DNA from: Ornithinimicrobium tianjinense
GTDB taxonomy: Bacteria; Actinomycetota; Actinomycetes; Actinomycetales; Dermatophilaceae
Assembly (NCBI RefSeq): GCF_014636495.1
Contig: NZ_BMEM01000001.1
Span: 294,195 to 358,194 of the forward strand
Length of the DNA stretch: 64,000 nt
Reading direction: 5' to 3'
Shown here: piece by piece, positions 1 to 64,000 of the stretch
Position numbering within the stretch: the stretch's first letter is position 1
Layout of the letters: every line of letters begins with the position of its first letter
Program-made: the position numbers and the translations under genes
Notes under the pieces: generated by a model
Told to the model about the DNA's origin: nothing
The model's database searches: none
The model's input: only the letters and a program-made list of their open reading frames with translations

Positions 1-10
1 GGGCGGGGAT

Positions 11-54
11 GGCAGGAACGCCTGTCCGGTCGGGCAGGAACGCCTGTCCGGTCG
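11..54. repeat. 22-bp tandem repeat, two copies
   Basis: Two perfect copies of a 22-bp unit (11-32 and 33-54) beginning GGCAGGAACGCCTG lie just upstream of rsmI. Each unit can form a short hairpin (CAGG/CCTG). The upstream gene is outside the window, so it is not known whether this is a gene-end repeat like the others in this region. Confidence 0.85.
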
Positions 55-75
55 GGGGCCGGGCGGGGCACGGCA

Positions 76-81
76 TACCCT
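76..81 (+). promoter_or_regulatory. -10 box of rsmI (leaderless)
   Basis: TACCCT fits the actinobacterial TAnnnT -10 pattern and ends 6 nt before the rsmI ATG. No ribosome binding site is visible, so the transcript is probably leaderless. The box lies within a GGCATACC motif. Confidence 0.55.
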
Positions 82-87
82 GCGTGC

Positions 88-924
88 ATGACCTCCGCGC
101 TCGTCCTCGCCGCCACGCCCATCGGGGACGCCCGCGACGCGAGCCCCCGGCTGCTCGAGGAGCTCGCGAGCGCCGACGTCGTGGCCGCCGAGGACACGAG
201 GCGGCTGCGGCGGCTGACCGAACGGCTCGGCGTGACCGTCGGGGGCGAGATCGTCAGCTACCACGAGCACAACGAGGCGTCGCGGACCCCGGACCTGGTC
301 CAGAGGATCGCCGCGGGTGCGCGGGTGCTCCTGGTCACGGATGCCGGTATGCCGTCCGTCTCCGACCCCGGCTACCGGCTCGTCGCCGCGTGCGTGGCCG
401 CCGACCTGCCCGTGACCTGTGTGCCGGGGCCCTCGGCCGTGCTCATGGCGCTGGCGGTGAGCGGTCTGCCGGTGGACCGCTTCTGCTTCGAGGGCTTCCT
501 GCCGCGCAAGGCCGGCGACCGGGCGCGGTCCCTGTCCGCGCTGGCGGCCGAGCCCCGGACGATGGTCTTCTTCGAGGCGCCGCACCGGCTGGCGGCCACG
601 CTCACCGCGATGGCGGACGCGCTCGGCGCGGACAGACCGGCGGCGGTCTGCCGCGAGCTGACCAAGACCTATGAGGAGGTCCGGCGCGGCGGGCTGGGCG
701 AGCTCGCGGGATGGGCCGCCGAGGGGGTGAAGGGGGAGATCACGGTCGTGGTCGCGGGCCTGGACCCGGCCGCGCTGACGGCGCCCGACCCCGAGGACGT
801 CGTGCCCGAGATCCTCGCCCGTGCCGCGGCCGGTGAGCGGCTGAAGGACGTGTGCCGCGACCTCGCGGCCAGCACGGGTCTGTCGGCCAAGGAGCTCTAC
901 GACCGGGCGGTCGCCGCCCGCTGA
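88..924 (+). CDS. rsmI: 16S rRNA (cytidine(1402)-2'-O)-methyltransferase RsmI
   Basis: This 278-aa protein is a full-length RsmI, a SAM-dependent methyltransferase that puts the 2'-O-methyl group on C1402 of 16S rRNA in the decoding centre. Family motifs are in order: TPIGD at residues 10-14, an AAEDTRRL segment at 33-40, the SAM-site [12 protein letters not shown] at 84-95, then [11 protein letters not shown] and FEGFLPRK. The C-terminus has the small helical domain typical of the family ([17 protein letters not shown]). The ATG at 88 is chosen because TPIG then falls where the family has it and a -10 box lies directly upstream. It appears to be transcribed alone. Confidence 0.95.
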
Positions 925-1081
925 GCGGCTCGCGCGAGAGCGCCGGCGCGGTCAGGTCACGAGGACATCACGATGCGTCGCGCACGCCCCCCGGGGTCTT
1001 GTGCGACCGACCGTGATGCGGCATAGTCACGCGCGTGGTCCGACAACGGCGTCGGGCCCGTCTTGTGTCCCGGAGGAGCCC

Positions 1082-1546
1082 GTGTCCCCCAATCTCTCTG
1101 CACTTGTCTCCGGCCTGCTCGGCGGCCTCGTTGCCGGGGTCTTCTGCGCCTGGGCGACCACGCAGGTGCTGCCGGTCGGCACCACCGGCTACAGCACGCG
1201 CGTCGTCGGGCTGGCCGTCGCGCTGGCCGTGCTCGGGGCCGTGATCGGTGTCCTCGTGGGCTGGCTCGTGGCCGGCCGCCGGGCGCTGTCGCTGGGCCGG
1301 ATCGCGGCCGTGGTCACGGTCGTCGGCACCTCGGTGGGTGGGACGGCGTGGGCCCGCCGGGCGATCGCGGAGCAGGCGGACGGCCATCTCGTCGGCACGA
1401 TCCTGCTCGTGGGCGGTCTCGTCATCGTGCTCGCCCTGGCCGCCGGGTTCACCGCGGCCATGCTCGGCCCGGCGTCGCTCGACGACGGTGACGCGGACGG
1501 TGACGGGGACGCGGACGCGGATGACCGGCAGGAGCCTCAGCTGTAG
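1082..1546 (+). CDS. Small four-helix membrane protein, unknown
   Basis: A 154-aa protein with four hydrophobic segments (about residues 4-26, 38-62, 68-86 and 97-120) and a very acidic tail rich in Asp and Gly (DDGDADGDGDADADD). The GTG at 1082 is preferred over the upstream ATG at 1001 because AGGAG lies 5 nt before it and the membrane protein starts immediately; the longer form would add an Arg/Ser-rich stretch. No family was recognised. Its 3' end overlaps the convergent DUF4126 gene by 10 bp. Confidence 0.7.
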   Translation: MSPNLSALVSGLLGGLVAGVFCAWATTQVLPVGTTGYSTRVVGLAVALAVLGAVIGVLVGWLVAGRRALSLGRIAAVVTVVGTSVGGTAWARRAIAEQADGHLVGTILLVGGLVIVLALAAGFTAAMLGPASLDDGDADGDGDADADDRQEPQL

Positions 1547-2151
1547 CCCGCGTCGCTCATCAGCCGGTCCTCACGCGTCCGGCGCCGGCGGTGGGCCCGC
1601 CGCCAGAGCGCGAAGAGCGCCCACAGCAGGAGCAGCAGCAGGAAGATCACCAGCACGGGCAGGAAGATCGCGACGAGCGACAGGGTCAGCGACACCCCGT
1701 CCTCGGCGGCCGACACGACCGGGGTGCCCAGGCCGCCTGTCGTGGTGTTGACGACCGGGCGGGTGACCGCCTTGCCGGTGTGCACGATGCCCGCCGTGAC
1801 GATGCCGAGCAGCACCCCGACCCAGGGGTTGTCCTGCATGAACGACGATCCCTGCTCGAAGTCCTCGGCGGCGGTGGTCGCGGCGAAGATCAGGCCACCG
1901 GTCGCCGGGCGCACGAACGTGCCGACGGCGTCGTTGACGTGGTCGACGAGCGCGACCTTGTCGAGCACCACCTCGGACAGCAGCAGCACAGCGGCGACCC
2001 CGATGGCCCACGGCGACTCGATCCAGGCGTACTGGTGCGGCAGGTTGATCACGTCGGTGTACCGCGCGATGAGCGCCACGAGGATGAACGGGATGTAGGC
2101 GTTCAGCCCCGCGGCCGCGGACAGGCCGGCTCCGGTGAGGGCAGCGAGCAT
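1537..2151 (-). CDS. DUF4126 family membrane protein
   Basis: A 204-aa integral membrane protein. The N-terminal sequence (LTGAGLSAAAGLNAYIPF) and the later ALVDHVNDAVGTFVRP segment are typical of DUF4126, whose function is unknown. There are about five hydrophobic stretches, the last one long and Leu/Ile-rich before an Arg-rich cytoplasmic tail (RRAHRRRRTREDR). The ATG at 2151 is chosen; the longer frame from 2211 would run into the inverted repeat at 2206-2254. A GAGG stands 6 nt upstream. Confidence 0.8.
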   Translation of the reverse strand: MLAALTGAGLSAAAGLNAYIPFILVALIARYTDVINLPHQYAWIESPWAIGVAAVLLLSEVVLDKVALVDHVNDAVGTFVRPATGGLIFAATTAAEDFEQGSSFMQDNPWVGVLLGIVTAGIVHTGKAVTRPVVNTTTGGLGTPVVSAAEDGVSLTLSLVAIFLPVLVIFLLLLLLWALFALWRRAHRRRRTREDRLMSDAGYS

Positions 2152-2205
2152 GAGGTGCCTCGCCTTTCGTCTCGGCGTCCCCCGGCGGAGGACGTCGGTC
2201 CAGTC

Positions 2206-2254
2206 AACCACGGGGTATGCCGCGGATCTTCCCTCCGCGGCATACCCCGTGGTT
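2206..2254. terminator. Perfect 21-bp inverted repeat containing paired GGTATGCC/GGCATACC
   Basis: Arms 2206-2226 and 2234-2254 match perfectly over 21 bp around a 7-nt loop (TCTTCCC). Each arm carries one copy of the GGTATGCC/GGCATACC motif that is frequent across the window. It follows the stop of the leftward gene ending at 2278 and precedes the DUF4126 start, so it most likely terminates the 3308-2278 operon. On the rightward side it is followed by a T-rich stretch (TTCTTTTC). Confidence 0.75.
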
Positions 2255-2277
2255 CTTTTCTCCGCGCCGCGGAGCGG

Positions 2278-2799
2278 TCAGAGCACCCGCACGTCGATCT
2301 GCCTCACCGTGGCCGAGCAGCTGGCGCTGGCGTAGGCCCACGGCCCGCCGGCGCCGACCCAGGTCTCCACCTCGACCATCGCGGAGTACTGCCGCCCGCT
2401 GCCGCCCCAGAACTCCGTGGCCATCGTGATGCTGAGGTCCCTGGCGGTGATCTCGCTGTTCCAGAAGACCGCTGCGATCGCGCGTCCCAGGCTGCGCCGG
2501 TCGTGGGCGACCACCTGCGAGCCGTTCATGATGCGCAGGTTGAGGATCGCCTCAGCGGAGGAGTACCCGAAGAACGCGGGTGTCCAGACGCGGAACCACC
2601 CGACGTCGATGGCCGCCTCGGCCCGGATGAGCCGGGTGCCGGACGGGCCGTAGAAGGCGCTGCCGACCTGGGCGACGTTCTGGTAGGACCCGGCGATCGC
2701 GATGAACTGGTAGCTGTAGAGGCGTCCTGTCGAGCGGTCTGCCGTGGTGGTGTCTCCCCGCTTGTAGTTCAGCCCGTAGGGGGCGACCAGGGCGACCAT
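2278..2799 (-). CDS. Unrecognised 173-aa protein
   Basis: No family was recognised. The protein is rich in aromatic and small polar residues (GRLYSYQFIAIAGSYQNVAQ, FYGPSGTRLI, WFRVWTPAFFGYSS) and alternates hydrophobic and polar residues as in a beta-sandwich. There is no signal peptide and no transmembrane segment. The last third (QYSAMVEVETWVGAGGPWAYASASCSATV) also looks like beta strands. The ATG at 2799 overlaps the stop of the upstream gene by one base (TGATG) and has GGAGG 7 nt before it, so the two genes are translationally coupled. A GTG at 2802 is an alternative start. Confidence 0.7.
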   Translation of the reverse strand: MVALVAPYGLNYKRGDTTTADRSTGRLYSYQFIAIAGSYQNVAQVGSAFYGPSGTRLIRAEAAIDVGWFRVWTPAFFGYSSAEAILNLRIMNGSQVVAHDRRSLGRAIAAVFWNSEITARDLSITMATEFWGGSGRQYSAMVEVETWVGAGGPWAYASASCSATVRQIDVRVL

Positions 2800-3308
2800 C
2801 ACTCCACCTCCATGACCCAGCCGAGGCTGTCGTCACCGGCCGTGGCAGGTCGGCCCCCGCCACCTTTGGCTCCGCGACGTCCCACCGCCCGGGCATGCTC
2901 CGGCACCTGCACCGTGGCCATCAGCTCCTCGGCCAGGTCGTCGGCGTCGATGCCGGCGGCGGCGAGCAGGTCGTCGCGGGACGGGCGGTGCTGCTCCGCG
3001 ATGGCGGCACCGCGACGCTCGGCCTCGCGCGCCTCCTCCTCGGTGGTCACGGGCAGCCCGCGCAACGCCTCCAGGTCGGCCTGGAGGGCGTCACGGTCGA
3101 CGCCGGCCTTGGCGGCCGCCTTCTCCGCCTTCGCCGCATGCTTGGCCTGCACCCTCTCCAGCGCCTTGAGCTCCTTGTCCAGCCGCGCCTTGCCGTCCTT
3201 GCGCTGCTGCTCGTCCGCCTGCCTGAGGCTGTCCTGCAGGGACGCCTCCTCCTGGCCCGGGGGCACCGGCCTGATCTCCTCCGTGCCCGGGTCGTCCTGC
3301 GGTGTCAT
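2799..3308 (-). CDS. Charged coiled-coil protein, unknown
   Basis: A 169-aa soluble protein. After a Pro/Glu-rich N-terminus, residues about 20-75 form a highly charged Lys/Glu/Ala helix (KARLDKELKALERVQAKHAA) predicted to be a coiled coil, followed by a second helical region (DLEALRGLPVTTEEEAREAE) and a Gly-rich linker near the C-terminus. The ATG at 3308 is preferred because GGAGGGAG precedes it; the frame extends upstream but becomes Arg/Gly-rich noise. It is the first gene of a two-gene operon with the unrecognised protein downstream, which suggests a complex. No function can be assigned. Confidence 0.7.
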   Translation of the reverse strand: MTPQDDPGTEEIRPVPPGQEEASLQDSLRQADEQQRKDGKARLDKELKALERVQAKHAAKAEKAAAKAGVDRDALQADLEALRGLPVTTEEEAREAERRGAAIAEQHRPSRDDLLAAAGIDADDLAEELMATVQVPEHARAVGRRGAKGGGGRPATAGDDSLGWVMEVE

Positions 3309-3450
3309 GTGCTGCTCCCTCCGAGTCGTGCGGCGGGACCACCCGCCGGAGGCAGGATGCCTGCCCCGCCACGACGCTCCCACCGCTCCGCCCCGGGCGT
3401 CGTCAGCCGCGAGGAGGTGCTGCCTCATCCCTCGGGAGGATGCGGCCCCC

Positions 3451-3475
3451 AACCTTTCCGGTGGCCCGCTCCGTT
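3451..3475 (+). promoter_or_regulatory. Candidate ECF-type promoter of the sigma-factor gene
   Basis: AACCTT at 3451-3456 and CGTT at 3472-3475, separated by 15 nt, resemble the AAC...CGT promoters used by extracytoplasmic-function sigma factors. It lies about 45 nt before the sigma gene start, consistent with autoregulation. The remainder of the 210-bp divergent gap from 3309 shows no other clear element. Confidence 0.5.
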
Positions 3476-3518
3476 ACCGGGGGGAAGATAGGGCGACCCG
3501 GAGCAGGGGAGTGAGCAG

Positions 3519-4007
3519 GTGCGCAGCAGTGACGACGTGGCCTACGTCGAGTTCGTGGACGCGTCGAGAGCGACGCTCCTGGCCTACGCCTGGCTGCTGA
3601 CCGGGGACGCGCACGCGGCCGAGGACCTGGTGCAGGAGACCTTCGTCCGGGTCTACGTCCGGTGGCGCAAGGTACGCGACGGCCGGCCGCTCGCCTACGC
3701 CCGCAGGATCCTGAGCAACCTGCACACCGACCGCTGGCGCAGCCGCCGCCGTGAGGTGCTGCGGGACGAGGTGCCGGAGACGGCATACTCCACCGACCCC
3801 ATGACCACGGACCTGGTGCGGGCGCTGCAGCGGCTGTCACCGCGCGAGCGCGAGTGCGTCGTGCTGCGCCACTACCTGGACCTGTCCGAGAAGGACACCG
3901 CCGCCACGCTGGGGATCAGCGTCGGCAGCGTCAAGGGCTACACGTCCAAGGGCCTCGCGGGCCTGCGTCCGCTGCTCGCCACGACCGAGGAGGAGCGCTA
4001 TGTCTGA
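3519..4007 (+). CDS. SigE-family ECF RNA polymerase sigma factor
   Basis: A 162-aa group IV sigma factor with region 2 at about residues 10-75 (AYAWLLTGDAHAAEDLVQET, then RRILSNLHTDRWR) and region 4 at about 105-155 (LSPREREC, then the helix-turn-helix TAATLGISVGSVKGYTSKGL). It belongs to the actinobacterial SigE-type subgroup, which lacks extra domains. The GTG start at 3519 follows a GGGGAGTGAG region. The next gene overlaps it by 8 bp and encodes a one-pass membrane protein, so the pair looks like a sigma factor with its anti-sigma or membrane sensor. An ECF-like promoter upstream suggests autoregulation. Confidence 0.9.
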   Translation: MRSSDDVAYVEFVDASRATLLAYAWLLTGDAHAAEDLVQETFVRVYVRWRKVRDGRPLAYARRILSNLHTDRWRSRRREVLRDEVPETAYSTDPMTTDLVRALQRLSPRERECVVLRHYLDLSEKDTAATLGISVGSVKGYTSKGLAGLRPLLATTEEERYV

Positions 4008-5424
4008 TCCGCAGATCACCGACCTGCTGGACCGTGCCGTGCACCACGCGCCGGCGATGCACCTGGACGCGGACGACATGCTCGCCGCCGGCAGGGGGCG
4101 GGTCCGCCGGCGTCGCGCCACCGCAGCCGGGGCGCTGGCAGGGTCGCTCGCGGTCGTCGCCGCGGTGTGGGGCGGTCTCACGGGTGGGTCCGACCTTCTC
4201 GGGACGCGCGAGATCCAGCCCGCCACCACGGTCTTCGAGGAGGGCGAGACCTTCGAGGCAACCCTGTTCGACGGATTCCAGACCGTCGACGACGACCAGG
4301 TGGGGCACTCCTACGACGTCCGGCTGTCGAGGACCACGGCGGACGGGGCGGTGACCCTCGTCCTGTCCGATGGTGGCGCCGTCGTCGAGGAGGTGCAGGC
4401 CGAGTCGCCCGTGCCGGGGCTGGAGGTCTTCGCCGGCGAGCGCCTGACGGTGGCGCTCTGGGTCGAGCCTGAAGGCGTCGTCGCGTCGGTGCCGCTCGTC
4501 GGCCCGGTCGACCCCGGTGGCCCCTCGGACGTGCGGCACACCGACGTGGACGGGCAGCAGGTCGCGTATGCCGTCTGGGCCGGCGACGTGGTCCCGATGC
4601 CCGACGCGGTGCGCGACGTCTATCTCGTGGGGCACGACGACGTCGTGACACTTTCCGGCAGGGACCTCGAGACCGCCGAGCTGCGAGCCGGTGACGAGCA
4701 CGCTGTCGTGTGGTCCGACCCGTCCGTCGCGGTCTGGGGGTATGCAGTGACCGTCACCTGGGTGGGGCTTCCCCCGCAGACCGGACTGAGCCAGTTCGTC
4801 GACGGGCCGGCGATGCTGGCATCCAGCTCATGGACGTCGGAGGACGGCACCGTCGGGCTGAGCCTGCTGCCGGACGGTGCCGGACGGGTGGAGACCGTCG
4901 ACGGCGGGGACCTGGCGAGCACGACGCTCGACGGCCGGGCCGTGGTGCTGACCGACACGACAGGTCCCACGGAGCTCACGGTCCGGTTCGGTCTCGGCGG
5001 CACGACATACACCGTCCAGGACTACTCCGCAGACCTCTTCACCCTGGACACCGCCGACGGCACGGCGGCATCCCTCCAGCCGCGTGTCGAGGCACGCGAC
5101 CCGGCGTTGGCTCTCGTCGCGCACTCCGGAGCGCGGCTTCTGGAGGTCGGTGACGGCCACCTCCTCGCCGGGCCGGTCGTGCGAGACCTGGCTGGGGGCG
5201 CGGTCGTCCTCGTGACGGGTGGCGACCCGGTCCCGGCCGTGCTGACGGACCTGCGGGTCGAGGTCGCCGGCCGGTGGGTCACACCCGTGGATGTCGCGCA
5301 GGTGCTGCTGGCGGACGGGCGCATCGCGACGGCCGCCTCGGTCGCCGCCGCAGCCGACGAGGTCACCGCTGTCGGTCGTCTCGTCAACGGGCAGGTCGAG
5401 CGGTGGAGTCCAGGGGCCGGCTGA
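4000..5424 (+). CDS. One-pass membrane partner of the ECF sigma factor (putative anti-sigma/sensor)
   Basis: A 474-aa protein with a short cytoplasmic N-terminal segment (residues 1-36) containing ITDLLDRAVHHAPAMHLDADD, an Arg-rich stop (RGRVRRRRA), one membrane helix at about 40-60 and a large, mostly beta-stranded extracytoplasmic region without recognised domains. This topology and the 8-bp overlap with the sigma gene are what is expected of a cognate regulator, but no zinc-binding anti-sigma motif (HxxxCxxC) is present, so the anti-sigma role is inference from context. Confidence 0.7.
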   Translation: MSDPQITDLLDRAVHHAPAMHLDADDMLAAGRGRVRRRRATAAGALAGSLAVVAAVWGGLTGGSDLLGTREIQPATTVFEEGETFEATLFDGFQTVDDDQVGHSYDVRLSRTTADGAVTLVLSDGGAVVEEVQAESPVPGLEVFAGERLTVALWVEPEGVVASVPLVGPVDPGGPSDVRHTDVDGQQVAYAVWAGDVVPMPDAVRDVYLVGHDDVVTLSGRDLETAELRAGDEHAVVWSDPSVAVWGYAVTVTWVGLPPQTGLSQFVDGPAMLASSSWTSEDGTVGLSLLPDGAGRVETVDGGDLASTTLDGRAVVLTDTTGPTELTVRFGLGGTTYTVQDYSADLFTLDTADGTAASLQPRVEARDPALALVAHSGARLLEVGDGHLLAGPVVRDLAGGAVVLVTGGDPVPAVLTDLRVEVAGRWVTPVDVAQVLLADGRIATAASVAAAADEVTAVGRLVNGQVERWSPGAG

Positions 5425-5443
5425 CGAGAAGCTGCTGGGCGAC

Positions 5444-5515
5444 CACTCAGGTGAGTGAGTTCTGCACGGCTGGGGCCGTGATGCCGTGCCTGAGCCACTC
5501 AGGTGAGTGGGTTCG
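5444..5515. repeat. 52-bp repeat family, locus 1 (about 1.5 units)
   Basis: CACTCAGGTGAGTG occurs at 5444 and again at 5496, exactly 52 bp apart, each followed by a GRGTT(C/G)(T/G)GCAC segment. These match the reverse complement of the 52-bp repeat at 45093-45540. The locus lies between the convergent ends of the sigma-partner gene (5424) and DUF3037 (5572), a 147-bp gap that holds nothing else. It may act as a bidirectional terminator. Confidence 0.8.
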
Positions 5516-5571
5516 GCACAGCTGGCGGGCCGGTTGGGGGTGGGGCCTGGTGGCCGCCGACCTTCCGGTAC

Positions 5572-5958
5572 CTACCTCCGCACCAGCACCCGCACGAGGT
5601 GCTCCAGCGTCGCGGCCGGGTCCTCGGTCGTCCCGCCGTGCACCGGGCCCGGCTGGACGATCGTGCTGCGCGGCGCGCTGAGCCACCCGAACCGCGGGCC
5701 GAGCTTGTCCAGCCGCGGCGTGGTGGGAGAGTGCTCGCCGGCGGCGACACGGCATACCTGGGCGAGCGCGGAGCGCACCGCGTCGAGGTCCAGGTCGGGG
5801 TCGAGCGCCCACGCGCGCGCCTCGTCGAGCGCGAACTCGCCGCGCAGGAACTCGGCCTCCTGGCTGTAGAGCACGACGCCGACGTTGATGAACTCCTCGC
5901 GCTCGACGCGGGGGACGAGGCGCAGCACGACGTACTGGTAGTCCACGGTGGTGCTCAT
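5572..5958 (-). CDS. DUF3037 domain protein
   Basis: A 128-aa protein that begins YQYVVLRLVPRVEREEFINVGVVLYS, the hallmark N-terminus of DUF3037, followed by a helical region and a C-terminus ending LEHLVRVLVRR. DUF3037 proteins are commonly encoded next to a HipA-like kinase in actinobacteria, as here: the ATG at 5958 overlaps the stop of the kinase gene by 4 bp (ATGA). The molecular role is unknown; the fixed pairing suggests it is a partner or substrate of the kinase. Confidence 0.85.
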   Translation of the reverse strand: MSTTVDYQYVVLRLVPRVEREEFINVGVVLYSQEAEFLRGEFALDEARAWALDPDLDLDAVRSALAQVCRVAAGEHSPTTPRLDKLGPRFGWLSAPRSTIVQPGPVHGGTTEDPAATLEHLVRVLVRR

Positions 5959-6728
5959 GCCGCGCCTCCCGGCAGCCAGACCTGCGGCGTCTCGACTCGC
6001 GCCAGCAGATGCTCGAGGTATGCCGCGCGCACCGCGGGTGCGTCCGGCAGGTGGTCCGTGGTCTCGAGCCACTCGTCCGGCACCTGGTCGAGCACGTCGG
6101 TGACGAGGTCGGCGGTGACCAGCGGCGCGAGCGCCTCGTGGGCGCGGGGCAGGTCCGTGGCGACGGCTCCGAGGACGTGGTCGTCGGCGCCGACGCGGAA
6201 GGGCTGCCGGGCGAACCGCTCGGCGTCGGGGGCCTTGCTCGGCCAGGAGTGGTGGAAGTAGAGCGCCGCGCCGTGGTCGATGAGCCAGGTCCTGCGGTGC
6301 CAGGTGAGCAGGTTGGGGTTGGACCAGGTGCGGTCGACGTTGGCGGTGAACGCGTCGAGCCAGACGATGCGCGAGGCGAGCGCCTCCTCCGGGGGGCGAG
6401 AACCGTCATACCCCAGCGCGCCGGGGAGGAGATCGACGCCGAGGTTGGTGCCGGGCGAGGCGTTGAGCAGGTCCTGGACCTCCTCGTCGGCCTCGTAACG
6501 GGCCATCGCCGGCGGCAGGTCGATCGTCACGAGGCGGGGCACCGGCAGCTCGAGCCGCCGGGCCAGCTCGCCGACGACCACCTCGGCGACGAGGACCTTG
6601 AGTCCCTGGCCGGCGCCGCGGAACTTCACGACGTAGGTGCCCAGGTCGGCGCCCTCGACCACGCCGGGCATCGAGCCGCCCTCGCGCAGGGGCGTGACGT
6701 AGCGGACGGCGGTGACGTGGTCGAGCAC
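5955..6728 (-). CDS. HipA-family kinase-like protein
   Basis: A 257-aa protein with the layout of a minimal HipA kinase lacking the N-terminal HipA extension. A nucleotide-binding strand with lysine (GTYVVKFRG) comes first, then the catalytic-loop region WLDAFTANVDRTWSNPN and the metal-binding motif IDHG in LIDHGAALYFHHSW. HipA toxins phosphorylate glutamyl-tRNA synthetase, but no HipB-type DNA-binding antitoxin is present here, so a toxin role should not be assumed. The GTG at 6728 is chosen as a probable leaderless start: TAGCCT lies 7 nt before it on this strand. Earlier starts to 6818 would run into the divergent promoter. It is co-transcribed with DUF3037. Confidence 0.75.
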   Translation of the reverse strand: MLDHVTAVRYVTPLREGGSMPGVVEGADLGTYVVKFRGAGQGLKVLVAEVVVGELARRLELPVPRLVTIDLPPAMARYEADEEVQDLLNASPGTNLGVDLLPGALGYDGSRPPEEALASRIVWLDAFTANVDRTWSNPNLLTWHRRTWLIDHGAALYFHHSWPSKAPDAERFARQPFRVGADDHVLGAVATDLPRAHEALAPLVTADLVTDVLDQVPDEWLETTDHLPDAPAVRAAYLEHLLARVETPQVWLPGGAA

Positions 6729-6802
6729 GAGCGACAGGCTAGTCGTTGGATCGGCTGGTGGAGACCGGATCTGAGGTTCCCATCGGCGGTGCGCGATCGT
6801 GG

Positions 6803-6808
6803 CTACAC
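6803..6808 (+). promoter_or_regulatory. -10 box of the membrane-protein gene at 6817 (leaderless)
   Basis: TACACT ends 8 nt before the ATG at 6817, with no ribosome binding site between them. This supports the ATG over the in-frame GTG at 6799. Confidence 0.55.
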
Positions 6809-6816
6809 TCCCGTCC

Positions 6817-7230
6817 ATGACGATGCGGGGCGGCAGGGGTGTGGCGGGGAGAGTGCTCGTGGGAGCGGTGATCGCGGCCCTCGCCGGCTGGCTGGCCGCT
6901 CTCGGGGGGTGGGGCGTCGGTGCGGCCGCAGCGGTCCCCGCTCCCGGGCGCGTCGCGGTCGCCCTGCTGCTCCTGCTCGGAGGGCTGCTGCTCGCCCTGC
7001 GGGTCGCCGGCAGCTACCGCGTCCACGGCTGGGGGGTCCTCGTCCTCGCGCTGGCGCTGACGCTCGGTCTCCTCGTCACGGGGTGGGTCATCTCGGGGCG
7101 GCGGGACCTCGAGGGCTGGGGCCAGATGACGATCGCCGCCGCCGCCCCGGTCGTGCTCGGCGCCGCAGTGGTGGTGGGGCTGGTCCTGCGGGCAAGGCTG
7201 GAGAGTCGCGGGATCGATCCGCTGCCCTGA
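6817..7230 (+). CDS. Small integral membrane protein, unknown
   Basis: A 137-aa, strongly hydrophobic protein with four predicted membrane helices (about residues 10-30, 44-62, 69-88 and 103-124) separated by short Arg-containing loops. No family was recognised. It is divergent from the HipA-like/DUF3037 pair and ends at a large hairpin, so it forms a single-gene unit. Confidence 0.7.
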   Translation: MTMRGGRGVAGRVLVGAVIAALAGWLAALGGWGVGAAAAVPAPGRVAVALLLLLGGLLLALRVAGSYRVHGWGVLVLALALTLGLLVTGWVISGRRDLEGWGQMTIAAAAPVVLGAAVVVGLVLRARLESRGIDPLP

Positions 7231-7250
7231 GCGCAGCCGCCGGCCTGTGC

Positions 7251-7330
7251 CGAGAGCGTCCCGCGAGGATCGTCACGCGAGAGTCGGGAGGGGTCCCGAC
7301 TTCTACGTGACGATCCTCGCGGGACGCTCG
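7251..7330. terminator. Large composite hairpin between convergent genes
   Basis: A perfect 23-bp inverted repeat (7255-7277 with 7306-7328) encloses a second, smaller hairpin (GTCGGGA/TCCCGAC). The near-identical arms extend a little further outward. It sits between the rightward membrane-protein gene ending at 7230 and the leftward VOC gene ending at 7373 and probably terminates both. Confidence 0.75.
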
Positions 7331-7372
7331 CGGCGCGACAGCGTGCTCGCGGCGTCCAGGCGTGCGCTCGCG

Positions 7373-7819
7373 TCAGCCCTCGAGGTCGGCGAGGGTCATC
7401 GCCTCGGGGTCGAACTCCTTCTTCTCCACCAGCAGCATCCAGTTGCCGGAGTTGTCGCGCATGAGCGCCTCGACACCGTAGGGACGCTCGGTCGGCTCCT
7501 GGAGGAAGGTCACGCCCTTGGCGCTCAGCTCCTCGTAGGTCTTGCGGCAGTCGGCGACGTTGAGCCCGACGCCGGGAAGCCCGCCATGTGCCTGGGCTCG
7601 CTTCATCGCCTCGATGAGCTCCGGGGACAGCGGCTCTCCCGGGGTGGTGAGGTGCAGGTGCAGCTCGGGCTGGTTGGGGTGGACGACGGTGAGCCAGCGG
7701 AAGTCGGGGCCCAGCCGCACGTCGTCGCCCTTCTCGAAGCCGAGGACGTCGGTGTAGAAGGCGAGGGACTCGTCCAGGTCGGTGACCCAGACGCTGACGA
7801 GGGCGACGTTGGTGATCAT
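7373..7819 (-). CDS. VOC-family (glyoxalase/bleomycin-resistance-like) protein
   Basis: A 148-aa protein with the paired beta-alpha-beta-beta-beta units of the vicinal oxygen chelate fold: [25 protein letters not shown] at the start and [20 protein letters not shown] in the second half, ending [11 protein letters not shown]. Candidate metal ligands are His in HLHLTT and Glu in MLLVEKKEF. The substrate is unknown. It follows the AraC-type regulator with a 10-bp gap, a pairing commonly seen in actinobacteria. Confidence 0.88.
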
Positions 7820-7829
7820 GGGCACGACG

Positions 7830-8306
7830 CTAGCCGTCACCTGCCCGCCCCGGCTTCTCCTGCGTTGCGGTCCTCGCACCGGGCCCCGCCTCTCCGTCGG
7901 CCCGCTCGGCCAGCCCCCACATGAACACGTAGCAGCCGGGGATGCGCGGGGCGCCGGACTCGGCATACCGGCGCTGGTAGGCGCTCGGCGTCTCGCCCGT
8001 GATCTGACGGAACCGGCCGCTGAACGACCCCAGGCTGCTGAAGCCGACGGCGAAGCACACCTCCGTCACCGTGAGGTTGCTCGTGCGCAGCAGGTCCTGC
8101 GCTCGCTCGACCCGTCGCTCGGAGAGATAGACGCCCGGGGTGCGCCCGTAGGCCAGGCGGAACATCCGCAGGAAGTGGTACTTGCTCAGCCCCGCGATCG
8201 CCGCCACGGTGTCCAGGTCGACCGGGTCGCGGTAGTGACGGTCGATGTGATCCCGTGCCCGCCGCAGGTGGACGAGCACGTCACCGGGGGCCCGGACCGA
8301 CGGCAT
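7830..8306 (-). CDS. AraC-family transcriptional regulator (DNA-binding domain only)
   Basis: A 158-aa regulator consisting almost entirely of the AraC/XylS double helix-turn-helix: helix one near [19 protein letters not shown] and helix two near [20 protein letters not shown], followed by the family signature [14 protein letters not shown]. No effector domain precedes it. The 30-residue C-terminal tail is low complexity. It precedes the VOC gene in one operon and is divergent from metG, and probably controls the VOC gene. Confidence 0.9.
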
Positions 8307-8409
8307 ACCTCCAGACTCTCATCCGCGGGACAACCTTCCGGCGGGCGCCCACGGTTGGCCGCGCCTGATGGACCACCACTGGACGCGTCGGGTGGGTGGA
8401 GAGGCGACC

Positions 8410-8415
8410 TAGACT
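8410..8415 (+). promoter_or_regulatory. -10 box of metG (leaderless)
   Basis: TAGACT ends 8 nt before the metG ATG at 8424 and no Shine-Dalgarno sequence is present. Confidence 0.6.
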
Positions 8416-8423
8416 GGGGCCCC

Positions 8424-10241
8424 ATGAGCCATGTCCTGACCGCGGTCGCCTGGCCGTACGCCAACGGCCCGCGCCACATCGGTCACGTCGCCGGGTTCGG
8501 CGTCCCCTCCGACGTCTTCAGCCGTTACATGCGGATGGCGGGTCACGACGTGCTCATGGTGAGCGGCTCCGACGAGCACGGCACGCCGATCCTGGTGCAG
8601 GCGGACAAGGCGGGCATGACCCCGCAGGAGTTCATCGACGTCAACCACCGGCTGATCGTCGAGGATCTGGTGCGGCTGGGCGTCTCCTACGACCTCTACA
8701 CCCGCACGACCACGGCCAACCAGTACTCCGTCGTGCAGGAGATGTTCCTGGCCTGCTACCGCAACGGCTACATGATCGAGCAGACCCAGCAGGTCGCCAT
8801 CAGCCCGTCGACGGGCCGGACGCTGCCCGACCGCTACATCGAGGGCACCTGCCCGATCTGCGGGTATGGCGAGGCGCGCGGCGACCAGTGTGACAACTGC
8901 GGCAACCAGCTCGATCCGGCCGACCTCATCGACCCGCGCTCGAAGGTGAACGGCGAGACGCCGGAGTTCAAGGACACCCAGCACTTCTTCCTCGACCTGC
9001 CCGCGCTCGCCGACGCGTTGGCCGCGTGGCTGGCCGAGCGCGAGGCCTCGGGCCTGTGGCGGCCCAACGTCATCGCCTTCTCCAAGAACATCCTCAAGGA
9101 GATCCGGCCGCGCGCGATGACCCGCGACATCGACTGGGGCATCCCGGTCCCGCTCGACGGCTGGCGCGACCAGAGCCACAAGCGTCTCTACGTGTGGTTC
9201 GACGCGGTCATCGGCTACCTCGCGGCCTCGGTGGAGTGGGCGCGCCGGCTGCCCGGCGACCAGGACGAGCGCTGGCGCGAGTGGTGGAACGACCCGGAGG
9301 CGCTGTCCTACTACTTCATGGGTAAGGACAACATCACCTTCCACTCCCAGATCTGGCCGGCCGAGATGCTCGCGCACAACGGTCGGGGAGCCAAGGGCGG
9401 GGAGCAGGGGCCGTTCGGCGAGCTCAACCTGCCGACGGAGGTCGTCTCCAGCGAGTTCCTGACGATGGAGGGCAAGCAGTTCTCCACCTCGCGGGCGGTG
9501 GTGATCTACGTCCGGGACGTCCTCGACCGCTACCAGCCGGACGCGCTGCGCTACTTCCTTTCCGCGGCGGCCCCGGAGACCGCGGACTCGGACTTCTCCT
9601 GGTCGGAGTTCCTCAAGCGCACCAACACCGAGCTCGTCGCCGCCTGGGGCAACCTGGTCAACCGCACGGCCTCGATGATCGCCAAGAACTTCGGCGAGAT
9701 CCCGCAGGCCGGCGAGCTGGAGGACGTGGACCGGGCGCTGCTGGACCAGGTCCGGGCCGGGTTCGACACGGTCGGCGGCCTGATCGCCACGCACAAGCAG
9801 AAGGCCGGGCTGGCCGAGGCGATGCGGCTGGTCGGCGAGGCCAACGCCTACGTCTCGACCACCGAGCCCTTCAAGCTCAAGGGTGAGGACCAGCGCGAGC
9901 GGCTGGGCACCGTGCTCCACGTCCTCGCACAGGCGGTCGTCGACCTCAACACGATCCTCTCGCCCTACCTGCCGCACAGCTCCACCGCGGTGCACCAGGC
10001 GCTGGGCGGGGAGGGCGTCTTCCAGCCGATGCCGCAGATCGCGGAGGTGAGCGACCTCGACGACGCGGGACGCCCTGACTACCCAGTCATCACCGGCGAG
10101 TACTCCGCCGTCCCGCGCTGGGAGCACCGACCCGTCACCGTGGGGGCCCCTGTCGCTAAGCCGTCACCGATCTTCACCAAGCTGGACCCGTCCGTGGTCG
10201 ACGAGGAGCGCGCGCGCCTCGGCCTGGTCGACGCGTCGTGA
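8424..10241 (+). CDS. metG: Methionine--tRNA ligase
   Basis: A 605-aa class I aminoacyl-tRNA synthetase that charges tRNA-Met. The HIGH motif is at residues 18-21 in [11 protein letters not shown], a zinc knuckle CPIC...CDNC lies near 143-160, and the KMSKS-loop equivalent reads GKQFSTSRA near residue 350. The anticodon-binding domain follows, ending without a C-terminal EMAP-type tRNA-binding domain. The open frame extends far upstream, but the ATG at 8424 starts the conserved sequence [20 protein letters not shown] and has a -10 box just before it. tatD overlaps its stop codon by 4 bp. Confidence 0.97.
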
Positions 10242-11086
10242 CCGACCAGCGGCTCGCCGAGCGACCGGAGCTGCCCGACAGGCTCCCCCTGCCCGTCGTC
10301 GACAACCACTGTCACCTCGACATCCAGCGGGACGACTCCCCGGCCGTCGCCGTGGAGCAGATCATCGCCGAGGCCGCGTCGGTGGGCGTCGACCGCCTGG
10401 TCCAGATCGGCTGCGACATCGGCTCCGCCCGCTGGACGGTCTCGCTCCTCGACGACCACCCGGCCCTGCTCGGCGGCGTCGCCATCCATCCCAACGAGGT
10501 CCCCCGCCACGAGGCGGCCGGGGACCTCGACGAGGTCTTCGACGAGATCGCCTCCCTGGCAAGGCATCCGAAGATCCGCGTGATAGGGGAGACCGGTCTC
10601 GACTACTTCCGCACGGGACCCGAGGGTGTTGCGGTGCAGCAGGAGTCGTTCCGTCGTCATATTGCGCTGGCCAAGGAGCTCGGCGTCGCGCTCCAGATCC
10701 ACGACCGCGACGCCCACGACGACGTGCTGCGCATCCTCGCCGAGGAGGGCGCGCCCGAGAAGACGGTCCTGCACTGCTACTCGGGCGACATGGAGATGGC
10801 CCGTGAGTGCGTCCGTCGGGGTTACTTCCTCTCCTTCGCCGGCACCGTGACCTTCAGGTCGGCCAAGGACCTGCGCAACGCGCTCGCGGTGACCCCCATG
10901 GAGCACCTGCTGGTCGAGACGGACGCTCCCTACCTGACCCCGACCCCGCACCGCGGCCGCGCCAACGCGCCATACCTCATCCCGCACACGGTCCGGGCCA
11001 TGGCCGCGACCCTCAACACGAGCGTCCCCCAGCTGTGCCAGGCGTTGTCGGACAACAGCGAGCGAGTCTACGGGCCCTGGTCCTGA
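10238..11086 (+). CDS. tatD: TatD-family metal-dependent hydrolase
   Basis: A 282-aa TIM-barrel hydrolase of the TatD (YcfH-type) DNase family. Metal ligands are visible in order: HCH at residues 24-26, GETGLDYFR, the HDRDAHDD loop, LHCYSGD and the final DAP of [10 protein letters not shown]. It starts at a GTG overlapping the metG stop by 4 bp (GTGA), so the two are translated together. This metG-tatD-rsmA-ispE order is conserved in actinobacteria. Substrate preference, probably DNA 3' ends, is inferred from the family. Confidence 0.92.
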
Positions 11087-11125
11087 AGCCCGGCCCGACA
11101 GGGGTCCTTGACCCACGTGAGACTG

Positions 11126-11287
11126 CTTCCGCTCCGGAAGCAACTGACAGTCTGCGTCCGCTCCGGAAGCGGCGGACTGATTGCTGCCGGAGGGGAAGCA
11201 GCGGACTGATTGCTTCCGGAGGGGACGCAGCGGACTGATTGCTTCCGGAGGGGAAGCAGCGGACTGATTGCTTCCGGAGGGGAAGCA
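11126..11287. repeat. 29-bp x4 tandem array with flanking hairpins
   Basis: Four copies of a 29-bp unit start at 11174, 11203, 11232 and 11261 (GGACTGATTGCTTCCGGAGG, then a short hairpin half). Each unit contains the hairpin GCTTCC-GGAGG-GGAAGC with minor variants. Upstream, 11126-11173 carries two further related palindromes (GCTTCCGCTCCGGAAGC and a variant). The array fills the 204-bp gap between the convergent genes tatD and the thioredoxin-like gene. Confidence 0.9.
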
Positions 11288-11290
11288 GTG

Positions 11291-11626
11291 TCACGTTGTC
11301 GCGGGACCCTCCTGGGTGATCGTCGCCAACGGCGCGTCGATCATCGCCCGGCCGGTCGGGCGCACGACACGGTCGACCTCCACGCCGTCGCGCAGGAAGA
11401 TGAGCGTCGGCCAGAGCTTCACCCGGTAGGACCGACCCAGCCGCCGCCCCTTGCCGTCCTCGACGGCGATGACGGGCACCTCCGGATGCGCCGCGAGGGC
11501 AGGCGTGAGGTAGCGGTCGGCGGCCAGGCAGTGGCCGCACCAGGTGGTCCCGAAGATGACCACGGCAGGCCCCTCGGTGGCGTCCAGGTCGGCACGGTCC
11601 GGCTGCTCACTGCTGTAGGTGGTCAT
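11291..11626 (-). CDS. Thioredoxin-like protein
   Basis: A 111-aa protein with a single thioredoxin fold. The redox motif WCGHC is at residues 29-33 after the strand AVVIFGTT, and the cis-proline region reads [11 protein letters not shown]. It lacks a signal peptide and is therefore cytoplasmic. WCGHC is the protein-disulfide-isomerase-type active site rather than the WCGPC of thioredoxin. The ATG at 11626 is preferred; an in-frame ATG at 11644 would overlap the divergent rsmA promoter. Confidence 0.85.
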
Positions 11627-11669
11627 GGACCCAGCATCTGTCATCGCCTTCGCGTGGGATCATGCAGCC

Positions 11670-12611
11670 GTGACCCATCCCGAGGAGACCAGTCCCGAGG
11701 AGACCAGTCCCGAGGAGACCAGTCCCGAGGAGACCAGTCCCGAGGAGACCGCAGTCGAGACCCTGCTCGGCCCTGCCGAGATCCGCGACCTGGCGTCCCA
11801 GCTGGGGATCAGGCCGACCAAGCAATGGGGGCAGAACTTCGTCATCGACAAGGGGACGGTCCGCCGCATCGTCCGCGCCGCCGAGGTCACCGCCGGCGAC
11901 GTGGTCCTCGAGGTGGGTCCGGGGCTCGGCTCATTGACGCTCGCGCTGCTGCCGCACGTCAGGCGGGTGACGGCCGTCGAGATCGACCCCGCACTGGCGG
12001 GCCAGCTGCCCCGGACGGTCGCCGCGCTGGCGCCGGACCTGGCCGACCGCCTCGAGGTGCTGCATACCGACGCCCTGCGGGTGCGCGACCTGCCGGGCCC
12101 GCAGCCCACCGCGCTCGTGGCCAACCTGCCCTACAACGTCGCGGTCCCCGTCGTGCTGCACCTGCTCGCGACCGTGCCGACCATCGAGAAGGTCCTGGTC
12201 ATGGTCCAGCTCGAGGTCGCCGAGCGGCTCGCCGCCCAGCCGGGCAGCCGGGTCTACGGCGTGCCCAGCGTCAAGGCAGCCTGGTATGCCGAGGTGTCGG
12301 GGGCCGGACGGATCGGCCGCAACGTCTTCTGGCCCGCGCCCAACGTGGACTCCGGCCTGGTCCGCATGGTCCGGCGCGACCCGCCCAGCACCACGGCGAC
12401 CCGCGAGGAGGTCTTCGCGGTGGTCGACGCGGCCTTCGCGCAGCGGCGCAAGACCCTGCGCGCCGCGCTCTCCGGCTGGGCCGGCTCCGGGGCGGAGGCG
12501 GAGGAGATCCTGCGCGCTGCCGGGGTGGACCCGAGGGCGCGCGGCGAGGTGCTCCGGGTCGAGGACTTCGCACGCATCGCGGAAGCGGCGCGGGCGCGCG
12601 CGGCCGGGTGA
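11670..12611 (+). CDS. rsmA: 16S rRNA (adenine(1518)-N(6)/adenine(1519)-N(6))-dimethyltransferase
   Basis: This 313-aa protein is RsmA/KsgA, which dimethylates A1518 and A1519 of 16S rRNA during 30S maturation. The motifs are GQNFVID, the SAM-binding [18 protein letters not shown] and the catalytic NLPYNV; the C-terminal helical domain ends [14 protein letters not shown]. The N-terminus is unusual: residues about 4-28 are five copies of PEETS encoded by a 15-bp tandem repeat, ahead of the normal start of the family ([15 protein letters not shown]). The GTG at 11670 is the chosen start; an upstream in-frame GTG at 11619 would overlap the divergent gene. Confidence 0.94.
11679..11753 (+). repeat. 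15-bp x5 tandem repeat inside rsmA
   Basis: Five in-frame copies of CCCGAGGAGACCAGT (the last with a changed third codon block) encode PEETS repeats near the N-terminus of RsmA. The unit length is a multiple of three, so copy-number change would keep the frame. Confidence 0.95.
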
Positions 12612-12642
12612 TCGACTCGGGTGATCGACTCGGGTGATCGAC
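12606..12642 (+). repeat. 13-bp x3 tandem repeat across the rsmA stop codon
   Basis: GGGTGATCGACTC starts at 12606, 12619 and 12632 (the third copy is incomplete). The rsmA TGA at 12609-12611 lies in the first unit. Confidence 0.9.
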
Positions 12643-12677
12643 CACCCCTGCGGCCACACCGGCGGTCCCACCTCGCC

Positions 12678-12683
12678 TATGGT
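12678..12683 (+). promoter_or_regulatory. -10 box of ispE (leaderless)
   Basis: TATGGT ends 6 nt before the ispE ATG at 12690, with no ribosome binding site between. It supports this start over the upstream in-frame ATG at 12621. Confidence 0.6.
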
Positions 12684-12689
12684 GACGCC

Positions 12690-13676
12690 ATGAGGTCAGC
12701 GGAGCTGTCGGGCGTCGTGTGCTGCCGCGTGCCCGGCAAGATCAACCTCGAGCTGGCGGTCGGGCCGCTGCGCGACGACGGTTACCACGAGCTGTCCACC
12801 GTCTTCCACGCCGTCAGCGTCTACGACCGGATCACCGTGCAGGCCGCGACCTCCTGGTCGGTGCACGTCACCGGCCCCTATGCCGACCGCGTCCCCACCG
12901 ACGACTCCAACCTCGCCCTGGTCGCGGCCAAGGCCCTGGCCCGACGCCGGCCCCGCGGCATCCGCCTCACGCCCGTCCGCATCGACATCGACAAGCAGAT
13001 CCCCGTCGCCGGGGGCATGGCCGGCGGCAGCGCCGACGCCGCGGGAACCCTCGTGGCCTGCCGCGAGCTGTGGGGACTGGACCACGTCGAGAACGACCTG
13101 CTCGAGGAGATCGCCGGCAGCCTCGGCTCCGACATCCCGTTCCTGCTGCACGGAGGCACCGCCATCGGCTCCGGCCGTGGCGAGCAGGTCACGCCGGTCC
13201 TCGCCCGCGGCGAGCTGCACTGGGTGCTGTGGGCGGGGGAGGGGCTGGGTCTGTCGACCCCGGCCGTTTATGCGGAGTGCGACCGGCTCCGCGCGGAGCG
13301 GGGCGAGGAGATCCCGCCCCCCACGCCGTCGGGCGAGCTGATGCAGGCGCTGCGCCGGATGGACGCGGACGCGGTGGCCGGGCACCTGCGCAACGACCTG
13401 CAGGAGGCGGCGATCTCGCTGCAGCCGGTCCTCGCCGAGGTCCTGCAGGCCGGCCGGGAGCTGGGCGCACGGGCCGGGATCGTCTCCGGCTCGGGCCCCA
13501 CCGTCGCGTTCCTGGTGGGCTCGCAGGCCGAGGCGATCGACCTGTCGGTGGGTCTCGCCGCCCGCGGGCCGGCCGGAGACATCCTGCGCGCGATCGGTCC
13601 CGTGCCGGGGGCCCAGCTCGTGCAGTCGCGCGCCACCGCCCCGGCCGGGCCGACGGTGCCCCCGGTCTCCGGCTGA
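12690..13676 (+). CDS. ispE: 4-(cytidine 5'-diphospho)-2-C-methyl-D-erythritol kinase
   Basis: A 328-aa GHMP kinase of the non-mevalonate (MEP) isoprenoid pathway; it phosphorylates the 2-hydroxyl of CDP-methylerythritol. VPGKINLELAVGPLRDDGYHEL at the N-terminus is the IspE signature, the GHMP ATP loop PVAGGMAGGSADAAG is near residues 105-120, and the C-terminal SGSGPTVAFLVG completes the family motifs. It follows rsmA as in most actinobacteria and feeds the same pathway as uppS (61313). Confidence 0.96.
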   Translation: MRSAELSGVVCCRVPGKINLELAVGPLRDDGYHELSTVFHAVSVYDRITVQAATSWSVHVTGPYADRVPTDDSNLALVAAKALARRRPRGIRLTPVRIDIDKQIPVAGGMAGGSADAAGTLVACRELWGLDHVENDLLEEIAGSLGSDIPFLLHGGTAIGSGRGEQVTPVLARGELHWVLWAGEGLGLSTPAVYAECDRLRAERGEEIPPPTPSGELMQALRRMDADAVAGHLRNDLQEAAISLQPVLAEVLQAGRELGARAGIVSGSGPTVAFLVGSQAEAIDLSVGLAARGPAGDILRAIGPVPGAQLVQSRATAPAGPTVPPVSG

Positions 13677-13741
13677 GTCCACCCGCTCACGGGCGCGACG
13701 TAGGATCGGGGGTCGTCCCACCCCGTCCCAGGAGTTCCCGT

Positions 13742-15574
13742 ATGCCTGCTCCCGCCAGCCTCGTGGCGCTCGACCACGCCCACCTGCTGGCCGGCACCCA
13801 GGTGCTCCTCGACGACGAGTCCGTCGGTGTCCTCGACGGCGACCGGATCGGCGTGGTCGGCCGCAACGGCGGTGGCAAGTCGAGCCTGCTCGGCGTCGTC
13901 GTCGGGACGAGGCCGCTGGACGGCGGTCGGGTGATCCGCACGGGCGGGGTGACGACCGGCATGCTGGGACAGGTCGACGCGCTGGACCCGCGGGCGACGG
14001 TGGCCGACGTCGTGCTCGGAGACCTCGCGGAGCACGAGTGGGCCGGGGACGCGCGGGTGCGAGAGATCCTGGCCGGTCTGCTCGGGGGCACCGACGCGCA
14101 GGCCCTGGGCGGCTGGGACCGCGAGGTCGGCCCGATGTCCGGGGGCGAACGGCGCCGCCTGGCGCTCGCCGCACTCCTCGTCCAGGACCCCGACCTTCTC
14201 GTGCTCGACGAGCCGACCAACCACCTCGACGTCGAGGGGGTGGCCTGGCTCGCGTCATACCTGTCGACGAAGCGGCCCCGCCCCGGCAACGCCCTGCTCG
14301 TCGTCACGCACGACCGCTGGTTCCTCGACGCGGTCTCGACCCGCACCTGGGAGGTCGCGGACGGTCACGTGCACACCTACGAGGGCGGGTATGCCGCATA
14401 CGTCCTCGCCAAGGTCGAGCGTGCCCGCGTGGCGCAGGTAACCGAGGAGCGCCGGGCCAACCTGGCCCGCAAGGAGCTGGCCTGGCTGCGACGCGGTGCC
14501 CCCGCGCGGACGAGCAAGCCGCGCTTCCGCATCGAGGCGGCCAACCAGCTCATCGAGGGGGAGCCGCCGCCGCGGGACACCGTCGAGCTGGTGCGGTTCG
14601 CGACGACGCGGCTGGGCAAGGACGTGCTCGACCTGCTCGACGCGACGGTCCTGGCCGGTGAGAAGACGTTGCTGGACAAGGTCACCTGGCGGATCGGGCC
14701 GGGCGACCGCTACGGGATCGTCGGGGTCAACGGCGCGGGCAAGTCCACCCTCCTGAGGGTCCTGCAGGGGCATCACCCGCTGGCGGCCGGCAAGCTCAAG
14801 ACCGGCAAGACGGTGAAGATCGCCTGCCTCACCCAGGAGCTGCGCGAGCTCGAGCCGCTCGCCGGGTGGACGGTGATCGACGCGATCACCGAGGTGCGGT
14901 CGTTCACGACGATCGGCGGCAAGGAGGTCTCGGCGTCCTCGCTGGCGCAGCGGCTCGGCTTCAGCGGGGGGCGGCAGCAGTCACGCGTGGGTGACCTGTC
15001 CGGTGGCGAGCGGCGACGGCTGCAGTTCGTGCGGCTGCTCATGGACGAGCCCAACGTCCTCCTGCTGGACGAGCCCACCAACGACCTCGACATCGACACC
15101 CTGACCTCGATGGAGGACGTGCTCGACGGGTGGGCCGGGACGCTCATCGTGGTCTCCCACGACCGCTACCTGCTGGAGCGGATGACGGACCGGCAGGTGG
15201 CGCTGCTCGGGGACCGGGCGCTGCGCGACCTGCCGGGCGGCGTCGAGCAGTACCTCGAGCTGCGCCAGCAGCTGCGCGCCTCCGGCGGTGCGGCACCGGC
15301 ACGCGCCGCGGCGCCGGCGGGCACGGGCGGCCCCGCAGCGGCAGCGGCATACACCCCGGCGCAGGTGCGAGAGGCGCGCAAGACCCTGGCCAGGGTCGAG
15401 AAGGCCCTCGACCGCATCCACGCCGAGGAGGCGCTCGTCCACGAGCAGATGGTCCAGGTCTCCACGGACCCGGCGCGGCTCGCCGAGCTGACCGAGGCCC
15501 TGCGCACGCTGGGCGAGCAGGAGGAGGCGCTGGAGCTCGAGTGGCTCGAGGCCTCGGACGTGGCGGAGGGCTAG
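13742..15574 (+). CDS. ABC-F family ATPase, Uup-like
   Basis: A 610-aa soluble protein with two ABC cassettes and no membrane domain. Cassette 1 has Walker A GRNGGGKSS near residue 40, signature MSGGERRRLAL and Walker B LLVLDEPTNHLD; cassette 2 has GVNGAGKSTLL near 330, LSGGERRRLQF and VLLLDEPTNDLD. A C-terminal Ala-rich linker and coiled coil (about 535-605) place it nearest Uup, which acts on ribosomes or on branched DNA intermediates. The ATG at 13742 has AGGAG 8 nt upstream; the much longer open frame is the antisense-like extension through ispE. Confidence 0.9.
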   Translation: MPAPASLVALDHAHLLAGTQVLLDDESVGVLDGDRIGVVGRNGGGKSSLLGVVVGTRPLDGGRVIRTGGVTTGMLGQVDALDPRATVADVVLGDLAEHEWAGDARVREILAGLLGGTDAQALGGWDREVGPMSGGERRRLALAALLVQDPDLLVLDEPTNHLDVEGVAWLASYLSTKRPRPGNALLVVTHDRWFLDAVSTRTWEVADGHVHTYEGGYAAYVLAKVERARVAQVTEERRANLARKELAWLRRGAPARTSKPRFRIEAANQLIEGEPPPRDTVELVRFATTRLGKDVLDLLDATVLAGEKTLLDKVTWRIGPGDRYGIVGVNGAGKSTLLRVLQGHHPLAAGKLKTGKTVKIACLTQELRELEPLAGWTVIDAITEVRSFTTIGGKEVSASSLAQRLGFSGGRQQSRVGDLSGGERRRLQFVRLLMDEPNVLLLDEPTNDLDIDTLTSMEDVLDGWAGTLIVVSHDRYLLERMTDRQVALLGDRALRDLPGGVEQYLELRQQLRASGGAAPARAAAPAGTGGPAAAAAYTPAQVREARKTLARVEKALDRIHAEEALVHEQMVQVSTDPARLAELTEALRTLGEQEEALELEWLEASDVAEG

Positions 15575-15588
15575 CGGCCCGACGGCCG

Positions 15589-16050
15589 TCAGGCCTGAGG
15601 TGCTGCCTTGTCCTTCGGGACGATCGTGATGTGCCCCGAGGCCTCGAGCACCGCCCACTTGATCTGGTCGAGGCGTTCGAGCCCCTGTTTGTCGCGGGCC
15701 GCCTCCAGGATGTCGGCCTCCTTGACCTTGTTCGCGGCCAGCGCCTTCTTCAGGACCTCGCCGTCGGACACCAGCAGCGACGGGACTCCCTCGGTGACGC
15801 GGTCGAAGGCGTCGAACTTCCAGGCCAGGTAGTCGCTGCCCCGTTGGAGCAGGACCAGGCTGACGATGACCAGGGTCGCGTGCACGATCGAGAAGTCCTC
15901 GCCGAGCATCGCCTGCTGCGTCGACTCGCCGACGATGAGCAGGATGACCAGGTCGAAGGTCGTGATCTGGGCGAGCGTGCGCTTGCCGGTGAGACGGAAG
16001 ACGACCAGCAGGATCAGGTAGATCGCGACAGCGCGGAGCACGGCGTCCAC
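15589..16050 (-). CDS. DUF421 membrane protein (YetF-like)
   Basis: A 153-aa protein with an N-terminal membrane part of three helices (VAIYLILLVVFRLTGKR, FDLVILLIVGESTQQAML, ATLVIVSLVLLQ) followed by a cytoplasmic DUF421 domain (PSLLVSDGEVLKKALAANKV). The conserved RLTGKR and GE sequence after helix 2 are typical. The function is unknown; Bacillus relatives are associated with spore membranes. It lies 9 bp after the gene at 16060-16563 and is probably co-transcribed with it. Confidence 0.88.
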   Translation of the reverse strand: MDAVLRAVAIYLILLVVFRLTGKRTLAQITTFDLVILLIVGESTQQAMLGEDFSIVHATLVIVSLVLLQRGSDYLAWKFDAFDRVTEGVPSLLVSDGEVLKKALAANKVKEADILEAARDKQGLERLDQIKWAVLEASGHITIVPKDKAAPQA

Positions 16051-16059
16051 GGGGCCTCC

Positions 16060-16563
16060 TCAGGGCAGGATGAACTGGTCGACGGTGACGGTCGAGCCGC
16101 CCGCCGCAGCGGTCAGCTCGAGGTCGCCGAGCTTCTGGGGTCGGAAGCTCAGCACGATCGCGACGTCGCCGGGACGTTCTACGGCGAACTCAAGCACGGC
16201 GCCCCCGGGGACGACACGCTGGGCGTCCGGCTCCGGGAAGACGGCGGAGAGGTCGGTGCCCCGGAGCCAGTCGCCGGTGAGCTCGAGGTCGAGAGTGTCG
16301 CCGTCGATGGCCTCCTCGGCCACGTGGATCGTCAGGACGTCCTCGGCCTCGTAGTGGCTGACCCGCTGGTGCTCGACACGGACGACGTCGCCCTCCGCGC
16401 CTGTGGTGCGGTTGCTCCAGGGCCCGGCACCCAGGAACCCCACGAGACCCGCGAGGACGAAGAGTCCGAGGACCACCCAACCGACGTTGGCGAGACGGTG
16501 CTCGCGCTGGACGTGGGTCGGGTGGCCGCCGATCTCCAGTGCACGTGCCTGGTCGTCGCTCAT
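16060..16563 (-). CDS. One-pass membrane protein, unknown
   Basis: A 167-aa protein with a 28-residue cytoplasmic N-terminus, one membrane helix (VGWVVLGLFVLAGLVGFLGA) and an extracytoplasmic beta-rich domain. No family was recognised. It is the first gene of an operon with the DUF421 gene, so the two may form a membrane complex. The ATG at 16563 is preferred over 16647, which would overlap the divergent marR-type gene. Confidence 0.75.
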   Translation of the reverse strand: MSDDQARALEIGGHPTHVQREHRLANVGWVVLGLFVLAGLVGFLGAGPWSNRTTGAEGDVVRVEHQRVSHYEAEDVLTIHVAEEAIDGDTLDLELTGDWLRGTDLSAVFPEPDAQRVVPGGAVLEFAVERPGDVAIVLSFRPQKLGDLELTAAAGGSTVTVDQFILP

Positions 16564-16632
16564 GGCGCCATCCTGGCCCTGACGAGCTCGGTCCGCACGC
16601 CCGACCCGGGCGTCGGCCGCCGACCACGGCAC

Positions 16633-16638
16633 TAGTCT
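16633..16638 (+). promoter_or_regulatory. -10 box of the MarR-type gene (leaderless)
   Basis: TAGTCT ends 7 nt before the ATG at 16646. Confidence 0.6.
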
Positions 16639-16645
16639 CGTCGGC

Positions 16646-17203
16646 ATGGGACGCGAAGGACGCCAGGTGCGCGCCGGCGAGGGAGTCGACGACGAGGTGG
16701 ACGCTGTCGTCGAGGCCTGGCGCCGCGAGCGTCCTGACCTCGACGTCGCCCCGCTGGAGGTGCTCTCCCGGGTGTCCCGGCTCGCGCGCCTGCTGGACCT
16801 GGAGCGACGGAGGGCGTTTGCCGAGCAGGGCCTGGAGGCATGGGAGTTCGACGTGCTCTCGGCGCTGCGCAGATCGGGAGAGCCCTACCAGCTCACGCCC
16901 GGTGACCTGCTGCGCGAGACGCTGGTGACGAGCGGCACGATGACCAACCGCCTCGACCGGCTCGCCGACCGTGGGCTGCTGCGGCGCGAGACCTCGCCGC
17001 GCGACCGCCGGGCGGTGCTCGTCACCCTCACTCCCGAGGGTCTTGGGCTCGCGGACCGGGCGCTGGAGGCGCTGCTCGAGGGTGAGCGTGAGCTGCTCGC
17101 GGTCCTGGACGTGGAGGGCAGGGCCGACCTGGCGGCATACCTGAAAGAACTGCTCGTCGACCTCGAGCCGAGCCGGGCGCCGTCGCGGGGCTCCCGCGGG
17201 TAG
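16646..17203 (+). CDS. MarR-family transcriptional regulator
   Basis: A 185-aa winged-helix regulator. The recognition region is in order: WEFDVLSALRRSGEPYQLTPGDLLRETLVTSGTMTNRLDRLADRGLLRRETSPRDRRAVLVTLTPEG compressed across residues about 69-135 with the wing at SPRDRRAV. Helices before and after form the dimer interface. It is divergent from the 16563-15589 operon, with 82 bp between the starts, and may regulate that operon; the effector is unknown. Confidence 0.9.
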   Translation: MGREGRQVRAGEGVDDEVDAVVEAWRRERPDLDVAPLEVLSRVSRLARLLDLERRRAFAEQGLEAWEFDVLSALRRSGEPYQLTPGDLLRETLVTSGTMTNRLDRLADRGLLRRETSPRDRRAVLVTLTPEGLGLADRALEALLEGERELLAVLDVEGRADLAAYLKELLVDLEPSRAPSRGSRG

Positions 17204-17228
17204 CCCGAGCGGGCGGAGCGGTCGGCGG

Positions 17229-17307
17229 CTCCCCGGGAAGGAATCGAACCTTCGTCGCTAATCCTGATTCAAAGTCAGGCGGCCCCTGCCAGCAGAGCAA
17301 CCGGGGA
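17229..17307 (-). tRNA. tRNA-Gln (anticodon UUG)
   Basis: Read on the minus strand, this folds as a tRNA with acceptor TCCCCGG/CCGGGGA, anticodon arm CCTGA-CTTTGAA-TCAGG (anticodon TTG) and T arm GAAGG-TTCGATT-CCTTC. The U1-A72 pair fits tRNA-Gln in bacteria that make Gln-tRNA by the GatCAB route. The D arm and the variable loop (9 nt) are both longer than usual, giving 79 nt with G73. CCA is not encoded. Confidence 0.8.
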
Positions 17308-17371
17308 ACGTCCCGAAGGACCACCCAAGCCTAGGCCACCGTGGGCCGGGCACCCGTCCGTGGCGGGACGG

Positions 17372-18022
17372 TCAGCCCCGGCGGGCGCGGCTGCGCAGGG
17401 TCGGCTTGGCCTCCATGCCGGCCAGGCCGTTCCAGGCGAGGTTGACGAGGTGGGCGGCCACGTCCTCCTTCTTCATCCGCCGGGAGTCCAGCCACCACCC
17501 TCCGGGGATCGCCACCATCCCGACCAGCATCTGGGCGTAGAGCGGCGCGGTCTTGGGGTCGAGCCGGCGGCGCCTGAACTCGGCGGCGAGGATGTGCTCG
17601 ACCTGGCTGGCGATGTCGCTGATCAGGCTCGCGAAGGAGCCGGTCGACTGCCCCGGCGGGCTGTCGCGGACGAGGATCCGGAAGCCGTCGGTCGAGGTCT
17701 CGATGTAGTCGAGCAGGGCCAGCGCGGCCGCCTCCAGCAGCGCGCGGGCGTTGCCCTCGTGCTCGGTCAGCGCGTCGGTGATCTGCCCCAGCAGCGCCGA
17801 GATCTCGCGGTCGACGACGACGGCGTAGAGCCCCTCCTTGCCCCCGAAGTGCTCGTAGATCACCGGCTTGGAGACCCCCGCGGTCGCCGCGATCTCCTCG
17901 ACGCTGGTGCCCTCGAAACCCTTCTCGGCGAACAGTGCCCGACCGATCGAGATGAGCTGCTGGCGCCGCTGCGGGCCCGTCATCCGGTTGCGGGTGGCGG
18001 TCTTGGGCGGGGAGGAGGTCAC
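17372..18022 (-). CDS. TetR-family transcriptional regulator
   Basis: A 216-aa regulator with an N-terminal helix-turn-helix (GRALFAEKGFEGTSVEEIAATAGVSKPVIYEHFGGKEGLYAVVVD) at about residues 20-65 and an all-helical ligand domain behind it that contains a GGWWLDSRRMKKED segment. The ligand is unknown. The GTG start at 18022 is only 30 bp from the divergent glmU start, and a CATGAT box 7-8 nt upstream suggests a leaderless transcript; the promoters of the two genes must overlap. Confidence 0.9.
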   Translation of the reverse strand: MTSSPPKTATRNRMTGPQRRQQLISIGRALFAEKGFEGTSVEEIAATAGVSKPVIYEHFGGKEGLYAVVVDREISALLGQITDALTEHEGNARALLEAAALALLDYIETSTDGFRILVRDSPPGQSTGSFASLISDIASQVEHILAAEFRRRRLDPKTAPLYAQMLVGMVAIPGGWWLDSRRMKKEDVAAHLVNLAWNGLAGMEAKPTLRSRARRG

Positions 18023-18039
18023 CGGCCCATCATGCCAAG

Positions 18040-18045
18040 TAGAGT
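18040..18045 (+). promoter_or_regulatory. -10 box of glmU (leaderless)
   Basis: TAGAGT ends 7 nt before the GTG at 18053. The 30-bp gap to the divergent tetR-type gene leaves room for only overlapping promoters. Confidence 0.6.
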
Positions 18046-18052
18046 CGGGCGG

Positions 18053-19582
18053 GTGACGACACACCATCCCGCCGCCGTCATCGTCCTGGCCGCCGGGGAA
18101 GGCACCCGGATGAAGTCAGCGACCCCCAAGGTCCTGCACCGCATCGGCGGGCGCACCCTGCTCGGTCATGCCCTGTATGCCGCGCGCCAGGCCTCCCCGC
18201 AGCACCTCGCCGTGGTGGTGCGTCACGAGCGGGACCAGGTCGCCGCGCACGTCGGCGAGCTCGACCCGCAGGTGGTCGTCGCCGACCAGGACGAGGTCAA
18301 GGGCACCGGTCGGGCCTGCGAGTGCGGGCTGGACGCGCTGCCCGCCGACCTCGCCGGCACCGTGCTGGTGACGATGGGGGACGTGCCCCTGCTGACCGGG
18401 CAGACGCTGGTGGAGCTGACCGAGCGCCACGAGAGCAGCGGCGCCGCCGTCACCGTGATCACCGCCGAGCTCGACGACGCCAAGGCCTACGGCCGGGTGG
18501 TGCGCGACGAGGCCGGCGACGTGGTGGCGATCATGGAGTACAAGGACGCCCTGGCCCACCGCTCGGCGGGCGACGACCTGGCGCACGTCGTCGACGTCCG
18601 CGAGATCAACTCCGGGATCTACGCCTTCGACGCGCAGGTGCTGCGGGCGGCCCTCGCCGAGGTCGGCACCGACAACGCGCAGGGGGAGAAGTACCTCACC
18701 GACGTCATCGCCATCGCCCGGCGGGACGGTCGCAAGGTCAGCGCGCACCTCGTCGACGACCTGTGGCAGACGGAAGGTGTCAACGACCGCGTGCAGCTGG
18801 CGGCCCTGGGCAAGGAGCTCAACCGGCGCACCGTCGAGCACTGGATGCGGGAGGGGGTCACCGTCGTCGACCCGGACACGACCTGGATCGACGCCGAGGT
18901 GACGATCGGCCGCGACACGGTGGTGCGGCCCGGCACCCAGCTGCTCGGTGCCACGACGATCGGTGCCGACGCGGTCATCGGGCCCGACACCACGCTGACC
19001 GACACCGAGGTCGGCGACGGCGCCAGCGTCGTCCGGACCCAGGCCGAGGCCGCCCTCATCGGCGCCGAGGCGACGGTCGGACCGTTCTCCTACCTGCGTC
19101 CGGGCACGGTCCTGGGCGCCAGGGGCAAGATCGGCGGCTTCGTCGAGACCAAGAACGCCCAGATCGGTGACGGCGCCAAGGTGCCGCACCTGACCTACTG
19201 CGGCGACGCCACGATCGGCGAGGGTGCCAACATCGGCGCCGGCACGATCTTCGCCAACTACGACGGTGTCGCCAAGCACCACACCACCGTCGGGCGGCAC
19301 TCCTTCGTCGGCTCCGACTCCGTGCTGGTCGCGCCGGTCCACATCGCCGACGGGGCCTACGTCGCCGCGGGGTCGACGATCGAGGGCACCGTCGCTCCCG
19401 GCCAGATCGCCGTCGCCCGCAGCCGTCAGCGCAACGTCGACGGCTGGGTCGCCCGGCGCCGGGCCGGCACCAGGACCGCCGCCGCCGCCGAGGCCGCGCT
19501 GGCGGCGCAGGCCTCCGAGGCGCCGAGCGGGCAGGCACCGCATACCTCCGCCCCCACCCCACCACCCAGGAGAGCTGAATGA
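18053..19582 (+). CDS. glmU: Bifunctional UDP-N-acetylglucosamine pyrophosphorylase/glucosamine-1-phosphate N-acetyltransferase
   Basis: A 509-aa enzyme that acetylates glucosamine-1-P and then couples it to UTP to give UDP-GlcNAc for peptidoglycan. The N-terminal pyrophosphorylase domain carries LAAGEGTRMKS...PKVLH and MGDVPLLTG; the C-terminal half (about 255-460) is a left-handed beta-helix of hexapeptide repeats with RPGTVLG, GNFVETKNA-type and NYDG motifs. The last 50 residues are an Ala/Pro-rich tail absent from E. coli GlmU. It overlaps prs by 4 bp, the standard actinobacterial glmU-prs operon. Confidence 0.96.
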   Translation: MTTHHPAAVIVLAAGEGTRMKSATPKVLHRIGGRTLLGHALYAARQASPQHLAVVVRHERDQVAAHVGELDPQVVVADQDEVKGTGRACECGLDALPADLAGTVLVTMGDVPLLTGQTLVELTERHESSGAAVTVITAELDDAKAYGRVVRDEAGDVVAIMEYKDALAHRSAGDDLAHVVDVREINSGIYAFDAQVLRAALAEVGTDNAQGEKYLTDVIAIARRDGRKVSAHLVDDLWQTEGVNDRVQLAALGKELNRRTVEHWMREGVTVVDPDTTWIDAEVTIGRDTVVRPGTQLLGATTIGADAVIGPDTTLTDTEVGDGASVVRTQAEAALIGAEATVGPFSYLRPGTVLGARGKIGGFVETKNAQIGDGAKVPHLTYCGDATIGEGANIGAGTIFANYDGVAKHHTTVGRHSFVGSDSVLVAPVHIADGAYVAAGSTIEGTVAPGQIAVARSRQRNVDGWVARRRAGTRTAAAAEAALAAQASEAPSGQAPHTSAPTPPPRRAE

Positions 19583-20562
19583 CCGGCATCCAGAAGGCCA
19601 CCCAGAAGAACCTCATGGTCTTCACGGGCAGGGCGCACCCCGCCCTCGCCGGGGAGATCGCCGAGAACCTGGGCACCGAGCTGGTGCCGACCGAGGCGTA
19701 CGCCTTCGCCAACAGCGAGATCTACGTCCGCTTCGCCGAGAGCGTGCGCGGGTGCGACGCCTTCGTCATCCAGAGCCACACGGCCCCGGTCAACGAGTGG
19801 ATCATGGAGCACCTGATCATGGTCGACGCGCTCAAGCGTGCCTCGGCCAAGCGGATCACGGTCGTGCTGCCCTTCTACGGCTACGCGCGCCAGGACAAGA
19901 AGCACCGCGGCCGTGAGCCGATCTCCGCCCGCCTGATGGCCGACCTGTTCAAGACCGCCGGCGCCGACCGGCTCATGGCGGTCGACCTGCACACGGCGCA
20001 GATCCAGGGCTTCTTCGACGGCCCCGTCGACCACCTGATGGCGCTGCCGATCCTGGCCGACTACGTGCGCGACAAGTACGGCGACGAGGAGCTGGCCGTC
20101 GTCTCGCCCGACGCCGGCCGCATCAAGGTCGCGGAGTACTGGTCGAACAGCCTCGGCGGGGTGCCGCTGGCGTTCATCCACAAGACCCGCGACATCACCC
20201 GCCCCAACCAGTCGGTGGCCAAGCGCGTCGTGGGCGAGGTCAAGGGCCGCACCTGCGTGCTCGTCGACGACATGATCGACTCCGGCGGCACGATCTGCCA
20301 GGCGGCCGACGCCCTGATGGCCGACGGTGCCGCGAGCGTCATCATCGCCGCGACCCACGGGTTGTTCTCCGGCCCGGCGATCGAGCGGCTGTCCGCCTCG
20401 GTGGCCAGGGAGGTCGTCGTGACCAACACGCTGCCGCTGTCGGAGGAGGCGCGCGCGCTGGACAAGCTCACCGAGCTGTCCATCGCACCGCTGATCAGCC
20501 GCGCCATCCGGGAGGTCTTCGAGGACGGCTCGGTCACCTCGATGTTCGACGGTCGGGCCTGA
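19579..20562 (+). CDS. prs: Ribose-phosphate pyrophosphokinase
   Basis: A 327-aa enzyme that makes PRPP from ribose-5-P and ATP for nucleotide, histidine and tryptophan synthesis. Visible motifs are the flexible-loop region KRITVVLPFYGYARQDKKHRGREPISA (split across residues about 90-115), VVSPDAGRIKVAEYW, and the PRPP-binding loop CVLVDDMIDSGGTICQAA. Its ATG overlaps the glmU stop by 4 bp, with AGGAG upstream. Confidence 0.97.
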   Translation: MTGIQKATQKNLMVFTGRAHPALAGEIAENLGTELVPTEAYAFANSEIYVRFAESVRGCDAFVIQSHTAPVNEWIMEHLIMVDALKRASAKRITVVLPFYGYARQDKKHRGREPISARLMADLFKTAGADRLMAVDLHTAQIQGFFDGPVDHLMALPILADYVRDKYGDEELAVVSPDAGRIKVAEYWSNSLGGVPLAFIHKTRDITRPNQSVAKRVVGEVKGRTCVLVDDMIDSGGTICQAADALMADGAASVIIAATHGLFSGPAIERLSASVAREVVVTNTLPLSEEARALDKLTELSIAPLISRAIREVFEDGSVTSMFDGRA

Positions 20563-20592
20563 GGCGATTTCCGCTCCCCGCTCGACCCTGGC

Positions 20593-20598
20593 TAGAAT
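20593..20598 (+). promoter_or_regulatory. -10 box upstream of rplY
   Basis: TAGAAT at 20593-20598 would start a transcript about 170 nt before the rplY ATG. No good -35 is seen. Confidence 0.5.
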
Positions 20599-20604
20599 GC
20601 CCGG

Positions 20605-20775
20605 GTTGCCTCGGCGAGGGACACCGCACGGACGTGCGGTGGCCGTGATTCGACGAAGCGCGTCGCGTCGCCCGACTGTCTCGGGTGAGTCCTGACGCCT
20701 CCGTGGAGCCCGCCGTGCCGTGTCCCGCGTCGAGGCCCACCGAAGTGATCACCCGAGAAGAAGAGGCCTAGACGC
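20605..20775 (+). promoter_or_regulatory. Long rplY 5' leader with hairpins
   Basis: About 170 nt of untranslated leader precedes rplY. It contains a perfect 8-bp stem with a GGAC loop at 20622-20641 (CACCGCAC/GTGCGGTG), a CCTC-GGC-GAGG hairpin just before it and a CGACG/CGTCG hairpin at about 20654. A long structured leader before a ribosomal-protein gene suggests autogenous control. No known riboswitch class was recognised. Confidence 0.45.
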
Positions 20776-21468
20776 ATGTCCGACCAGCTGAAGATCTCCG
20801 CCGAGAAGCGCACCGAGTTCGGCAAGGGCGCTGCGCGCCGCATCCGCCGCGCCGACAAGATCCCCGCCGTCCTCTACGGCCACGGCACCGACCCGATCCA
20901 CGTCACCCTGCCGGGTCACGAGACCCTCCTCGCCCTGCGCGCGAGCAACGCGGTCCTGACCCTGAACGTCGAGGGCGACGAGCACCTGGCTCTTGCCAAG
21001 GACGTCCAGCGTGACCCGATCAAGCGCGTCATCGAGCACGTCGACCTCGTCATCGTGCGCCGCGGCGAGAAGGTCGTCGTGGATGTCCCCGTCCACGTCG
21101 AGGGCGAGGCCGGTCCCGAGACCGTCGTGACCGTCGATCACGCGACGCTGTCGGTCGAGGCCGAGGCGCTGCACATCCCGGAGACCTTCGTCGTCTCCGT
21201 CGAGGGCGCCGAGGCCGGCACCCAGATCCTGGCCGGCCAGGTGGAGCTGCCCTCGGGCGTCACCCTGGTCACCGACGCCGAGGCCCTCGTCGTCAACGTC
21301 ACCCAGGCCATCTCCGAGGAGGCCCTCGAGGCCGAGCTCGCCGAGGCCGAGGCTGAGGCCGGCATCGAGCACGAGGAGTCCGACGCTGCGGCCGAGGGCG
21401 CCGAGGGCGAGGCAGCCGAGGGCGAGGCCGCCGAGGCCGACGCCGAGGAGAAGACCGAGGAGGCCTGA
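20776..21468 (+). CDS. rplY: 50S ribosomal protein L25/general stress protein Ctc
   Basis: A 230-aa protein of the long (Ctc/TL5) L25 type, which binds 5S rRNA. The N-terminal 5S-binding domain runs to about residue 95 ([38 protein letters not shown]), a second beta domain follows to about 190, and the last 40 residues are an acidic Glu/Ala-rich tail common in actinobacterial L25. It is transcribed alone from a promoter with a long leader and ends at a strong hairpin. Confidence 0.95.
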
Positions 21469-21500
21469 GCCCCCCGCTCTTCCGAGCACCGCACCACGCA

Positions 21501-21538
21501 CGCGCGGCCACGTCCCCAGCCGGGGCCGTGGCCGCGCG
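21501..21538 (+). terminator. Terminator of rplY
   Basis: A 12-bp perfect stem (CGCGCGGCCACG/CGTGGCCGCGCG) encloses an inner CCCC/GGGG pair. It lies 32 bp after the rplY stop and has no U tract. Confidence 0.75.
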
Positions 21539-21568
21539 GCGTTCCACCACCCCGTCCGGGCATCACAC

Positions 21569-21633
21569 TCGCGACCGCGTCCTGTTCTGTGAGTCGGATG
21601 CATCAGACTCACAGAACAGAATCCGGTCGCGAG
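21569..21633. repeat. 65-bp imperfect inverted repeat
   Basis: Two 28-bp arms (21569-21596 and 21606-21633) match at 24 of 28 positions; the four mismatches are together in the middle of the arm. The loop contains the palindrome GATGCATC. The sequence is noticeably richer in A+T (CTGTTCTGTGAGTC) than its surroundings. It lies 55 bp before pth. Confidence 0.85.
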
Positions 21634-21688
21634 AAGCCCGGGCGGCAGACTGGCCCTCGGACCCACCACCTCGAAGGAGCAGCCCGAC

Positions 21689-22285
21689 ATGGACGCCCCC
21701 TGGCTCGTCGTCGGCCTCGGCAACCCCGGCCCGAAGTATGCCGGGCACCGCCACAACATCGGTGCGATGGTCGTCGCCGAGCTGGCGCGGCAGGCGTCGG
21801 CGACCCTGAAGCAGCACAAGGCGGCCCAGGCGTGGGCGGCCGAGGTGCGGCTCGGCACCGGCGCAGGCGGGGTCCCCGGCCCGCGCGGCGTGATCGCGCA
21901 GCCGATGACCTACATGAACGTCTCGGGCGGACCGGTGTCCGGCCTGGCGAAGTTCTACAAGGTGCCCGCCGAGCAGGTGGTCGTCGTGCACGACGAGCTG
22001 GACATCGAGCCCGGGCAGGTGCGCCTGAAGCAGGGCGGTGGCGAGGGCGGCCACAACGGCCTGAGGTCGATCAGCCAGAGCCTCGGCACGCGCGACTACC
22101 TGAGGGTGCGGCTCGGGATCGGGCGCCCTCCCGGCCGGCAGGACCCGGCCGACTACGTCCTGTCCGACTTCCCCGCCCGCGACAAGGTGGAGACCGAGAT
22201 CCTGATCGCTGACGGCGTCGACGCCGTGGTGGACCTCGTGACGCAGGGGCTGCTCGACGCGCAGCAGCGCTGGCACTCGCGCTGA
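21689..22285 (+). CDS. pth: Peptidyl-tRNA hydrolase
   Basis: A 198-aa enzyme that releases tRNA from peptidyl-tRNA dropped by ribosomes. The family motifs are GLGNPGPKYAGHRHNIG at residues 9-25 (catalytic His 22), QPMTYMNVSG, VVHDELDIEPG and GGEGGHNGLRSI. GGAG lies upstream of the ATG at 21689. It follows rplY, the usual actinobacterial neighbour, but a terminator and a large inverted repeat separate the two. Confidence 0.96.
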   Translation: MDAPWLVVGLGNPGPKYAGHRHNIGAMVVAELARQASATLKQHKAAQAWAAEVRLGTGAGGVPGPRGVIAQPMTYMNVSGGPVSGLAKFYKVPAEQVVVVHDELDIEPGQVRLKQGGGEGGHNGLRSISQSLGTRDYLRVRLGIGRPPGRQDPADYVLSDFPARDKVETEILIADGVDAVVDLVTQGLLDAQQRWHSR

Positions 22286-22294
22286 GCGACGACG

Positions 22295-22331
22295 ACGGGC
22301 CCGGGCCGCCGTGACGGCGACCCGGGCCCGT
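22295..22331. terminator. Bidirectional terminator between pth and pspA
   Basis: An 11-bp perfect stem, ACGGGCCCGGG/CCCGGGCCCGT, encloses a smaller CCG/CGG hairpin. It lies between two convergent genes. Confidence 0.75.
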
Positions 22332-22354
22332 GCGTCGGTCAGACCTGGTGTCGG

Positions 22355-23071
22355 TCAGCCGTGCTGCTTGAGCTGCTGCAGGCGCGCCTCGACCTCGGCG
22401 TCGCCGCTGGCGGTCTCGAGCTCGGCGAACTGGTCCTCCAGCCTGGTCGCCGCAGCCTCGGCGCGGCCCTGGACGACGGCCTCCTGTCGACGGATGCTGT
22501 CCTCCCAGCGGGCGAGGTCGCTCGAGGGGTCCATCACGTCGATGGAGGACATCGCGTCCTGCACCTTCTCCTGGGCCTCGACGCTGCGGGCGCGGGCGAC
22601 CAGGGTGCCGCGACGCGACTTGAGGTCCTCCAGCTTGGTCTTCATCTGGGTCAGACCGTCCTTGAGCTGGTCGACCGTGGCGTTCTGCTGCGCGATGACG
22701 GGCTCGGAGGTCTTGATGTCGTTCTCGTGCTGGATCTGGCGGCTGAGCGCCACCCGCGCCAGGTCGTCGAACTTGAACGCCCCGTCCGGGTCGCCCGCCG
22801 CCCGCAGCTCCTCGGCCTTGGCGGAGGCGGCTGCGGCCTTGCGGCCCCACTCGGCCACGGACTCACGGTCGGACTGCAGGTCGGCCTCGGCCATCCGCAC
22901 GTTGGCGATGGTCTGGGCGACCGCCTCCTCCGCCTCGGCGATGCTGTTGGTGTAGTCGCGGATCAGCTGGTCCAGCATCTTCTCCGGGTTCTCGGCGCGG
23001 TCGAGCAGCGCGTTGATGTTGGCCCGGGCGAGCTGGCTGATGCGGCCGAGGATGGTCTGCTTCTGGGTCAT
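22355..23071 (-). CDS. PspA/IM30 family membrane-stress protein
   Basis: A 238-aa, almost fully helical protein of the ESCRT-III-like PspA/Vipp1 family, which coats stressed cytoplasmic membranes. The amphipathic N-terminus (ILGRISQLARANINALLDRAENPEKMLDQLIRDY) is typical, followed by long charged coiled-coil helices. A TPM-domain membrane protein is encoded upstream on the same strand with a gap of about 97 bp; such pairs occur in other actinobacteria and suggest a joint envelope-stress role. Confidence 0.92.
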   Translation of the reverse strand: MTQKQTILGRISQLARANINALLDRAENPEKMLDQLIRDYTNSIAEAEEAVAQTIANVRMAEADLQSDRESVAEWGRKAAAASAKAEELRAAGDPDGAFKFDDLARVALSRQIQHENDIKTSEPVIAQQNATVDQLKDGLTQMKTKLEDLKSRRGTLVARARSVEAQEKVQDAMSSIDVMDPSSDLARWEDSIRRQEAVVQGRAEAAATRLEDQFAELETASGDAEVEARLQQLKQHG

Positions 23072-23168
23072 GCTCGTTCCTTTCCGTACCGCCGTGCCGG
23101 CGGGGCCTTCTCGGGTATGACGTGTCGTGCAGGTCTGTGGTCTGTGGTCAGTGCCGGTGGCCGGGCCT

Positions 23169-25247
23169 CTAGAAGCGGCCTCCTGTGAAGGTGCCGCCGC
23201 CGCCCCCTCCGCCGAAGCCCCCGCCGCCGAAGCCGCCTCCGCCGAAGCCTCCGCCGCCGCCGAAGGAGCCGCCGCCGCCCCACCCGCCGGAGTGGTGGTG
23301 ACCGCCGCCCCGGCCGCCCAGCAGGATGCCGCCGAGGATCACGGAGAGGGGGTCGATGCCGCCGCCGTAGGTGCGACCCGGTCCGCCGAACCCGCCGCCG
23401 TAGCCGCCAGAGCCGCCCCAGGACGACAGGTCGTTCTGGGCCTCGGTGAGCGCCTGCTCGCCGAGCTGCTCGGCCCGGGTCAGGAGCCCCATGGCCACCC
23501 CGGGGTCGGTGCGGGCCTGCGACTGCGCCTCGTCGAAGACGCGCAGAGCCTCGGAGATCCGGGTGCGGGCACCGCTGCTCACCGCGCCGCGACGGGTCGA
23601 GATCGTCTCGTCGATGCTGCGCAGACGGGCCCCGACCCGGGCCACGCGCTGGTCGAAGTTCTCGCGCATCCGGGTCAGGTGGGCCTCGGCGTCACGCATC
23701 GGCTGCAGGAGGGTGTCGAGGTCGTGCTCGGCGCGGTCGAGCTCGGCGAGCGCACGGAGCGGGTCGCCGGTGGAGCGGCTGGACTGCGCCGACTCCACCG
23801 CAGCGCGGGCCCGCTGGACCGCCTGGGCAACGACGGGCTCGCGCGGGGCGAGGCGCTGGGCGTCCTGCAGGTCGGAGCTGATGGAGGTGACCCGTCGGCT
23901 CAGCTCGGTGGAGGCGTTCTCCAGGTCCTCGCCGGCGCGGGAGATCTGGTCGAGGAGCCTGCTGGCCTGCCCGATGGCCTCCTCCGCTGCACGGGCCGCG
24001 GCGACCGCGGCCGGGCGGTCGTCCCGCTCCACGGACTGCCGGCCTGCGGTGACGAACCCGTCTGCGGATCGCAGGAGGGAGTCGACCTGCGTCAGGTGCT
24101 CGCGGACGGTGCCCAGGGCCTGGGCCGGGTAGCGCGCGGCGAGCCCTTCGACCTCCTGGCTGGCCGCGGGCACCCGCTCGCGGGTCTCCCGCGCGCGGGT
24201 GGCCAGCTCGTCGAGGAACTGCGGCGCACGGTCCTGCAGCGAGCGCAGGGTCGCGAACTCCTGGGTGTGCTCGTCGAGCGTGCGCCGTGAGGTGCCCGTG
24301 AGCTCCACGATGCGCGCGAGCATCGAGCGCTGGACGTCCTCGGGCTCCTGCTGGTCGTCGTCGAGCTGCTGGCGCAGCGAGAACGCCTCCGTGGCGGCCT
24401 GCCGGGCCTGGCCCAGGACCTCGCGGAACTGCTCGGTGCGCTGGGTCCCGAACTGGGCCTCGGCGAAGGCGAGCTCCTCCTCGGCCGAGCGCAGCGCGTT
24501 GTCCATCCCGACCAGGGCCTCGGACGCCTCGCGCTGCAGGTCCTGCAGCGAGACCCCCTGCGCACCCGCCGGCACCGGCACCCCGGCACTGGGGCGACGC
24601 CTGCGGCGCGCCACGGACCTGATCAGACCGGAACCGACCAGCAGCACGACCGGCGCGCCGATGAGCAGGCCGGGGATGGCGCCCATCCCGAGCCCGCTGT
24701 CGGTGTCGTTGTAGACCGGGCCCTGGGGCTCCAGCGCCCCGCCAGAGCCCCCGGAGTACTCCCGAGCCAGTCCCTCGACCGCGCCGCTGACCGCGCCTGC
24801 CCAGTCGTCCTGGCTCAGCGCCGGCTCGACGTCCTGGAGCTGCACGTCCTGGAGCTGGCCCTGGGGCAGGGTGCTGCCGACGTCGCCCAGGCCGTACTGG
24901 CGCTGCTCCACCGCCACCGCGAGCACCAGGTCGCCGGTCCCCAGGCCGGAGGCCTCGGCGGTCAGCTCGGCCCACGTGGGCCCGTCCACCTGCTCGCCGC
25001 TGTCGGTGAACTCGTCCACGAAGGCGACGAACAGCTGGAGCCCGGTCTCCTCGCGGAGCTGGTCGATCTCCTCCTGCGCCCGCGCCTCCTCGGCGCTGCT
25101 CAGCGCGTCGGCCGGGTCGTAGACGCTCTCCTGAAGGTTGAGCGGCTCCTCGGCGGACGCCGGTGGAGCGGCCACCAGCGCGCCCACCACGAAGGTGAGG
25201 GCGGCGGCATACCCAGCACGTCGGGCCCTGCGAACTGCACTGACCAT
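23169..25247 (-). CDS. TPM-domain membrane protein with Gly-rich C-terminal tail
   Basis: A 692-aa secreted/membrane protein. The signal peptide (residues 1-33) ends at PPASAEE; the TPM domain follows at about 35-165 (VYDPADALSSAEEARAQEEID, then LQLFVAFVDEF). A membrane helix at about 190-212 and an Arg-rich stop lead into about 380 residues of cytoplasmic coiled coil, and the last 70 residues are Gly/Phe-rich repeats with a His cluster (GGHHHSGG). The ATG at 25247 is used; a GTG at 25250 has better spacing to GGGAGG. It is probably in an operon with pspA. Confidence 0.85.
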   Translation of the reverse strand: MVSAVRRARRAGYAAALTFVVGALVAAPPASAEEPLNLQESVYDPADALSSAEEARAQEEIDQLREETGLQLFVAFVDEFTDSGEQVDGPTWAELTAEASGLGTGDLVLAVAVEQRQYGLGDVGSTLPQGQLQDVQLQDVEPALSQDDWAGAVSGAVEGLAREYSGGSGGALEPQGPVYNDTDSGLGMGAIPGLLIGAPVVLLVGSGLIRSVARRRRRPSAGVPVPAGAQGVSLQDLQREASEALVGMDNALRSAEEELAFAEAQFGTQRTEQFREVLGQARQAATEAFSLRQQLDDDQQEPEDVQRSMLARIVELTGTSRRTLDEHTQEFATLRSLQDRAPQFLDELATRARETRERVPAASQEVEGLAARYPAQALGTVREHLTQVDSLLRSADGFVTAGRQSVERDDRPAAVAAARAAEEAIGQASRLLDQISRAGEDLENASTELSRRVTSISSDLQDAQRLAPREPVVAQAVQRARAAVESAQSSRSTGDPLRALAELDRAEHDLDTLLQPMRDAEAHLTRMRENFDQRVARVGARLRSIDETISTRRGAVSSGARTRISEALRVFDEAQSQARTDPGVAMGLLTRAEQLGEQALTEAQNDLSSWGGSGGYGGGFGGPGRTYGGGIDPLSVILGGILLGGRGGGHHHSGGWGGGGSFGGGGGFGGGGFGGGGFGGGGGGGTFTGGRF

Positions 25248-25353
25248 CACGACTGTGATCCTCCCTGACCTGGTTCGCGCGCGTCCACCGCAAGCGGTGG
25301 CAGGTGCTCCCAGCATGTCACGCCCACATCGAGGGGCTGTCGGCCCCGGCACC

Positions 25354-25359
25354 TAGAAT
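25354..25359 (+). promoter_or_regulatory. -10 box of mfd
   Basis: TAGAAT at 25354-25359, giving a 5' leader of about 38 nt before the mfd ATG. Confidence 0.5.
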
Positions 25360-25403
25360 CAGGAGGCCACCGACCGCCCCTCCCGGCCAAGGATCCTGCA
25401 CCC

Positions 25404-28400
25404 ATGCACCTGTCACCCGTCGTCGACCTGCTCTGCGCCGACCCGGCCTTCTCCGCCGTGCTCGACGCCGCCCGCAGCGGTGAGCCGACCGTCGACGTCT
25501 CGCTCGTCGGCGGCGCGCACGCTGCCGCGGTGGCGGCGCTCGTGCGCAGCGACAGCAGTCCGGTGCTCGCTGTCACGGCGACCGGGCGGGAGGCCGACGA
25601 CCTCGTGGCGATGCTGGGCGAGCTGCTCGACGAGGACGGCGCCGCCGGGGTGGCGGGGTTCCCGAGCTGGGAGACGCTGCCGCACGAACGGCTCAGCCCC
25701 CGCTCGGACACGGTCGGCCGCCGGCTCGCGACCCTGCGGCGCCTGGCCCACCCGGAGCCGGAGGACCCGCAGGCGGGCCCGGTGCGCGTCGTCGTCGCGT
25801 CGGTCCGCGCGCTGCTCCAGCCGATCGTGAGGGGTCTGGGCGAGCTTCGCCCGGTCCGGCTGCGTGCGGGGGACGAGCGGCCGCTGGCCGAGGTGGTCGA
25901 GGCGCTGGTGGGCGCGGCATACACCCGCACGGACATGGTCGAGCGGCGCGGCGAGTTCGCGGTCCGCGGCGGCATCCTCGACGTCTTCCCGCCGACCGAG
26001 GAGCACCCGGTCCGCGTCGAGTTCTGGGGAGACACGGTCGAGGAGGTCCGGTGGTTCAAGGTGGCCGACCAGCGCTCGCTCGAGATCGCCGCGCACGGCC
26101 TCTACGCGCCGCCCTGCCGTGAGGTGCTGCTGACCGACGACGTGCGCGAGCGTGCACGGCAGCTCGTCGGCAGCCTGCCGGGCGCCGCCGAGATGCTGGC
26201 CAAGGTCGCCGAGGGCGTGGCCGTGGAGGGTATGGAGTCGCTCGCGCCGGTCCTCGTCGACGGCATGGAGACTCTCGTCGACGTCCTGCCGGCCGGGTCA
26301 CGGGTCGTGCTGCTCGACCCCGAACGGGTCCGGACCCGGGCGCACGACCTCGTCGCGACCTCCGAGGAGTTCCTGCAGGCCAGCTGGGCAGCGGCGGCGA
26401 CGTCGGAGGCCGCCGCGCCGATCGACCTGCAGCGCCTGCTGGGCACGGCGTCGTCGTGGTCCCTGGGCGACATGCGTCAGCACGCGCTCACGACCGGGCG
26501 ACCGTGGTGGTCGCTCACCCCCTTCCTCGTCGACACCGAGCTCGAGGAGCTCACGGACGGCGCCGACGACCGCGTCGCGACCCTCGTGGTGCCCAGCGCC
26601 CCGATCGAGTCCTACCGCAGCGACGCCGAGGCCATCGTGCGCGACCTGCGCTCCTGGCTGGACGAGGGACGTCGCGTGCTGGTCAGCCCGGACGGTGCCG
26701 GTATGGCGCGCCGCGTCGCCGAGGTCCTGGGCGAGCACGGCATACCTCATCGGTTGGTGAGCCCGCTAACCAGCGCCGACGACGTCACCGCGGACCTGGT
26801 CACGGTGACGACCGGGGCGGTCGGGCGCGGGTTCGTGCTCACGGGGACGGGCTTCGTGCTCGTGGGCGAGACCGACCTGACCGGTCAGGCGGGGTCGGGC
26901 GGCTCGACGCGCGACATGCGTCGGATGCCCTCGCGTCGGCGTCAGCAGGTGGACCCGCTGGCGCTGCGGCCCGGCGACTACGTCGTGCACGAGCAGCACG
27001 GCGTGGGCAAGTTCGTGGAGATGGCCAAGCGGCAGGTGCAGGGGGCCACGCGGGAGTACGTCGTGCTCGAGTACGCCTCCTCCAAGCGGGGGCAGCCGGC
27101 CGACCGGCTGTTCCTGCCGACCGACCAGCTCGACCAGCTGACCAAGTACGTCGGCGGAGAGGCGCCCACCCTCAACCGCCTCGGTGGATCGGACTGGCAG
27201 AAGACCAAGGCGAGGGCACGCAAGCACGTCAAGCAGATCGCGGCCGAGCTGATCCGTCTCTACTCCGCCCGGATGGCGACCGAGGGTCACGCGTTCGCTC
27301 CGGACAGCCCGTGGCAGCGCGAGCTCGAGGACGCCTTCGCCTTCGTCGAGACCCCCGACCAGCTGTCGACGATCGACGAGGTCAAGGCCGACATGGAGAA
27401 GACGGTCCCGATGGACCGCCTGATCTGCGGCGACGTGGGTTACGGCAAGACCGAGATCGCGGTGCGTGCGGCCTTCAAGGCGATCCAGGACGGCAAGCAG
27501 GTGGCGGTGCTTGTGCCGACGACGCTGCTGGTGCAGCAGCACTTCAACACCTTCTCCGAGCGCTACGCGCAGTTCCCTGTCACGGTGCGGGCGCTGTCGC
27601 GCTTCCAGAGCGACAAGGAGGCCAAGGAGACGATCGATGGTCTGGCCGACGGGTCGGTCGACCTCGTCATCGGCACCCACCGCATCTTCGGGTCGACGGT
27701 CCGCTTCAAGGACCTGGGCCTGGTGATCATCGACGAGGAGCAGCGCTTCGGCGTCGAGCACAAGGAGCAGCTCAAGGCGCTGCGCACCAACGTGGACGTG
27801 CTCGCGATGTCGGCGACCCCGATCCCGCGGACGCTCGAGATGGCCGTGACGGGCATCCGTGAGATGTCCACGCTGGCGACCCCTCCGGAGGAGCGCCACC
27901 CCGTCCTGACGTTCGTCGGTGGCTATGACGAGAAGCAGATCGCCGCCGCGATCCGGCGCGAGCTGCTGCGCGAGGGACAGGTGTTCTACGTCCACAACAA
28001 GGTGGGCACGATCGAGAAGACCGCGTCGCGGCTGCGCGAGCTCGTGCCCGAGGCTCGGATCCAGACCGCCCACGGTCAGATGGGGGAGCACCGGCTGGAG
28101 CAGGTCGTCGTGGACTTCTGGGAGCGCAAGTTCGACGTGCTGGTCTGCACCACGATCGTCGAGACGGGCCTGGACATCTCCAACGCCAACACCCTCATCG
28201 TCGAGCGGGCCGACACGCTGGGCCTCTCGCAGCTGCACCAGCTGCGCGGACGCGTCGGCCGCGGGCGTGAGCGGGCCTACTCCTACTTCCTCTACCCGCC
28301 GGAGAAGCCGCTCACCGAGACCGCGGTCGACCGCCTGCAGACGATCGCCGCCAACACCGATCTGGGCGCTGGTATGGCGGTGGCGATGAAGGACCTGGAG

Positions 28401-29018
28401 ATCCGTGGCGCCGGCAACCTGCTGGGTGGCGAGCAGTCCGGGCACATCGAGGGCGTCGGTTTCGACCTCTACGTCCGGATGGTCGGCGAGGCCGTGGCCT
28501 CGTTCAAGGGCGAGGACGAGGCTGCTCCGGTCGAGGTCAAGATCGAGCTGCCGGTCGACGCGCACCTGCCTCACGACTACGTGCCGGGCGAGCGGCTGCG
28601 CCTCGAGGCCTACCGCAAGCTCGCGCAGGTCAAGGACGAGCAGGAGCTGGAGGAGATCCGTGCCGAGCTGGTCGACCGCTACGGCGAGCCCCCGGCCGCG
28701 GTCGCGACCCTGCTCGAGGTGGCCCGCCTGCGCACGATCGCGCGGGCGGCCGGGATCAGCGACATCGGCGTGCAGGGTCAGATGATCCGGTTCGGGCCTG
28801 TCGAGGAGCTGCGCGACAGCCAGCAGCTGCGCCTGACGCGGCTCTACCCGGGGACCATCATCAAGCCGGCCGTGCGCCAGATCCTCGTGCCCGCACCCAA
28901 GACCGCGCGGGTCGGGGGCAAGCCGCTGCGTGACCGCGACATCCTCGACTGGGCCGGTCAGCTGGTCAAGGCCGTCCTTCTGGACGACATCGCCGCGGCG
29001 GCGGCCCGGCAGGGCTGA
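25404..29018 (+). CDS. mfd: Transcription-repair-coupling factor
   Basis: A 1204-aa full-length Mfd, the translocase that removes stalled RNA polymerase and recruits UvrA. The N-terminal UvrB-homology region contains SWETLPHERLSP and RGEFAVRGGILDVFP. The RNA-polymerase-interaction (CarD-like) domain starts near residue 520 (LRPGDYVVHEQHGVGKF). The motor has Walker A GDVGYGKTEIA near 675, IIDEEQRFG, TATPIPRTLEMA-type SATPIPRTL, and GRVGRG. The C-terminal TRCF domain is present. It is divergent from the TPM gene. Confidence 0.97.
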   Translation: MHLSPVVDLLCADPAFSAVLDAARSGEPTVDVSLVGGAHAAAVAALVRSDSSPVLAVTATGREADDLVAMLGELLDEDGAAGVAGFPSWETLPHERLSPRSDTVGRRLATLRRLAHPEPEDPQAGPVRVVVASVRALLQPIVRGLGELRPVRLRAGDERPLAEVVEALVGAAYTRTDMVERRGEFAVRGGILDVFPPTEEHPVRVEFWGDTVEEVRWFKVADQRSLEIAAHGLYAPPCREVLLTDDVRERARQLVGSLPGAAEMLAKVAEGVAVEGMESLAPVLVDGMETLVDVLPAGSRVVLLDPERVRTRAHDLVATSEEFLQASWAAAATSEAAAPIDLQRLLGTASSWSLGDMRQHALTTGRPWWSLTPFLVDTELEELTDGADDRVATLVVPSAPIESYRSDAEAIVRDLRSWLDEGRRVLVSPDGAGMARRVAEVLGEHGIPHRLVSPLTSADDVTADLVTVTTGAVGRGFVLTGTGFVLVGETDLTGQAGSGGSTRDMRRMPSRRRQQVDPLALRPGDYVVHEQHGVGKFVEMAKRQVQGATREYVVLEYASSKRGQPADRLFLPTDQLDQLTKYVGGEAPTLNRLGGSDWQKTKARARKHVKQIAAELIRLYSARMATEGHAFAPDSPWQRELEDAFAFVETPDQLSTIDEVKADMEKTVPMDRLICGDVGYGKTEIAVRAAFKAIQDGKQVAVLVPTTLLVQQHFNTFSERYAQFPVTVRALSRFQSDKEAKETIDGLADGSVDLVIGTHRIFGSTVRFKDLGLVIIDEEQRFGVEHKEQLKALRTNVDVLAMSATPIPRTLEMAVTGIREMSTLATPPEERHPVLTFVGGYDEKQIAAAIRRELLREGQVFYVHNKVGTIEKTASRLRELVPEARIQTAHGQMGEHRLEQVVVDFWERKFDVLVCTTIVETGLDISNANTLIVERADTLGLSQLHQLRGRVGRGRERAYSYFLYPPEKPLTETAVDRLQTIAANTDLGAGMAVAMKDLEIRGAGNLLGGEQSGHIEGVGFDLYVRMVGEAVASFKGEDEAAPVEVKIELPVDAHLPHDYVPGERLRLEAYRKLAQVKDEQELEEIRAELVDRYGEPPAAVATLLEVARLRTIARAAGISDIGVQGQMIRFGPVEELRDSQQLRLTRLYPGTIIKPAVRQILVPAPKTARVGGKPLRDRDILDWAGQLVKAVLLDDIAAAAARQG

Positions 29019-29070
29019 GCTCGCCGCCCGCACGACCGGACGTCTGCAACGACCTGAGATGCTGTCTCCC

Positions 29071-29514
29071 ATGACGACGTCGCTCTCTGCCCGCCTGCTC
29101 GACCCGACCACGCGGCCCCAGGTGGTCGATGCCCTGGTCCAGCTCATCGAGACGGAGGTGGCCAGCAAGAAGGGCATCTCCGGCACGGTGCTGAAGACGG
29201 CCTTCGCGGGCGCGAAGAAGGCGAGCGAGGGGACCGTGAAGAGGTCCGTCAACGCACTGCTGCCCGGCGTCGCGTCGGCGCTCGACCCGCACTGGGCTGC
29301 TGCCGACGGACGGGCCTTCGGCGCCTACCTCGCCGACCCGGCCCGCGCGCACCAGGTCGCCGACGAGCTGCTGGCCGTGGCCGACGCCAAGGCCGCCGCG
29401 GTCGAGGGCAACCCTCTGGGCAAGGTCTACCGCTCGCTGCGGGGCAAGGGCAAGGAGCACGTCGTCGAGGCGCTGCCCGGCCTCGGGTCGACTCTGGAGC
29501 GCTTCGCCCGCTGA
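29071..29514 (+). CDS. Conserved actinobacterial protein, possibly DUF6918
   Basis: A 147-aa helical protein without signal peptide or membrane segment. It starts SLSARLLDPTTRPQVVDALVQLIETEVASKKGISG and continues with KTAFAGAKKASEGTVKR and LPGVASALDPHW. It resembles, from memory, the DUF6918 family of unknown function; that assignment is uncertain. It follows mfd by 52 bp and may share its transcript. A 17-bp tandem repeat begins at its stop codon. Confidence 0.7.
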   Translation: MTTSLSARLLDPTTRPQVVDALVQLIETEVASKKGISGTVLKTAFAGAKKASEGTVKRSVNALLPGVASALDPHWAAADGRAFGAYLADPARAHQVADELLAVADAKAAAVEGNPLGKVYRSLRGKGKEHVVEALPGLGSTLERFAR

Positions 29515-29600
29515 GGGGCTTCCCCCGCTGAGGGGCTTCGCCTGTTGAGGGGCTTCGCCTGTTGAGGGGCTTCCCCTGCTGAGGGCCTTCTCCCGCTGAA
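29511..29600 (+). repeat. 17-bp tandem repeat, five to six copies, at a gene end
   Basis: Units with consensus YTGAGGGGCTTCSCCYG start at 29511, 29528, 29545, 29562, 29579 and, degenerate, 29596; the period is exactly 17 bp. The first unit contains the stop codon of the preceding gene. The array lies in the gap before the convergent HNH gene (ending at 29632). Confidence 0.92.
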
Positions 29601-29631
29601 CTGCCGTAGGGCGAATCTCGGTTCTGGAGGC

Positions 29632-31695
29632 TCAGGCGGCGTCGCCGGGCGGGTCGTCGGTCAGGCCCAGGAGATCGATCAAGGTCGGGTGGCCCGATGT
29701 CGGCCCTTCGTGGATCTGCCCGTCATCGCTGGTGCCGGTCAGCCGGATGCAGGTCTCGCCGCTCCTGGCTCGATAGCGGTTGGCCGGGTGCTCGGCGAGG
29801 GCGGCGTAGACCAGTCGGTTTGCCCGGTCCCGGCGGCCAGCCGGCTCCGCACCGCGCAGGTAGGTGCGGTAGTCGAAGGTGCGGGTGGTGACCATCTGCC
29901 CCAGCAGCGTGGTGACGGTCAGGTCGCGGCGGGCACCGAGGCTGAGGTGCCACATCCCCTCTGTCTTGAACCGGTGCGGCCGCTTCGCGAGCAGAGCGAG
30001 GTTGAGCTCTCCTGTCGGACCACCGGCCCAGCCGTACGGCGTGACGTGGTCCAGCTCGCCTCCATGGGCACCGAGCCGGGGGCCTGGTGCCCTGTTGAGC
30101 TGGTCGGCGGCGATCACCTGGCGGCGCATGTCGGTGTCCGGGCGGTAGGAGGCGATCGTCCGCTCGATGAGGCGACCGTCCAGGGGATCCGTGACCAGTC
30201 GGTGCAGCGTCGTGCCGGGGAAGAGCGCCAGCTCGCGCACATGGTTGTCGGTGACGAAGAAGGGATGAGGTCCCATCACCTGTCCCACTCGCCCGCGCCT
30301 GGGCGGGCGCGCTCCCTCGTCGGGCGGTGTGCCGGCCGGGGGGCCCTCGTCCGGAGGTATGCGGCACGGCGAACCGTCCTCTGGTGGGCTGTCGTCCGGA
30401 AGTGTCTCGGTTGGCGGTGGGTGGTCGGACGGCCGGTGCGTCGCGTGACCGCAGCGGACGCAGACCGGAAAGCCCCCGGCCAAAGCGCTGTAGGGCACCA
30501 CAACCTGGAGGGTCACCGTCGGGAGGGCGTTGAGCACGCGGATCAGCTGGTCCACATCCTCCGGGGCCAGGATGTCGTCGAAGCCAGAGCTCGTGACCCG
30601 GCCGTCCGGCGACGCCTCGGACTCGGGAGTGGGCGCGGGCTCGGGCGCGGGAGTGGGCTCGGGCTCCGGAGCGGGTGCGCCGTCCCTATGACCGGCGGCG
30701 GCTTGAGCGTTCGTCCCGGAGGCCGATTGAACGTCGGTTCCGTCGGCCGGCGGTGCGTCGGACGTCGCCGCTGAGGCTGAGGTGCTGGTGATCGTGCTGC
30801 TGCTGGTGCTGGGCAGGGGAAAGGTGCCGTACATGAGCAGCACCTGTGCGGTGTCGGCGCGCAGCTGGTCGAGGGTGCGTGCGTCGCCCTCGCGGCGCAG
30901 GGTGCGGGCGGCGCGGTCCAGCCGCTGGCCTCCGGCGACCACGGAGGCGGCCGGCCCGGTCAGACGCAGGGTCGCGGTGCCGTCGTCGTGGACGCGGACG
31001 GTGACCCGGCGACGCTGGTAGGCGCGCTCGCGGCGACGGCGTTCGTCGTCGGGATCGGCCGCGCGGGCAGCGGTGACCTCGGCCTCGAGCGCGGCGGTGA
31101 ACGACGAGTGTCCCCACGGCCGGCCGTGCAGCTCACCGTCGGGGTCGAGCCGGTCGCCGACCGCCTGCGAGGCCTGGTCGCCGAAGAGTGACCCGGCCAC
31201 CAGGAGGCGCTGGTCCGCCGACAGCGACGCGGTGGAGTCGAAGAAGGCCCGCACCAGCGGCCACGACGCCTCGCCCCTGCGCAGCGCCGCGTCGACCTGC
31301 CGCGCCAGCTCGGACGGCGCCGACGCCGCGCGGATCAGGGTCCGCGACTCACCGACCCCGAAGCCCGCTGCGATCTCCAGCTCCGCGGCCGCGAGAGAGC
31401 GGGCCGCCGAATCGACGGTGGCCCTCTGTGTCGTGGTCAGCTCCACGCCCACCAGGCCGCGCTTGTCGATCACCCCGTCGCGGACCCGCGCGAGGACCGC
31501 CGCTGCGGCGCTGATCAGCTCGGCGTCCTCCACCGCACGCCGCGCCGCCACCCCGCGCAGCGTGAGCACCGTCTCGTCGACCTGCGACTCGCCGGGCCAG
31601 CGCGCCCCCGAGGAGGCGTCCGTCACGGACCGCTCGGACTGCTCGAACCGCTCGCTCTCACCGGGCATACCCTCGCCCGTCCCGATCTCCGCCAT
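29632..31695 (-). CDS. DUF222/HNH endonuclease-domain protein
   Basis: A 687-aa protein. Residues about 25-330 form the DUF222 domain (TLRGVAARRAVEDAELI, AAARSLAAAELEIAAGFGVGE), then comes a low-complexity Pro/Glu/Ser/Thr linker (EPEPTPAPEPAPTPESE) of about 100 residues and a C-terminal HNH domain with LDHVTPYGWAGGPTGELNLALL. Such proteins are abundant and paralogous in actinobacteria; their function is unsettled. A cysteine-containing strand (FPVCVRCGH) sits before the HNH. The ATG at 31695 follows GGGGAGGGG; longer frames to 31980 lack support. TAGAAT on this strand at 31760-31765 is a likely -10. Confidence 0.88.
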   Translation of the reverse strand: MAEIGTGEGMPGESERFEQSERSVTDASSGARWPGESQVDETVLTLRGVAARRAVEDAELISAAAAVLARVRDGVIDKRGLVGVELTTTQRATVDSAARSLAAAELEIAAGFGVGESRTLIRAASAPSELARQVDAALRRGEASWPLVRAFFDSTASLSADQRLLVAGSLFGDQASQAVGDRLDPDGELHGRPWGHSSFTAALEAEVTAARAADPDDERRRRERAYQRRRVTVRVHDDGTATLRLTGPAASVVAGGQRLDRAARTLRREGDARTLDQLRADTAQVLLMYGTFPLPSTSSSTITSTSASAATSDAPPADGTDVQSASGTNAQAAAGHRDGAPAPEPEPTPAPEPAPTPESEASPDGRVTSSGFDDILAPEDVDQLIRVLNALPTVTLQVVVPYSALAGGFPVCVRCGHATHRPSDHPPPTETLPDDSPPEDGSPCRIPPDEGPPAGTPPDEGARPPRRGRVGQVMGPHPFFVTDNHVRELALFPGTTLHRLVTDPLDGRLIERTIASYRPDTDMRRQVIAADQLNRAPGPRLGAHGGELDHVTPYGWAGGPTGELNLALLAKRPHRFKTEGMWHLSLGARRDLTVTTLLGQMVTTRTFDYRTYLRGAEPAGRRDRANRLVYAALAEHPANRYRARSGETCIRLTGTSDDGQIHEGPTSGHPTLIDLLGLTDDPPGDAA

Positions 31696-31759
31696 GCGCA
31701 CACCCCTCCCCACGTGACGCGGTCGCCGCCACCTTTCCCGTGGCCCCGAACCTGCCTCC

Positions 31760-31765
31760 ATTCTA
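31760..31765 (-). promoter_or_regulatory. -10 box of the HNH gene
   Basis: TAGAAT on the minus strand, about 65 nt before the ATG at 31695. Confidence 0.5.
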
Positions 31766-31894
31766 GAACACCAGTCCGACATTCCTGGCGTCGACACTAG
31801 GCTTGTGGACAGGTGAGCGAACATCTCTTCCTGGCCCGGCTCCCGGCTCCCGCCCCCAGGGGCGCACCCCGCCGCGCGTGCGATGATGGCCCGC

Positions 31895-32443
31895 GTGAAG
31901 CGCCATCCCCTCAAGACCGCCCTCGCCCTCACCGCCGTGCTCGCCCTGGCCGGCTGCTCGACCGGTATCGGCTCGGACACCGCGGTCAGCGTCGACGGGA
32001 CCGACTACACCGTCGCCGAGCTGCAGGAGGCGACCACCCAGCTCAACGCCCTGGCCCAGCAGCCGGGCGAGCCGCAGCAGGTCGTCGCCGACCTCGCGCT
32101 CCTGCCGCTGCTCGACGAGGTCTTCGCCGGCTCGCCGGCGGAGACGACCGAGTCGGCGGTCCGCCAGCTGCTCGCGACGAACGGCGTCAACGACCCGGGC
32201 CGGGCCACGCTGGACGCTGCGCGCTCGCGCCAGTACCAGCAGGTGCTCGGTGACCAGGCCACCTTCCAGGACCCCGCCATGGCCGAGGCTCTCCAGCGCG
32301 CGCAGTCGGTGACCACCGAGGACCTCGCCGCGGTGGAGGTCGACGTCAACCCGCGCTACGGCACCTGGGACGCCACCAACGGCGGGCTCAGCCCCGTCGT
32401 GCCGGACTGGATCCAGGCCGACGACGCGGCCGCCGACAGCTGA
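31895..32443 (+). CDS. Putative lipoprotein (SurA N-terminal-like)
   Basis: A 182-aa lipoprotein. From the GTG at 31895 the sequence starts MKRHPLKTALALTAVLALAGC, a clear type II signal with lipobox LAGC. The mature part (VSVDGTDYTVAELQEATTQL, then helices) resembles the N-terminal domain of SurA-type chaperones without a PPIase domain. ATG codons at 31883 and 31886 are alternatives; the GTG is preferred because GATGAT lies 7 nt before it. It sits 2 bp before mazG. Confidence 0.75.
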   Translation: MKRHPLKTALALTAVLALAGCSTGIGSDTAVSVDGTDYTVAELQEATTQLNALAQQPGEPQQVVADLALLPLLDEVFAGSPAETTESAVRQLLATNGVNDPGRATLDAARSRQYQQVLGDQATFQDPAMAEALQRAQSVTTEDLAAVEVDVNPRYGTWDATNGGLSPVVPDWIQADDAAADS

Positions 32444-32445
32444 TC

Positions 32446-33564
32446 GTGACCGACGGGCGGGTGCTGCACGGTGACCGACAGGTCGAGCAGGACGCGCCCG
32501 CGGTGACCCCACCGACGCACGCCGGAGCCCGCCGGCTGAGCCTGCTGACCACCAGCCCCCGGGTCGCCCCGGGTCTGCTGGCCGCCTCCGCCTGGGACGC
32601 GCTCCGCGAGGCGGACCTCGTCGTCGCGGCCGACCCGGCAGCGGACCAGCCCACCGCGCTCCGAGCGGCAGGGTTGCCGGTCGCGGGCCTCCCCGAGCCG
32701 GTGGCCACGGCATACACCGCGAGCCCGCAGGCCCTGGCACGGCACCTGCTCGACCTGCTGGACACCCATCCGCACGTGCTGTGGGTCGGCTCGCCCGACG
32801 GCGACCCCGGGCTCTCCGAGGCGCTCGCGGTCGCGCTGCCGGACGACGCCCCGACCCTCGAGCTGGTCGTGGGCTCCTGGGACACGCCCGGCGCCCGCCT
32901 GCTCGACGCGGTCGCCGTCATGGACCGCCTCCGCTCGCCCGGGGGTTGCCCGTGGGACGCGCGGCAGACGCACAGCAGCCTCACGCCCTACCTCGTCGAG
33001 GAGGCCCACGAGGCCGTCGAGGCCCTCGAGGTGCTCGACGGGGCCGAGAGCGACGCGGCCCGCGAGCACGCCGCCGAGGAGCTCGGCGACGTCCTCCTGC
33101 AGGTGCTGTTCCACGCGCGCGTCGCCGCCGAGCACGAGGTCGACCCGTTCGACATCGACGACGTCGCGGCGGCCCTGGTCGCCAAGCTCGTCCACCGCCA
33201 CCCGCACGTCTTCGCCGACGTCGAGGCCGACACGCCCGAGGCGGTCGAGGCCAACTGGGAGCAGCTCAAGGCAGCCGAGAAGCCGCACCGCACGCACGCC
33301 CTGGACGGCATCGCCCCGGGTATGCCGGAGCTCGCCCGGGCGACCAAGGTCGCCTCGCGCCTGCGGCGGGCCGGGCTCGAGGAGTGGCTGCGCGACTGGG
33401 TCGAGAGCCGGCTCGACCAGCACGACCCGGGCGCCCTGCTGCTCGACGCCGTCCTGGACCTGCACGACGGCGACGTCGACGCGGGCGCCGCCCTGCGGCA
33501 TACCCTCCGCGACCTGGACGCGGCCGCACGATCCTCGACCGGCCCGACGGCACCTGCCGACTAG
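32446..33564 (+). CDS. mazG: MazG-family nucleoside triphosphate pyrophosphohydrolase
   Basis: A 372-aa protein. The C-terminal MazG domain is clear: LRSPGGCPWDARQTHSSL, then the metal-binding YLVEEAHEAVEALE and AAEELGDVLLQVLFHA, with a further helical part containing RHPHVF. The N-terminal ~150 residues resemble a degenerate tetrapyrrole-methylase-like domain, as in many long MazG proteins. MazG removes non-canonical NTPs or lowers ppGpp. It follows the lipoprotein gene by 2 bp and precedes eno, a conserved actinobacterial order. Confidence 0.9.
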   Translation: MTDGRVLHGDRQVEQDAPAVTPPTHAGARRLSLLTTSPRVAPGLLAASAWDALREADLVVAADPAADQPTALRAAGLPVAGLPEPVATAYTASPQALARHLLDLLDTHPHVLWVGSPDGDPGLSEALAVALPDDAPTLELVVGSWDTPGARLLDAVAVMDRLRSPGGCPWDARQTHSSLTPYLVEEAHEAVEALEVLDGAESDAAREHAAEELGDVLLQVLFHARVAAEHEVDPFDIDDVAAALVAKLVHRHPHVFADVEADTPEAVEANWEQLKAAEKPHRTHALDGIAPGMPELARATKVASRLRRAGLEEWLRDWVESRLDQHDPGALLLDAVLDLHDGDVDAGAALRHTLRDLDAAARSSTGPTAPAD

Positions 33565-34896
<1,332 letters not shown>

Positions 34897-34911
34897 CGGG
34901 AGCCTGGCCAG

Positions 34912-34946
34912 GCGCCCGGCGCGGCCTGCCGGGGAGAGCCGGGCGC
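34912..34946 (+). terminator. Terminator of eno
   Basis: A 9-bp perfect stem GCGCCCGGC/GCCGGGCGC with a 17-nt loop, 16 bp after the eno stop. No U tract follows. Confidence 0.65.
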
Positions 34947-34991
34947 GCGGCATACCCTGAAGAGGACCGCACCAGCCGACCCAGGAGCATC

Positions 34992-35519
34992 ATGAGTCCC
35001 GCACGCACGCCGCGCGGTGCCCGCCCGGTCTCGACGCGCCCCGGTGCCCGGCGCGGCGGGCCGCGGCCAGGGGTCCGCGGTGTGTCGCAGGCGGCCGCCC
35101 AGGTGCGCAGGGCGCCGGCGCACGTGCGGCGGATGCTCACGCTCGTCGTGCTCGTCGTGGTGATGGGCGCGATCCTGGCTCCGGTGCTGTCGGGCTACCT
35201 GCGCCAGCGCGCGGAGATCGGTGAGGCGCGGCGGGCCATCGCAGAGGAGCAGGCGCAGATCGCCGACCTGGAGGCGGAGCTGAAGAAGTGGGACGACCCG
35301 GCCTTCGTGGAACGGCAGGCGCGGGAGCGACTCAGGTTCGTCAAGGAGGGCGAGACGGCCTTCACGGTGATCGACGACACGGGGACGGATTACACTGAGA
35401 CGCTCCCTGGAATGGCACCCGTCGCCGACGACGTACTCGCGGCAAGCCCGTGGTACGGCCAGGTCTGGGAGTCGGTCAAGATCGCCAACGAAGGTCTCCC
35501 CGAGACCAAGGAGCCATGA
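34992..35519 (+). CDS. FtsB/DivIC-family septum formation protein
   Basis: A 175-aa one-pass membrane protein. A basic, low-complexity cytoplasmic N-terminus (residues 1-48) is followed by one membrane helix (LTLVVLVVVMGAILAPVLSGYL), a periplasmic coiled coil (QRAEIGEARRAIAEEQAQIADLEAELKKW) and the conserved WDDPAFVERQARERLRFVKEGE of the FtsB/DivIC family. It belongs to the divisome with FtsL and FtsQ. AGGAG lies 6 nt before the ATG. The next gene overlaps its stop by 4 bp. Confidence 0.93.
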   Translation: MSPARTPRGARPVSTRPGARRGGPRPGVRGVSQAAAQVRRAPAHVRRMLTLVVLVVVMGAILAPVLSGYLRQRAEIGEARRAIAEEQAQIADLEAELKKWDDPAFVERQARERLRFVKEGETAFTVIDDTGTDYTETLPGMAPVADDVLAASPWYGQVWESVKIANEGLPETKEP

Positions 35520-36136
35520 GCACCCCAGACCGCACCACCCTGGAGCAGTCCCCGACACCGGAGGACCTCCGCGTCATCAGTCGTCAGCTCGGCCGCGAGC
35601 CCCGTAGCGTCGTCTCCATCGCCCACCGGTGCCCCTGCGGGTGCCCGACCGTGGTGCGCACGGAGCCCCGACTGCCGGACGGCACGCCGTTCCCGACGAG
35701 CTTCTACGCCACGTGCCCCCGGCTCACGGCCGAGATCTCCACCCTGGAGAGCACGGGTCTCATGCGCGAGATGTCGCAGCGTCTGCTCCAGGACGAGCAG
35801 CTCGCCTGGCACTACGCCCAGGCGCACGACGACTACCTGCGCCGGCGCGAGGAGCTCGCGCACGTGCCGGAGATCGCCGGCATCAGCGCCGGCGGCATGC
35901 CTAACCGCGTCAAGTGCCTCCACGTCCTCGTCGCCCACGCCCTGGCAGCCGGCCCGGGGGTCAACCCCTTGGGTGACGAGGCGCTGGAGATGCTCCCCGA
36001 GTGGTGGCACGGGGGGTGCTGCGGCGCGCTCGACGAGGACCAGCCGCAGCCGGAGCACGTCGTCAACACCTGCCCCAAGCACCATCCGCTCGAGCCGATC
36101 CTCGAGCCCGAGGCGGCCGCGGACGAGGCGTCGTGA
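35516..36136 (+). CDS. DUF501 family protein
   Basis: A 206-aa soluble protein of DUF501, usually encoded between ftsB and ppx in actinobacteria. The signatures are VISRQLGREPRSVVSIAHRCPCGCPTVV, with a Cys cluster, LPDGTPFPTSFYATCPRL, and RVKCLHVLVAHALAAGPGVNPLGDEAL. The conserved Cys and His residues suggest metal binding, but the function is unknown. Both ends overlap neighbouring genes by 4 bp, so it is translated as part of the ftsB-DUF501-ppx operon. Confidence 0.93.
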   Translation: MSTPDRTTLEQSPTPEDLRVISRQLGREPRSVVSIAHRCPCGCPTVVRTEPRLPDGTPFPTSFYATCPRLTAEISTLESTGLMREMSQRLLQDEQLAWHYAQAHDDYLRRREELAHVPEIAGISAGGMPNRVKCLHVLVAHALAAGPGVNPLGDEALEMLPEWWHGGCCGALDEDQPQPEHVVNTCPKHHPLEPILEPEAAADEAS

Positions 36137-37077
36137 CCCGGGTCGGTGCCGTGGACTGCGGCACCAACTCGATCCGGCTGCTGATCGCCGACCTCGACGG
36201 CGCCGGCGGACTCACCGAGGTGACCCGCACGATGCAGATCGTCCGGCTGGGCGAGGGGATCGACGCCACGGGCCGGATCTCCGACGGTGCGATGATGCGC
36301 ACCCTCGCCGCTGCCGAGGGGTATGCCGCGCTGTGCCGGGATGCGGGGTGCGAGTCCGTGCGCTTCGTCGCCACGTCGGCCTCGCGGGACGCGGCCAACG
36401 CCGACGACTTCGTGGCAGGGGTGCGCGAGGCGTTCGGCGAGCTCGACGTCGCGCCCGAGGTGGTCTCCGGCGCCGAGGAGGCCGAGCTCTCCTTCGTGGG
36501 CGCGACGGGCAGCCTGCGGGCCGCCGGGGCCCCCGGGCCCTACCTCGTCGTCGACATCGGTGGCGGCTCCACCGAGTTCGTGCGCGGCACGGAGCACGTC
36601 CAGGCTGCCCGGTCGGTTGACATCGGCTGCGTGCGGATGACCGAGCGCCATCTCCACGACGACCCGCCGACCGAGGACCAGGTGTGGGCCGCGCTGGCCG
36701 ACATCGTGCGGGCCGTCGAGGCCGCGGCCCAGGAGGTCGACCTCACCGGGATCGGCACCCTCGTCGGGCTCGCCGGGTCGGTCACCACGGTGACGGCGCA
36801 CGCGCTGGACCTGCCCACCTACGACTCCACCCGCATCCACGGTGCCGAGCTGCCGGTCGAGGCCGTCATCGACGCGTGCACCGACCTGCTGCTGAGCCCT
36901 CGCTCGCGGCGTCGAGAGCTGCCGTTCATGCACGAGGGTCGGGTCGACGTCATCGGCGCCGGCGCCCTGATCTGGCGCACCGTCGTGCAGCGGGTCGCCC
37001 ACGACTCCGGGCTGGCCACCGTCCGGGCCTCCGAGACCGACATCCTCGACGGGATCGCGCTCTCCCAGCACCCCTGA
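36133..37077 (+). CDS. Exopolyphosphatase (Ppx/GppA family)
   Basis: A 314-aa ASKHA-fold phosphatase. Phosphate loop 1 is DCGTNSIRLLIAD and the second is DIGGGSTEFV; GLAGSVTTVTA follows. It has only the catalytic Ppx/GppA domain, like the short actinobacterial homologues that degrade polyphosphate or pppGpp. It starts at a GTG overlapping the DUF501 stop by 4 bp. Confidence 0.92.
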   Translation: MTRVGAVDCGTNSIRLLIADLDGAGGLTEVTRTMQIVRLGEGIDATGRISDGAMMRTLAAAEGYAALCRDAGCESVRFVATSASRDAANADDFVAGVREAFGELDVAPEVVSGAEEAELSFVGATGSLRAAGAPGPYLVVDIGGGSTEFVRGTEHVQAARSVDIGCVRMTERHLHDDPPTEDQVWAALADIVRAVEAAAQEVDLTGIGTLVGLAGSVTTVTAHALDLPTYDSTRIHGAELPVEAVIDACTDLLLSPRSRRRELPFMHEGRVDVIGAGALIWRTVVQRVAHDSGLATVRASETDILDGIALSQHP

Positions 37078-37088
37078 CCGACCGAACG

Positions 37089-37164
37089 CGTCGTGTGGTT
37101 TCCCCGGGAGCGACCGGGCGCGTCGTGTGGTTTCCCCGGGAGCGACCGGGCGCGTCGTGTGGTT
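37089..37164 (+). repeat. 32-bp tandem repeat, two copies and a partial third
   Basis: Units beginning CGTCGTGTGGTT start at 37089, 37121 and 37153, exactly 32 bp apart; the third breaks off after 12 bp. Each full unit contains CCCCGGGAGCGACCGGG. The array fills the gap between ppx and udgB, and the start of udgB lies just behind it. Confidence 0.92.
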
Positions 37165-37180
37165 GCTGCAGGATGGGGTC

Positions 37181-38005
37181 GTGACGACCAACCTCCCGCA
37201 CCCGTTGACCGGCGAGCTTTTCCCGAGCCCGGTCCCGCCCGGGACGGGCTGGCCGCAGGACCCGGCGGAACGGCATACCAGGAGGGCGCGAAGCGCGGCC
37301 GGGGTCCGCAGACTGGCGACGGGCTCAGGCGACCTCGCGACCCTGGACGCGCGGGTGTCGGTGTGCACCGCCTGCCCTCGCCTGGTCGGCTGGCGGGAGA
37401 CCGTGGCCAGGACCAAGCGTGCGAGCTTCGCGGACCAGCCGTACTGGGGGCGTCCCGCCCCAGGGATCGGGCCGAGCGACGCGGGCGTGCTGGTCGTCGG
37501 TCTGGCTCCCGCGGCCCACGGCGCCAACCGCACCGGACGGATGTTCACGGGGGACAGGTCGGGTGACTGGATCTACGCCGCGCTCCACCGGGCGGGATAC
37601 GCCAGCCAGGCGACCTCCACCCACGCCGGGGACGGTATGACGCTGCGAGACCTGCGTATCACCGCGCCCGTCCACTGCGCCCCGCCGGACAACGCCCCGA
37701 CGGTGGAGGAACGTGCGACCTGCCGGCCCTGGCTGCAGCGTGAGCTCACCCTGCTCGAGCCGGGGCTACGCTCGATCCTCGCGCTCGGCGGGATCGGATG
37801 GGACGCGGTGCTGACCGCTGCCCGGGCGCTGGAGTGGCGTGTGCCGCGGCCCAGACCGCGGTTCGGCCACGGGGCGGAGGCTGTGCTGACGACGGCCGCG
37901 GGACGGGACGTGCGACTGGTCGGCAGCTATCACGTCAGTCAGCAGAACACCTTCACCGGCCGGCTCACCGAGTCGATGCTGGACGACGTCGTCAGCCGCC
38001 TCTGA
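37181..38005 (+). CDS. Family 5 uracil-DNA glycosylase (UdgB)
   Basis: A 274-aa glycosylase that removes uracil and other deaminated bases from DNA. The cysteines of the iron-sulphur cluster are seen in VCTACPRLVGWRE and in the APVHCAPPDN and ATCRPWL regions; the catalytic motif GLAPAAHGANRTGRMFTGDRSGD is diagnostic of family 5 rather than family 4. SYHVSQQNTFTGRLT is the C-terminal motif. The GTG at 37181 is preferred because the frame before it translates the tandem repeat. Confidence 0.92.
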   Translation: MTTNLPHPLTGELFPSPVPPGTGWPQDPAERHTRRARSAAGVRRLATGSGDLATLDARVSVCTACPRLVGWRETVARTKRASFADQPYWGRPAPGIGPSDAGVLVVGLAPAAHGANRTGRMFTGDRSGDWIYAALHRAGYASQATSTHAGDGMTLRDLRITAPVHCAPPDNAPTVEERATCRPWLQRELTLLEPGLRSILALGGIGWDAVLTAARALEWRVPRPRPRFGHGAEAVLTTAAGRDVRLVGSYHVSQQNTFTGRLTESMLDDVVSRL

Positions 38006-38057
38006 CCGGCTGGCTATCCTTGCCGGGCACGACCGATCGCTTCGACGTCCCGGTCCC

Positions 38058-38131
38058 GCCCCCGTAGCCCAACCGGCAGAGGCAGCCCACTTAAAATGGG
38101 TTCAGTGCGGGTTCGAATCCCGCCGGGGGCA
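38058..38131 (+). tRNA. Class I-like tRNA with anticodon UAA (tRNA-Leu-like)
   Basis: This 74-nt tRNA has acceptor GCCCCCG/CGGGGGC, A73, anticodon arm GCCCA-CTTAAAA-TGGGT (anticodon TAA) and T arm GCGGG-TTCGAAT-CCCGC. The anticodon would read UUA leucine codons, and A73 is a leucine identity base, but the variable region is only 5 nt (TCAGT), whereas genuine tRNA-Leu has a long variable arm. The D stem is 3 bp with an 11-nt loop. CCA is not encoded. Confidence 0.8.
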
Positions 38132-38162
38132 CCGAGCCGCAGCACCCACACGACGCGTTCGG

Positions 38163-40667
38163 TCAGGGGGTGGGGGTGTCGTCGCCGGCCGTCCAGAGCA
38201 GGGCGCGGGCGACGAGGGCGTACTGGCCCTTGGGGTGGGCCCGGAAGAGCGGCTCGGAACCGAACAGCACCGTGCGCGCACCGGTGACCTCATCCTCGCC
38301 GCGGACCACCACGGCCTGACCTGCGGCGGCCTTGGGGCCGCCCGCTCCCTGGGCGTCGGCGCGCCAGTGGCCGCTGACGAGCGGGGCGGTGGCGTAGCTC
38401 TGGTCCGCGCTGACGCCGTCGCCGAGATCGGTGAACCACAGGGGGGAGTAGACGAAGGTGTGCGGTGTGGCGTCGCCGGTGACGGGTCCGCCCGCGTTCT
38501 CCACGGCCACCACGCCGTTGGCGTCGGAGCGCCCAGCAGCCGTGGTCACCTCCAGCAGGTCGAGCGCGTCGTTGACGGCCGCGCCGGCCCGGCCCCGTCC
38601 GACGACGCCGCCGCCGTCCGCGACGAACTCGCGCAGCTCGGCCCGGCCGCGCTCGTCGAGGTCGCGCCAGACCAGACCGCTGGACACGTAGAGCGTGTCC
38701 AGCCCGTCCAGCTCCAGCCCGTCGTTGAGCGCGCGGGTCGACACCGGCTCCACCGACAGCCCCATCTCGCCGAAGGCCCACAGCTCCTCGGCCGTGCCGG
38801 CCACCCCGATGGTCGGTTCGTCGAGCTCCTCGCCGGAGGCGCCTGCCGGCGCCGAGGCCAGCTCCACCCCCAGGTCAGCGACCACCTGGGTCGCCACCGC
38901 CCGCGCCGGCGCGGGCACGAGCACGCCACCGTCAGGCAGACGCTCCAGCGCCGCGCCCGCCTCGAGCAGCCGACCGAGCGCCCGGACGTCGGCCGGGTCC
39001 TCGAGCGAGAGCACCCACCCGGTGTCCGACGGCGCCAGCGAGCCGGCGGCCACGGCGTCAGCGACGAGGCCGCCCACCACCTGCAGCGGCTCACCCTCGG
39101 GCACGCTGACCACCGACGCTCCCCAGAGCAGCCCGTGGCTCCAGCCGGAGATGTCGTACATCGCGTCCACGCGCCCGGAGATGTCGGTCCCCGCGCCGAG
39201 GATGGTGTTGGCCAGGCCGCGTCGCGACTGGTGCAGGTCGACGACGTAGCTCCCGACCGGGTAGGCCGAGCCCGCGATCTGCGCGGGCTGGGTCAGCTGC
39301 CGCACCTGCACCCCGTTGGCGACCAGGTGGTCGACCAGTCGCGCGGCGGCGGGCGCCGACCGCTGCGCGTCCCCGCTCGGTATGACGTACGCGCGCGGGT
39401 AGTCGGTGAGGTAGACGTCGTCCGGCCCGATCACCCCGAACAGGCCGTCCTTCACCGGACGCTGCTCCTCGCCGGCGACGCCCCGGCGGAAGATCTCCAC
39501 CTGGTCGGCGAGCAGCTCGTCGCGGTGCTCGTCGACGTAGGCCAGGGACGCCGTCATGGCTGCGTGGGCGATGTCGGTGTTGATCGCGGCCCGCCGGCGC
39601 AGCTCCGTCTCGGTGAGCGAGGAGTAGGAGGCGTTGTTGACCCGGAGCGGGATCTCGATCGTGTGCGCGACGGCGCCGTGGTAGGCGGCGTACTGCGGCG
39701 TGAAGATCGGCGGCCAGTCGTCCCAACCCTCGCTCCAGTCGCGCAGCGGGATCTGCGGGGGCTCGACACCGTCCTCCGCGCCGTAGCCGAGGTCGAGGAT
39801 GGCCTGCTCGATGCCGAGCGCGTTGGGGTAGGCGTGCTTGACGAACAGGTCGTACTCGTAGTTCTCGCCGTGCGGCGGCGTGGTCGGCTCCACGAGCGTG
39901 CCGTTGACATAGCCGTGCAGGTCGAGCATGAGCACGGGCTGGATGCGCGCGATCGCGTCGCGCACTGCGACGGTCTCCGGCTGGGTCGCCGTGATGAGGT
40001 CGCGGTTGAGGTCGAAGCCCGCGCTGTTGCGGCGGGCGTTGTCGTGGCGGCCGTCGGGGTTCATCGACACGACCAGGTGGATGCGCGTCCGTTCGAGCAT
40101 CTCGGCCACGGCCGGGTCGTCGGAGGCTGCGTAGTCCTCGATGAGCCGCAGCGCCGCGTCGGTGCCCTCGAACTCGTTGCCGTGGATGTTGGCGTTGAGG
40201 AAGACCGGCGTCTTGTAGGCGCGGGCCAGCCCCGCATCCCTGGCCGCCTGCGCGGGCCGGGTGGCGATGCGGTCGCGCATCGTCGCCTGCTGCCGAGCCT
40301 GCGCCACGCTCTCCGGCGCCGTCAGGGTGACCATCACCACCTGCCTCCCTGTGGCGGTGGTCGCCAGGACCTCGGCGGAGACGCGGTCGGAGGCGCGCTG
40401 CGCGGCGTTGAGACGCCGGGCGATGTCGTGGTATGCCGCGAGGCCGAGTCTCAGGGCGGCGTCCCCCTCGTCGACGGCCGGCTCGACGAGGACGGTCTGG
40501 CGGGGGTACCCCCGGTCGACGCCGGCAGCCGGCCCGGTCTGCGCGGCGGGGGTCACCGGGTCGGCCCCGGCCACGATCGCGCTCCCGGCCCCCGTCAGCC
40601 CGAGGACGCCCGCGAGGAGCACGACCGACCAGCGGGCACGCAGCGGTGAGGGGGCGAGACGCGCCAT
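38163..40667 (-). CDS. Secreted M14-family zinc carboxypeptidase
   Basis: An 834-aa secreted enzyme. The signal peptide covers about residues 1-35 (RWSVVLLAGVLGLTGAGSAIVAGA). The M14 domain follows: zinc ligands in NANIHGNEFEG (His, Glu) and a downstream His in MLDLHGY, with the substrate-binding MNPDGRHDNARRN...FDLNRD. The remaining ~450 residues include a glutamine-amidotransferase-like fold (YVSSGLVWRDLDERGRAELREFVADGGGVVG). The ATG at 40667 has AAGGAG 7 nt upstream. It is divergent from the amidohydrolase operon and convergent with the tRNA. Confidence 0.88.
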   Translation of the reverse strand: MARLAPSPLRARWSVVLLAGVLGLTGAGSAIVAGADPVTPAAQTGPAAGVDRGYPRQTVLVEPAVDEGDAALRLGLAAYHDIARRLNAAQRASDRVSAEVLATTATGRQVVMVTLTAPESVAQARQQATMRDRIATRPAQAARDAGLARAYKTPVFLNANIHGNEFEGTDAALRLIEDYAASDDPAVAEMLERTRIHLVVSMNPDGRHDNARRNSAGFDLNRDLITATQPETVAVRDAIARIQPVLMLDLHGYVNGTLVEPTTPPHGENYEYDLFVKHAYPNALGIEQAILDLGYGAEDGVEPPQIPLRDWSEGWDDWPPIFTPQYAAYHGAVAHTIEIPLRVNNASYSSLTETELRRRAAINTDIAHAAMTASLAYVDEHRDELLADQVEIFRRGVAGEEQRPVKDGLFGVIGPDDVYLTDYPRAYVIPSGDAQRSAPAAARLVDHLVANGVQVRQLTQPAQIAGSAYPVGSYVVDLHQSRRGLANTILGAGTDISGRVDAMYDISGWSHGLLWGASVVSVPEGEPLQVVGGLVADAVAAGSLAPSDTGWVLSLEDPADVRALGRLLEAGAALERLPDGGVLVPAPARAVATQVVADLGVELASAPAGASGEELDEPTIGVAGTAEELWAFGEMGLSVEPVSTRALNDGLELDGLDTLYVSSGLVWRDLDERGRAELREFVADGGGVVGRGRAGAAVNDALDLLEVTTAAGRSDANGVVAVENAGGPVTGDATPHTFVYSPLWFTDLGDGVSADQSYATAPLVSGHWRADAQGAGGPKAAAGQAVVVRGEDEVTGARTVLFGSEPLFRAHPKGQYALVARALLWTAGDDTPTP

Positions 40668-40775
40668 ACCCTCACTCCTTCGCATCGGGGACCCCCCGAG
40701 CCTAACCGGCGCCCCCGACAAACGGAATATCCGCCCGGGGACGACCCTCCGGGTGCCTTCGGCCCCGCCGTCGGA

Positions 40776-40781
40776 TAGACA
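40776..40781 (+). promoter_or_regulatory. -10 box of the 40789 operon (leaderless)
   Basis: TAGACA ends 7 nt before the ATG at 40789, with no ribosome binding site. Confidence 0.5.
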
Positions 40782-40788
40782 AGAGCCC

Positions 40789-41577
40789 ATGTCATCGACT
40801 CACGACGTCCAGGGCGACTGGTCCGGTCAGCTCGTCGCTGCCGCGGTCCACGCCGGCCACGAGCTGCGCCCCGAGATCGCTGCCGCGATGGTCCTCGACG
40901 AGCAGGTGCGCCTGCGGGAGGAGGACCCCTTCACCGACCTGATCGGGGCCGCGGCCCCGGCCCGCATCGTGGCGCGCCGTTCCCGCTTCGAGGTCGACCT
41001 CAACCGTCCCCGCGACACCGCGGTCTACCGGGAGCCCGAGGACTGCTGGGGGCTCGAGGTATGGCGCGACTCACCCCTGGACGACGCGCTCGTCGAGGGG
41101 AGCCTGGCTGTCTACGACGCCTTCTACGCCGACCTGGGCCGGCGGCTGGACGAGGTGGCGGCGCGCGGGCCGTTCGTCGTCTATGACGTGCACTCGTACA
41201 ACCACCGCCGAGACGACCCCGACGGGGGCGAGGCCGACGTGGACGGCAACCCGGAGGTCAACCTCGGCACCGGCACGGTCGACCCGGTCTTCGCGCCGGT
41301 GGTCGCGACCTTCACGGAGTCCCTGCAGGCGCAGCAGGTGCAGGGCCACCACCTCGACGTGCGGGAGAACGTGAAGTTCAAGGGCCGCGCCCTGTCCTGG
41401 TGGGTCCACGAGCGCTACGCCGGGGTGGGCGTCTGCCTGGCCCTGGAGTTCAAGAAGACCTTCATGGACGAGTGGACGGGTGAGCCCGACCCCCAGCACG
41501 TGCAGGAGCTGCGCGACGCGCTCGCGGCCACCCACGCCCCGGTCCTGGAGGCGCTGCGCGGTCTGGAGCGGGGATGA
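40789..41577 (+). CDS. N-formylglutamate amidohydrolase-family protein
   Basis: A 262-aa protein of the N-formylglutamate amidohydrolase (HutG/DUF) family of zinc amidohydrolases. Conserved segments are AAAVHAGHELRPEIA near residue 20, RSRFEVDLNRPRDTAVY, the metal-binding VVYDVHSYNHRR and the C-terminal LALEFKKTFMDEWTGEP. No histidine-degradation genes are nearby, so a role in Hut catabolism is unlikely. It is the first of three genes overlapping by 4 bp each with the metallopeptidase and the ATP-grasp ligase, pointing to an amide or peptide substrate made in this operon. Confidence 0.85.
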   Translation: MSSTHDVQGDWSGQLVAAAVHAGHELRPEIAAAMVLDEQVRLREEDPFTDLIGAAAPARIVARRSRFEVDLNRPRDTAVYREPEDCWGLEVWRDSPLDDALVEGSLAVYDAFYADLGRRLDEVAARGPFVVYDVHSYNHRRDDPDGGEADVDGNPEVNLGTGTVDPVFAPVVATFTESLQAQQVQGHHLDVRENVKFKGRALSWWVHERYAGVGVCLALEFKKTFMDEWTGEPDPQHVQELRDALAATHAPVLEALRGLERG

Positions 41578-42749
41578 CCACGCAGCCCCACGCCGCCCTG
41601 GGGGCCGAGGACCTCGCGGTCGACCACACGCTGGCCATGCTCTCGGCAGGCGTCCGCTTCCTGCTCGACGTCACGCCGGTGGACGCGGACGAGCACCGGG
41701 CGGACTTCCTGGCGGGCCTCGTCGACGAGCCGGTCTTCGCCTACCGCGAGCTGGACGCTGACCCGGCCGTCTTCGGCGCCCAGCTGGACCACGTCGCCCT
41801 CGACCGCGTGGCCGACCCGACGCTGGGCGACCTGCTGCGCGGCAAGCACCGCGAGATGCGGCTGCAGCTGGAGATGCTCCGGGCGCGTGGCACCGACGAC
41901 TTCCGGCAGCTGTCGGTCGAGCTCTACGGCGCGGTCGGGCCCACCCTGCGTGAGCAGGCCGAGGACCTCGTCGCCCGGCTCGACGTGGGCGGCCAGCCCG
42001 GCGGGTCGCTGACCGCCGAGGAGTTCCTGGTGCTGGCCGACGCCGAGATCGCGGCCTACCGCGAGGAGGACCCGGACGCCGGCATCCATGCCGAGGTCCG
42101 GCCCGACGTCAGCGGTGTGCTCGTGGAGGGCAGCACCCTGCTCATCAGCGAGTCCTCCACGATCGCGGAGGTCCGGGCGCACGCGCTTCTGCAGCACGAG
42201 GTCGGCACCCACCTGGTCACGCAGGTCAACGGCGCCGGGCAGCCGGTCAGGACGCTCGGTGAGGGCCTGGCCGGTTACGACGAGACCCAGGAAGGCCTCG
42301 CGGTCCTGGCCGAGATCGGCTCCGGCGGCCTGACGCCCTTCCGGCTGCGCCAGCTCGCCGTGCGGGTGCTCACCGTGCACCGGATGCTCGCCGGTGCCTC
42401 CTTCCGCGAGGCGCACACGGCGCTGGTGGACGAGGGCGTGCCCGCGGGCACGGCATACACGACCGTCATGCGGGTCTATCGCTCCGGCGGGCTGACCAAG
42501 GACGCGATCTACCTGCGCGGCCTCCTCGACCTGCGTGAGCACCTCGCCGCCGGCGGAGGCCTCGACCTGTTCTTCCTCGGCAAGTTCGCGCTGCGCGACC
42601 TGCCTCTGGTGCAGGATCTTCACGACCGCGGCATCCTCCGGCCGCCCCGGCTCACCCCCCGGTGGCTGCGCGATCCTCGCGCCGTCACCCGCCTCGCCGA
42701 GGTCGCTCGCACCGACGACCTCACCACCCTCACGAAAGGCCTGGGATGA
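41574..42749 (+). CDS. DUF1704 (QEGLA-motif) predicted zinc metallopeptidase
   Basis: A 391-aa protein of the DUF1704 family, annotated in bacteria as flavohemoglobin expression-modulating QEGLA motif protein. The zinc site HEVGTH is at residues 208-213 and the QEGLA motif with the third ligand Glu 240 at 239-243; all key residues are present. Eukaryotic relatives (MATCAP/TMCP) are tubulin tyrosine carboxypeptidases, so a C-terminal peptidase activity is a reasonable inference. It has no signal peptide and acts in the cytoplasm. It overlaps both neighbours by 4 bp. Confidence 0.9.
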   Translation: MTTQPHAALGAEDLAVDHTLAMLSAGVRFLLDVTPVDADEHRADFLAGLVDEPVFAYRELDADPAVFGAQLDHVALDRVADPTLGDLLRGKHREMRLQLEMLRARGTDDFRQLSVELYGAVGPTLREQAEDLVARLDVGGQPGGSLTAEEFLVLADAEIAAYREEDPDAGIHAEVRPDVSGVLVEGSTLLISESSTIAEVRAHALLQHEVGTHLVTQVNGAGQPVRTLGEGLAGYDETQEGLAVLAEIGSGGLTPFRLRQLAVRVLTVHRMLAGASFREAHTALVDEGVPAGTAYTTVMRVYRSGGLTKDAIYLRGLLDLREHLAAGGGLDLFFLGKFALRDLPLVQDLHDRGILRPPRLTPRWLRDPRAVTRLAEVARTDDLTTLTKGLG

Positions 42750-43789
42750 AGATCGCCTTCGTCGTCAACGACGTCATGACCGAGAAGCCCGTCTACACGA
42801 CCACCCGGCTGGCGATGACGGCCGCCAACATGGGCCACGAGGCGTGGGTGATGGGGATGGGCGACTTCGGCTACGAGCCGGACGGCTCGCTCAGCGCCCG
42901 CGCCCGGGCGGGCGGGGGCAAGACCTACCGCTCGCTCGAGCGCTACCTCGAGGACGTCCAGAAGCCGGAGGAGGACGAGCAGATCCCGCTCAACGAGTTC
43001 GACGTGGTGATGCTCCGCAGCGACCCCGCCGACGACGCGGACGGTGCGGCCTGGGCCAACAATGCCCTCGTCGGCTTCGGCGACCTCATCGCCTCGGGCG
43101 GCGTCCTGGTGGTCAACGACCCCGGCAGCCTGGCGACCGCACTGTCGAAGGCCTACTTCCAGCACTTCCCGGAGGCGGTGCGGCCCCGGACGCTCATCTC
43201 CCGCGACGCCACGAGGATCGAGGCGTTCGTGGAGGAGCTGAAGGGCAAGGCCGTGCTCAAGCCGCTCCAGGGCTCGGGCGGCTCCGGCGTCTTCATGGTC
43301 AACTCCGCGGAGTCGCCCAACCTCAACCAGATCATCGAGGCGATCGCCCGGGACGGCTACGTCGTGGTGCAGGAGTACCTCCCGCAGGCCAAGGAGGGTG
43401 ACGTGCGGATGTTCGTGATGAACGGCCGGCCCCTGACGAGGGACGGGAAGTACGCAGCCTTCCGGCGCCGGAGCACCAGCGCCGACATCCGCTCCAACAT
43501 GTCGGCCGGCGGCAAGGCCGTCGCGGTGGAGGTCACCGACGAGATGCTCGGGCTCGTCGACGCGGTCCGTCCCAAGCTGGTCGCGGACGGGATGTTCCTG
43601 GTGGGCCTCGACATCGTGGGCGACAAGCTCATGGAGGTCAACGTCTTCAGCCCGGGCGGGCTCGGCAGCTGCCAGCAGCTCTACGGCGTGGACTTCGCCC
43701 CGGCCGTCATCGAGGACCTGGAGCACAAGGTGGCGATGAGGGCGCACTACGGCCGCGAGCTGGCCAACGTCTCGCTCGCCACGCTGTGA
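42746..43789 (+). CDS. ATP-grasp ligase, glutathione-synthetase-like
   Basis: A 347-aa ATP-grasp enzyme related to GshB. The N-terminal pre-ATP-grasp domain starts MKIAFVVNDVMTEKPVYTTTRL; the ATP-grasp part has the lysine and flexible loop KAVLKPLQGSGGSGVFMV, VVVQEYLPQAKEGDVRMFV and the Mg-binding LDIVGDKLMEVNVFSPGG. The family couples a carboxylate to an amine through an acyl phosphate. Actinobacteria with mycothiol (mca is present at 59252) normally do not make glutathione, so the product is probably not glutathione. It is the last gene of the three-gene operon. Confidence 0.88.
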   Translation: MKIAFVVNDVMTEKPVYTTTRLAMTAANMGHEAWVMGMGDFGYEPDGSLSARARAGGGKTYRSLERYLEDVQKPEEDEQIPLNEFDVVMLRSDPADDADGAAWANNALVGFGDLIASGGVLVVNDPGSLATALSKAYFQHFPEAVRPRTLISRDATRIEAFVEELKGKAVLKPLQGSGGSGVFMVNSAESPNLNQIIEAIARDGYVVVQEYLPQAKEGDVRMFVMNGRPLTRDGKYAAFRRRSTSADIRSNMSAGGKAVAVEVTDEMLGLVDAVRPKLVADGMFLVGLDIVGDKLMEVNVFSPGGLGSCQQLYGVDFAPAVIEDLEHKVAMRAHYGRELANVSLATL

Positions 43790-43790
43790 G

Positions 43791-43812
43791 CCGGGGCGTC
43801 GGAATCCCCCGG
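43791..43812 (+). terminator. Possible terminator after the ATP-grasp gene
   Basis: A CCGGGG/CCCCGG stem of 6 bp with a 10-nt loop immediately after the stop codon. Confidence 0.4.
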
Positions 43813-43827
43813 GCGGCTCGGTCGTTC

Positions 43828-43833
43828 TAGGGT
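43828..43833 (+). promoter_or_regulatory. -10 box of the Bax-inhibitor-1 gene
   Basis: TAGGGT at 43828-43833, about 55 nt before the ATG; transcription should start near 43840. Confidence 0.5.
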
Positions 43834-43842
43834 GAGAAGTGA

Positions 43843-43867
43843 CACGCGGGGGGACTTTCCCCGCGTG
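43843..43867 (+). promoter_or_regulatory. Hairpin at the 5' end of the Bax-inhibitor-1 mRNA
   Basis: A perfect 9-bp stem CACGCGGGG/CCCCGCGTG with a 7-nt loop begins within a few nucleotides of the expected transcription start. It could protect the 5' end of the mRNA. It is followed by the ribosome binding site GGAGG before the ATG at 43889. Confidence 0.55.
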
Positions 43868-43888
43868 CCGAACGACATCGGAGGTCCC

Positions 43889-44767
43889 ATGGCCGTCAAC
43901 CCGGTCTTCAACCGCATCGACAAGGAGGCGTCGCAGGGCGGCTACGCCGGCTTCGGCTCGCAGCCGAGCGGCTACGCGCCCCCGCAGGGCGCCCCCACCA
44001 TCCCCGCCGGCTACCAGCCCGGTCCCAGCGAGACGCTGACCGACCAGCAGCTGCGCGACATGTACGCCTCGGCGCCCGCCGGGCCCGTCGAGACGGGTCG
44101 CCTGACCCTCGACGACGTGGTCGTGAAGTCGCTGTTCCTGTTCGGCATCCTGCTCGCCGCCACCGCCGTCTCCTGGTTCATGGTCGGCGCCCAGCCGGGC
44201 CTGGCCACGCCGTTCTGGCTGGGCGGCATGGTCGGCTCGCTCGTGCTGAGCTTCGTCATCGGCTTCTCCAAGAAGGTCAACGTCCCGCTCATCGTGGTGC
44301 ACGCGGTGCTGCAGGGCCTGTTCCTCGGAGCGATCAGCGTCACCTTCAACCAGATCTACGACGGCGTCGTGACGACCGCCGTGGTCGCCACCCTGGCCAC
44401 CTTCGTCGGGATGTTCGTCGGCTGGAAGATGGGCTTCATCAAGGTCACCAGCCGCACCCGCCGGATCTTCGGCATGGTGGCGATGGGCTACCTCGTCTTC
44501 CTCCTCATCAACCTCGCCGCCTCGTTCATGGGCTTCGGCGACGGCTGGGGCATCTACGGTAGCCAGTTCGGTTGGCTGATCGCCCTGCTCGGCGTGGCGC
44601 TCGCGTCGTACTCGCTGGCCGTCGACTTCGACTCGATCGACGGTGCGGTCCGCGCCGGCGCGCCGCAGAAGTACTCGTGGCTGCTCGGCCACGGTCTCGT
44701 CGCGAGCCTGGTGTGGCTGTACATCGAGTTCCTGCGGCTCTTCGCGATCCTGCAGAGCAACGACTGA
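43889..44767 (+). CDS. Bax inhibitor-1/YccA-family membrane protein
   Basis: A 292-aa integral membrane protein. A cytoplasmic N-terminus of about 80 residues rich in Gly, Pro and Tyr (GYAGFGSQPSGYAPP) precedes seven membrane helices. The BI-1 signature is seen near the C-terminus (VALASYSLAVDFDSIDGAVRAGAPQKYSWLLGHGLVASLVWLYIEFLRLFAIL), with the aspartates of the calcium-leak pore. Bacterial members are pH-sensitive calcium leak channels. GGAGG precedes the ATG. The next gene overlaps its stop by one base. Confidence 0.93.
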   Translation: MAVNPVFNRIDKEASQGGYAGFGSQPSGYAPPQGAPTIPAGYQPGPSETLTDQQLRDMYASAPAGPVETGRLTLDDVVVKSLFLFGILLAATAVSWFMVGAQPGLATPFWLGGMVGSLVLSFVIGFSKKVNVPLIVVHAVLQGLFLGAISVTFNQIYDGVVTTAVVATLATFVGMFVGWKMGFIKVTSRTRRIFGMVAMGYLVFLLINLAASFMGFGDGWGIYGSQFGWLIALLGVALASYSLAVDFDSIDGAVRAGAPQKYSWLLGHGLVASLVWLYIEFLRLFAILQSND

Positions 44768-45060
44768 TGACCGATCCCGACGAGATCGTCGGGACGGAGC
44801 TGGAGCGCGTGGTCCGGCGGTGGCAGCAGCTGCCGCTGGACCGCGCGCTTCCTGCTGTCCCGGGCGTGGCCGCGGTCGTGCAGGGCCTCGCCGACGCGGT
44901 CTCCGTCGCCCGGGGTATGCCGCTCGACCGCGTCCCCGACCTGGGGCCGGCGGTGCTCATGGACCAGCTGGCGGTGATGGTCTACGACTGGAGGCAGGCG
45001 GGGCTGCCCACCACGGAGCTGGCTGACCGCCTCACCGCCCTGCGCCGCACCCTGCCGTGA
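44767..45060 (+). CDS. Small helical protein, unknown
   Basis: A 97-aa protein, mainly helical (DEIVGTELERVVRRWQQLPL, VLMDQLAVMVYDWRQAG). Its ATG overlaps the BI-1 stop by one base (TGATG), so it is translationally coupled to the membrane protein. No family was recognised. A 489-bp repeat-filled gap follows. Confidence 0.7.
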   Translation: MTDPDEIVGTELERVVRRWQQLPLDRALPAVPGVAAVVQGLADAVSVARGMPLDRVPDLGPAVLMDQLAVMVYDWRQAGLPTTELADRLTALRRTLP

Positions 45061-45092
45061 TGCGCCACGGCCGCATCAGCCGCGGTCGCGTG

Positions 45093-45540
45093 CACAACTC
45101 ACTCACGGGAGTGAGCCGTGGGCGCTCAGCCGCCCAGGGGCGTGCACAACCCACTCACGTGAGTGAGTGCTGCACGGCATGCAGGGTGAACGCGTCCACA
45201 ACCCACTCACGTGAGTGAGTGCTGTACGGCATGCAGGGTGAACGCGTCCACAACCCACTCACGTGAGTGAGTGCTGCACGGCATGCAGCCTGAACACGTG
45301 CACAACTCACTCACGCCCCACCGGCACGTGGTCGCTGAGCCTCGGCGTGGGCGTCGTCCTTGGCGCGCCGGGGACGAGTGGAGTGGGTTCGGCTCGGTCT
45401 GCAGCACCCGCGTGCACAACTCACTCACGTGCGTGACATATGGGCGCTCAGCCGCCCAGGGGCGTGCACAACCCACTCACGTGAGTGAGTGCTGCACGGC
45501 ATACAGGGTGAGCGCGTGCACAACCCACTCACGCCCCACC
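45093..45540. repeat. 52-bp repeat array, eight units in two blocks
   Basis: The start CACAACYCACTCACG recurs at 45093, 45145, 45197, 45249 and 45301, then at 45415, 45467 and 45519; within each block the spacing is exactly 52 bp. Full units contain the perfect palindrome CACTCACGTGAGTG followed by AGTGCTGCACGGCATGC. The array is between the convergent ends of the genes at 45060 and 45550 and fills the only gap over 300 bp in this window; apart from the copied gene end at about 45314-45370, nothing else is seen in it. Confidence 0.95.
45314..45372 (-). pseudogene. Duplicated fragment of the 3' end of the DUF808 gene
   Basis: This stretch repeats, with a few changes, the sequence at 45532-45592 that holds the last codons and stop of the DUF808 gene plus its downstream flank. 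It has no start and cannot be expressed as a protein of its own. It shows that the 52-bp array expanded together with the neighbouring gene end as one segmental duplication. Confidence 0.8.
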
Positions 45541-45549
45541 GGCACGTGG

Positions 45550-46515
45550 TCAGTGCGCCTCAGCGGCGTGGGCGTCGTCCTTGGCGCGCCGGGGGACCAG
45601 CTTGACGATCCCGACGATCACCAGGCCGACCGCCAGGCCCAGCAGGGCGGAGAAGAAGGTGTTGGTCAGCCAGGCGAGCGTGCCGGAGGCCCAGGAGGGC
45701 ACGGCGTGCGCCACGACCTCCTCGGCGTGGTGCACGAACTCGTAGATCGGGTGGAAGCCGAGCTCGTCGATGCCCACGAGCAGGATGTGACCGCCGACCC
45801 AGAGCATCGCCACGACGCCCACCGTCGACAGTACCCGGAGGACGATCGGCATCGCCTTGACGAGGCGCTCGCCGAGGCGACGGGCCCCGGCGCTGGGCCG
45901 CGCCGCGAGGTGCAGGCCCACGTCGTCCATCTTGACGATGAGCGCCACGACGCCGTAGACGAGCACCGTGATGCCGATGGCCACGACCACGAGGATGATG
46001 GCCCGCGTCCAGAACGGCTGGTCGGTCACTTCCCGCAGCGCGATGACCATGATCTCCGCCGACAGGATGAAGTCGGTGCGGATGGCTCCGGCGACCATCT
46101 TGTCCTCGTGCGCCTTGTCCTGGGTGACGACGGGCTGGTCGTCCTCGGCGTGGTGGCCGATCCCGAACCACTCGAGGACCTTGTGCGCGCCCTCGAAGGA
46201 CAGGTAGGCGCCACCCAGCATCAGCAGCGGCGTGACCGCCCAGGGCAGGAACTGGCTCAGCAGCAGGATCGCCGGGAGGATGAAGAGCAGCTTGTTGCGC
46301 ATCGAGCCGATCGCGATCTTCTTGATGATCGGCAGCTCGCGGCTCGGGTCGAAGCCGGTGACGTAACGCGGAGTGACCGCCGTGTCGTCCACGACCACGC
46401 CGGCGGCCTTGGCGCTGGCCTTCCCGGCGGCGGCGGCGACGTCGTCGACCGACGCGGCGGCGAGGCGGGCGATGGCCGCGATGTCGTCGAGCAGGGCGGC
46501 AAGTCCAGCGGCCAC
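45550..46515 (-). CDS. DUF808 family membrane protein (YedI-like)
   Basis: A 321-aa integral membrane protein. The N-terminus (MAAGLAALLDDIAAIARLAAASVDDVAAAAGKASAKAAGVVVDD) and the following DPSRELPIIKKIAIGSMRNKLL are the DUF808 hallmark. Five or six membrane helices follow, with a DKAHEDKMVAGAIRTDFILSAEI segment between. The function is unknown; E. coli YedI is the reference member. The start is a GTG at 46515. Its last codons are duplicated in the intergenic array downstream. Confidence 0.92.
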   Translation of the reverse strand: MAAGLAALLDDIAAIARLAAASVDDVAAAAGKASAKAAGVVVDDTAVTPRYVTGFDPSRELPIIKKIAIGSMRNKLLFILPAILLLSQFLPWAVTPLLMLGGAYLSFEGAHKVLEWFGIGHHAEDDQPVVTQDKAHEDKMVAGAIRTDFILSAEIMVIALREVTDQPFWTRAIILVVVAIGITVLVYGVVALIVKMDDVGLHLAARPSAGARRLGERLVKAMPIVLRVLSTVGVVAMLWVGGHILLVGIDELGFHPIYEFVHHAEEVVAHAVPSWASGTLAWLTNTFFSALLGLAVGLVIVGIVKLVPRRAKDDAHAAEAH

Positions 46516-46583
46516 GGGGGCACCTCGTTCGGGGTCGGGGGACGGGCTGGCCTCAGGTTACCTGCAGCCCGCCACCCGAGCCG

Positions 46584-47807
46584 TCACGAGAGGCGCTCGA
46601 GGACGATCGCCATACCCTGTCCACCGCCGACGCACATGGTCTCCAGGCCGAACTGCTTGTCGTGGGTCTGGAGGGCGTTGATCAGCGTCGTCGAGATGCG
46701 CGCGCCGGTAGAGCCGAACGGGTGGCCGAGGGCGATCGCACCGCCGTGCACGTTGAGCCTGTCGTAGTCCATGCCCAGCGCGTCCGCGGAGCCGAGAACC
46801 TGCACGGCGAAGGCCTCGTTGATCTCGTAGAGGTCCATGTCGTCGATGGTCATGCCGGCCCGCGCCAGCGCCTGCCTCGACGCCTCGATCGGCCCCAGGC
46901 CCATGATCTCGGGGGAGAGGGCGGACACGCCCGTGGAGACCACGCGCGCCAGCGGGGTGAGCCCGAGCTCTCTGGCGCGCGTGTCGCTCATGACGACCAG
47001 CGCCGCCGCCCCGTCGTTGAGCGGGCAGCAGTTGCCCGCGGTCACGGTGCCGTCCTCGCGGAAGACCGGCTGGAGCTGGGAGACCTTCTCCATCGTCACG
47101 CCCGGACGCGGCCCGTCGTCGGTCGTCACCACCGTCCCGTCCGCGAGGGTCACGGGTGCGATCTCGCGCTCGAAGACGCCGTCCGCGATGGCCTTCTCGG
47201 CCCGGTTCTGCGACGTCACGCCCCACTCGTCCTGCCGCTCGCGGGAGATGCCGAGGGAGGTGGCGACGTTCTCGGCCGTCTGGCCCATCGCGAGGTAGAC
47301 GTCCGGGAGCAGGCCCTGCTCTCGCGGGTCGGTCCACGTCTCGTTGGTCCTGGCCATCTCGGCCGAGCGCGCGACCGCCTCGACGAAGAGCGGGTTGCGC
47401 CAGGACTCCCGGCCCCCGCCCGCGCCGGCGAAGTCGGCATACCGCGAGACCGCCTCGACACCCGCGCTGACGAAGACATCCCCCTCGCCGGCCTTGATCG
47501 CGTGGAAGGCCTGGCGCGTCGTCTGGACCGAGGAGGCGCAGAAGCGGTTGACGGTCGCACCAGGCACCCCGTCGAGGCCGAGGAGCACGGACACGACCCG
47601 TGCCATGTTGAAGCCGTGCTCGCCCCAGGGCTCGGCGCACCCGAGGTAGAGGTCGTCGATCGTGGTCGGGTCGAGCGCGGGCACCTGCTCCAGCGCGGCG
47701 CGGATCACGCCGGCGGCGAGGTCGTCGGGTCGGGCGGAGACGAGCGAGCCCTTGAAGGCTCGTCCGATGGGCGTGCGGGCTGCGGCGACGATGACGGCCT
47801 CGACCAT
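46584..47807 (-). CDS. Acetyl-CoA C-acyltransferase (thiolase)
   Basis: A 407-aa thiolase of fatty-acid beta-oxidation, cleaving 3-ketoacyl-CoA. The nucleophilic cysteine is C90 in VNRFCASSVQT; the second catalytic triplet is NEAFA (as YEINEAFAVQ), GHPFGSTGAR with its histidine, and CVGGGQGMA with the base cysteine. AGGAGG precedes the ATG. No other beta-oxidation gene is adjacent; the ole cluster further upstream uses the acyl-CoAs that thiolase would degrade, but they are not in one operon. Confidence 0.93.
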   Translation of the reverse strand: MVEAVIVAAARTPIGRAFKGSLVSARPDDLAAGVIRAALEQVPALDPTTIDDLYLGCAEPWGEHGFNMARVVSVLLGLDGVPGATVNRFCASSVQTTRQAFHAIKAGEGDVFVSAGVEAVSRYADFAGAGGGRESWRNPLFVEAVARSAEMARTNETWTDPREQGLLPDVYLAMGQTAENVATSLGISRERQDEWGVTSQNRAEKAIADGVFEREIAPVTLADGTVVTTDDGPRPGVTMEKVSQLQPVFREDGTVTAGNCCPLNDGAAALVVMSDTRARELGLTPLARVVSTGVSALSPEIMGLGPIEASRQALARAGMTIDDMDLYEINEAFAVQVLGSADALGMDYDRLNVHGGAIALGHPFGSTGARISTTLINALQTHDKQFGLETMCVGGGQGMAIVLERLS

Positions 47808-47843
47808 GGGGTCCTCCTCGAGGAGTTCGGGTATGCCGCGAGT

Positions 47844-48323
47844 CTAGGCGAGCGCGCCCGCTCTACCCGCGACGGTCCCGGCCCGCCCGGCACCCGTCCT
47901 CGCGGCCACCGCGACCAGCAGCACGACCACCATGCCGAAGAGCGTGGCGAGCGTGAGGCCGATGCCGTAGGACATCGACTCCTCGCCCGAGCCCTCGAGC
48001 AGATAGCCGCTGCGCACGTCGAGCCAGACGTCGACCGCGGCCAGCAGCACCAGCAGCGGAAGCTGCGGCACGGAGAGCACGAGGGTGCGGTAGCTGTCGG
48101 TAGCCAGCGGGGTGCGGCGGTTGAGCACGTAGGCCACGACGGGAGCCGCCGTGGCGAGCGCCACCACCCAGATCACCGTCAGGACGGGCGCCCCGGCCGA
48201 GTCCTGCGGGTTGCGGAAGAACTCCACGGAGAACACGGCCGCGGTGACCGTCACGAGCAGCAGAGCCGCCCGGACGATCCCCGGCCACAGTGGCCGCGGC
48301 GGGCGATCGACAGGTGTACTCAT
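47844..48323 (-). CDS. Four-helix membrane protein, unknown
   Basis: A 159-aa protein with four hydrophobic helices (AALLLVTVTAAVFSVEFF, VLTVIWVVALATAAPVVAYVL, LVLSVPQLPLLVLLAAVDVWL, GIGLTLATLFGMVVVLLVAVAA) and a short Ala/Gly/Arg tail. No family was recognised. It stands alone, on the same strand as the thiolase gene downstream and oleD upstream. Confidence 0.7.
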   Translation of the reverse strand: MSTPVDRPPRPLWPGIVRAALLLVTVTAAVFSVEFFRNPQDSAGAPVLTVIWVVALATAAPVVAYVLNRRTPLATDSYRTLVLSVPQLPLLVLLAAVDVWLDVRSGYLLEGSGEESMSYGIGLTLATLFGMVVVLLVAVAARTGAGRAGTVAGRAGALA

Positions 48324-48405
48324 GCTCTGAAGTGTCGTGGACCGCCGCCGTGTTGCACAGGTGATGAGGCGCAGCCGGAGTGGTGTGCTGCTGAGCTCGC
48401 CCCGG

Positions 48406-49389
48406 CTAGGAGCGCTCGGCCAGGCGCGCCAGCCCCTCGTCGATGCTCACCCTCGGCCTCCAGCCGAGGACCTCGCGGGTATGCCGCTGGTCGAACCAGT
48501 GCGCCGTGCTCAGCTGTTCCGCGAGGAAGCGGGTCAGGGGCGGCTGGCTGATCGCCGGAAGTCCGGGCACCCGCTCGGCCACGGCCACCACGCCCTCGAC
48601 GGCGGCTCCCAGCCCCCACGCGAGGGGCGTCGGCACCCGCAGGCGCGGCGGTGGGGCCCCGACGGCCCGGCAGATGTCGGCGACGAGCTCGCCAACCGGC
48701 CGGGGCTCCCCGTTGGTCACGACGAGCGCCTGGCCGTGCGCGACGTCGGCCCGGTCCAGGGCCGCCACCATCGCCTCGGCGGCGTTGTCGACGTAGGTGG
48801 TGTCCATCAGCGCCGTCCCGCGGCCCACGAGCGCGAGCCGGCCCCGCCGGGCGCGCTCGGCGATCCGACCGACCAGCTGGGTGTCGCCCGGTCCCCACAC
48901 CAGATGCGGCCGCACGGCCACGACCGGCAGGTCGGGGGCGTCGGCGTTCAGCGCGAACAGCTCGGCCGCCGCCTTGGTGCGCGCGTAGTGTCCCCGCGCC
49001 CGCATCGGGGTCGCCGGGGCTGCCGGCGCACCGACCAGCGACCGCCCCGTGTGGGCCACCGACGGCGAGGACACCTGCACGAGGCGTCCGCCGCCCTGCG
49101 CGCGGAGGGCCTCCACCACATACATCGTGCCGCGCGCGTTGGTGTCGACGAAGTCCATCCACGGCCCGACCACGTCGACCTTGGCGGCGAGGTGGACCAC
49201 TGCGTCCTGGCCGCGCACCGCGCGCTCGACGTCGGCGCGCGAGCGCACGTCGCCGAGCCGCTCCCGATGGCGCCCGCCGGCTGTCCGCCGCTGCATCACC
49301 GTCACGTCGTCGCCGCGCCGGGCGAGCAGGTCGGCGACCGCCCGCCCGAGCATCCCGCTGGCGCCGGTGACGAGCACCGTGCGCGCCAT
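48406..49389 (-). CDS. oleD: OleD, NADPH-dependent 2-alkyl-3-ketoalkanoate reductase
   Basis: A 327-aa short-chain dehydrogenase/epimerase-type enzyme. The dinucleotide-binding start is TVLVTGASGMLGRAV and the catalytic YxxxK is in HYARTKAAAE. As OleD it reduces the beta-keto acid made by OleA to the beta-hydroxy acid. Similarity alone would allow a 3-beta-hydroxysteroid-dehydrogenase-like role; the OleD call rests on the operon. Its ATG overlaps the oleBC stop by one base (TGATG). Confidence 0.9.
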   Translation of the reverse strand: MARTVLVTGASGMLGRAVADLLARRGDDVTVMQRRTAGGRHRERLGDVRSRADVERAVRGQDAVVHLAAKVDVVGPWMDFVDTNARGTMYVVEALRAQGGGRLVQVSSPSVAHTGRSLVGAPAAPATPMRARGHYARTKAAAELFALNADAPDLPVVAVRPHLVWGPGDTQLVGRIAERARRGRLALVGRGTALMDTTYVDNAAEAMVAALDRADVAHGQALVVTNGEPRPVGELVADICRAVGAPPPRLRVPTPLAWGLGAAVEGVVAVAERVPGLPAISQPPLTRFLAEQLSTAHWFDQRHTREVLGWRPRVSIDEGLARLAERS

Positions 49390-52124
49390 CAGCGGCTCCG
49401 CCTGCGCGGCGCCCCGTGAGGCAGCAGCCTCCGCAGCCGCCCGGCGGGCGAACGCCCGTGCAGCACCCCGTCGGCCCAGTCCGCGAGCGCGGTCCGGTCG
49501 ACCTTGCTCGCGTGCCGCACGTCAACGGGGAGCCAGTCGCGCACGAGCACCGCCGAGACAGGCACGGGTGCCGCAGCCCGACGCACCGCCGCCGCCACCC
49601 CGGCCGGCGCCAGGACCGCGCCGCCCAGGGGCGCCCCGAGCAGCCGTGCGGGGGCAGCGGCGCGCAACGCGGGCACCACGACGACCACGACCTGCTGCGC
49701 CCCCTCCGGGCCCACGCCCACCACCGCGGCGGTCTCCACCCCGGCGACGCCCCGCACGCGGTCCTCGACCGGGTAGGGCGTCACCGGTCCGTCGGCGCCG
49801 CGCACCACGTGCGCGAGCCGCCCCTCGACCCAGAGCCTCCCGTGCAGGTCGAGCCGGCCGACGTCGCCGGTCCGGTGCCAGCCGGGTGGCGTCGTGCTGG
49901 CCCGCTGCCGCGCCCAGTCGCGGTCGTAACGGTCCTTGACGTGCGCGCCGCGCACGAGGATCTCGCCGACCACGCCCGGCTCCGTCGCGGGCCTGGTCGC
50001 GGGCACGCCGAGGGCGTCCAGCCCCGCGATGCCCACCTGGACGCCCGCTACGGGTGCGCCGACGCACACGCCGCCCTTCCCGCCGCCCCCACGGACGTCC
50101 CCCTCAGCGGTCCCGACCGTCGTCGGGTCCAGGGTCGCGACGGGCAGCGCCTCGGTCATCCCGTAGGGCGTCTGCGTCTCCGCCGCGGGCAGCAGCCGGC
50201 GTACCTCCTCAAGGAGGGCGAGCGGCACCGGCGCCCCCGCCGACAGCACCAGCCGCGGGCCGGCCAGCGCCGCGCGCCGCGCCGCGTCCAGACCCTCGGC
50301 CGTCGCGACCACGTTGCGGAGCGCGGCCGGTGCGGCGAAGACCACCGAGGCGTCGACCGCTCGCACCGCGTCCGCGAGCGCGCTCGCGGTCAGCGTCCCC
50401 GGCGCGGTCACGTCCATGTCCGGGACCGCGCTCGTCATCCCCAGCGCCGGCCCGTAGAGGGCGAAGGGCGCGAACGCCGCCACCAGCCGCTCCCCGGGCG
50501 CGAGGCCGAAGGTGTCACGCAGCACCGCCAGCTGCGCCGCCAGCTGGTCGCGCGTGTAGACGACACCCTTCGGCGGGCCGGTCGCGCCGGAGGTGAAGAG
50601 GACCGCGCCGTCGGCGTCCTCCGCCACCTCGTCCGGGCCCGGCAGCCCGGCCCCGTCGCGCCCCGCGCCGAGACCCCTGCCGAGCAGCGCCAGGGCCTCC
50701 AGCTCGGGGCCGCCGGGCTCGACCCGCAGGCGTTCGCCCGGCACCCGTGTCGTCGCGGCCAGGGCGAGCGCCCGCACGATCCCGACGACCAGCCGCGGGG
50801 CAGCGGAGCGCAGCGCCCCGCCGAGCCGCCCCAGACCGAGCCCGGCGTCCGCGACGACCACGACCGCGCCGAGCCGCCACACGGCATACACGAGGGTGGT
50901 CAGCTCGGCACCGGGCGGCACGAGGAGGGCCACGCGGTCCCCGGGACGGATCCCGCGCAGCGCGAGGCCGCGGGCGACGTCGTCGACCGCGGCGGCCAGC
51001 TCGGCGAAGCTCACCGACCGACCGCCCTCGCGCAGCTCGACGACCGCCGGCCGGTCAGGATGGGTGAGGTCCACGCGCACCGGCAGGCGCGGCCCGCCGG
51101 GCTCCCGCTCCGCGTGGTCCCGGTATGCCGTGGCGCTCGCCCCGAGCGTCTCCTCCAGCCAGCGCCAGAGGACGTCGACGCCCTCAGGCCGGTCCTCGAG
51201 CACGAGGTGCGAGGCGTCCGCGTAGCGCTGGACGTCGGCCTGGGGGAGGCGCTCGACGAGGTCGGCCAGGTAGCGCTCGCCGAACACCGGGTCGCGCGGC
51301 CCCCAGACGAGCAGCGCCGGGACCTCGAGCTCCCGGACCCCCTCGGCGATCCGCTCGAGCGCGGCGCGGCTGGGGTGGTCGTCCTCGAAGGGGATGTCAC
51401 GCACGAAGTCGGCGACGGCCGCCCGCCGCCCGGAGGTCAGGTAGGGCGCCGCGAAGCCGGCACGGACCTCCCGCGGCAGCGGGGGCAGCGACAGTGCGGT
51501 GGTCGCCCGCACGAACAGGGGGGAGCGACGGCATACCTGGTCCAGCAGCGCCGGTGTCCGCGCCAGCCGAATGAGAGCCGGCGGCGCACTGTCCGCAGGC
51601 TGGTGGACGGCCGTGTTGGTGAGCACGATCCCGGCCAGCCGCTCCCGGTGGCGCAGCGCCCAGCCGAGGCTGACCGGCCCGCCCCAGTCGTGCGCCAGCG
51701 TGAAGACCGGGCCCTCGAGCGCGAGGGCCTCCGTGATGCCGTCGAGGTCGTCGACGCGCTGGGCGAGGGTGCGCGGGACCGCCGGGCGGGTGGAGAAGCC
51801 CATCCCCAGCTGGTCGACGGCGACCACGCGCCAGCCGGGCGGGGCCTGGGCGAGCACGCGGCGCCACAGGTAGGACCACGTCGGGTTGCCGTGCACGCAC
51901 AGCAGCGTCGCGACGACCGCCTCGCCACGCTCCGCCAGCAGCGGACCGGTGTCCAGCACGTGCCAGCCGCGTCGCACGCCGTCGGCGTCGGGCGCGTCCA
52001 CCACGCGGGACCAGCGAGGGTCCAGGCCGGGGACGCCGGGCGCCGGCAGCCCCGCGGCGTCCTGCGTCGAGACCCCGGCCGGTCCGTGGACGTGCTGGCG
52101 GGCCGGCCCCCTGACGTCGCTCAC
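49389..52124 (-). CDS. oleBC: OleBC fusion: beta-lactone decarboxylase and beta-lactone synthetase
   Basis: A 911-aa fusion protein. Residues about 1-330 are OleB, an alpha/beta hydrolase of the haloalkane-dehalogenase type with the nucleophile D146 in LAHDWGGPVSLGW, which decarboxylates the beta-lactone to the cis-olefin. Residues about 360-900 are OleC, an AMP-binding enzyme with VLFTSGATGPPKG, TPYGMTEALPV and GWHRTGDVGRLDLHGRLWVEGR, which closes the beta-hydroxy acid to the lactone. The GTG at 52124 overlaps the oleA stop by 4 bp; the longer open frame upstream is the shadow of oleA. Confidence 0.92.
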   Translation of the reverse strand: MSDVRGPARQHVHGPAGVSTQDAAGLPAPGVPGLDPRWSRVVDAPDADGVRRGWHVLDTGPLLAERGEAVVATLLCVHGNPTWSYLWRRVLAQAPPGWRVVAVDQLGMGFSTRPAVPRTLAQRVDDLDGITEALALEGPVFTLAHDWGGPVSLGWALRHRERLAGIVLTNTAVHQPADSAPPALIRLARTPALLDQVCRRSPLFVRATTALSLPPLPREVRAGFAAPYLTSGRRAAVADFVRDIPFEDDHPSRAALERIAEGVRELEVPALLVWGPRDPVFGERYLADLVERLPQADVQRYADASHLVLEDRPEGVDVLWRWLEETLGASATAYRDHAEREPGGPRLPVRVDLTHPDRPAVVELREGGRSVSFAELAAAVDDVARGLALRGIRPGDRVALLVPPGAELTTLVYAVWRLGAVVVVADAGLGLGRLGGALRSAAPRLVVGIVRALALAATTRVPGERLRVEPGGPELEALALLGRGLGAGRDGAGLPGPDEVAEDADGAVLFTSGATGPPKGVVYTRDQLAAQLAVLRDTFGLAPGERLVAAFAPFALYGPALGMTSAVPDMDVTAPGTLTASALADAVRAVDASVVFAAPAALRNVVATAEGLDAARRAALAGPRLVLSAGAPVPLALLEEVRRLLPAAETQTPYGMTEALPVATLDPTTVGTAEGDVRGGGGKGGVCVGAPVAGVQVGIAGLDALGVPATRPATEPGVVGEILVRGAHVKDRYDRDWARQRASTTPPGWHRTGDVGRLDLHGRLWVEGRLAHVVRGADGPVTPYPVEDRVRGVAGVETAAVVGVGPEGAQQVVVVVVPALRAAAPARLLGAPLGGAVLAPAGVAAAVRRAAAPVPVSAVLVRDWLPVDVRHASKVDRTALADWADGVLHGRSPAGRLRRLLPHGAPRRRSR

Positions 52125-53143
52125 CAGACCAGCTCGAGGCAGGTCATGTTGAGGCCCGACCCGATCCCCATGAGCAGCACGCGGTCGCCCTGCTCCAGGT
52201 GCGGGGCCTCCTTGGCGAGCGTGATCGGCACGGCCGCCGGGCCGACGTTGCCGTAGGTGGGGAAGGTCAGCGGGATGCGCGACCGGTCCAGGCCCAGCGC
52301 CTGGGCGGTCCGGCTGGTGTGCACCCTGGAGACCTGGTGGACGATGTAGCGGTCCATGTCGGCCCAGTCGAACTCGGCGGACGCCTCCTTCCACAGGTCG
52401 GCGGCCAGACCCATCCCCGAGACGAGCAGTCCCTGGGTGTCGGTGCGCATCCGGTCGAAGTCGCCGACGCAGAGGTCGTGGTGCTCGGTCGCGGCCCGGC
52501 TCGCGCCCCCGACCACCCGGTGCCCCTCGGGGTGGGCGCTGGCCCGGCCCAGGACCATCGCCGCGGCGCCGGAGCCGAGGGTGAGCGTCGCGAACTGGCT
52601 GACGATGTCCTCCGCCGTCGAGTCCTCGCCCGACAGGCGCGCGATCGTGCGCTCCTGCGGCTCCCGCGAGCCCTCGCCGTCGACGATGAGCGCGTAGTCG
52701 ATCTGACCGGCGTCGATCATGCTGGCCGCGAGCTGCATCCCGTTGACGAAGCCCAGGCAGGCGTTGGTGAGGTCGAAGTTGAGGCAGTGCGTGGCCAGGC
52801 CGAGCTCGTGGTGGACCCGGACCGCGATCGAGGGCTCCAGGTGCGCGCGGCTCACCGAGGTGTTGACCAGGAGGCCGACCCGGGACGGGTCGACCTCCGC
52901 CTCCTCCAGCGCCAGACGGCCCGCCTCGATCGCCCCGTCGACGAAGTCCTGGCCCTCCTCCCACCAGCGGCGCTCGGTGATCCCCGCCAGAGCCGCCAGC
53001 ATCCCCGGACGCAGCCCGTTGCGCGCGTAGGCGTCCCCGATCATCGCGTCGAACTCCTCCGACGTCCGGACGACGGGAGCGTCCACGGCGGTGACCGAGA
53101 GCACGGCGGTGTCGGTGGTGCGGAAGGTGGCGTTGCCGTTCAC
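52121..53143 (-). CDS. oleA: OleA, acyl-CoA condensing thiolase
   Basis: A 340-aa thiolase-superfamily enzyme that condenses two long-chain acyl-CoAs head to head to a beta-keto acid. The nucleophile C129 is in FDLTNACLGFVNG, and the family residues follow in VHQVSRVHTSRTAQAL (His) and TYGNVGPAAVP (Asn). It is the first gene of oleA-oleBC-oleD, a complete olefinic-hydrocarbon pathway as in Micrococcus luteus. The GTG at 53143 is preferred (MNGNATFRTTDTAVLSV) with GAGG 9 nt upstream; the frame could extend to 53179. Confidence 0.94.
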   Translation of the reverse strand: MNGNATFRTTDTAVLSVTAVDAPVVRTSEEFDAMIGDAYARNGLRPGMLAALAGITERRWWEEGQDFVDGAIEAGRLALEEAEVDPSRVGLLVNTSVSRAHLEPSIAVRVHHELGLATHCLNFDLTNACLGFVNGMQLAASMIDAGQIDYALIVDGEGSREPQERTIARLSGEDSTAEDIVSQFATLTLGSGAAAMVLGRASAHPEGHRVVGGASRAATEHHDLCVGDFDRMRTDTQGLLVSGMGLAADLWKEASAEFDWADMDRYIVHQVSRVHTSRTAQALGLDRSRIPLTFPTYGNVGPAAVPITLAKEAPHLEQGDRVLLMGIGSGLNMTCLELVW

Positions 53144-53311
53144 GGAAGGGGACCTCGCAGTCGGTGGGGAACACGTCATTCGACCACAGCGCCCTGACGT
53201 GGCGAGAACTCAAGAGCCTTCCAGCCGCCTGTGACACGATGGGCGGCGTACGGGCTCGCGACGCTGCCCGCCGGCGCTCGCCGGCCGCTTCCACGGGGAA
53301 GGACACCACCG

Positions 53312-54157
53312 ATGACCACCACCCGCACCCGCCTGGCCTCGGTCCTCGGCGCAGGGGCGCTCGTGCTCGCGCTCGGCGCCTGCAGCGACGACTCCGGGAC
53401 CGACGCCGGCGCGCCGACCTCGGGCGAGAGCACCTCCGCCCAGCCCACCGCCCCCGAGGTCGCGGAGGGGGAGGAGGTCGACATCGCCGAGTTCGTGGCG
53501 ATGATGAAGTCCCCCGGCGAGGAGAAGCTCTCGTCCTACACCATGACGATGAACATGAAGACGGGCGGCGAGGACCTCACCATGGAGGGCGCCGTGGACG
53601 TCTCCGGCGAGGACCCTGCCCTGGACCTCGACATGGCCGTCCCCGGCGCCGGCAAGATGCAGATGCGCATGGTCGACGGGCGCCTCTTCATGGCGATGCC
53701 CGGGATCACCCCTGAGGGAAAGTTCATGGAGGTGCCGCCGGAGCAGCTCGGGGACACCGCGAGCGCGCTCGAGGAGGTGGACATCACCTCCCAGATGGAC
53801 ACCTGGGAGCAGGCCGCTCGCAAGGTCGTCTACGTCGGTGAGGAGGACGTCGACGGCACCACGATGCGCCACTACTCCGTCACCGTCGACAGCGCCGCCG
53901 CCATGGACGCGGCCGGCGTGACCGGTGGCGACGCCGCGGCGGCCTCCTCGGCGATGGGTGAGGAGTTCGTCTACGAGGTCTGGCTGGACGACGACAACCT
54001 CATGCGCAAGCTGGCCTTCGACATGGAGGGCACCATCACCGAGATGTTCGCCGACAACTGGGGCGAGCCCCAGGACATCCAGGCACCGCCGGCCGAGGAC
54101 ATCGTCGACGGAATCGGTGGCGACGCCGACTCCGACAGCGAGACCAGCGACGGCTGA
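53312..54157 (+). CDS. LppX/LprG-like lipoprotein
   Basis: A 281-aa lipoprotein: signal peptide TRLASVLGAGALVLALGACSDD with lipobox LGAC, then an acidic linker and a domain with long antiparallel strands (YTMTMNMKTGGEDLTMEGAVDVSGEDPALDLDMAVPGAGKMQMRMVDG) as in the LolA-like LppX/LprAFG fold, which carries lipids in a hydrophobic cavity. The ATG at 53312 lies after GGAAGGAC. It is divergent from the ole cluster and could move a hydrophobic product, but this is only a guess from position. Confidence 0.82.
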   Translation: MTTTRTRLASVLGAGALVLALGACSDDSGTDAGAPTSGESTSAQPTAPEVAEGEEVDIAEFVAMMKSPGEEKLSSYTMTMNMKTGGEDLTMEGAVDVSGEDPALDLDMAVPGAGKMQMRMVDGRLFMAMPGITPEGKFMEVPPEQLGDTASALEEVDITSQMDTWEQAARKVVYVGEEDVDGTTMRHYSVTVDSAAAMDAAGVTGGDAAAASSAMGEEFVYEVWLDDDNLMRKLAFDMEGTITEMFADNWGEPQDIQAPPAEDIVDGIGGDADSDSETSDG

Positions 54158-54169
54158 CGCACCGCCGGC

Positions 54170-54838
54170 TCAGGAGGGCGGGAGCACGTCCTCCTGGGCC
54201 GGCAGCTCGTCCTGCCGCACCAGGCCCACCGGGCAGGTGTAGCCGTTGGGCCCGTGGTTGCAGTACCCGCCGGGGTTCTTGTGGAGGTACTGCTGGTGGT
54301 AGTCCTCGGCGTAGTAGAACGGCCCGGCGTCCTGCGCCGACCGCAGCTCGGTGACGATCCGTCCGTGGCCCGCGGCCATGATCACCTGCTCGAAGGCGTC
54401 GCGGGTCGCGCGCGCGGCGGCCTCCTGCTCCGGAGTGGTCCAGAAGATCGCCGAGCGGTACTGCGTGCCGATGTCGTTGCCCTGGCGGTTCGGGGTGGTC
54501 GGGTCGTGGTTCTCCCAGAACGCCTTGAGCAGCAGCTCCGGACTCGTCCGGGACCGGTCGTAGGCGACCAGCACGGTCTCGGTGTGGCCGGTGCGCCCGG
54601 TGCACGTCTCCTGGTAGGTGGGGTTGGGGGTCTGCCCGCCCATGTAGCCGGCCGCCGTGCTCACCACTCCCGGCAGCTGCCAGAAGATGCGCTCGGCTCC
54701 CCAGAAGCAGCCCATCGCGACGTAGAGGACCTCGGTGCCCTCCGGCCACGGCCCCTGCAGCTGCGTGCCGAGGACCTCGTGACGCGTGGGGATGCCGGGC
54801 AGCGGCTTCGCCCGGCCTGGCAGGTAGGTGGTCTCCAT
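54170..54838 (-). CDS. msrA: Peptide methionine (S)-S-oxide reductase MsrA
   Basis: A 222-aa repair enzyme that reduces methionine-S-sulfoxide in proteins. The catalytic cysteine is in [52 protein letters not shown] and [19 protein letters not shown] with the resolving cysteine follow. It is of the usual actinobacterial length. It ends 12 bp from the convergent lipoprotein gene. Confidence 0.96.
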
Positions 54839-54918
54839 CCCTCGAGTCTCGCACGGGCGACCGACGGACCCGGCCTGTCCGGTGGCGAAGCACCCGCCCG
54901 CTGTGGCACCTTGCCCTC

Positions 54919-55257
54919 ATGCCCATGCTCCCTCACGCTCCGCTCGTGACGGCCGCCGTCGAGGACGGCCTGGCCGGCAGCGACTGGCTGGTCTACGTGA
55001 TCCTGCCCGTGCTGCTGATCCTCGCCGGCGCCTACCTCTACCTCAGGGGACGGGCCGCGCACCGGGAGGCCACCCGCCTGCGGTCGGGCTTCGGCGGCCC
55101 GCCCGGGTCGGCCGACATCGGCACCGAGCTGGGCTTCGGCGTCGAGAACAACCGGGCCACCGTCCTTGCCGCCCAGCGCCAGATGCTCTGGGGCGGCATC
55201 CTCGGCGGCGTCGGGCTGGTCTGGCTCGTCGTCGGCCTGCTGGTCGCCCTCCTGTGA
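54919..55257 (+). CDS. Small two-helix membrane protein
   Basis: A 112-aa protein with two membrane helices (LVYVILPVLLILAGAYLYL and MLWGGILGGVGLVWLVVGLLVALL) separated by a soluble stretch with FGVENNRATVLAAQRQ. No family was recognised. The GlmL/MutL-family gene starts at a GTG overlapping its stop by 4 bp, so the two are expressed together. Confidence 0.75.
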   Translation: MPMLPHAPLVTAAVEDGLAGSDWLVYVILPVLLILAGAYLYLRGRAAHREATRLRSGFGGPPGSADIGTELGFGVENNRATVLAAQRQMLWGGILGGVGLVWLVVGLLVALL

Positions 55258-56636
55258 CGCGCCTCCTGGTCGACGTCGGGTCGACGTTCACCAAGGCCGC
55301 CCTCGTCGACGACGGGGGCGGTCTCGTCGCGAGGGCCTCGGTGCCGACCACCGTGGGTCCCGGCCGCGACGTCCTGGAGGGTGTGGTCTCGGTATGCCGT
55401 GAGCTCGCCCTGCAGGGCTCGGTCGCCCGGGCGGGGGCGGGGGCCGCCGCGGCGCGCGTGCCCGATCCGCTCGACCCCGCCCAGCGGGACCGGGTGCTCG
55501 TCTGCTCGAGCGCGGGCGGCGGCCTGCGGCTGGCGGTCGTGGGATACGAGCGGGCGGTGACCGCCGAGGCCGGCCACCGGGTCGGGTTGTCGGCGGGGGC
55601 CAAGGTCGTGCACGTGGCGGCCGGGGCGCTCACGCCGGCGGACGTGGCGGCGCTGCGCGCCGCGCGCCCGGACGTGGTGCTGCTCGTGGGCGGGACGGAC
55701 GGCGGCAACGCGGATGTGCTGCTCCACAACGCGCGACGGCTCGCACGCTCCAGGGTGGGCGCGCCGGTCGTGGTCGCCGGCAACGCGGCCGCGCGCGCCG
55801 AGGTCGCGAGCGAGCTGGCAGCCACCGGCCGAAGGGTCCGGCTGACCGACAACGTGCTGCCGCGGATCGGCGTGGTCGAGCCCGGCCCGGCGCGCCGGGC
55901 GATCCGCGAGGTCTTCCTGGAGCACGTCATCGGCGGCAAGGGCCTGTCGAGAGGACCGCGGTTCGGCCGGCTGGTGCGGGCAGCGACGCCCGACGCGGTG
56001 CTGGCCGGCGTCGAGGTGCTGGCCGACGTCATGGGCGGGGACGTCATGGTGGTCGACGTCGGCGGTGCCACCACCGACGTCTACTCCGTCCTCACCCCCC
56101 AGGGGGAGGACGCGACCCTGCGCAAGCACGTCGTCGCCACGCTCTGGCACGCGCGCACCGTCGAGGGCGACCTGGGGATGCGCTGGGGCGCTCCTGGCGT
56201 CCTGGAGGCGGCGTCGGCCGAACACCTTGACCCGGGCGTCGACGGGGCGGCGCTGGCCGGCTGGGTCGCGCGGGTGCACGAGGATCCCGCCACGCTGCCC
56301 ACGACCCGCACGGAGGAGGAGCTCGACCTGGAGCTGGCCCGCCTCGCCGCGACCGTCGCCGCCCGTCGGCACGGTCGCCCGGGCGCACCCGGTGAGGCCC
56401 CGCGCCCGCTCAAGGACGTGGGCCTGGTGCTGGGCTCGGGCGGTGTCCTGAGGCACGCGCCGGAGGGTGGCGCCGGCCGGGTGCTGGGCGCGGTGCTGGA
56501 CGACCACGGCGGTGGCTGGCGCCCGCCCGCCGCAGCACGGGTCGGCGTGGACACGGCATACCTCCTCTTCGCCGCGGGACTGCTGGCCGAGAAGGAGCCC
56601 GACCTCGCCCGCGCCGTGGCGGCCCAGATCGCCTGA
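55254..56636 (+). CDS. GlmL/MutL-family protein (glutamate mutase L-like)
   Basis: A 460-aa ASKHA-fold protein of the family found with B12-dependent aminomutases. The first phosphate loop is DVGSTFTKAALVDD, LLVGGTDGGN lies in the middle, and the second loop VVDVGGATTDVYSV and LGSGGVLRHAP complete the fold. The product is thought to act as a reactivase or chaperone of glutamate mutase or ornithine aminomutase, but no mutase or B12 gene is in this window, so its partner must lie elsewhere or differ. GTG start overlapping the upstream stop by 4 bp. Confidence 0.85.
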   Translation: MTRLLVDVGSTFTKAALVDDGGGLVARASVPTTVGPGRDVLEGVVSVCRELALQGSVARAGAGAAAARVPDPLDPAQRDRVLVCSSAGGGLRLAVVGYERAVTAEAGHRVGLSAGAKVVHVAAGALTPADVAALRAARPDVVLLVGGTDGGNADVLLHNARRLARSRVGAPVVVAGNAAARAEVASELAATGRRVRLTDNVLPRIGVVEPGPARRAIREVFLEHVIGGKGLSRGPRFGRLVRAATPDAVLAGVEVLADVMGGDVMVVDVGGATTDVYSVLTPQGEDATLRKHVVATLWHARTVEGDLGMRWGAPGVLEAASAEHLDPGVDGAALAGWVARVHEDPATLPTTRTEEELDLELARLAATVAARRHGRPGAPGEAPRPLKDVGLVLGSGGVLRHAPEGGAGRVLGAVLDDHGGGWRPPAAARVGVDTAYLLFAAGLLAEKEPDLARAVAAQIA

Positions 56637-56693
56637 CACGGCGGCGCGGAGGAGGGACCGGACCCCGGGCTACCGCGCCGTGCCGGGAGGCAA

Positions 56694-56699
56694 TAACGT
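56694..56699 (+). promoter_or_regulatory. -10 box of ilvA (leaderless)
   Basis: TAACGT ends 6 nt before the GTG at 56706. Confidence 0.5.
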
Positions 56700-56705
56700 T
56701 GACGG

Positions 56706-57935
56706 GTGCCGAACACCCTTGCCGTGACCCTCGACGACGTCCTCGCCGCCCGAGAGGTGCTGGCCGACGTCCTGACCCCCACGCCGATGGAGCTGAGCAG
56801 GGCGCTGAGCGACCGCACCGGCCTCGAGGTGCACCTCAAGTGCGAGAACCTCCAGCGCGCGGGATCGTTCAAGATGCGCGGGGCGTACACGCGCATGTCC
56901 CGGCTGACCGAGGAGGAGCGCTCCCGGGGCGTCGTCGCGGCCAGCGCGGGCAACCACGCGCAGGGCGTGGCGCTCGCCGCCCGGCTGCTGGGGATCGAGG
57001 CGACCGTCTACATGCCGCACGGCGCAGCCATGCCCAAGCTGGCGGCCACCCGCGGCTACGGCGCGACCGTGATCCAGGTCGGCACCACCATCGACGAGTG
57101 CATCTCCGAGGCGCTGCGGCACGAGGCCGAGACCGGTGCCGTCTTCGTGCCGCCCTTCGACCACAAGGACATCGTCGCTGGTCAGGGCACCTGCGGCCTG
57201 GAGATCCTCGAGCAGGTGCCCGACGTGCGCACCATCCTCGTGTGCACCGGCGGCGGCGGCCTCCTCGCCGGCATCGCGGCCGCGGTCAAGGCGCTGCGCC
57301 CGGACGTGAAGGTGGTCGGCGTGCAGGCGGCCGAGGCCGCGGCGTGGCCGGCGTCGCTGGCGGCCGGGCATCCCGTCCCGGTCTCCTCGATGAGCACGAT
57401 GGCCGACGGCATCGCGGTCGGCCGGCCGGGGGACGTGCCGTTCGGGGTGGTGGCCGAGCTCGTGGACGGCATGGAGACGGTCGGCGAGGACTCCATCGCC
57501 CGGGCCGTGCTCCAGCTCGTCGAGCGGGCCAAGCTCGTGGTCGAGCCCGCCGGCGCGGCGGCCACGGCCCACCTGATGGACCTGGGGCAGGAGGCCGCGG
57601 AGCGCTACGAGGGCCCGGTCGTGGCCGTGCTCTCCGGCGGCAACATCGACCCGCTGCTGCTGCTGCGCATCCTGCGCACCGGTCTGACCGTGGCCGGCCG
57701 CTACCTGCAGCTGCGGGTCCGGGTGCCGGACCGTCCAGGGGAGCTCGCGGCCGTGCTGACGATGCTCGCCGAGCAGTCGTGCAACGTTCTCGAGGTCCAG
57801 CACCACCGCCGGGTCCAGGGGCTCAAGGTCTCCGAGGTCTCCATCTCGATGACGCTGGAGACCTCCGGCCACGACCACTCCGCGCGGGTGGTCCAGGCGC
57901 TGCGCGACCGGGGATACACGGTCGACCCGCTCTGA
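56706..57935 (+). CDS. ilvA: Threonine ammonia-lyase
   Basis: A 409-aa PLP enzyme that deaminates threonine to 2-oxobutanoate. The PLP lysine is K56 in AGSFKMRGAY, the phosphate loop is TGGGGLLAG, ASAGNHAQGVA binds the substrate carboxylate, and a C-terminal ACT-like domain covers about residues 325-409 (LQLRVRVPDRPGELAAVLTML). The length and the single ACT-like domain are those of the short IlvA type common in actinobacteria. It stands alone upstream of greA. Confidence 0.93.
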   Translation: MPNTLAVTLDDVLAAREVLADVLTPTPMELSRALSDRTGLEVHLKCENLQRAGSFKMRGAYTRMSRLTEEERSRGVVAASAGNHAQGVALAARLLGIEATVYMPHGAAMPKLAATRGYGATVIQVGTTIDECISEALRHEAETGAVFVPPFDHKDIVAGQGTCGLEILEQVPDVRTILVCTGGGGLLAGIAAAVKALRPDVKVVGVQAAEAAAWPASLAAGHPVPVSSMSTMADGIAVGRPGDVPFGVVAELVDGMETVGEDSIARAVLQLVERAKLVVEPAGAAATAHLMDLGQEAAERYEGPVVAVLSGGNIDPLLLLRILRTGLTVAGRYLQLRVRVPDRPGELAAVLTMLAEQSCNVLEVQHHRRVQGLKVSEVSISMTLETSGHDHSARVVQALRDRGYTVDPL

Positions 57936-57988
57936 GGCGCTGCCACCGCCGCCTCCTGTGCGTTCTCGACTCTCGGCGGGTTCGGGGC

Positions 57989-57994
57989 TAGACT
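57989..57994 (+). promoter_or_regulatory. -10 box of greA
   Basis: TAGACT, with a TCTCGAC-like -35 about 18 nt upstream (57965-57970). Confidence 0.55.
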
Positions 57995-58008
57995 AGGAGG
58001 TCTACCAC

Positions 58009-58033
58009 GGTCCGGGCAGAAGGTGCCCGGACC
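58009..58033 (+). promoter_or_regulatory. greA leader hairpin, possible attenuator
   Basis: A perfect 9-bp stem GGTCCGGGC/GCCCGGACC with a 7-nt loop lies about 10 nt after the expected transcription start and is followed by TTGTGTTT. It is located in the roughly 105-nt leader of greA and could act as an intrinsic-type attenuator. Confidence 0.55.
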
Positions 58034-58105
58034 TTGTGTTTGGGGAGCGAGGCAGGTCTGACTACCGGCCCGCGGCCCGGACGCACCGAAGGAGGAACGA
58101 TCAAC

Positions 58106-58600
58106 GTGACGGGCATTGCGAGCGACGCCAGCTACCTGACGCAGGAGGCCTACGACCGGCTCCGCGCCGAGCTGGACCGGCTCACCGGCGAGGGCCGGAC
58201 CGACATCGCGCGACGCATCGAGGCGGCGCGCGAGGAGGGCGACCTCAAGGAGAACGGCGGCTACCACGCGGCCAAGGAGGAGCAGGGCAAGATGGAGGCC
58301 CGCATCCGCCAGCTCGAGCACCTGCTCCAGCACGCGGTCGTGGGCGCCTCCCCCGCCGACGACGGCATCGTCGAGCCGGGGATGATCGTCACGGTCGAGA
58401 TGTTCGGCGACGAGGAGACCTTCCTGCTCGGCTCCCGCGAGATCATCGGCGACGAGGACGACGTCGACGTCTACAGCGAGAAGTCGCCCCTCGGCGCCGC
58501 TCTGATGGGGCACAAGCCGGGTGACACGGTCACCTACGAGGCCCCCAACGGCAAGCAGATCGAGGTCAAGGTCGTCGCCGCCAAGCCCTACCAGGCCTGA
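58106..58600 (+). CDS. greA: Transcription elongation factor GreA
   Basis: A 164-aa factor that inserts into the RNA polymerase secondary channel and stimulates cleavage of backtracked RNA. The N-terminal coiled coil spans about residues 8-80 (YLTQEAYDRLRAELDRL, DIARRIEAAREEGDLKENGGYHAAKEEQ) with the acidic tip EEGDLKENG; the C-terminal FKBP-like domain ends MGHKPGDTVTYEAPNGKQIEVKVV. GGAGG stands 10 nt before the GTG at 58106. Confidence 0.96.
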   Translation: MTGIASDASYLTQEAYDRLRAELDRLTGEGRTDIARRIEAAREEGDLKENGGYHAAKEEQGKMEARIRQLEHLLQHAVVGASPADDGIVEPGMIVTVEMFGDEETFLLGSREIIGDEDDVDVYSEKSPLGAALMGHKPGDTVTYEAPNGKQIEVKVVAAKPYQA

Positions 58601-58613
58601 CCCGTCTCTCCCT

Positions 58614-58648
58614 GACGCCTCCACCGACGCGTCGGTCGACGAGGCGTC
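58614..58648. terminator. Bidirectional terminator between greA and DUF4307
   Basis: An 8-bp outer stem GACGCCTC/GAGGCGTC encloses the perfect 14-bp palindrome ACCGACGCGTCGGT. It sits between two convergent genes. Confidence 0.65.
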
Positions 58649-58656
58649 GTCCGCGG

Positions 58657-59160
58657 CTACCGCTGCGTGGGCGGCGCCTCGTCGGCATACCAGCAGGTGT
58701 CGACGTAGCCGGTGACGGCACGCGTCGCCGTCTCGACCGGCAGCACGTGCCTGCTGGGCGAGGCCGGTGCGGGGCCCACCTCGACCTCGGTCCGACCCAC
58801 CACCGTGTGGCTGATGTCCTGCGCCTCGAGCCGGCAGACGACCGCCCGCGCGGGGTCGCGGCGCAGGTCGAAGCGCACGTCCACCCGGCTGTCGGAGACG
58901 ATCTCGTGGCCGGTGTCGACCCAGTTCACGTGGCCCGTCGTCGCCGAGATCCCGAACCACACCGCCAGCGCCGACATCGCCGCCACCGCCAGCCCGCCGG
59001 CCCACCACCAGAGACGCCGCGGCCGGCCCGCGTCGCCCCGGCCACCGCCGGGGCCGCCCCACGTGCCCTGCGACTCCTCCTCCGCCTCCACGGCCGCGAG
59101 GTCGGGCGCCACGGTGTCATGGGGGGTCGGGACCGGCCGGTCCGGGGAGGGGGTCGTCAC
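58657..59160 (-). CDS. DUF4307 domain membrane protein
   Basis: A 167-aa one-pass membrane protein: a Pro/Glu-rich cytoplasmic N-terminus, a helix WWWAGGLAVAAMSALAVWFGI and an extracytoplasmic domain (VDVRFDLRRDPARAVVCRLEAQDISHTVVGRTEVEV) typical of DUF4307. The function is unknown, but it is nearly always encoded divergently beside mca. The GTG at 59160 is used; GTG 59169 is also possible. Confidence 0.88.
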   Translation of the reverse strand: MTTPSPDRPVPTPHDTVAPDLAAVEAEEESQGTWGGPGGGRGDAGRPRRLWWWAGGLAVAAMSALAVWFGISATTGHVNWVDTGHEIVSDSRVDVRFDLRRDPARAVVCRLEAQDISHTVVGRTEVEVGPAPASPSRHVLPVETATRAVTGYVDTCWYADEAPPTQR

Positions 59161-59251
59161 GTTCGTCACGTCCTGGGGCGGGTGAGAGGATGGCAGGGAC
59201 GCGCCGCGAGCGGCGCCCTCCCATTGTCCACACCGAAAGAGCCGCACGAGC

Positions 59252-60286
59252 ATGCAGGACCTCCGGCTGATGGCCGTCCACGCCCACCCCGACGACGAGT
59301 CGTCGAAGGGGGCGGCGACGAGCGCGCGCTACGTCGCCGAGGGCGTCTCGGTGCGCGTCGTGTCCTGCACGGGTGGCGAGCGCGGCGACGTGCTCAACGA
59401 GCGGCTCAAGCACGACCCGCACATCGAGCGCGACATCGCCAACGTGCGGCGCGCGGAGATGGCCCGGGCCGCGCAGATCCTCGGGGTCAGCCACACCTGG
59501 CTCGGCTTCACCGACTCCGGGCTGCCGGAGGGCGACCCCCTGCCGCCGCTGCCGGACGGCTGCTTCGCGCTGGAGCCCCTGGACGTCACGACGGAGGCGC
59601 TCGTGCGGGTGATCCGCGAGTTTCGCCCGCACGTGCTCACCACCTACGACGAGAACGGCGGCTACCCCCACCCTGACCACGTGATGACGCACGTGGTGAC
59701 GATGTCGGCTTTCCGCGCCGCGGGCGACCCCGCGGCCTACCCGCACGCCGGGGCGCCGTGGCAGCCGTTGAAGGTCTACTACAACGCGAGGAACCCCGAC
59801 CGCATGGAGCGGCTCGACGAGGCCATGGTCCGCGCCGGGCTCGAACCCGCCTACGCCGACTGGCGCAAGCACCTCGCCGGTCAGCCGCGTCGCACGATCA
59901 CCACGCAGATCCGGTGCGGCGAGCACTTCCCCGCCCGCGACGACGCTCTCCGGGCGCACGCCACGCAGGTCGACCCGGACAGCAGCTGGTTCGCCGTCCC
60001 GCTGGAGCTGCAGGTGCAGGAGTGGCCGTTCGAGGAGTTCGAGCTCGCCGCCGCGCTCGTGCCCGTGGAGCTGCCCGAGGACGACCTGTTCGCGGGGCTG
60101 CGCTCCCTCCCGGACCTGGACGCGGTATGCCGTCGCGCACCTGTGCGCGACGACGCGGGCGAGCTGGTGCTCGCCTACGCGACGACGCCGCCCGCGAGCG
60201 GCCCGGAGGCACGGTCGACCGCGGCGCAGGACGCCGACGGCGACGGCCGCGACGACATGCGCGAGGAAGAGGGACACAGCGGATGA
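59252..60286 (+). CDS. mca: Mycothiol S-conjugate amidase
   Basis: A 344-aa zinc amidase that cleaves mycothiol-toxin conjugates to a mercapturic acid and GlcN-Ins. The zinc motif AHPDDESSKG is at residues 11-20, the third ligand is in NGGYPHPDHVMTH, and SCTGGERGDVLN is a family signature. It distinguishes from MshB by length and by the C-terminal LELQVQEWPFEEFELA. A small protein gene overlaps its stop by 4 bp. Confidence 0.96.
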   Translation: MQDLRLMAVHAHPDDESSKGAATSARYVAEGVSVRVVSCTGGERGDVLNERLKHDPHIERDIANVRRAEMARAAQILGVSHTWLGFTDSGLPEGDPLPPLPDGCFALEPLDVTTEALVRVIREFRPHVLTTYDENGGYPHPDHVMTHVVTMSAFRAAGDPAAYPHAGAPWQPLKVYYNARNPDRMERLDEAMVRAGLEPAYADWRKHLAGQPRRTITTQIRCGEHFPARDDALRAHATQVDPDSSWFAVPLELQVQEWPFEEFELAAALVPVELPEDDLFAGLRSLPDLDAVCRRAPVRDDAGELVLAYATTPPASGPEARSTAAQDADGDGRDDMREEEGHSG

Positions 60287-60495
60287 ACGAGACCGGTGTC
60301 GAGATCACGGCGGGGCTGGGCGGGTTCCTCGTCCTCTTCGGGCTGGCGCTGGCGGTGTGGCTGCTCGGGATCGACCTGACCCGCAGGCTGCGCCGGATGC
60401 GGCTGCGCGAGGAGGACCGGGTCGCCCGCGAGCTCGAGAGCCGCGAGGCACAGGCTCCCGCGGCCACCGAGGACCGCGAACCTACGGAGTCGTAA
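60283..60495 (+). CDS. Small membrane protein next to mca (Rv1083-like)
   Basis: A 70-aa protein with one membrane helix (AGLGGFLVLFGLALAVWLLG) followed by a basic and then acidic cytoplasmic tail (RRLRRMRLREEDRVARELE). Its ATG overlaps the mca stop by 4 bp, and a small protein occupies the same place after mca in mycobacteria (Rv1083), from memory. No function is known. The stop TAA lies in an operator-like palindrome. Confidence 0.8.
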   Translation: MNETGVEITAGLGGFLVLFGLALAVWLLGIDLTRRLRRMRLREEDRVARELESREAQAPAATEDREPTES

Positions 60496-60516
60496 CTTAC
60501 GCAACCGTAGGTTACG
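60491..60516. promoter_or_regulatory. Operator-like palindrome before trhA
   Basis: Two 11-bp arms, CGTAACTTACG at 60491-60501 and CGTAGGTTACG at 60506-60516, are inverted with one mismatch around a 4-nt spacer. It overlaps the -10 box of trhA. The shape is typical of a TetR-family operator; no tetR gene is adjacent. Confidence 0.6.
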
Positions 60517-60518
60517 CT
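60513..60518 (+). promoter_or_regulatory. -10 box of trhA (leaderless)
   Basis: TACGCT ends 6 nt before the ATG at 60525 and overlaps the operator-like palindrome. Confidence 0.6.
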
Positions 60519-60524
60519 CGGACC

Positions 60525-61241
60525 ATGAAGCGTCCTGACTCTGCGCCCTCCGCGGCCGCCTCCGTCGGCGAGCGGATCGACCAGGTCGTCGAGCAGGCCA
60601 AGCCACACCTGCGCGGCTGGCTGCACGTCGGCATGGTCCCCGTGAGCCTCGTGCTGTCCCTGGTCCTGGCCCTGCTCGTGCCCACGACCTCCGGCCGGGT
60701 GGCCGCCGCCGTCTTCGGCGTGACGGCCGTCCTGCTCTTCGCGACCTCCGCGACCTACCACCGGGGCCGTTGGTCACCGCGCGTGGCCGGGGTCCTCAAG
60801 CGGATGGACCACGCCAACATCTTCCTCATCATCGCCGGCACCTACACCCCGTTCGCCGTGCTGCTCCTGCCCGACGGCCAGCAGCGCACCCTGCTGTGGG
60901 TGGTCTGGGCCGGCGCTGTCGCCGGGGTCGTCTTCCGCGTCTTCTGGGTCCGAGCGCCGCGCTGGCTCTACACCGTCGTCTACGTGGCGCTCGGCTGGGT
61001 CGCAGTCTTCTACCTCGTGCCCTTCTGGCGCACCGGGGGGCCGGCGGTCGTCGTGCTGATGATGCTCGGGGGGATCATGTACACCGTGGGCGCGGTGGTC
61101 TACGGGCTCAAGCGGCCCAACCCCTCGCCCCGCTGGTTCGGCTTCCACGAGGTCTTCCACGCCTTCACGGTGGCCGGCTTCTCCTCCCACTGGGCCGCGG
61201 TCCTCGTGGCAGTCCTCGGGGTCAGGGCGGCGATCGCCTGA
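60525..61241 (+). CDS. trhA: Hemolysin III/TrhA-family membrane protein
   Basis: A 238-aa protein with seven membrane helices of the hemolysin III (progestin/adiponectin receptor-like) family. The metal-site motifs are ATYHRGRWS after helix 2, DHANIFLIIAGTYTPF, and FHEVFHAF near the end. Members control membrane fluidity or lipid composition rather than haemolysis. It takes the place of Rv1085c in the mycobacterial gene order. Confidence 0.93.
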   Translation: MKRPDSAPSAAASVGERIDQVVEQAKPHLRGWLHVGMVPVSLVLSLVLALLVPTTSGRVAAAVFGVTAVLLFATSATYHRGRWSPRVAGVLKRMDHANIFLIIAGTYTPFAVLLLPDGQQRTLLWVVWAGAVAGVVFRVFWVRAPRWLYTVVYVALGWVAVFYLVPFWRTGGPAVVVLMMLGGIMYTVGAVVYGLKRPNPSPRWFGFHEVFHAFTVAGFSSHWAAVLVAVLGVRAAIA

Positions 61242-61300
61242 CGTCCTCGTCCCGCCGTCGGGTGACAGGGTCCGCGCGGGGAATTCACAGGGCGGGCCGG

Positions 61301-61306
61301 TAGGTT
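61301..61306 (+). promoter_or_regulatory. -10 box of uppS (leaderless)
   Basis: TAGGTT ends 6 nt before the ATG at 61313. Confidence 0.6.
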
Positions 61307-61312
61307 GACCGT

Positions 61313-62077
61313 ATGCAGACGCCGCGCGACCTGGTCTACCGCGCCTACACCTCGTCGCTGCGACGGCACCTTCCGGCAGACCAGCTCCCGCGCCACATCG
61401 GGGTGATGCTCGACGGCAACCGCCGCTGGGCGAGGGAGCGCGGGGCCGCGAGCGCGGAGGGCCACCGAGCGGGCGCGGACAACATCGCCCCCTTCCTCGG
61501 CTGGTGCGAGGAGGCCGGGATCGAGGTGGTCACCCTGTGGCTGCTGTCGACCGACAACCTCAACCGCGGCGCCGCCGAGCTCGAGCCGCTGCTGGGGATC
61601 ATCGAGCAGGTCGTCACCGACCTGGCGGACACCCGTCGCTGGCGGGTGCACGTCGTCGGCGCGCTGGACCTGCTGCCCGAGCAGACCGCGCAGTGCCTGC
61701 AGCAGGCCGCCGGGCGCAGCGCCGACGTCGACGGGATGGTCGTCAACGTCGCGATCGGCTACGGCGGACGCCGTGAGATCGCGGACGCCGTCCGGTCGCT
61801 CCTGCGCGAGGCCGCCGCCGAGGGCCGCACCCTGGAGGAGCTGGCCGCGTCGGTGACCGCCGAGGACATCGCCGCGCACCTCTACACCAAGGGGCAGCCC
61901 GACCCGGACCTGGTCATCCGCACGTCGGGGGAGCAGCGCCTCGGTGGCTTCCTGCTCTGGCAGAGCGCGCACAGCGAGTTCTACTTCTGCGAGGCCTACT
62001 GGCCGGACTTCCGCAAGGTCGACTTCCTGCGCGCCCTGCGGTCCTACGCGGAGCGGGAGCGCCGCTTCGGCACCTGA
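61313..62077 (+). CDS. uppS: Cis-prenyltransferase (isoprenyl/undecaprenyl diphosphate synthase family)
   Basis: A 254-aa cis-prenyltransferase. The substrate-binding motif reads HIGVMLDGNRRWARERG, with the catalytic Asp, and DLVIRTSGEQRLGGFLLWQSAHSEFYFCEAYWPDFRKVDFLRAL is the C-terminal signature. Product length cannot be read from the sequence; the orthologous position in mycobacteria (Rv1086) makes a short Z,E-farnesyl diphosphate, so this may not be the main undecaprenyl synthase. Confidence 0.93.
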   Translation: MQTPRDLVYRAYTSSLRRHLPADQLPRHIGVMLDGNRRWARERGAASAEGHRAGADNIAPFLGWCEEAGIEVVTLWLLSTDNLNRGAAELEPLLGIIEQVVTDLADTRRWRVHVVGALDLLPEQTAQCLQQAAGRSADVDGMVVNVAIGYGGRREIADAVRSLLREAAAEGRTLEELAASVTAEDIAAHLYTKGQPDPDLVIRTSGEQRLGGFLLWQSAHSEFYFCEAYWPDFRKVDFLRALRSYAERERRFGT

Positions 62078-62090
62078 CCCGGTGAGGGCA

Positions 62091-62096
62091 TAGTCT
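62091..62096 (+). promoter_or_regulatory. -10 box of the ABC importer operon
   Basis: TAGTCT ends 8 nt before the ATG at 62105; leaderless or nearly so. Confidence 0.55.
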
Positions 62097-62104
62097 GCCC
62101 TGCT

Positions 62105-62938
62105 ATGAACACGCGATCGTTCCAGGCCCTGTCCATCGCCGCCGTGCTGGCGCTCGGCCTGTCGGCCTGTGGCTCCGACTCCGAGGAGAGCCCCGACGCA
62201 GCCGGCGGCTCCGACCTCAACCTCGTGACCGACGGCACCCTGACCGTCTGCTCCGACGTGCCCTACCCCCCGTTCGAGGACTTCGACACCTCCTCCGAGT
62301 CGGGCTTCAAGGGCTTCGACATCGACATCGTGCAGGAGATCGCCGACGGTCTCGAGCTGGAGCTCGCCGTGAAGGACTCCTCCTTCGACGCCCTGCAGTC
62401 CGGTCTGGCCCTCAACGCCGGCGACTGCGACATGGCCGCCTCGGCGATGACCATCAACGAGGAGCGCAAGAAGAGCATCGACTTCAGCGACGGCTACTAC
62501 GACTCCAAGCAGTCCCTGCTGGTGCCGACCGACAGCGACATCAAGACCATCGCCGACCTGGCCGGCAAGAAGGTCGGCGTCCAGGCCACCACCACCGGTG
62601 AGGCCTACGCCAAGGAGAACGCCACCGACGCCGAGCTGATCTCCCTGCCCAGCGACGCGGAGATGTTCCAGTCGCTGCAGGCCGGCACCGTCGACGCCCT
62701 CCTGCAGGACCTCCCGGTCAACCTCGAGCACACGAAGAGCGGTGACTTCACCATCGTCGAGGAGTACTCCACCGACGAGCAGTACGGCCTGGCGATGAAG
62801 AAGGGCAACACCGCGCTCGTGGACGCCGTCAACGCCGAGCTGGCGGAGATGCGCGACAACGGTACCTACGACGAGCTCTACGCGAAGTACTTCACCGAGG
62901 GTGGCGACGCCGACAGCGCCACCAGCACCGGTCGCTGA
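62105..62938 (+). CDS. Amino-acid ABC transporter substrate-binding lipoprotein
   Basis: A 277-aa lipoprotein: signal peptide with lipobox LSACG, then a family 3 solute-binding domain (GTLTVCSDVPYPPFEDFD, GFDIDIVQEIADGL, DCDMAASAMTINEERKKSIDFSDGYYDS, LAGKKVGVQATTTGEAYAKE). It binds a polar amino acid outside the membrane for the permease and ATPase encoded directly downstream. The exact ligand cannot be told. Confidence 0.94.
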   Translation: MNTRSFQALSIAAVLALGLSACGSDSEESPDAAGGSDLNLVTDGTLTVCSDVPYPPFEDFDTSSESGFKGFDIDIVQEIADGLELELAVKDSSFDALQSGLALNAGDCDMAASAMTINEERKKSIDFSDGYYDSKQSLLVPTDSDIKTIADLAGKKVGVQATTTGEAYAKENATDAELISLPSDAEMFQSLQAGTVDALLQDLPVNLEHTKSGDFTIVEEYSTDEQYGLAMKKGNTALVDAVNAELAEMRDNGTYDELYAKYFTEGGDADSATSTGR

Positions 62939-62972
62939 GCCGGCCTGCCCCGGACGAGGACAAGGAGGACCG

Positions 62973-63770
62973 ATGACCAGACGCCAGCGTCAGCGCGCCA
63001 TCCGGATGGTGCTCTACGCCATCTTCCTGGCGCTGGTCGTCGGCCTCCTGTTCCTCGTCGACTGGGAGAGCGTCACCCGCAACTTCTTCATGACCGAGGC
63101 GTTCACCGGCACCTGGCAGGACATGGTGCTGACCGCCGCCAAGAACACGATCCTCTACACGATCGCCGCGTTCGTCGGTGGCTTCGTCCTCGCCATGATC
63201 CTGGTGCTGATGAAGCTCGCCCCGGTCGCCCCCTTCCGCTGGGTGGCGACCGGCTACATCGAGCTGTTCCGCGGGCTCCCCGCGCTCGTCGTCATCCTGT
63301 TCATGGGCTTCGGCGTGCCGATCGCCTTCGGCGGCTGGCGCCCGCCGGGCGGGATCATCGGGTCCGGCCTGACAGCCCTGATGCTCGTCGCCGGGGCCTA
63401 CATGGCCGAGACCCTGCGAGCGGGCATCGAGGCGGTGCCGAAGGGACAGTCCGAGGCGGCACGCTCACTCGGCATGAACGGCGTCTGGACCATGTCCTCG
63501 ATCGTCATGCCGCAGGCGCTGCGCATCGTGGTCCCGCCGCTGACCAACGAGCTGGTGATCCTCCTCAAGGACACCTCGCTGCTCTTCGTGCTGGGCTTCG
63601 CGGCCAACCAGAAGGAGCTGACGTCGATGGCGCGAGACTTCATGGTCAGCGGTCCGTCGGCCGGCACCGCCACCAGCCTGACGTTCGCCGCGCTGCTCTA
63701 CCTCGCCATCACGCTGCCCCTGACGCAGCTGGTGTCGTGGATGGAGCGCAAGCAGAAGAGGAGCCGGTGA
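62973..63770 (+). CDS. Amino-acid ABC transporter permease
   Basis: A 265-aa permease of the HisMQ/GlnP type with five or six membrane helices. The conserved GYIELFRGLPALVVILFMGFG and the EAA loop EAVPKGQSEAARSLGMNGVWTMSSIVMPQALR, which contacts the ATPase, are present. GGAGG precedes the ATG. It overlaps the ATPase gene by one base. Confidence 0.94.
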   Translation: MTRRQRQRAIRMVLYAIFLALVVGLLFLVDWESVTRNFFMTEAFTGTWQDMVLTAAKNTILYTIAAFVGGFVLAMILVLMKLAPVAPFRWVATGYIELFRGLPALVVILFMGFGVPIAFGGWRPPGGIIGSGLTALMLVAGAYMAETLRAGIEAVPKGQSEAARSLGMNGVWTMSSIVMPQALRIVVPPLTNELVILLKDTSLLFVLGFAANQKELTSMARDFMVSGPSAGTATSLTFAALLYLAITLPLTQLVSWMERKQKRSR

Positions 63771-64000
63771 TGGAGGATCTTCACCCCACCCAGAAGGTCG
63801 ACCGGTCCGCCCCCGCGATCGACGTCCGGCAGCTGCACAAGAGCTACGGCGACCACGAGGTGCTCAAGGGGATCGACTTCTCGGTCGAGAAGGGCCAGGT
63901 CGTCTGCGTGATCGGTCCTTCCGGCTCGGGCAAGTCCACGCTGCTGCGCTGCGTCAACCGGCTCGAGGAGCCGTCCTCCGGCCAGATCCTGGTCGAGGGC
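63770..64000 (+). CDS. Amino-acid ABC transporter ATP-binding protein (partial, runs off the window)
   Basis: The first 77 codons of a GlnQ/HisP-type ATPase. Visible are VRQLHKSYGDHEVLKGIDF and Walker A VIGPSGSGKSTLLRCVNRLEEPSSG. The ATG shares its A with the TGA of the permease gene (TGATG). The Q loop, signature and Walker B lie beyond position 64000. Confidence 0.93.
   Translation, partial: MEDLHPTQKVDRSAPAIDVRQLHKSYGDHEVLKGIDFSVEKGQVVCVIGPSGSGKSTLLRCVNRLEEPSSGQILVEG

Follow-up and report, generated by a model that had tools for sequence, protein, structure and literature searches.

The window, by which we mean the whole stretch of 64,000 nucleotides that was analyzed, carries three genes in close succession on its forward strand. 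Gene A (40789..41577, 262 aa) encodes a hydrolase of the FGase (N-formylglutamate amidohydrolase) family, gene B (41574..42749, 391 aa) a zinc metallopeptidase of the MATCAP/DUF1704 type in its short form, without an N-terminal degenerate-FGase domain, and gene C (42746..43789, 347 aa) a GshB-like ATP-grasp amide ligase outside the glutathione-synthase equivalogs. All start with ATG (at 40789, 41574, and 42746, respectively), and the stop of each gene shares an ATGA with the next start (A/B and B/C), in agreement with the 4-bp overlaps given in a preliminary description of this DNA. The leaderless promoter proposed in that description finds no support in the sequence: a search for sigma-70-like promoters in 40500-44000 gave no match (shuffled mean 0.1), and the bases 5' of the first ATG (that of A) hold a weak ribosome site at best. 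A divergent M14 carboxypeptidase (38163-40790, reverse strand) was considered as a fourth member and discarded, as its sequence matches only two Ornithinimicrobium loci among the 80 named loci discussed below. Distant M14 frames also lie near L063 and L093, the latter with about 23% identity.

Gene B clearly exceeds the cut-off of the MATCAP family PF08014 (263 vs 27 bits) and is placed in a 47-row tree clade with support of 100/95. Its HEVGTH (residues 208-213; 42195..42212) and QEGLA (residues 239-243; 42288..42302) motifs, both on the forward strand and located by sequence and alignments, sit exactly where they had first been reported. In the 15-row alignment A1, every row has H208, E209, H213, E240, G241, L242, and A243, with Q239 nearly invariant. 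In an alignment with human KIAA0895L, E209 and E240 fall on the glutamates of HEIGTH and TEEGLA. B hence displays an HExxxH motif with a distal catalytic glutamate (H208, E209, H213, and E240), the role of these residues being taken from the literature. The two glutamates of KIAA0895L are 35 residues apart, the same spacing as between E329 and E364 of TMCP2. Mutants of the latter two, as well as TMCP1 E281A, are named inactive in the literature, and E281 is probably the HEIGTH glutamate of TMCP1. According to the same literature, human relatives of B take off C-terminal residues and polyglutamate. In the tree, a fragment of human MATCAP joins the actinomycete locus L009 on a long branch outside the operon clades, so that a descent of human MATCAP from these clades is unsupported. 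L009 and L180 are themselves MATCAPs that have the operon-type motif and no C, which we counted against our main explanation.

Gene A passes the gathering cut-off of FGase PF05013 (80 vs 28.9 bits), a family that shares a carboxypeptidase-like fold. Residues invariant over 48 rows include H21, E44, E45, D46, R66, D70, N72, R73, D133, H135, E220, and K223. Judged from its sequence, the assignment is a remote one: no relative was found in the PDB, and no curated NCBIfam family, that of the HutG N-formylglutamate deformylases included, matched at E<=0.01. Fusions of A and B occur in Photobacterium (L099 and L100) and in three further genomes (L107, L146, and L174). Among long B proteins, 45 of the 50 B frames with at least 200 residues before the MATCAP core contain a degenerate A-like domain there. 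Aligned to A with hhalign, this extra domain gives a P value of 3.5e-6 (probability 88%), compared with 0.09 for C, 0.38 for the B core, and 0.09 for reversed A as controls. The DxHSYN and SRFEVDLNR segments of A are not conserved in it.

The three genes also keep together far beyond this genome. Among 80 named loci, chosen for their similarity to B and spread over eight phyla, C lies at most 2.5 kb downstream in 77, and A, B, and C share one strand in 66 (with A at most 4.5 kb upstream). A second set of 80 loci came from four phylum draws, for which loci existed for 9/9, 15/15, 30/34, and 30/46 matches; four centre genomes (L001, L112, L147, and L169) and an order-level draw were left out. 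Here, C (at least 100 bits, within 1.5 kb) accompanies 29 of the 33 MATCAPs of two tree clades (clade 1, 23/24; clade 2, 6/9) vs 0 of the 47 others (solo clade, 0/41; remainder, 0/6), two solo loci with ATP-grasp hits of 60-65 bits being scored as absent. The corresponding Fisher p of 8e-18 overstates the certainty of the B-C link because relatives are not independent samples. In clade 2 the gene order is different (C-A-B or C-AB), so the linkage is more than an inherited order. Within one phylum draw the association is also reciprocal: only four of 246 actinomycete genomes have C (E<=1e-30), that of the window included, and all four copies adjoin B. The gene-neighborhood analysis suggested at the outset, for which neighbors confined to close relatives would have been a serious setback, thus found them conserved well beyond. 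Together with the A-B fusions, it upholds the earlier view that the genes form one set and that other phyla have a similar one. Among the matches listed in our literature search (titles and beginnings of abstracts), no paper deals with the A-B-C set, although an earlier mention is possible; a 2009 survey of amidoligases is reportedly relevant.

This conservation also bears on the NCBIfam name of B, according to which B would modulate the expression of flavohaemoglobin, with incidental neighbors. The name of TIGR02421 weakly favors this idea, but B stays under the cut-off of that QEGLA hypothetical equivalog (282.1 vs 338.65), the neighbors persist across phyla, and the name occurs in a single paper of the literature searched. 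We give this reading next to no credence and agree with the preliminary description that the annotation does not explain the set.

Gene A is the looser member. Within 1.5 kb it accompanies 12/24 clade-1 and 7/9 clade-2 MATCAPs, its absence there being partly an effect of the short flanks. It is missing upstream on B's strand at 13 of the 80 named loci, of which at least three (L034, L050, and L090) have less than 1 kb of upstream DNA, whereas at L082 the gene lies on the opposite strand. Seven loci (L054, L057, L058, L063, L068, L071, and L093), on the other hand, lack A across 6 kb of visible DNA, which makes it dispensable. C is multiplied at some loci, with three copies at L049, L051, L059, and L081 and two at L052, L077, and L090, at some of these with two B. 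Such copies suggest successive ligations and, with them, a small gene cluster for the biosynthesis of a cofactor or peptide natural product, where B and A would be maturation enzymes rather than antagonists of C. A small precursor gene could have gone unseen, as the comparison took frames of at least 100 aa. Among such frames within about 6 kb at the 80 loci, however, no fourth conserved gene was seen and no other family recurs like A and C, which makes a biosynthetic cluster rather improbable. The largest other neighbor cluster, ABC ATPases, occurs at 13/80 loci and was taken as generic.

What C makes is the next question, and glutathione is one candidate. Like bacterial GshB, C belongs to PF02955 GSH-S_ATP (168 vs 23 bits) and has the key residues: as described before, its ATP-grasp residues appear intact, with K135, K172, R221, R249, N251, E297, and N299, which we take to serve ATP and Mg, among those common to four GshB rows. 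It even belongs to the NF009110/PRK12458 subfamily, which is named glutathione synthetase (459 vs 408), a cut-off that two of the four actinomycete C proteins exceed. If C were a glutathione synthetase, B and A would degrade glutathione or its conjugates. GCS2 matches, partly weak ones, in 23 of 28 B-C genomes, hand-picked from the 80 named loci, and in this genome fit such ordinary glutathione metabolism. Unlike GshB, though, C misses both glutathione-synthase equivalogs (NF003573, 207.9 vs 272; TIGR01380, 195.2 vs 299.05) and departs from it at conserved positions, with NVFSPG for NVTSPT and an altered N-terminal segment. True GshB moreover coexists with C in 4/28 of these genomes (one match has an internal stop), and two Kribbella matches, at 254 and 248 bits, fall not far short of the cut-off of 272. 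No GCS2, the sole gamma-glutamyl-cysteine ligase family sought, appears in 5/28, three of them MAGs. Finally, the host encodes Mca (59252-60283; 437 bits, cut-off 277), the mycothiol enzyme on which the preliminary description had based its doubt about glutathione. That doubt is strengthened by the equivalogs, the coexistence, and the changed positions and tempered by NF009110. From the curated cut-offs and the coexisting GshB we judge glutathione synthesis very unlikely, and C is probably not a glutathione synthase. A search of phage records with C yielded 20 matches, none covering 80% of the query.

Taken together, the A-B-C set looks like a real reversible modification system that recurs in several phyla, sometimes partly fused. 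The reading we favor, if only somewhat on the probable side, is a ligase-carboxypeptidase pair with a B-coupled amidohydrolase that cycles a residue on what is probably a small substrate, an N-acyl amino acid or a peptide. At the expense of ATP, C would attach an amino acid to a carboxylate group of the substrate, which is probably not gamma-Glu-Cys, and B, as a zinc carboxypeptidase, would take a residue off the C-terminus, in the simplest case that added by C. These two would form the core pair; A is sometimes missing. A, in turn, would work with B, either tethered or docked, and may hydrolyze an N-acyl or side-chain amide of the same molecule. The level or the tail of the common substrate would thereby be adjusted, in at least some bacteria when the outside salt falls. 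This last element comes from Photobacterium damselae, where at 1% NaCl the QEGLA gene is upregulated 27.5-fold, the next-numbered gshB 38.4-fold, and RimK 52-fold. The identification of this gshB (A0J47_RS17020) as C uses the neighboring locus tag and the order of the genes in two congeners rather than its own sequence. The data concern one species from another phylum than the host, in which an osmotic role would be an extrapolation.

Alternatively, C and B could add and remove residues on a protein of the cell, either at its C-terminus or on the side chain of a glutamate, as TTL and MATCAP do on tubulin and RimK and RimB on ribosomal S6. The idea draws on RimK-RimB as a precedent and on the human members of PF08014, which work on the tails of proteins and cleave off polyglutamate. 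The two proteins examined do not bear it out. S6 C-termini from 20 genomes (12 with B-C and 8 without MATCAP) have no feature that tracks the set, and S6 was rejected as a target, its tails being alike with and without it. The same holds for the 17 readable FtsZ C-termini of the 20, where G501 (no match), G290 (a two-piece match), and G502 (a match near a contig end) were left out. As the planctomycete G501 has the set and no TIGR00065 FtsZ match, and as the tails are alike, FtsZ was rejected as a general tubulin-like target. The family of A, furthermore, takes its name from a reaction on an N-acyl amino acid. We thus regard protein-tail modification as unlikely, yet worth keeping in mind. A bolder version, to which we assign a low probability, would see in many phyla a reversible amino-acid tail system of ATP-grasp ligase, MATCAP, and FGase-type hydrolase, the same enzyme classes as the writers and erasers of the animal tubulin tail code (tubulin ligases are ATP-grasp enzymes). 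The degenerate hydrolase domain would then often serve as a docking platform, a protein or abundant peptide would be tagged on osmotic downshift, and MATCAP would originally have been half of a bacterial write-erase pair.

Whichever substrate applies, a family known from animal tubulin processing is now tied to a widespread, uncharacterized bacterial operon with a ligase partner. Where genes in such an operon carry the label of a glutathione synthetase or of a flavohaemoglobin modulator, they may well be misnamed, and salt downshift offers a concrete condition, together with tractable hosts, for the substrate search. One such host is the laboratory strain Sinorhizobium meliloti 1021, which has the triad on pSymB (L097).

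Of the known systems, each resembles the set in part. B shares its Pfam family and the HE...H and EGLA residues with the tubulin carboxypeptidases MATCAP/TMCP (KIAA0895L and KIAA0895), but it is encoded with a ligase and the human fragment falls outside the operon clades; to our knowledge, no tubulin is to be expected in this host. A shares PF05013 with HutG but lacks its NCBIfam match and is fused to or paired with a MATCAP. N-acetylaspartylglutamate metabolism in animals involves three reactions of the kinds proposed for this set (ATP-grasp synthase, zinc carboxypeptidase, and aspartoacylase), although its carboxypeptidase and acylase families differ from B and A. The closest parallel lies in RimK-RimB and the Pseudomonas rlo operon, where an ATP-grasp ligase is encoded with an opposing peptidase. 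RimK adds glutamates and RimB removes them, fused forms (RimBK) are known, the Rlo peptidases are required when the medium is hypoosmotic, and other defects of the mutant are rescued by mutations in rloC, an ATP-grasp gene. RimB, however, is a retropepsin-like aspartic peptidase, whereas the partners here are of PF08014 and PF05013, and C stays below the RimK-family cut-off of TIGR00768 (72 vs 143.4 bits). By analogy, our best reading is that the set would work like RimK-RimB but with unrelated hydrolases.

The set consists of three plus-strand genes, each opening with an ATG at its first coordinate, namely A (40789..41577), B (41574..42749), and C (42746..43789). In a Pfam search, all three exceeded the curated cut-offs of their families: A as an FGase-family hydrolase (PF05013), B as a MATCAP/DUF1704 metallopeptidase (PF08014), and C as a GshB-like ATP-grasp ligase (GSH-S_ATP, PF02955). 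The overlaps noted in the preliminary description are present in the window sequence as ATGA at both A/B and B/C, and the zinc motifs of B are indeed HEVGTH at residues 208-213 and QEGLA at residues 239-243. The proposed leaderless promoter gains no support, as a promoter search at the operon found no promoter-like site. In an alignment with human KIAA0895L, E209 of B pairs with the HEIGTH glutamate and E240 with the TEEGLA glutamate. Excerpts of PMC10499314 report human enzymes inactivated by mutation (TMCP1 E281A; TMCP2 E329A and E364A), and by spacing these would fit E209 and E240, an assignment of our own. Facing the operon is a divergent M14 zinc carboxypeptidase (38163-40790, minus strand; PF00246, 74 bits), whose true start probably lies inside this frame and whose close relatives adjoin the set only in two Ornithinimicrobium loci (L017 and L018).

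The A-B-C set is a real, widespread system. Scanning named bacterial and archaeal genomes with a B alignment confirmed at least 515 relatives; among the best 80 of these (the named loci), C lies downstream of B in 77 and all three genes share one strand in 66. By record title, these 80 comprise Actinomycetota, Planctomycetota, Bacteroidota, Calditrichota, Gemmatimonadota, Pseudomonadota, Verrucomicrobiota, and Myxococcota, bearing out the earlier suggestion of other phyla. A is a less constant member than C, being absent upstream on B's strand in 13 of the 80 (7 of them with 6 kb visible). Layouts vary: A and C sit on the strand opposite B in L082:885-3845, three C copies occur in L049, L051, L059, and L081 and two in L052, L077, and L090 (planctomycete and other loci), and some clusters hold two B genes. 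The biggest cluster of other frames beside the set, ABC-transporter ATPases (13/80 named loci, e.g., L069:8537-9655), is taken as generic neighbors.

Because the 80-locus list is skewed toward B's close relatives, genomes were also drawn evenly from four phyla. Counting the center genomes, MATCAP occurred in 9 of 246 actinomycete genomes and in 15/247, 29/299, and 38/199 genomes from the phyla of Sphingobacterium micropteri, Pelagibacterium luteolum, and planctomycete TBK1r, respectively; an order-level draw gave 8/248, every one within the window organism's own family. In a MATCAP tree of 107 rows, the window's B falls in a clade of 47 (support 100/95), set apart from a second clade of 11 rows and a solo clade of 42 (both 100/100). 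Across 80 loci from the phylum draws, center genomes omitted, C lay within 1.5 kb of MATCAP in 23/24 loci of the first clade and 6/9 of the second, and in 0/41 of the solo clade and 0/6 others; A was in view in 12/24 and 7/9 loci of the first two. These two clades carry HE[VIL]G[TV]H, and the solo clade mostly HEGxVH, HEAxxH, and similar. Two loci (L009 and L180) outside both operon clades carry the former motif, yet lack C; one is an actinomycete MATCAP with HEVGTH and EEGLA (L009:1453-2664, minus strand), which the human MATCAP fragment joins in the tree, a long-branched grouping of which we are unsure. A solo-type QEGLA gene of Pseudoalteromonas (L101:6707-7987) lies near the glycine betaine genes betI-betB-betA. 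Searching the 246 actinomycete genomes with NF009110 (E<=1e-30) matched exactly four, each next to an operon-type B and two over the family cut-off. In the sampled actinomycetes, the B-C pairing looks obligate.

A and B belong together as well. In Photobacterium (L099 and L100), FGase and MATCAP domains share a single open frame with C upstream, and the same fusion recurs in L107, L146, and L174, each from a different phylum draw; L104-L106 keep the genes separate in the order C-A-B. Moreover, B carries an extra N-terminal domain of ~230 residues in 39/80 named loci and in 45 of the 50 B frames with at least 200 residues ahead of the core, e.g., L053:4238-6160, which like the 44 others has the appearance of a degenerate FGase copy; the window's B lacks it. 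Three examples checked against Pfam matched no family. In hhalign, the domain's profile aligned to that of A (P 3.5e-6, probability 88%), with controls at P 0.09 (C), 0.38 (B core), and 0.09 (reversed A), and it matched the A-domains of the five fused proteins at 21-39 bits. When aligned, the domain does not conserve A's H.GH, REEDP, SRFEVDLNR, and DxHSYN segments. From its sequence, we read it as a putative FGase domain that has lost catalysis, left over from an A-B fusion and perhaps serving for docking.

C is probably something other than glutathione synthase. The earlier reading that the product is probably not glutathione stands at that strength: C scored below the cut-offs of two glutathione-synthase equivalogs, NF003573 and TIGR01380 (208 and 195 bits against 272 and 299), but above that of NF009110, a subfamily named glutathione synthetase (459 against 408). 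Key residues are common to C and GshB, but at 21 positions conserved at >=90% across 90 C rows, each of the four GshB rows compared has a different residue or none. Of 28 genomes carrying B with C, four have, besides C, an NF003573 match over the cut-off (one with an internal stop) and the other 24 have none; two Kribbella genomes come near it (254 and 248 bits). GCS2 is found in 23/28, some matches being weak, and a gamma-Glu-Cys source is therefore common. The reported mycothiol conjugate amidase Mca is present at 59252-60283 (437 bits, cut-off 277).

An expression clue comes from Photobacterium damselae at 1% NaCl, where, according to excerpts of PMC10308900, induction is 27.5-fold for the QEGLA gene A0J47_RS17025, 38.4-fold for the next-numbered A0J47_RS17020 (annotated gshB and regarded there as glutathione synthetase), and 52-fold for RimK. 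Gene order in two congeners leads us to infer that the first two are the A-B fusion and C.

The reading that best accounts for the set is a make-and-trim cycle, in which C would form an amide bond as ligase, B would act against it as carboxypeptidase, and A would serve as the coupled amidohydrolase; the multiple C copies of some loci hint at successive ligations. A small substrate is favored on two grounds: A's family takes its name from action on an N-acyl amino acid, and the tails of S6 and FtsZ show no feature tracking the set's presence; a protein target is possible too. Excerpts of PMC10499314 describe removal of C-terminal residues and polyglutamate by B's human relatives. Among the papers listed by our search of the open-access literature, none dealt with the set. 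Its nearest working model is RimK-RimB, in which RimK adds glutamate and RimB removes it. For the related rlo operon, excerpts of PMC12239564 and PMC11957791 describe peptidases required in hypoosmotic medium and ATP-grasp mutations that rescue the peptidase mutant's other defects. The A-B-C set is a variant within this ligase-peptidase kind of system.
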